Positions 1 to 13,497 of a stretch of DNA of 13,497 bases are shown here, in pieces. Below the pieces are notes generated by a model. The model did no database searches, was not told where the DNA came from, and worked only from the letters and a program-made list of their open reading frames with translations. The stretch is taken from NCBI GenBank assembly GCA_030613505.1, contig JAUWLW010000062.1, forward strand, positions 1-13,497, written 5' to 3'. Numbering within the stretch: position 1 is the stretch's first letter; every line of letters begins with the position of its first letter. The translations under genes were made by a program, and so were the position numbers. Source of the stretch: Candidatus Zixiibacteriota bacterium. Lineage in GTDB: Bacteria > RBG-13-66-14 > B26-G2 > WVWN01.

Positions 1-1
1 C

Positions 2-883
2 GGCAATTTCATATATCCGTCGGGCATAGCCGTTGCGCCCGAGGCCGAGGGCGACGTCTACGTAGCCGATACCAACAACCACCGCATCCAATACTTCAAA
101 GGAACGGGTTCGATCGGCTCGTTCGAAGGGACGTGGGGGAAGCGCGGCGACGGCGACGGCGATTTCTATTACCCGGTGGGCGTAGATGTCGCGCGGAATA
201 CCAAATACGTATACGTGGCCGACAGGTCCAACCACCGCATCCAATACTTCACCACAACCGGTCAATTTCTCGGGAAGTGGGGTGAATGGGGGGACCTCCG
301 CGGCCAATTCAAAAACCCCTGGGACGTAGACGTCGCGCCAAACGGCTACGTCTACGTGGCGGACGCCACAAACAACCGCATCCAGGTCTTTACGGGGACC
401 GGCTCCTTCCTCTTTAAATGGGGGAAGTCGGGGTCGGGCGAAGGCGAATTCATTGAGCCTCGGGGCCTGGCCGTAACGCCCGACGGCCGCGTTTACGTGG
501 CCGACCTGGGAAATAACCGCATTCAATACTTCACCTGGACCGGGTACTTCCTCGGCAAATGGGGCTCTCGGGGCTCCGCCGAAGGCGCATTCGAATCCCC
601 GAGAGGGATCGCCGTCTGGCCGTTTAGAAAGACCGTCTTCGTCGCCGATTCCGGGAACGACCGCGTCCAGCACTTCACAGGGAACGGTTCCTTCCTCGGC
701 TCGTTTACCGGGGCTGACTTGAGTAACCCGCTGGACGTCGCGATGCCCCGAAACGGCGAGGGCCAGTACTTAGTCAACGCCTTCGTCACCGATACTTACA
801 ATAATCGCATTCGATACTACGGCAAGTGCGAACCCGCCGTCGAACCCACGTCGCTCGGCCGCGTCAAGGCGCTATTCCGCTAG
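2..883 (+). CDS. Secreted NHL-repeat beta-propeller protein (5' end outside window)
   Basis: The reading frame is open from the left edge of the window to the TAG at 881-883, so the gene is cut at its 5' end; the GTG at 176 is an internal codon. Six NHL blades are visible, each of about 43-48 residues with the pattern FLGKWG..G.GxFxxPxGVAV.....VYVAD..NxRIQYF. The last blade is irregular and has no KWG core. After the propeller comes a short basic tail ending SLGRVKALFR, which the two NHL lipoproteins at 3357-5368 lack. NHL propellers generally bind proteins, glycans or other ligands outside the cytoplasm; no catalytic role can be assigned. A perfect hairpin follows the stop, so the transcript probably ends before the next gene. 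Confidence 0.9.
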   Translation, partial: GNFIYPSGIAVAPEAEGDVYVADTNNHRIQYFKGTGSIGSFEGTWGKRGDGDGDFYYPVGVDVARNTKYVYVADRSNHRIQYFTTTGQFLGKWGEWGDLRGQFKNPWDVDVAPNGYVYVADATNNRIQVFTGTGSFLFKWGKSGSGEGEFIEPRGLAVTPDGRVYVADLGNNRIQYFTWTGYFLGKWGSRGSAEGAFESPRGIAVWPFRKTVFVADSGNDRVQHFTGNGSFLGSFTGADLSNPLDVAMPRNGEGQYLVNAFVTDTYNNRIRYYGKCEPAVEPTSLGRVKALFR

Positions 884-901
884 CGCCGCTTACTTATAAA
901 C

Positions 902-926
902 GGGCCGCCCTAACGGGCGGCCCTTT
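902..926 (+). terminator. Intrinsic terminator after the NHL gene
   Basis: A perfect 9-bp GC stem (GGGCCGCCC, 902-910) with a TAAC loop and GGGCGGCCC (915-923) is followed by only three T residues. It lies 18 bp after the NHL stop codon. The short T-tract makes termination efficiency uncertain. Confidence 0.7.
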
Positions 927-975
927 CGCCGCCGCGCTAGCTCGAGCCCAGCGGCGGACAGTTTCGAAAAAAACA

Positions 976-1004
976 TTGATAATGGCGTATACTTATGGTA
1001 GCGT
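976..1004 (+). promoter_or_regulatory. Candidate promoter of the FlgD-Ig-like gene
   Basis: TTGATA (976-981), a 17-bp spacer and TAGCGT (999-1004) are preceded by an A-rich stretch (TCGAAAAAAA). A similar A-rich stretch precedes the much clearer promoter at 9854. The -10 box is weak. If it is real, transcription would start at about 1011, immediately before the GTG at 1012, which would make that start leaderless. An alternative -10, TATACT at 988-993, has no good -35. Confidence 0.35.
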
Positions 1005-1011
1005 CCCTAAC

Positions 1012-1410
1012 GTGAAGTCATACAATTTCGTCCTTATATTCTCGCTCCTGCTCGCCGCGACGTGTTGCCTCGTCGGCGGCGCCGCCGCCCGCGATTCCGA
1101 CCTGGGCCTCCATATTTACCCCAACCCGTTCTACGCCGGCCACCAATACGGAAGCTATTACGACGCTTTAGTCACGTTCGAAACCCCCGCCGGCGGGACG
1201 GCCTCGATTTATATATACGACTTCGAAGCGAACCGGGTACGCGCGTTATTCGAAGGCAATAGATATTCACCGGGAAAGCACGACGAAGAATGGGACGGCC
1301 GCGACGATAGAGGCGAATTAGTCGCGCCCGGGCCGTACGTTATCGTCCTCGAGGTCACTATCCAAGGCGAGTTGTACCGCGACACCTTCGTCGCGGTCGC
1401 CATGAGGTAA
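1012..1410 (+). CDS. Small secreted FlgD-type Ig-like domain protein
   Basis: The start is taken at GTG 1012, giving a textbook signal peptide (MKSYNFVLIFSLLLAA..., cleavage near GGAAA) and a mature protein of about 105 residues. The in-frame ATG at 982 would add ten residues and is the main alternative; neither has a Shine-Dalgarno site. The mature part carries the hallmarks of a FlgD Ig-like/CHU-type beta-sandwich: an IYPNPF start, an IYIYD strand, and the terminal EEWDGRDDRGELVAPGPYV pattern. Such domains usually sit at the C-terminus of large secreted proteins in FCB-related bacteria; here one forms almost the whole protein. It lies 32 bp before the barrel-TPR gene and is probably cotranscribed with it. 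Its function is unknown; an envelope or secretion accessory role is an inference. Confidence 0.75.
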   Translation: MKSYNFVLIFSLLLAATCCLVGGAAARDSDLGLHIYPNPFYAGHQYGSYYDALVTFETPAGGTASIYIYDFEANRVRALFEGNRYSPGKHDEEWDGRDDRGELVAPGPYVIVLEVTIQGELYRDTFVAVAMR

Positions 1411-1442
1411 AGGAAGCGCCACCTACTAAAAACGCACGCCGT

Positions 1443-3221
1443 ATGCCCCCGAACCCAAAAAACCTTCTTGCCGCGGTAATATGCCTTTGCTTCTTAGCGG
1501 CCGGCGCCGACGGCGCCAACCGCTTGGCCTTCGCCGACGCGCGAGCCGAAGCGCTGGCCAAGGGGCCGGCGCTCGCCGCGGGCTTCTACTCCTTGGGAAC
1601 CAACCCCGCCTTGCTCGCCGACCTCCCGTCGCCGCAGTTCGGCTTCACCCATAAGGCCCTCGCCGCGCCCCACAGCACGTCCGAAATAGTCGGCGCCGGC
1701 GTCCCGCTTGGAAGGTACGGGACCTTCGCGGGCGGGTTCGGGACCGTTTTGGTAAATGAAGTCGAATCGTACGACCGCAACAATAACCCCCTCGGCAATT
1801 ACTTATACCACGACGACCGCTTATCCCTGGGCTACGCCGTCCGCGCCGTCCGTTGGCTCGCGGTGGGCGCCGCGCTCAATTACGACCGCCATAAAACAAG
1901 CCCCGACGCCGCCGATAACTACCAGACCCTCGCCGGGGACGTCGGTACGTACGTAAGGACGCCCGAGATCGCCGGCGGCCCGTTAACGCTGGGCGTCTCC
2001 GCTGAAAACCTGATCGCCGCGGCGAGGAATACCGACACCGGCGATGGTCGTTATCGCGAGCCGTTGCGCGTAAACCTGGGCGCCGCGTGGGCGCGCTACT
2101 TCGGAAACCACCGCCTGACGCTCGCCTTCTCGGGCCCCGCCCAGGAACCGGTCAACTTGGGGTTAGGCGTGGAGGTGCTAATCTCGTCGATGTTCGCCGC
2201 GCGGGGCGGCGTCATGGGCTCGCGCCCCGAACGGGGTTGGGGTTCCGCCAGCGTGCGCCCCAACGGCGGCCTGGGCTTCAATACGGACTTTTTCTCTTTC
2301 GACTACTGCTACCTCAACCGCGAACTGGGTAGTTACCACTACCTGTCGTTTTCGGTGAATCCGGGCCGGGAGTCCCGCACCGCCGAAGAAAAGCGCCGAC
2401 AGGCGGCGGAATGGTTGGCGGAAGGCCTGGCCTATTTCGACGCCGGCAACTACGAACGGGCGGCCGAACGCTTCGCCGCGGTCCTGAACTGGGTCCCGGA
2501 AAACGACGTCGCCCGGGAACACCAAGTAAAAGCCGAATACTACATAAACCTTGCCGAGGGCGACAAGTTCCTCAAAGCCCAGGATTGGAAACGGGCGCAC
2601 CACGCTTTCGATAACGCTCTGGCCCTGGTACCCGACGACTTTTTGGCCACCGAATACCTCGAGCGGGTGGACAAACTCGAGGCCGAAGAGACGGCCCGCA
2701 TCGCGGAAGAAAAACGCGTCGCCGAGAAGCTCTCCCAGGCCCGAGCCGCGAACGACCGGGGTGCCTACCTCGAGGCCATAAAACTATCCGAAGAACTCCT
2801 CGCCGCCTACCCGGACAACGAGGAGGCCGCGGAGCTCCTCGACGAAGCGCGGCGCCTCCTGGCCGTTAGGATCGCCAGGCTCCCTCCGGAGGAACGACCC
2901 GAGATCGAAACCGAGACCGAGGTAAAGACCTCCGTAATCCCGCCCGAAGTGGTGAAACGCTATCGGCAGGGGAACGCGTTGCTCTCGCGGGGCGCCCTGG
3001 GCCAGGCGATCACGGTCCTCGCCGACGTCGTAAACGAATACCCGACGTACGGCGCGGCACGCGCCAAATTGGTCGAGGCATACCTATACCAAGGCCTCGA
3101 CCTTTACTCGAAGGGGTCGTCGCTGGCGGCGCTCAAGGCCTGGAAGCGGGCGCTCGCCGTCGACCCCACCAACGCCAAAGCCAACCGGTACATTAAGAAG
3201 GTCGAGGCCGAAATTAAATAG
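1443..3221 (+). CDS. PorV/UPF0164-like outer-membrane barrel fused to TPR repeats
   Basis: This 592-residue protein starts with a signal peptide (MPPNPKNLLAAVICLCFLAA, cleavage near GADGA). Residues about 25-310 match the PorV/PorQ-UPF0164 style of outer-membrane barrel: an early NPA motif (GTNPALLADL), alternating amphipathic strands, glycine-rich turns, and a final strand ending HYLSFSVNPG. Residues about 315-592 hold TPR-like helical pairs (for example GLAYFDAGNYERAAERFAAVL) with a charged, possibly coiled-coil linker near 415-440. The barrel would place the TPRs in the periplasm as a scaffold. PorV-type proteins serve type IX secretion in Bacteroidetes, but this fold is also widespread without T9SS, so that role is not established. 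No Shine-Dalgarno site is visible; translation may follow from the upstream gene. A strong terminator follows at 3287. Confidence 0.75.
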   Translation: MPPNPKNLLAAVICLCFLAAGADGANRLAFADARAEALAKGPALAAGFYSLGTNPALLADLPSPQFGFTHKALAAPHSTSEIVGAGVPLGRYGTFAGGFGTVLVNEVESYDRNNNPLGNYLYHDDRLSLGYAVRAVRWLAVGAALNYDRHKTSPDAADNYQTLAGDVGTYVRTPEIAGGPLTLGVSAENLIAAARNTDTGDGRYREPLRVNLGAAWARYFGNHRLTLAFSGPAQEPVNLGLGVEVLISSMFAARGGVMGSRPERGWGSASVRPNGGLGFNTDFFSFDYCYLNRELGSYHYLSFSVNPGRESRTAEEKRRQAAEWLAEGLAYFDAGNYERAAERFAAVLNWVPENDVAREHQVKAEYYINLAEGDKFLKAQDWKRAHHAFDNALALVPDDFLATEYLERVDKLEAEETARIAEEKRVAEKLSQARAANDRGAYLEAIKLSEELLAAYPDNEEAAELLDEARRLLAVRIARLPPEERPEIETETEVKTSVIPPEVVKRYRQGNALLSRGALGQAITVLADVVNEYPTYGAARAKLVEAYLYQGLDLYSKGSSLAALKAWKRALAVDPTNAKANRYIKKVEAEIK

Positions 3222-3260
3222 GCGATTCCGCCCCGGCCTACCGCCACTAATAACCTATAA

Positions 3261-3288
3261 TTATTTTATTTCTGAGAAATGTAAATAA
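3261..3288. repeat. AT-rich inverted repeat between converging genes
   Basis: ATTTCTGAGAAAT (3268-3280) is a perfect 13-bp palindrome. Outer arms TTATTT (3261-3266) and AAATAA (3283-3288) extend it with small unpaired bases. It abuts the GC-rich terminator, so two hairpins stand in tandem. No function can be assigned beyond possible 3'-end processing or termination. Confidence 0.45.
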
Positions 3289-3312
3289 CCCGGGCCAACG
3301 GCCCGGGTTTTT
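3287..3312 (+). terminator. Strong intrinsic terminator, probably bidirectional
   Basis: A perfect 10-bp stem AACCCGGGCC (3287-3296) with an AAC loop and GGCCCGGGTT (3300-3309) runs into TTTTT (3308-3312). On the minus strand the same hairpin is followed by TTATTT, so it can also end the converging NHL gene, whose stop lies 45 bp away. Confidence 0.85.
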
Positions 3313-3356
3313 AATACGTCTAATCGAGACCTTAACGTCGGCGTCCCGGCTACGCG

Positions 3357-4307
3357 TTACTTAAAATACTGCACCCGGTGGTTGGCGGAATCGACGACGT
3401 ATATCGTTCCGTCGGGAGCCGCGGCCGTACCCCTCGCCCGGTTGAATTCGCCGTCGCCGGACCCCTTGGTCCCCCACTTCCCGCGGAACGCGCCGCCCTG
3501 CGTAAAATATTGGACCCGGTAGCTCTCGGCGACGTAGACGCTCCCGTCCGGCGTGATGGTTACACTACGGGGATACTTGAACTGGCGGTCGCGCTCGCCC
3601 TCCGTACCCCACTTACCCTTGAAGAAACGCATGTCGCTCGAAAAATATTGGATGCGGTGGTTATAACAATCAGCGACGTACACGGTGCCGTCCGGCGCGA
3701 CCGCCACGTCGCTGGGCGAATCGAAGTAGCCGTCGTCGCTGCCCGGGTTTGGAAAACCCCTGCCGCCCATGAAATCGCCGGTCGGCGAAAAGAACTGGAT
3801 CCGGTGATTGCCGGTGTCCGCTACGTAGACGTTGCGGTCCTCGGCCACCGCGACGCCGTCGGGGAACTTAAATTCGCCCTTTTCCTTGCCCAAAGAGCCC
3901 CACTTGCCAAGGAAGCTCCCGCTCGCGGTAAAATACTGCACCCGGGAGAGAGACGAATCGGCGACGTAAACCGTGCCGTCCGGCGAGACGGCGATGCCGC
4001 TCGGTTCGGCGAATTCGCCGTTCGCGTTGCCGTAGCCGCCCCACTTGCCCAGGAAAGAACCCGAAGGCGTGAAGTACTGAACGCGATGGTTACCGCTGTC
4101 GGTAACGTACACCGTACCGTCGGCCGCCACCGCGACGTCGTAGGGGACGTCGAACTCGCCCTTGCCGGAACCTTCTGTTCCCCACTTACCGACAAACTGG
4201 GGCGTCTCGAGTTCGGGCTCCGTGGGCGTCTCCTCGCAACTCACGGCCCACAACGCCGCCGCGGAAAACAAGGCCACCCACGTGCTCCAGCTTTTCTTCG
4301 TCGTCAT
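3357..4307 (-). CDS. NHL-repeat lipoprotein, six-bladed propeller
   Basis: This 316-residue protein has a signal peptide ending AVSC|EETPTEPE, an acceptable lipobox, so Cys24 is probably lipidated and the protein anchored in the outer or inner membrane. Six NHL repeats fill the rest, of the form FLGKWG..G.GEF..P.GVAVAPDGTVYVAD..NHRVQYF; the fourth (GGRGF) and fifth (YVAESYRVQYF, shortened) are irregular. The start is set by AAGGAGG seven bases before the ATG. It has its own promoter at 4334-4362, although it also lies 107 bp behind the paralogous NHL gene on the same strand. Unlike the plus-strand NHL protein, it ends right after the last blade (HRVQYFK). Ligand unknown; extracellular binding or a structural role is inferred from the family. 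Confidence 0.88.
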   Translation of the reverse strand: MTTKKSWSTWVALFSAAALWAVSCEETPTEPELETPQFVGKWGTEGSGKGEFDVPYDVAVAADGTVYVTDSGNHRVQYFTPSGSFLGKWGGYGNANGEFAEPSGIAVSPDGTVYVADSSLSRVQYFTASGSFLGKWGSLGKEKGEFKFPDGVAVAEDRNVYVADTGNHRIQFFSPTGDFMGGRGFPNPGSDDGYFDSPSDVAVAPDGTVYVADCYNHRIQYFSSDMRFFKGKWGTEGERDRQFKYPRSVTITPDGSVYVAESYRVQYFTQGGAFRGKWGTKGSGDGEFNRARGTAAAPDGTIYVVDSANHRVQYFK

Positions 4308-4333
4308 CTGCTTCCCTCCTTAGTTACCCTAAC

Positions 4334-4362
4334 ACCATAACAACGTCCTCACGCCGAGTCAA
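4334..4362 (-). promoter_or_regulatory. Sigma-70-type promoter of the downstream NHL lipoprotein
   Basis: Reading the minus strand, TTGACT (4362-4357), a 17-bp spacer and TATGGT (4339-4334) form a near-consensus promoter, with TG one base before the -10 (extended -10). Transcription would start near 4327, leaving a leader of about 20 nt that contains the AAGGAGG site. Confidence 0.75.
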
Positions 4363-4414
4363 CTATTTACGAAACCCTTCTCGAGACGTTCGCCGGCGAC
4401 CCTCCGTGCCACCG

Positions 4415-5368
4415 CTAGCGGTAATACACGACCCGGTCGTTGCCGCGGTCCACGACGTAGATAGTCCCGTCGCGAGCCGCCGCTATGCCGCCCGGGCCGT
4501 AGAACTGGCGGTCATTCGTCCCGCGGCTGCCCCACTTGCCCAGGAAATCCCCCTTGGGCGAGAAGACCTGAACGCGGTCGTTGGCGGTATCCGTAACGTA
4601 AACGCGGCCTCCCGGCTCGGCGGCGACGCCGGTAGGCCGCTGGAATTCGCCCGGGCCCGGGCCCGCCGCGCCCCATCTACCGAGCGGTACGCCGGCGGCC
4701 GTGAAGAATTGTATGCGATCGTTGCCGGCGTCGGCGACGTAGACGACGCTGCCGCCCGGCGCGAACGCCAAGTACGTCGCGCCCACCAGCTTGCCGCCGC
4801 CTTCGGGGCCGGTCCACTTGGCAAAAAAGCTCCCCGTGGACGTGAAGTATTGGACCCGGCCCGTCTCCCCCGCCTCGACGACGTATACGTTCCCGTTCGG
4901 CGCGACGGCTATCCCGGTCGGCGTGTCGAATTGGCCGTCGCCTCCGCCGGCCTTACCCCATTTACCGAGGAAACTCCCGTCGGCCGTGAAATATTGTACG
5001 CGGTGGTTGTGGCTGTCGGCCACGTAGACGGTGCCGTCGCTCGCCACGGCCAAACCCCACGGGTGCTGAAACTCGCCGTCGTCGTCGCCGTATTCGCCCC
5101 AGCGTCCCAGGAAACTCCCCTGCGCCGTAAAATACTGGATGTCGTGCCGCGAAAAATCGGCAACGTAAACGGTCCCGTCCGGCGCCACGGCGACGCCGGT
5201 CGGCGCCAGAAATTCGCCGTCGCCGATACCCTCGGAACCCCATAGGCCGAGGAAACGGAGCGGCTCCCATGCCGGCTCTTCGGTCGGCGTTTCCTCGCAC
5301 GCGTAAAGAAGGAACGCAACCGCGGCGCCGAACGCCGCGTACGTAATCAACCACTTAGCCGTCTTCAT
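4415..5368 (-). CDS. NHL-repeat lipoprotein, six-bladed propeller (paralogue)
   Basis: This 317-residue paralogue of the gene at 3357-4307 begins at ATG 5366-5368, chosen because GGGGAGG lies seven bases upstream. An in-frame ATG 27 bp further upstream would spoil the signal sequence. The N-terminus has a hydrophobic stretch and a clean lipobox LYAC|EETPTEE (Cys25); the same CEETPTE linker occurs in the other lipoprotein, which supports a duplication. Six NHL blades follow; the third and fourth are atypical (VVEAGETGRVQYF; a blade lacking KWGxxG). It starts 32 bp after the carbamate kinase stop with no terminator or clear promoter between, so it is probably the last gene of that operon. Whether the link to carbamate kinase is functional is unknown. 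Confidence 0.88.
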   Translation of the reverse strand: MKTAKWLITYAAFGAAVAFLLYACEETPTEEPAWEPLRFLGLWGSEGIGDGEFLAPTGVAVAPDGTVYVADFSRHDIQYFTAQGSFLGRWGEYGDDDGEFQHPWGLAVASDGTVYVADSHNHRVQYFTADGSFLGKWGKAGGGDGQFDTPTGIAVAPNGNVYVVEAGETGRVQYFTSTGSFFAKWTGPEGGGKLVGATYLAFAPGGSVVYVADAGNDRIQFFTAAGVPLGRWGAAGPGPGEFQRPTGVAAEPGGRVYVTDTANDRVQVFSPKGDFLGKWGSRGTNDRQFYGPGGIAAARDGTIYVVDRGNDRVVYYR

Positions 5369-5400
5369 TTTTATACCTCCCCGGGGACGACGCACGAGCT

Positions 5401-6375
5401 TTACGGTACGAACCTCGTCCCCGCTTCACCCCGTAACGCGGCCGGCACGAGCTCAGGCGTGGTCACGACCCCCAGCTTACCGCCGCCTTCGAGAAAAGCT
5501 ATGATCGCCGCCACCTTAGGCCGCATGGACCCCTCGCCGAAGTGGCCTTCGTCCAAATAACTCTTCGCCTCGGCCGACGTTAAAATGTCTAGTGCTTGCT
5601 GGCCGGGCTTTTCGAAGTTCAAGTACACATGCTCTATCGGAGTGGCCGAAATGAACACCTGGGCGCCCAGGCCGCGGGCCAGCGTTGCGGAGGCCAAGTC
5701 CTTGTCCACCACGGCGTCGACGCCCTCCAACCGGCCGTCCTCTTCGTAATAAACCGGTATACCGCCGCCGCCGCAGGCGATGACGACGTCGCCATCTTTG
5801 AGTAGCGCGCGGATTATCTCGATCTCGACGATGGCCAAGGGCGTGGGCGACGGTACGACGCGCCGCCAGCCGCGGCCCGCGTCCTCTTTCAAAACTACGC
5901 CCTTGTCGGCCATACGTTGTTTCGCCGTCGCCCGGTCGAAGAAAGGACCAATGGGTTTGGTAAACCGCTGCAGCCGGTCGTCGTCGCGCGCCACGACGAC
6001 TTGCGTCAGGACCGTAACGACGTCGCGGTCGATGCCGCCCAGGATGAGGTGGTTCTTGAGCGACTGCTGGAACATGTACCCCATTTGGCCCTGGCTGTCG
6101 GCGACCAGAACGCCCAGCGGCAGTTCCGGAACCTCGCCCCGCGCGGCCTCCGCCATCAACAAGAGGTCGCCCACCTGGGGGCCGTTGCCGTGGGTCACAA
6201 TTAGCGGCGCGCCGGCGGCGATGAGGGGGACGAACGGCTCGAGCGACGCGCGCGCGTTGGCGAACTGTTCGTATATGTCGCCGCGCTGGCCTTTCTTTAT
6301 GACGGCATTCCCCCCCAGCGCCACCACCGTCGGGCCGCGGCAAGCCAGCTCGTAACCGTCAAACGCCTTAACCAT
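5401..6375 (-). CDS. arcC: Carbamate kinase
   Basis: This 324-residue protein belongs to the amino-acid kinase family: VALGGNA at about residues 18-24 (phosphate-binding turn), THGNGPQVG at 61-69, DSQGQMGYMFQQ, an IACGGGGIPV segment, and VDKDLASATLA near the nucleotide site. Carbamate kinase catalyses the reversible reaction ATP + carbamate = ADP + carbamoyl phosphate, normally making ATP at the end of arginine, allantoin or other ureide breakdown. Length is normal (about 310-320). A purine-rich GGAGGGAG lies somewhat far upstream of the ATG. No arginine deiminase or carbamoyltransferase is in the window; the upstream partner, 22 bp away on the same strand, is the cDPGS-like gene. Family assignment is secure; the physiological direction is not shown. 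Confidence 0.93.
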   Translation of the reverse strand: MVKAFDGYELACRGPTVVALGGNAVIKKGQRGDIYEQFANARASLEPFVPLIAAGAPLIVTHGNGPQVGDLLLMAEAARGEVPELPLGVLVADSQGQMGYMFQQSLKNHLILGGIDRDVVTVLTQVVVARDDDRLQRFTKPIGPFFDRATAKQRMADKGVVLKEDAGRGWRRVVPSPTPLAIVEIEIIRALLKDGDVVIACGGGGIPVYYEEDGRLEGVDAVVDKDLASATLARGLGAQVFISATPIEHVYLNFEKPGQQALDILTSAEAKSYLDEGHFGEGSMRPKVAAIIAFLEGGGKLGVVTTPELVPAALRGEAGTRFVP

Positions 6376-6397
6376 TACCCGACGTCTCCCTCCACGA

Positions 6398-7714
6398 TTA
6401 AAGGTTAAATCGCTCGCGAATAACGTCTTCCAGCGTCGGCTTACTAATGACTTTCAACTCGTACCGAACGCGGACGATTGGCTTATCGGCGTTTATCAAC
6501 CGACCGAGGTCCATAGGCGTACCGGCGACGACGACGTCCGCGGGCGTAGCGTTCACCGTGGCCTCCAGGTCCGCGACCATGTCGTCGCCGTAACCCATCG
6601 CCGGTACCAGCGGGCCGATATGAGGGTACTCGTCGAAGGTCTTCTTCAGCGAGCCGACGAGGTAAGGCCGGGGGTCGACCAGCTCCGCCGCGCCCGCTCG
6701 CTTCGCGGCGACTACCGCGGCGCCGAAGGACATTTCGCCGTGGGTCAACGTCGGCCCGTCCTCGACGCAGAGGACCTTCTTGCCGGCGATGGCGGCCGGG
6801 TCGTCCGCCGCCACCAGCGATTCGGCCTCGACGACAACGGCCCCCGGGTTAACCGCGGCCACATTGCCTTTCACGACGTCGACTCCTTCGGCACTTGCGG
6901 AATCGATCTTGTTAATTACGACGACGTCGGCCATGCGCAAGTTGGCCTCCCCCGAGTAATATCTCATTTCGTCCCCGGCTCGGAGCGGGTCGGCCACGAC
7001 GACGTGGAGGTCCGGGACGTAAAACGGCGTATCGTTGTTGCCGCCGTCCCACACCACGAAGTCGGCCTCGGCCTCCGCCGCCCGCAGGATTTTCTCGTAA
7101 TCGACGCCGGCAAAAACGACGTTGCCCCGCGCCAGGTGAGGCTCGTACTCCTCGCGTTCCTCGATGGTGCAGTCCGCGGCGTCGAGGTCGTCGTAGCCGG
7201 CGAAGCGCTGGACCGCCTGCTTGGCGATGTCGCCGTACGGCATAGGGTGCCGTATTACTGCGACGCGCTTCCCCGCCGCGGTAAGGACCTCTGCGACGCG
7301 GCGCGTCGTCTGGCTCTTCCCCGCGCCGGTCCTTACGGCGCACACCGTAATCACGGGTTTCGACGACTTCAGCGCCGTGTGCCGCCAACCCATAAGTACG
7401 AAATCGGCGCCCTTCGCGTTAACCAACGCCGTACGGTGCATAACGTACTCGTAGGAAACGTCGCTATAGGCGAAGACGACGCACTTGACGTCTTTATCTT
7501 CGACTAACTCGGGCAAATCCTCCTCCGGCACGATGGGAATGCCGCGGGGATAACGGGGGCCCGCGAGCCCGGGCGGGTACGCCCGACCCGCGATGTCGGG
7601 AATCTGCGTCGCCGTAAAAGCGACCACGTCGTACTGCTCGTTGTCGCGGAAGAAGACGTTGAAATTGTGGAAGTCGCGCCCCGCGGCGCCCATAATAACC
7701 GTGGCGATCGTCAT
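6398..7714 (-). CDS. Cyclic 2,3-diphosphoglycerate synthetase-like P-loop protein
   Basis: This 438-residue protein resembles the archaeal cyclic 2,3-diphosphoglycerate synthetase family and its bacterial homologues. A Rossmann-like N-terminal part (IMGAAGRDFHNFNVFFRD) is followed by a P-loop VRTGAGKSQTTR near residues 127-138, a DGGNND segment near 223-228 and a G4-like NKID at 268-271. The first position of the Walker A pattern is Val instead of Gly/Ala. The archaeal enzyme cyclises 2,3-bisphosphoglycerate with ATP; bacterial members have no established reaction, so the substrate here is open. The start is fixed by AGGAGG eight bases before the ATG. It heads a unit with carbamate kinase (22-bp gap). 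In principle both could handle acyl phosphates or ATP conservation, which is inference only. Confidence 0.75.
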   Translation of the reverse strand: MTIATVIMGAAGRDFHNFNVFFRDNEQYDVVAFTATQIPDIAGRAYPPGLAGPRYPRGIPIVPEEDLPELVEDKDVKCVVFAYSDVSYEYVMHRTALVNAKGADFVLMGWRHTALKSSKPVITVCAVRTGAGKSQTTRRVAEVLTAAGKRVAVIRHPMPYGDIAKQAVQRFAGYDDLDAADCTIEEREEYEPHLARGNVVFAGVDYEKILRAAEAEADFVVWDGGNNDTPFYVPDLHVVVADPLRAGDEMRYYSGEANLRMADVVVINKIDSASAEGVDVVKGNVAAVNPGAVVVEAESLVAADDPAAIAGKKVLCVEDGPTLTHGEMSFGAAVVAAKRAGAAELVDPRPYLVGSLKKTFDEYPHIGPLVPAMGYGDDMVADLEATVNATPADVVVAGTPMDLGRLINADKPIVRVRYELKVISKPTLEDVIRERFNL

Positions 7715-7753
7715 AACTCGAGCCTCCTAAGATGACGAATACGAAGGAATTCT

Positions 7754-7782
7754 CTTATAACATCGCGCCGACGCCGGGGCAA
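7754..7782 (-). promoter_or_regulatory. Promoter of the cDPGS-like/carbamate kinase unit
   Basis: On the minus strand TTGCCC (7782-7777), a 17-bp spacer and TATAAG (7759-7754) stand with TGT directly before the -10, an extended -10. The predicted leader is about 33 nt and contains the AGGAGG site. It is divergent from the promoter at 7885, with about 100 bp between. Confidence 0.65.
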
Positions 7783-7808
7783 GCCAAATCCACTTGGGCG
7801 CCCGGCAC

Positions 7809-7822
7809 CTCTTCCGAAAGAG
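7809..7822. repeat. Small hairpin in the divergent intergenic region
   Basis: CTCTT (7809-7813), loop CCGA and AAGAG (7818-7822) form a 5-bp stem between the two divergent promoters. It could be an operator or chance. Confidence 0.2.
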
Positions 7823-7884
7823 CCCGACCAGCCGGCGGGACGGCGTGAGAAACGAACGGTGGTACCCGGCGGCGTTTTTCGCCG

Positions 7885-7913
7885 TTGTATAAAACGGCCT
7901 ATCGTGGTATTTT
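7885..7913 (+). promoter_or_regulatory. Candidate promoter of the thioredoxin-like/TolB fusion
   Basis: TTGTAT (7885-7890), a 17-bp spacer and TATTTT (7908-7913) place the start of transcription at about 7920, four bases before the ATG at 7924. That implies an essentially leaderless message and supports choosing ATG 7924 over the in-frame TTG at 7885, which would lie inside the -35 box. Confidence 0.5.
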
Positions 7914-7923
7914 AACCGCGAAT

Positions 7924-9735
7924 ATGGTCGTAAAAAGGTGGCACGGGCTCGCGGCCGCCGTATTGGCGGCGTTCGCAAGCGCCGGTGGCGCTTCCCTGGA
8001 GGCGTTGCGGGGCACCGACGCCGCGGGTCGGACCGTCGACGACGTCATCGCCGGCGAACCGGCGGTGGTACTACTCACGTCGCCCCGCGTCGCCAAGGTA
8101 AGCCGCCAGCTGCGGCTGCTGCGCATGTTGGCGGAAGAGCTGGGCGACGAGGTAGTAACGTGCGCGACGATCTACGGCGAAGACCGCGGTAAGTTGGCCA
8201 AATTCCGCGAGGGCATGCCGTTCCCCGTCGTCGCGGGCGAGGGCGAATTCCCGTTCGAAGTCCTGGGCGACGAAGGCAAGCTCCCCATGGTCCTCCTCTT
8301 AACCGGCGAGGGAAACGTCGTCGGGCGGTTCGCTAATGTCCCCGGCCCGCTCACCGTGGCCGAGGTCCTGGGCGCGCGCTACGACCCCGGGCCGGCGGGA
8401 AGGGCCAAAGCCGGCGAACTTTTGCCCGACCTCGTCCTCCCGGCCTCCGACGGCGAATTCTACAACCTCCGCGCCCTAAGCCTCAAGAAACGCAAAGCCC
8501 TCATCTTCATATTCGACCCCAAAGACGAAACGTCCCGGGCGGCCTTGACGCCGCTGCAGCGTCTCGCCGACGACGTGGGCGACGAGATCGAGGTCGTCCC
8601 GGTAATTATAGGCGCTTCGACGGGCGTGGCGGCGAAGCTGGCGGAGGCGGCATACGTCGACGTGCCGATCCTGGTCGCCGGGCCGCTAGCCGTCCACCGT
8701 TTGGTCAGCGGCCTCGAGCCGCCGATATTGGTAGTCACGGAGGAAGGAGGGGTCGTTCTGGGCGTGAAAGAAAAGGCGGCGGTACCGACGCGCGACGACG
8801 TCGCGGCCGAAGAATCCAGGCCGGCCCAGGAAGGGGAACCGCTCGAGCTCGTTGTAAAGCGCGTGGGCAAGCTTACGGAGGGGCTGCGGAGCGGCGCCGT
8901 TCCTATCGCCTGCCTCGACGCCGCGGGCCGCTTCGTAATATTTTCGGGCCGCTTCGCGGAAGACGACGTCGACCACCTCTACGAAATAACCGCCGCCGGT
9001 AAAAACCTCCGGCAAGTTTCGTACGCCCCGGCGCCCGACGTCGGCCCGGCCTGCTCCGCGGACGGCGTCCACATCGCCTTCGCCTCGGGGCGGAGCGGCG
9101 GAAATGAAATCTGGACTTGCGAACGGGTCCACGGCGAATTTACGCAGATAACCAAGAGCGGCGGCGCGTACGCCGCGCCCGGCTTCTCTCCCGACGGCCA
9201 ACAGCTCGTGGCCTCGCGAAAAGTCAAAACCGGCGGCGACGAAAACTTCGACTTGTGGACTATGACGGCTCGCGGCCGCTGGGAAAGGCCGATCGCCGAG
9301 ACCTTCTACGACGAAATAGAGCCGGCTTTCGGCGCCGGCGGCGACCGCGTCTTCTTCGCCTCGAGTCGGTATGGTAACTGGGACATATTTTCGTCCGACC
9401 TCAAGGGGGGGAAAGTGCGGCGACTTACGGGGCCCGAGACGGAAGACCGGATGCCGGCCCCCGCGCCCGTGGGGGATTACGTCGTATACGCCGGCAAGGC
9501 CGCGGAGGGGCCATACAAATTGTGGGCCATGAACGTAGACGGCTCGAGCAAGGTCCGCCTTACTTCGGGGCCGGGCGACGACCTTTACCCCCGTTTCTCC
9601 CGGGCCGGCGACGCCCTCGTCTTCGTCTCGAGCCGTACCGGTTCGTTCGAAGTCTACAAAATGACTTTCGAGCAGGCGCCCGATTACGACTTGCCCAGGC
9701 CGGCAAGGCCGCTGGTACGGGCCGAAATGTCCTGA
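7924..9735 (+). CDS. Exported double thioredoxin-like domain / TolB-type propeller fusion
   Basis: This 603-residue protein starts at ATG 7924 with a signal peptide (positive MVVKRW, hydrophobic GLAAAVLAAFASA). Residues about 25-150 and 165-295 look like two thioredoxin/AhpC-TSA folds: each has the strand VVLLTSP or LIFIFDP where the active site should follow, and a later conserved Pro before a strand (KLPMVLLL, EPPILVV). Neither has a CxxC or any cysteine at that place, so both are probably redox-inactive. Residues about 320-590 hold PD40/WD40-like TolB propeller blades, with motifs such as CSADGVHIAFASGRSGGNEIW, FSPDGQQLVASR and RFSRAGDALVFVSSRTG. TolB-type propellers bind partner proteins in the periplasm. 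The domain order is unusual; a binding or envelope-sensing role is inference. No terminator is evident after the stop. Confidence 0.75.
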   Translation: MVVKRWHGLAAAVLAAFASAGGASLEALRGTDAAGRTVDDVIAGEPAVVLLTSPRVAKVSRQLRLLRMLAEELGDEVVTCATIYGEDRGKLAKFREGMPFPVVAGEGEFPFEVLGDEGKLPMVLLLTGEGNVVGRFANVPGPLTVAEVLGARYDPGPAGRAKAGELLPDLVLPASDGEFYNLRALSLKKRKALIFIFDPKDETSRAALTPLQRLADDVGDEIEVVPVIIGASTGVAAKLAEAAYVDVPILVAGPLAVHRLVSGLEPPILVVTEEGGVVLGVKEKAAVPTRDDVAAEESRPAQEGEPLELVVKRVGKLTEGLRSGAVPIACLDAAGRFVIFSGRFAEDDVDHLYEITAAGKNLRQVSYAPAPDVGPACSADGVHIAFASGRSGGNEIWTCERVHGEFTQITKSGGAYAAPGFSPDGQQLVASRKVKTGGDENFDLWTMTARGRWERPIAETFYDEIEPAFGAGGDRVFFASSRYGNWDIFSSDLKGGKVRRLTGPETEDRMPAPAPVGDYVVYAGKAAEGPYKLWAMNVDGSSKVRLTSGPGDDLYPRFSRAGDALVFVSSRTGSFEVYKMTFEQAPDYDLPRPARPLVRAEMS

Positions 9736-9853
9736 CCGCCTACGGCGCCGTCGTCGCCGTCATCCCCTTCCCCCAAACTCGCGCAACGGGTACGTGAATA
9801 AGCCAAGGCAAGCGGTGGCTGGGGGCGGTATAAATATAACGTCGAAAAAATAA

Positions 9854-9882
9854 TTGACATAATACGTTCTATTTAGTAAACT
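9854..9882 (+). promoter_or_regulatory. Consensus sigma-70-type promoter of the XRE regulator
   Basis: TTGACA (9854-9859), a 17-bp spacer and TAAACT (9877-9882) follow an A-tract (TCGAAAAAATAA) that could act as an UP element. Transcription would start near 9889, giving a 70-nt leader. The -10 overlaps AAACTTAG (9878-9885), a half-site like those in the palindrome downstream, so repressor binding there would block the polymerase. Confidence 0.8.
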
Positions 9883-9915
9883 TAGGCGCTAAAGAAGGCT
9901 TTTTTGTAAACCCAC

Positions 9916-9932
9916 AAACTTACAGTGAGTTT
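9916..9932. promoter_or_regulatory. Candidate operator palindrome in the regulator's leader
   Basis: AAACTTACAGTGAGTTT is a 17-bp palindrome around a central A with one mismatched pair (7 of 8 pairs match). It lies in the leader between the promoter and the ATG, the usual place for autoregulation by an XRE repressor. Its half-site AAACTTAC recurs as AAACTTAG over the -10 at 9878 and as AAACTGAC at 10405-10412 upstream of the protease gene. Confidence 0.5.
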
Positions 9933-9958
9933 CGTAACCTGAAGGGCGAGCACTAATT

Positions 9959-10411
9959 ATGTACGACGATTTAGATTTTTCACGCGTGCTCCGCGAGATA
10001 CTGGCGCGACGGGGCTTGAGCGCCGGCGACCTCGCCAAGGCGACGGGTTTGTCGCGCCAGGCGATTTACCAAATATTAAACGGTAAAACGCGCACTCCCA
10101 AACGCTCCACGCTCGACAAAATGGCCGCGTTCCTGGACGTGCCGCCGGGCCAACTCCTCCGCGGCGAATTGCCCGAGGACACCCCCGAGTTCCTCCGACC
10201 GGACGAGGATATCCTCGCCCAGGTCCCGGACGTTATTGGACCGGAGCTCGAGGCCGTAATCGAGCGCGAAATGCCGGACCGTACGCCGCTGCTGCTGGAA
10301 GGCCCCTCTTCCAAACCGCGCCAGGACGTCCTGAAGATGAAGCTCTACCTCATCCTCAAAAAGAGGAAACTGAGCGCCCCGGAAAAAAGCGATCCGCTTA
10401 GCGAAAACTGA
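9959..10411 (+). CDS. XRE-family helix-turn-helix transcriptional regulator
   Basis: This 150-residue protein has a Cro/C1-type HTH at about residues 9-65: LREILARRGLSAGDLAKATG, then recognition helix LSRQAIYQILNGKTRTP, then the closing helix STLDKMAAFLDVPPGQLL. The C-terminal half (residues about 75-150) is acidic at first, then basic, and unrecognised; it may carry the dimer or protease-responsive part. It is followed after 35 bp by an ImmA/IrrE-type metalloprotease gene, the classic pairing in which the protease cleaves and inactivates the repressor (as ImmR-ImmA in ICEBs1 or DdrO-IrrE in Deinococcus). A palindrome in its leader suggests autorepression. The Shine-Dalgarno site is weak (GAAGGG, 12 bases before the ATG). 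Confidence 0.85.
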   Translation: MYDDLDFSRVLREILARRGLSAGDLAKATGLSRQAIYQILNGKTRTPKRSTLDKMAAFLDVPPGQLLRGELPEDTPEFLRPDEDILAQVPDVIGPELEAVIEREMPDRTPLLLEGPSSKPRQDVLKMKLYLILKKRKLSAPEKSDPLSEN

Positions 10412-10424
10412 CGCGTTCTGTCAG
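10408..10424. promoter_or_regulatory. Inverted repeat in front of the protease gene
   Basis: CTGAC (10408-10412), seven bases, GTCAG (10420-10424). It starts inside the regulator's stop codon, covers the place of the -35 element for the TATAAT at 10435, and shares the AAACTGAC half-site with the upstream operator. It may instead act as a weak hairpin after the regulator gene (GGCTTTT follows). Confidence 0.4.
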
Positions 10425-10434
10425 GGCTTTTGTA

Positions 10435-10440
10435 TATAAT
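10435..10440 (+). promoter_or_regulatory. TATAAT -10 box giving a leaderless start
   Basis: A perfect TATAAT lies six bases before the GTG at 10447, so transcription would begin at the start codon itself. No good -35 is seen (CGCGTT at 17 bp), so the promoter may be weak or activator-dependent. Confidence 0.55.
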
Positions 10441-10446
10441 GCTCCC

Positions 10447-10950
10447 GTGCAAAGGCCCGAGCTCGCAGCCACGGCGTTGTGGCGAGCCACTTGTCCGGAC
10501 GGGTGGCGCGTCGAGCCGATAAACCTGGGCGCGGTCGCCGCGCATCTGGGCGTCGACATCTTGACCTGGCAGCCCGACGACGAGAGACTTAACGGAGCGC
10601 TGATACGGAGCGCGAAGACGGTTTTCGTAAACGCCACCCTCGCGCGGCCGCGGATGCGCTTCGCGGCAGCTCACGAATTAGGCCACTACGTCCTCGGCCA
10701 CGAGGGCGACTTCTTCTGCCCCTTCAACCGGTACGCGACGCTGGAACGCGAGGCCAACCGCTTCGCCGCGGCGCTCTTGATGCCGACCGCCGTAGTGAAG
10801 ACGCTCTGGCTCAAATTGAGCGACCTGACGCCCGCGGCCAAATTGTCGGCGCTGACCGAACGGCTCGCGGTCTCGCGCCAGGCGCTCGGCTACCGCCTCC
10901 GCGCGGTGGGCATCGCCGGCGAAACGCCGGCCTCCCCACAGCGAGCTTAA
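10447..10950 (+). CDS. ImmA/IrrE-family zinc metallo-endopeptidase
   Basis: This 167-residue protein begins at GTG 10447. It has the zinc motif HELGH at residues 76-80 (within RFAAAHELGHYVLGH) and the downstream third-ligand region EREANRFAAALLMP (Glu102), exactly as in the ImmA/IrrE family. The N-terminal part (residues 20-70) carries the family's typical strand pair and a VFVNATLARPRMRF lead-in to the active helix. The C-terminal part (about 125-160) ends in a short helix-turn-helix-like segment (LTERLAVSRQALGYRLRAVG), common in these proteases for recognising their repressor. The probable substrate is the neighbouring XRE protein. There is no Shine-Dalgarno site, consistent with leaderless translation from the TATAAT six bases upstream. 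A terminator follows. Confidence 0.9.
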   Translation: MQRPELAATALWRATCPDGWRVEPINLGAVAAHLGVDILTWQPDDERLNGALIRSAKTVFVNATLARPRMRFAAAHELGHYVLGHEGDFFCPFNRYATLEREANRFAAALLMPTAVVKTLWLKLSDLTPAAKLSALTERLAVSRQALGYRLRAVGIAGETPASPQRA

Positions 10951-10979
10951 GGACCGGCCCTCGTAACCGTAAAAGATTA

Positions 10980-11009
10980 CCGCCCCGCGGCAGAAGCGGG
11001 GCGGTCGTA
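10980..11009. terminator. Terminator between the protease gene and tRNA-Leu, probably bidirectional
   Basis: A 9-bp perfect stem CCGCCCCGC (10980-10988) and GCGGGGCGG (10996-11004) with a 7-nt loop. On the plus strand TCGTATTTT follows; on the minus strand TAATCTTTT follows. It can end both the protease message and the tRNA transcript, which converge here. Confidence 0.75.
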
Positions 11010-11012
11010 TTT

Positions 11013-11097
11013 TGCCGGAGGCGGGAGTCGAACCCGCACGGAGCAAAGCTCCGAGGGATTTTGAGTCCCTTGCGTCTACCTGTTCCACCACTCCGGC
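11013..11097 (-). tRNA. tRNA-Leu (anticodon CAA)
   Basis: This 85-nt class II tRNA reads on the minus strand: acceptor GCCGGAG paired with CTCCGGC, D-arm GTGGAACAGGTAGACGC, anticodon stem AGGGA/TCCCT with loop CTCAAAA (anticodon CAA at 11063-11061, decoding TTG), long variable arm GGAGC-TTT-GCTCC, and T-arm GCGGG-TTCGACT-CCCGC. The discriminator is A, as expected for leucine; CCA is not encoded. It lies only 11 bp after the stop of the Nmad3-like gene, so its promoter must lie inside that gene's 3' end or further upstream. All stems are intact. Confidence 0.97.
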
Positions 11098-11108
11098 GCC
11101 CTATATTA

Positions 11109-11897
11109 TCAGTTAGTTACGCTACTGCCCTTCTGTTCCGATTTCCCTTTGTGTGAATTTTGTGTTAGTGTCCAACCGTTCGACCGTACTAGCTTAGGTT
11201 TCTTCTCATCAAACCAAATCAAGAACTTTTCAGGGTCGCATAACCACGGAGTAATACCGCTCCGCTGTATCCAACCATTTCTCACGTCGAGGCCTCCCCA
11301 CTTTATTAGTATATTAGGGTCAACGTAATAATTACTGCCACGCGGCCGGGGTTCGCCGATGGGTATCGCCTTTGTGAAGCGGCCGGATCCGTTCGGTTCG
11401 GCCCGTACGATTACGTTCTTGTCATTCTCGTTGAATTCAAAGCGCGTGTGAGCGTTTTTATCCCACTGCCCTTTTGGGATATCGCGTACATCCGAACCAG
11501 TAACTATTCCTTTAACCCAATAAAAACCGATAAGGGCATAGACGAGCGGCCGCTTTGTATCGATAGGTTCGAGGCTGGCGTAGAACGCTATAAAATCCCC
11601 CTCGATAAGTTGCCCAAGTCGTTCCCCCTTTGTTCTCCAATCCCCGTACGTGAGTTGCTCGAAATCTGGGTCGAGGTGAAGGGACTTACCTTTTACTTTC
11701 GCCGCGACGTTCGGGGGTAGTTGGACTTTAGTTTTCCCAAAAGCGAATTCCATGTCTTCATAACATGGCGGCGTGAAACCCTCCCGGGGTTTGGCTTCCG
11801 GATCTTCCAAAATCGGGATGTATGCGAATTCTCGACTAATAGGATCGTACAGTCCGTTCCAGCCGCCGGAGCTTAGGTCGATCCCTACCCTAACCAG
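11109..11897 (-). CDS. Nmad3-like (nucleotide-modification-associated) protein with non-canonical start
   Basis: The frame is open back to TGA 11916-11918. The first usual start, TTG 11808-11810, would cut off a conserved-looking N-terminus (VRVGIDLSSGGWNGLYDP..., then FAYIPI). The start is therefore placed at CTG 11895-11897, which overlaps the integrase stop (CTGGTTAG) and has GAAGGGA just upstream; a mutated start is also possible. The 262-residue product has HLDPDF at about 74-79, GDFIAFY at 100-106 and ALIGFYWV near 121, and a KFLIWFDEK end, which together resemble the Nmad3 family linked to DNA base-modification and phage-defence neighbourhoods. No catalytic reaction is known. The last ~20 residues (LTQNSHKGKS...) match the integrase tail and look foreign to the domain. 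The gene is visibly more AT-rich than the integrase. Family call moderate. Confidence 0.6.
   Translation of the reverse strand: MVRVGIDLSSGGWNGLYDPISREFAYIPILEDPEAKPREGFTPPCYEDMEFAFGKTKVQLPPNVAAKVKGKSLHLDPDFEQLTYGDWRTKGERLGQLIEGDFIAFYASLEPIDTKRPLVYALIGFYWVKGIVTGSDVRDIPKGQWDKNAHTRFEFNENDKNVIVRAEPNGSGRFTKAIPIGEPRPRGSNYYVDPNILIKWGGLDVRNGWIQRSGITPWLCDPEKFLIWFDEKKPKLVRSNGWTLTQNSHKGKSEQKGSSVTN
11138..11170. repeat. Direct repeat copy 1 (3' end of the Nmad3-like gene)
   Basis: This 33-bp segment matches 11928-11960 at 27 of 33 positions; the first 25 positions differ at only two. Both copies encode LTQNS-x-K-x-KS in frame near the end of their genes. The two starts are 790 bp apart, about the length of the Nmad3-like gene. 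Confidence 0.85.
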
Positions 11898-12978
11898 TAA
11901 TCCCTTCGCGGGTTTTCACCTTCCTCCCCGATTTCGCTTTGTATGAATTTTGCGTCAGCAACGCCACGACGTCGGCCAGGTACTCGGGCGCGAGGTGCGC
12001 GTACCTCATCGTCATCTGCGGCGTCCGATGGCCCAGCAGCTTCCCTATCGTCGACGTCGGAACCCCTTCCATCGCGAGCCACGACGCGAAAGTGTGGCGC
12101 AGGTCGTGGAACGTGAAGTCGTCGATCTTCGCGCGTTTACGCGCCGCCTCGAAGCCACTCTTCACCGAACGGTACGGCCGGTTGTAACGGCTCAAAAAAA
12201 CTTTCCCGTCCCGGCGCCCGAGCGAAGCGACGGTATTATACAACACGTCGTTCATCGGGACAACTCTTGTTTCGTTGTTCTTAGAATCGACGACGCGGAG
12301 CTGGCGCCGTTTCATGTCCACATGCCGCCACTCGAGCGCGAGGATCTCGCCGAGGCGCAAACCCGTGTGGAGGGCGACGACGACGATCGGCCGGAGTTCG
12401 TCCGAACACGATCCGATCAGCTGTGCCGCCTCATCGCGCGAGAGGTAGCGGACCCGCCCGGGCGGCTCCTTAAATTTCTTCACCCGCGCCGCCGGCGACA
12501 CCTCGAGGTAGTCCCACTCCACCGCAAGGTTCAGGGCGTGCTTCAGCGCCGCGAGCTCGCGGTTCACGGTCGCGGGCCCGAGTTTGCGGCGCCGGGTCGC
12601 CTTGAACGCCTCGACGCGTTCGCGCGTGACCGACGTTAGCGGGACGTCGCCGAAGAAGTCGAGGATATGGCGGACGAGGTAACGTTTCTTTTGGTACGTC
12701 GACGGGCGGTTATTCTGCTCGCAGTATGCAAGGTACTTCTCTAAGAACGTCCCAAGCTTAACGTTGCGGATGACGCGGACGCCGTGGGCGCGCTCGAGGG
12801 CGCGGCGGAACTTCTCCTTCGCGATCGCCTCGGCCTCGGCCTTTACCATCGTCCGCAAAGACGAGTCGAGCCGGATCCCTTTGACCCAGCCGAAGATCCA
12901 CCAGTAGCGGCCACGCTTTTTTATTCGGTAACCCGTCGCTGTTCTCCCTTTGACACTATGATTTACGACATAAACCAA
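11890..12978 (-). CDS. Tyrosine recombinase / phage-type integrase
   Basis: This 362-residue protein has three regions. The first is an N-terminal arm-binding domain (about residues 16-45, GYRIKKRGRYWWIFGWVKG). The second is a SAM-like core-binding domain (about 72-160, KLGTFLEKYLAYCEQ...). The third is the catalytic domain with all expected residues: Arg208 (TGLRLGE), Lys233, His291 and Arg294 (HDLRH), His317 (LLGHR) and Tyr326 (MRYAHL). It should catalyse site-specific strand exchange for an integrative element. The start TTG 12976-12978 is the only usable codon that keeps the whole arm domain; no clear Shine-Dalgarno site is seen. The same frame is open upstream to TAG 13024-13026. The stop overlaps the Nmad3-like start. 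The last 22 residues (LTQNSYKAKS...) are shared with that gene. tRNA-Leu lies about 800 bp downstream. Confidence 0.95.
   Translation of the reverse strand: MVYVVNHSVKGRTATGYRIKKRGRYWWIFGWVKGIRLDSSLRTMVKAEAEAIAKEKFRRALERAHGVRVIRNVKLGTFLEKYLAYCEQNNRPSTYQKKRYLVRHILDFFGDVPLTSVTRERVEAFKATRRRKLGPATVNRELAALKHALNLAVEWDYLEVSPAARVKKFKEPPGRVRYLSRDEAAQLIGSCSDELRPIVVVALHTGLRLGEILALEWRHVDMKRRQLRVVDSKNNETRVVPMNDVLYNTVASLGRRDGKVFLSRYNRPYRSVKSGFEAARKRAKIDDFTFHDLRHTFASWLAMEGVPTSTIGKLLGHRTPQMTMRYAHLAPEYLADVVALLTQNSYKAKSGRKVKTREGITG
11928..11960. repeat. Direct repeat copy 2 (3' end of the integrase gene)
   Basis: Partner of 11138-11170 (27/33 identical; six substitutions, no gaps). Four of the six differences are third-codon or conservative changes, which fits descent from one coding tail. 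Past the repeat the two proteins still align weakly (KTREGITG against KGSSVTN), so the duplicated unit may be longer. Confidence 0.85.
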
Positions 12979-13023
12979 TCTATAGTTATATCCACCGTCT
13001 AACGCGGGGCGGCGTCTTCCGAA

Positions 13024-13134
13024 CTAGTCGTCTTCGGAGATATTAGTAATACGCACGTCGCTTATTAAATATTCGATTATTTTAGGGATTACTCTTCGCG
13101 CTTTGGGGATAGTTGGCGAGAAATGGATTTCTAT
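13024..13134 (-). other. 36-codon open stretch without a start, between small ORF and integrase
   Basis: Directly after the TAA of the small ORF (13135-13137) the same frame is open for 36 codons (IEIHFSPTIPKARR..., ending TNISEDD) to TAG 13024-13026. The only standard start inside is a late GTG. The peptide looks protein-like, so this could be the 3' half of a gene broken by a nonsense change; an open stretch of this length in AT-rich DNA is not statistically remarkable. Confidence 0.25.
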
Positions 13135-13269
13135 TTAGCCTTTGGGCCAACTCCCCTTTTTACGAACGCGGTATACTAATTCAGCTTCGATTGCCTCTAT
13201 CGCGGATACGGTTTTGTACCTGACCCTAGTATTTAAATAAACGGAAGGAAAGGTCCTCCCTAATTCCAT
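13135..13269 (-). CDS. Small protein of 44 residues upstream of the integrase
   Basis: ATG 13267-13269 opens a 44-codon frame to TAA 13135-13137. The product begins MELGRTFPSVYLNTRVRYKT, then a probable helix (VSAIEAIEAELVYRV) and a basic end RKKGSWPKG. It is not recognised. Support comes from position: a consensus promoter ends six bases before the ATG, so the message would start on the start codon. The spacing matches the ImmA-type protease gene. It lies in front of the integrase on the same strand, where excisionases or small regulators of integrative elements often sit; no excisionase motif is visible. It could be the intact first part of an 81-codon gene interrupted at the TAA. Confidence 0.4.
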   Translation of the reverse strand: MELGRTFPSVYLNTRVRYKTVSAIEAIEAELVYRVRKKGSWPKG

Positions 13270-13275
13270 AGCCTT

Positions 13276-13304
13276 AATTTACGCACTTGTTAGCGCTATG
13301 TCAA
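13276..13304 (-). promoter_or_regulatory. Consensus sigma-70-type promoter reading toward the integrase
   Basis: On the minus strand TTGACA (13304-13299), a 17-bp spacer and TAAATT (13281-13276). Together with the promoter at 9854 it is the best match in the window. Transcription would begin at about 13269, the A of the small ORF's ATG. It is the only evident promoter for the integrase and Nmad3-like genes. Confidence 0.75.
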
Positions 13305-13497
13305 GCCCAAAATTAAAACGCCGCGTTCCCCGTAACACCAAATCTTAGGACCTCTTCTGCTCGAGCAGACGGTCGTCCTATACAACCCTTCCCCGAGCCG
13401 TACTCCCTAAATAAAATAAGACGTCCGCTATTCGTGCGCCCGAGGAGCTTCACGTATCCATACCGTTACCGAAAAACGCCATTTCCGAGTCGAAGGA
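13305..13497. other. Intergenic stretch upstream of the element promoter
   Basis: No convincing gene is seen. It holds the nested palindrome at 13346-13380 and AT-rich tracts. Two short frames enter from the right edge on the minus strand (ending at 13450 and 13428) and are too short to judge. Confidence 0.4.
13346..13380. repeat. Large nested palindrome
   Basis: A perfect 14-bp palindrome TCTGCTCGAGCAGA (13356-13369) is enclosed by outer arms TAGGAC (13346-13351) and GTCCTA (13375-13380), with 4- and 5-base internal loops. GACC/GGTC offers alternative pairing inside. It ends 42 bp upstream of the -35 at 13304. It could be an activator or repressor site for the element promoter, or a recombination or replication site; no T-tract supports termination. 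Confidence 0.7.

Follow-up and report, generated by a model that had tools for sequence, protein, structure and literature searches.

A protein tail shared by an integrase and an Nmad3-like gene as putative arm-type site DNA of an element inserted in a tRNA-Leu 5' half

The locus and its genes

The window, by which we mean the whole stretch of DNA that was analysed, is the entire contig C83 (13,497 bases) of the source genome (G000). It contains a tRNA-Leu(CAA) gene, an Nmad3-like gene and a tyrosine integrase gene (int), laid out as follows:

11013..11097, reverse strand: tRNA-Leu(CAA), found by ARAGORN, the integration target; empty sites in the congeners G003 and G002 indicate that its 5' half and upstream DNA are element-derived
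11057..11099, reverse strand: att core at the window end of the element (tRNA nucleotides 1-41 and 2 further nt), with a 43/43 copy at G000:C95:1008-1050
11105..11110, reverse strand: GATAAT, picked out by eye, a candidate -10 box given by the element to the tRNA gene; native sites read TATATT there
11109..11915, reverse strand: Nmad3-like cargo gene, frame open to 11915, with a TTG ORF at 11109-11810; its last 20 codons traverse repeat copy B
11129..11168, reverse strand: repeat copy B, including the putative arm-type pair TAACACAAAAT / TCACACAAAGG at 11146-11167, 70 nt from the tRNA gene
11890..12978, reverse strand: tyrosine integrase (int), with a full catalytic set and a predicted N-terminal domain of three strands plus a helix
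11919..11958, reverse strand: repeat copy A, inside int at its 3' end, with the pair TGACGCAAAAT / TCATACAAAGC at 11936-11957, both CACA cores altered, about 860 nt from the tRNA gene

A sigma-70 promoter scan reported nothing at tRNA-Leu(CAA), the GATAAT candidate included. An XRE regulator gene followed by an M78 (IrrE-like) peptidase gene lies at 9959-10950, and these are neighbours of tRNA-Leu(CAA) in the congeners G001 and G003 as well.

The integrase scored 112 bits against PF00589 and, as in lambda-type integrases, its catalytic residues R208, K233, H291, R294, H317 and Y326 were invariant across 11 sequences; against the IntI-type model TIGR02249 it reached 60.5 bits, the cut-off being 265. 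A predicted N-terminal unit of three strands and a helix (E16-22, E25-32, E35-40 and H46-65) resembles an arm-binding domain, and the top fold match was DNA-bound lambda integrase, full-length Int aligning from residue 16 (Z 21.4) with an rmsd of 14.9 over 316 residues that we take to reflect a different arrangement of the domains. The same genome has a second relative of this integrase (L026, L158; contig C68), located 5' of a tRNA-Pro gene, with a tandem TTTGCC pair right after its stop codon.

The assignment of the integrase's neighbour as Nmad3-like, originally made from the sequence without database searches, held up, since the Nmad3 profile PF18754 scores 54.5 bits on the protein (cut-off 27). 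Upstream of the TTG listed at 11810, the reading frame stays open up to 11915 and abuts the int stop, and there is no ATG, GTG or TTG start before 11810; as homologues align from LVRVGID, upstream of that TTG, the likely start of the gene is next to the int stop codon, perhaps a CTG at 11897 or a position near it, which would make the gene overlap this stop. The two closest full-length homologues among the 386 genomes searched (L207, 39% identity, and L210, 42% identity) can be aligned as far as window residue 246, where L210 terminates and L207 continues for about 10 unrelated residues. The 20-residue extension TLTQNSHKGKSEQKGSSVTN is absent from both, and the tail is thus foreign to the Nmad3-like protein, as the sequence-only reading had suspected in calling for such an alignment. 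No relatives were found in viral contigs or phage records, the four plasmid matches were all weak, and defence-system models run on the integrase and the Nmad3-like protein matched neither.

Evidence for an element occupying the tRNA-Leu(CAA) 5' half

A search of the source genome identified an exact copy (43/43) of the 5' half of the tRNA-Leu gene plus 2 nt on contig C95 (1008-1050). In the congeners G003 and G002 this site is unoccupied; the tRNA gene is followed there by native sequence (...GGATAATATAACAGAGTTG...) that in the source genome is also found after the displaced half on C95. Moreover, the gene order on C83 (XRE, M78, tRNA) together with that on C95 (hsp20, Lon) is continuous in G003. 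Based on the empty sites and the common order of the flanking genes, C83 and C95 most likely hold the two borders of a single element inserted in the tRNA-Leu(CAA) 5' half, the link between the two contigs being one of synteny only, across an assembly gap that covers the interior of the element. With the core repeat, the empty sites and the synteny, the end seen in the window is the left end of an integrated element, and both the direct repeat and the empty sites are those of an element using a tRNA 5' half.

The shared tail and the tandem 11-nt pairs

The copies at 11129-11168 and 11919-11958 form a direct repeat that is 32/40 identical at a spacing of 790, and both are translated in the same frame, yielding LTQNS(Y/H)K(A/G)KS at the ends of the two proteins. 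The repeat of 27/33 described earlier under the two tails was confirmed as the best 33-mer match in 11001-13000, well above the values of at most 24 in 150 Markov-shuffled sequences; for 40-mers the best match was 32/40, and at most 27 in 150 such sequences.

Within copy B there are two tandem 11-nt motifs, the first and second members of the pair given above. A refined 18-mer covering this motif (TTTGTGTNAATTTTGTGT) had eight occurrences in the genus, spread over three of its four genomes and every one exact even with one mismatch permitted, and was not found elsewhere among 14 genomes of the phylum; its reversed control had one match among all 14 genomes and none in the genus. A chance AT-rich match had been considered, as a first scan with three mismatches gave control matches, and was rejected with the refined 18-mer, which gave only exact matches, with none by the control in the genus. 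The occurrences include copy B itself (pair B) and one on C95, 131 nt from the displaced tRNA half (pair C), so that on sequence grounds putative arm-type sites are present on both sides of the core. Pair B is intact, while in copy A the two CACA cores now read CGCA and TACA.

We then looked at a set of integrase relatives (80 from a search of genome contigs, plus those from whole-genome searches), taking 69 stretches from the end of int to a tRNA or tmRNA gene and requiring a self-match of at least 7 of 8 at lag 11, with stretches inside int as controls. Where the RNA gene faces int with its 5' end, 22 of 33 stretches, a group that includes the window's copies B and A themselves, had a lag-11 pair (controls, 0); where it does so with its 3' end, 25 of 36 did (controls, 2). 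Lags near 11 were close to background, save for a smaller excess at lag 12, and approximately one third of the related loci had no clear pair. In the window, copy B matches at 7/8 and copy A at only 5. In the relatives the pair mostly starts 65-95 nt from the RNA gene, often within the 3' end of int. Since many pairs lie inside the int reading frame, the C-terminal residues of the integrases vary with the pair, e.g., VWTLFGHQ is the translation of a TGGACACTATTTGGACACCAG pair.

Two related loci are close counterparts to the window. At one (G115), as in the window, int is separated by a cargo gene from a pair that adjoins a tRNA-Arg gene. At the other (L222), an independent case, the element is complete: it measures about 4.7 kb, its far end carries a 41/41 copy of the tRNA-Thr 5' half, and it has two pairs, the first 117 nt from this displaced half and the second within the tail of int. 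On C95 and in other elements the pair abuts a terminator, and due to this adjacency termination could account for part of its conservation. From the positions of the pairs, we infer that the DNA under the two tails represents a pair of arm-type sites for the integrase.

How the two genes may have come to end alike

Our preferred reading, to which we give a probability of about 0.86, is that the tail repeat is a pair of arm-type sites beside the att core of an element using a tRNA 5' half, and that this pair was duplicated when the Nmad3-like gene came between int and att; the likeness of the two gene ends would then come from each gene reading into its own copy of this site pair. Acting in the anticodon or immediately 3' of it, the element's tyrosine integrase would have joined it to the 5' half of tRNA-Leu(CAA) by recombination, such that the element now provides the 5' half and upstream region of the tRNA gene, the native 5' half and promoter having been displaced to the element's far end (contig C95). 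In the relatives this pair is often found at the 3' end of int, whose last codons then simply translate the sites. On the arrival of the cargo gene between int and att with duplication of the pair, the working pair B, which the integrase would bind and with which the element may still be mobile, would have been kept about 70 nt from the tRNA gene and read through by the cargo gene, leaving copy A in int as a decaying relic. What stands of the insertion proposed from the sequence alone is that the gene sits between the integrase and the attachment site and that the int tail was duplicated; its view that the repeat serves for crossover or cassette capture does not.

According to that view, the window holds a one-gene cassette at a recombination site in the 3' end of int, which would be excised by crossover between the tail repeats. 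The repeat does bracket exactly one gene, and the tail of this gene is foreign; however, the real ends of the element are marked by a separate, perfect 43-nt core repeat. The att core, formed by the tRNA-Leu 5' half, has another sequence, and as it lies elsewhere we reject excision at the tail repeat. Cassette capture likewise fits poorly with the position of the repeat, which is where related integrases have their tandem site pairs rather than their cores, and with the third pair near the other end of the element. When the tails of the integrase relatives and the genes that follow were compared, the tails differed, none was present on a following gene, and no series of exchangeable cargo genes emerged; in the source genome itself, the tail pattern occurs without mismatch only in copies A and B. 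We therefore consider a cassette very improbable. A selected signal at the protein level, e.g., a localisation or interaction tag common to both proteins, would account for a ten-residue tail in the identical frame, but strikes us as scarcely credible: the tails of the integrase relatives are wholly different and are translated from different DNA pairs, residues 339-362 of the integrase, which form its tail, are predicted to be disordered (pLDDT < 50), and the tail is absent from the Nmad3 homologues.

A further possibility concerns history within the preferred reading, namely that the int-Nmad3 junction arose from tandem integration of two related elements (one with Nmad3 and copy B, the other with int and copy A) and subsequent deletion of the att between them. 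Such accretion is well documented (PMC5704250), and elements do stand in tandem at this same site, as C95 carries a second gene ending in SLGRVKALFR, which has a motif of its own and a flanking repeat that has degraded; the Nmad3 frame, abutting the int stop with none of the usual starts before 11810, would also suit a junction of this kind. However, no tRNA half or other scar is left between copy A and the Nmad3-like gene, and the same observations follow from a simple insertion with duplication, so that we hold a tandem origin to be a tentative option, at somewhat under even odds.

Integrase-less elements at other tRNA-Leu genes

Displaced tRNA-Leu halves were found four times in the genus, once in the window element and in three further elements:

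G000:C18, L155:4512-5975: at tRNA-Leu(TAG), 1.4 kb, one NHL-repeat gene before the displaced 5' half; the flanking repeat (117 nt, 95% identical) includes the tRNA promoter region
G003:C43, L154:4376-9621: at tRNA-Leu(TAA), 5.2 kb, four consecutive NHL-repeat genes before the displaced 5' half
G001:C80: at tRNA-Leu(CAA), 2.4 kb

No integrase gene was found in these three elements, nor was there an integrase match at 1e-30 in the genomes G001 and G003; like CIMEs, they keep their att repeats without an integrase gene. Their direct repeats reach into the tRNA promoter region (83-95% identity over 93-123 nt), and the right ends of the elements can be aligned from the terminator through the pair. 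At its other sites in the genus, the motif comes after the terminators of genes encoding proteins with SLGRVKALFR, or a near variant of it, at the C-terminus. There are 25-43 such 3' ends per genome (G000, G001, G002 and G003; one is at 176-883 of the window), several of them belonging to NHL-repeat proteins, and only those beside tRNA-Leu genes have the motif, one contig (G003:C2) being too short to judge. SLGRVKALFR appears to be a genuine C-terminal tag carried by secreted proteins. The second element on C95 (L136:1008-2510), in tandem behind the displaced half, consists of one such gene, its motif and a degraded repeat of the tRNA gene plus promoter. In addition, on G000:C23 (L156:4883-6460) a gene with the common right end lies beside tRNA-Leu(TAA) with an intergenic direct repeat of about 58 nt and no displaced tRNA half; the counterpart of this repeated stretch was found only once in G001.

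We speculate that the window integrase also mobilises in trans minimal elements with the same right end (terminator plus arm-site pair) at several tRNA-Leu isoacceptors, some with a single NHL-repeat gene and a tRNA promoter that replaces the native one, although we regard this as rather unlikely. If true, it would be a cassette-like system that moves secreted-protein genes and depends on tRNA 5' halves. The integrase-less tRNA-Leu elements, among them single-gene ones whose movement is directly testable, are a more novel lead than the finding in the window.

Significance and comparison with known systems

The pairs suggest a simple sequence rule by which arm sites of a widespread integrase family could be found: two motifs in tandem at lag 11, typically some 65-95 nt away from the RNA gene. 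They would also explain odd protein tails as translated att DNA. Because these elements use the 5' half of the tRNA gene, they have to supply an essential gene with substitute upstream DNA. Mycobacteriophages have pairs of 11-bp arm-type sites on both sides of the attP core (PMC3203893), and lambda and the mycobacteriophages L5, Giles and CrimD resemble the window integrase and its putative sites in catalytic set, predicted arm-domain fold and a core flanked by 11-nt pairs. In contrast to lambda-type elements, the window element has one putative arm-site pair in the coding end of a cargo gene and a decayed copy in int.

Integration in the 5' part of tRNA genes is known and considerably less frequent than in the 3' part (Zhao and Williams 2002, as cited in PMC6563490). 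Such 5'-part elements share with the window element a reversed target orientation and restoration of the 5' half and upstream DNA by the element, and what differs here is an integrase family with a common arm-pair geometry across several phyla. CIMEs and tandem genomic islands, e.g., the integrase-less Dehalococcoides ssrA islands, are bounded by att and stand in tandem (PMC3146451, PMC5704250), and the integrase-less elements of the genus resemble them in their att repeats and tandem arrangement (PMC3146451); unlike these, the elements here are as small as 1.4 kb with one NHL-repeat gene and use three tRNA-Leu isoacceptors in one genus. The likeness to integron cassettes, which are also single genes moved by a tyrosine recombinase, is superficial, as the window integrase scores far below the integron-integrase cut-off and the ends of its element are tRNA halves.
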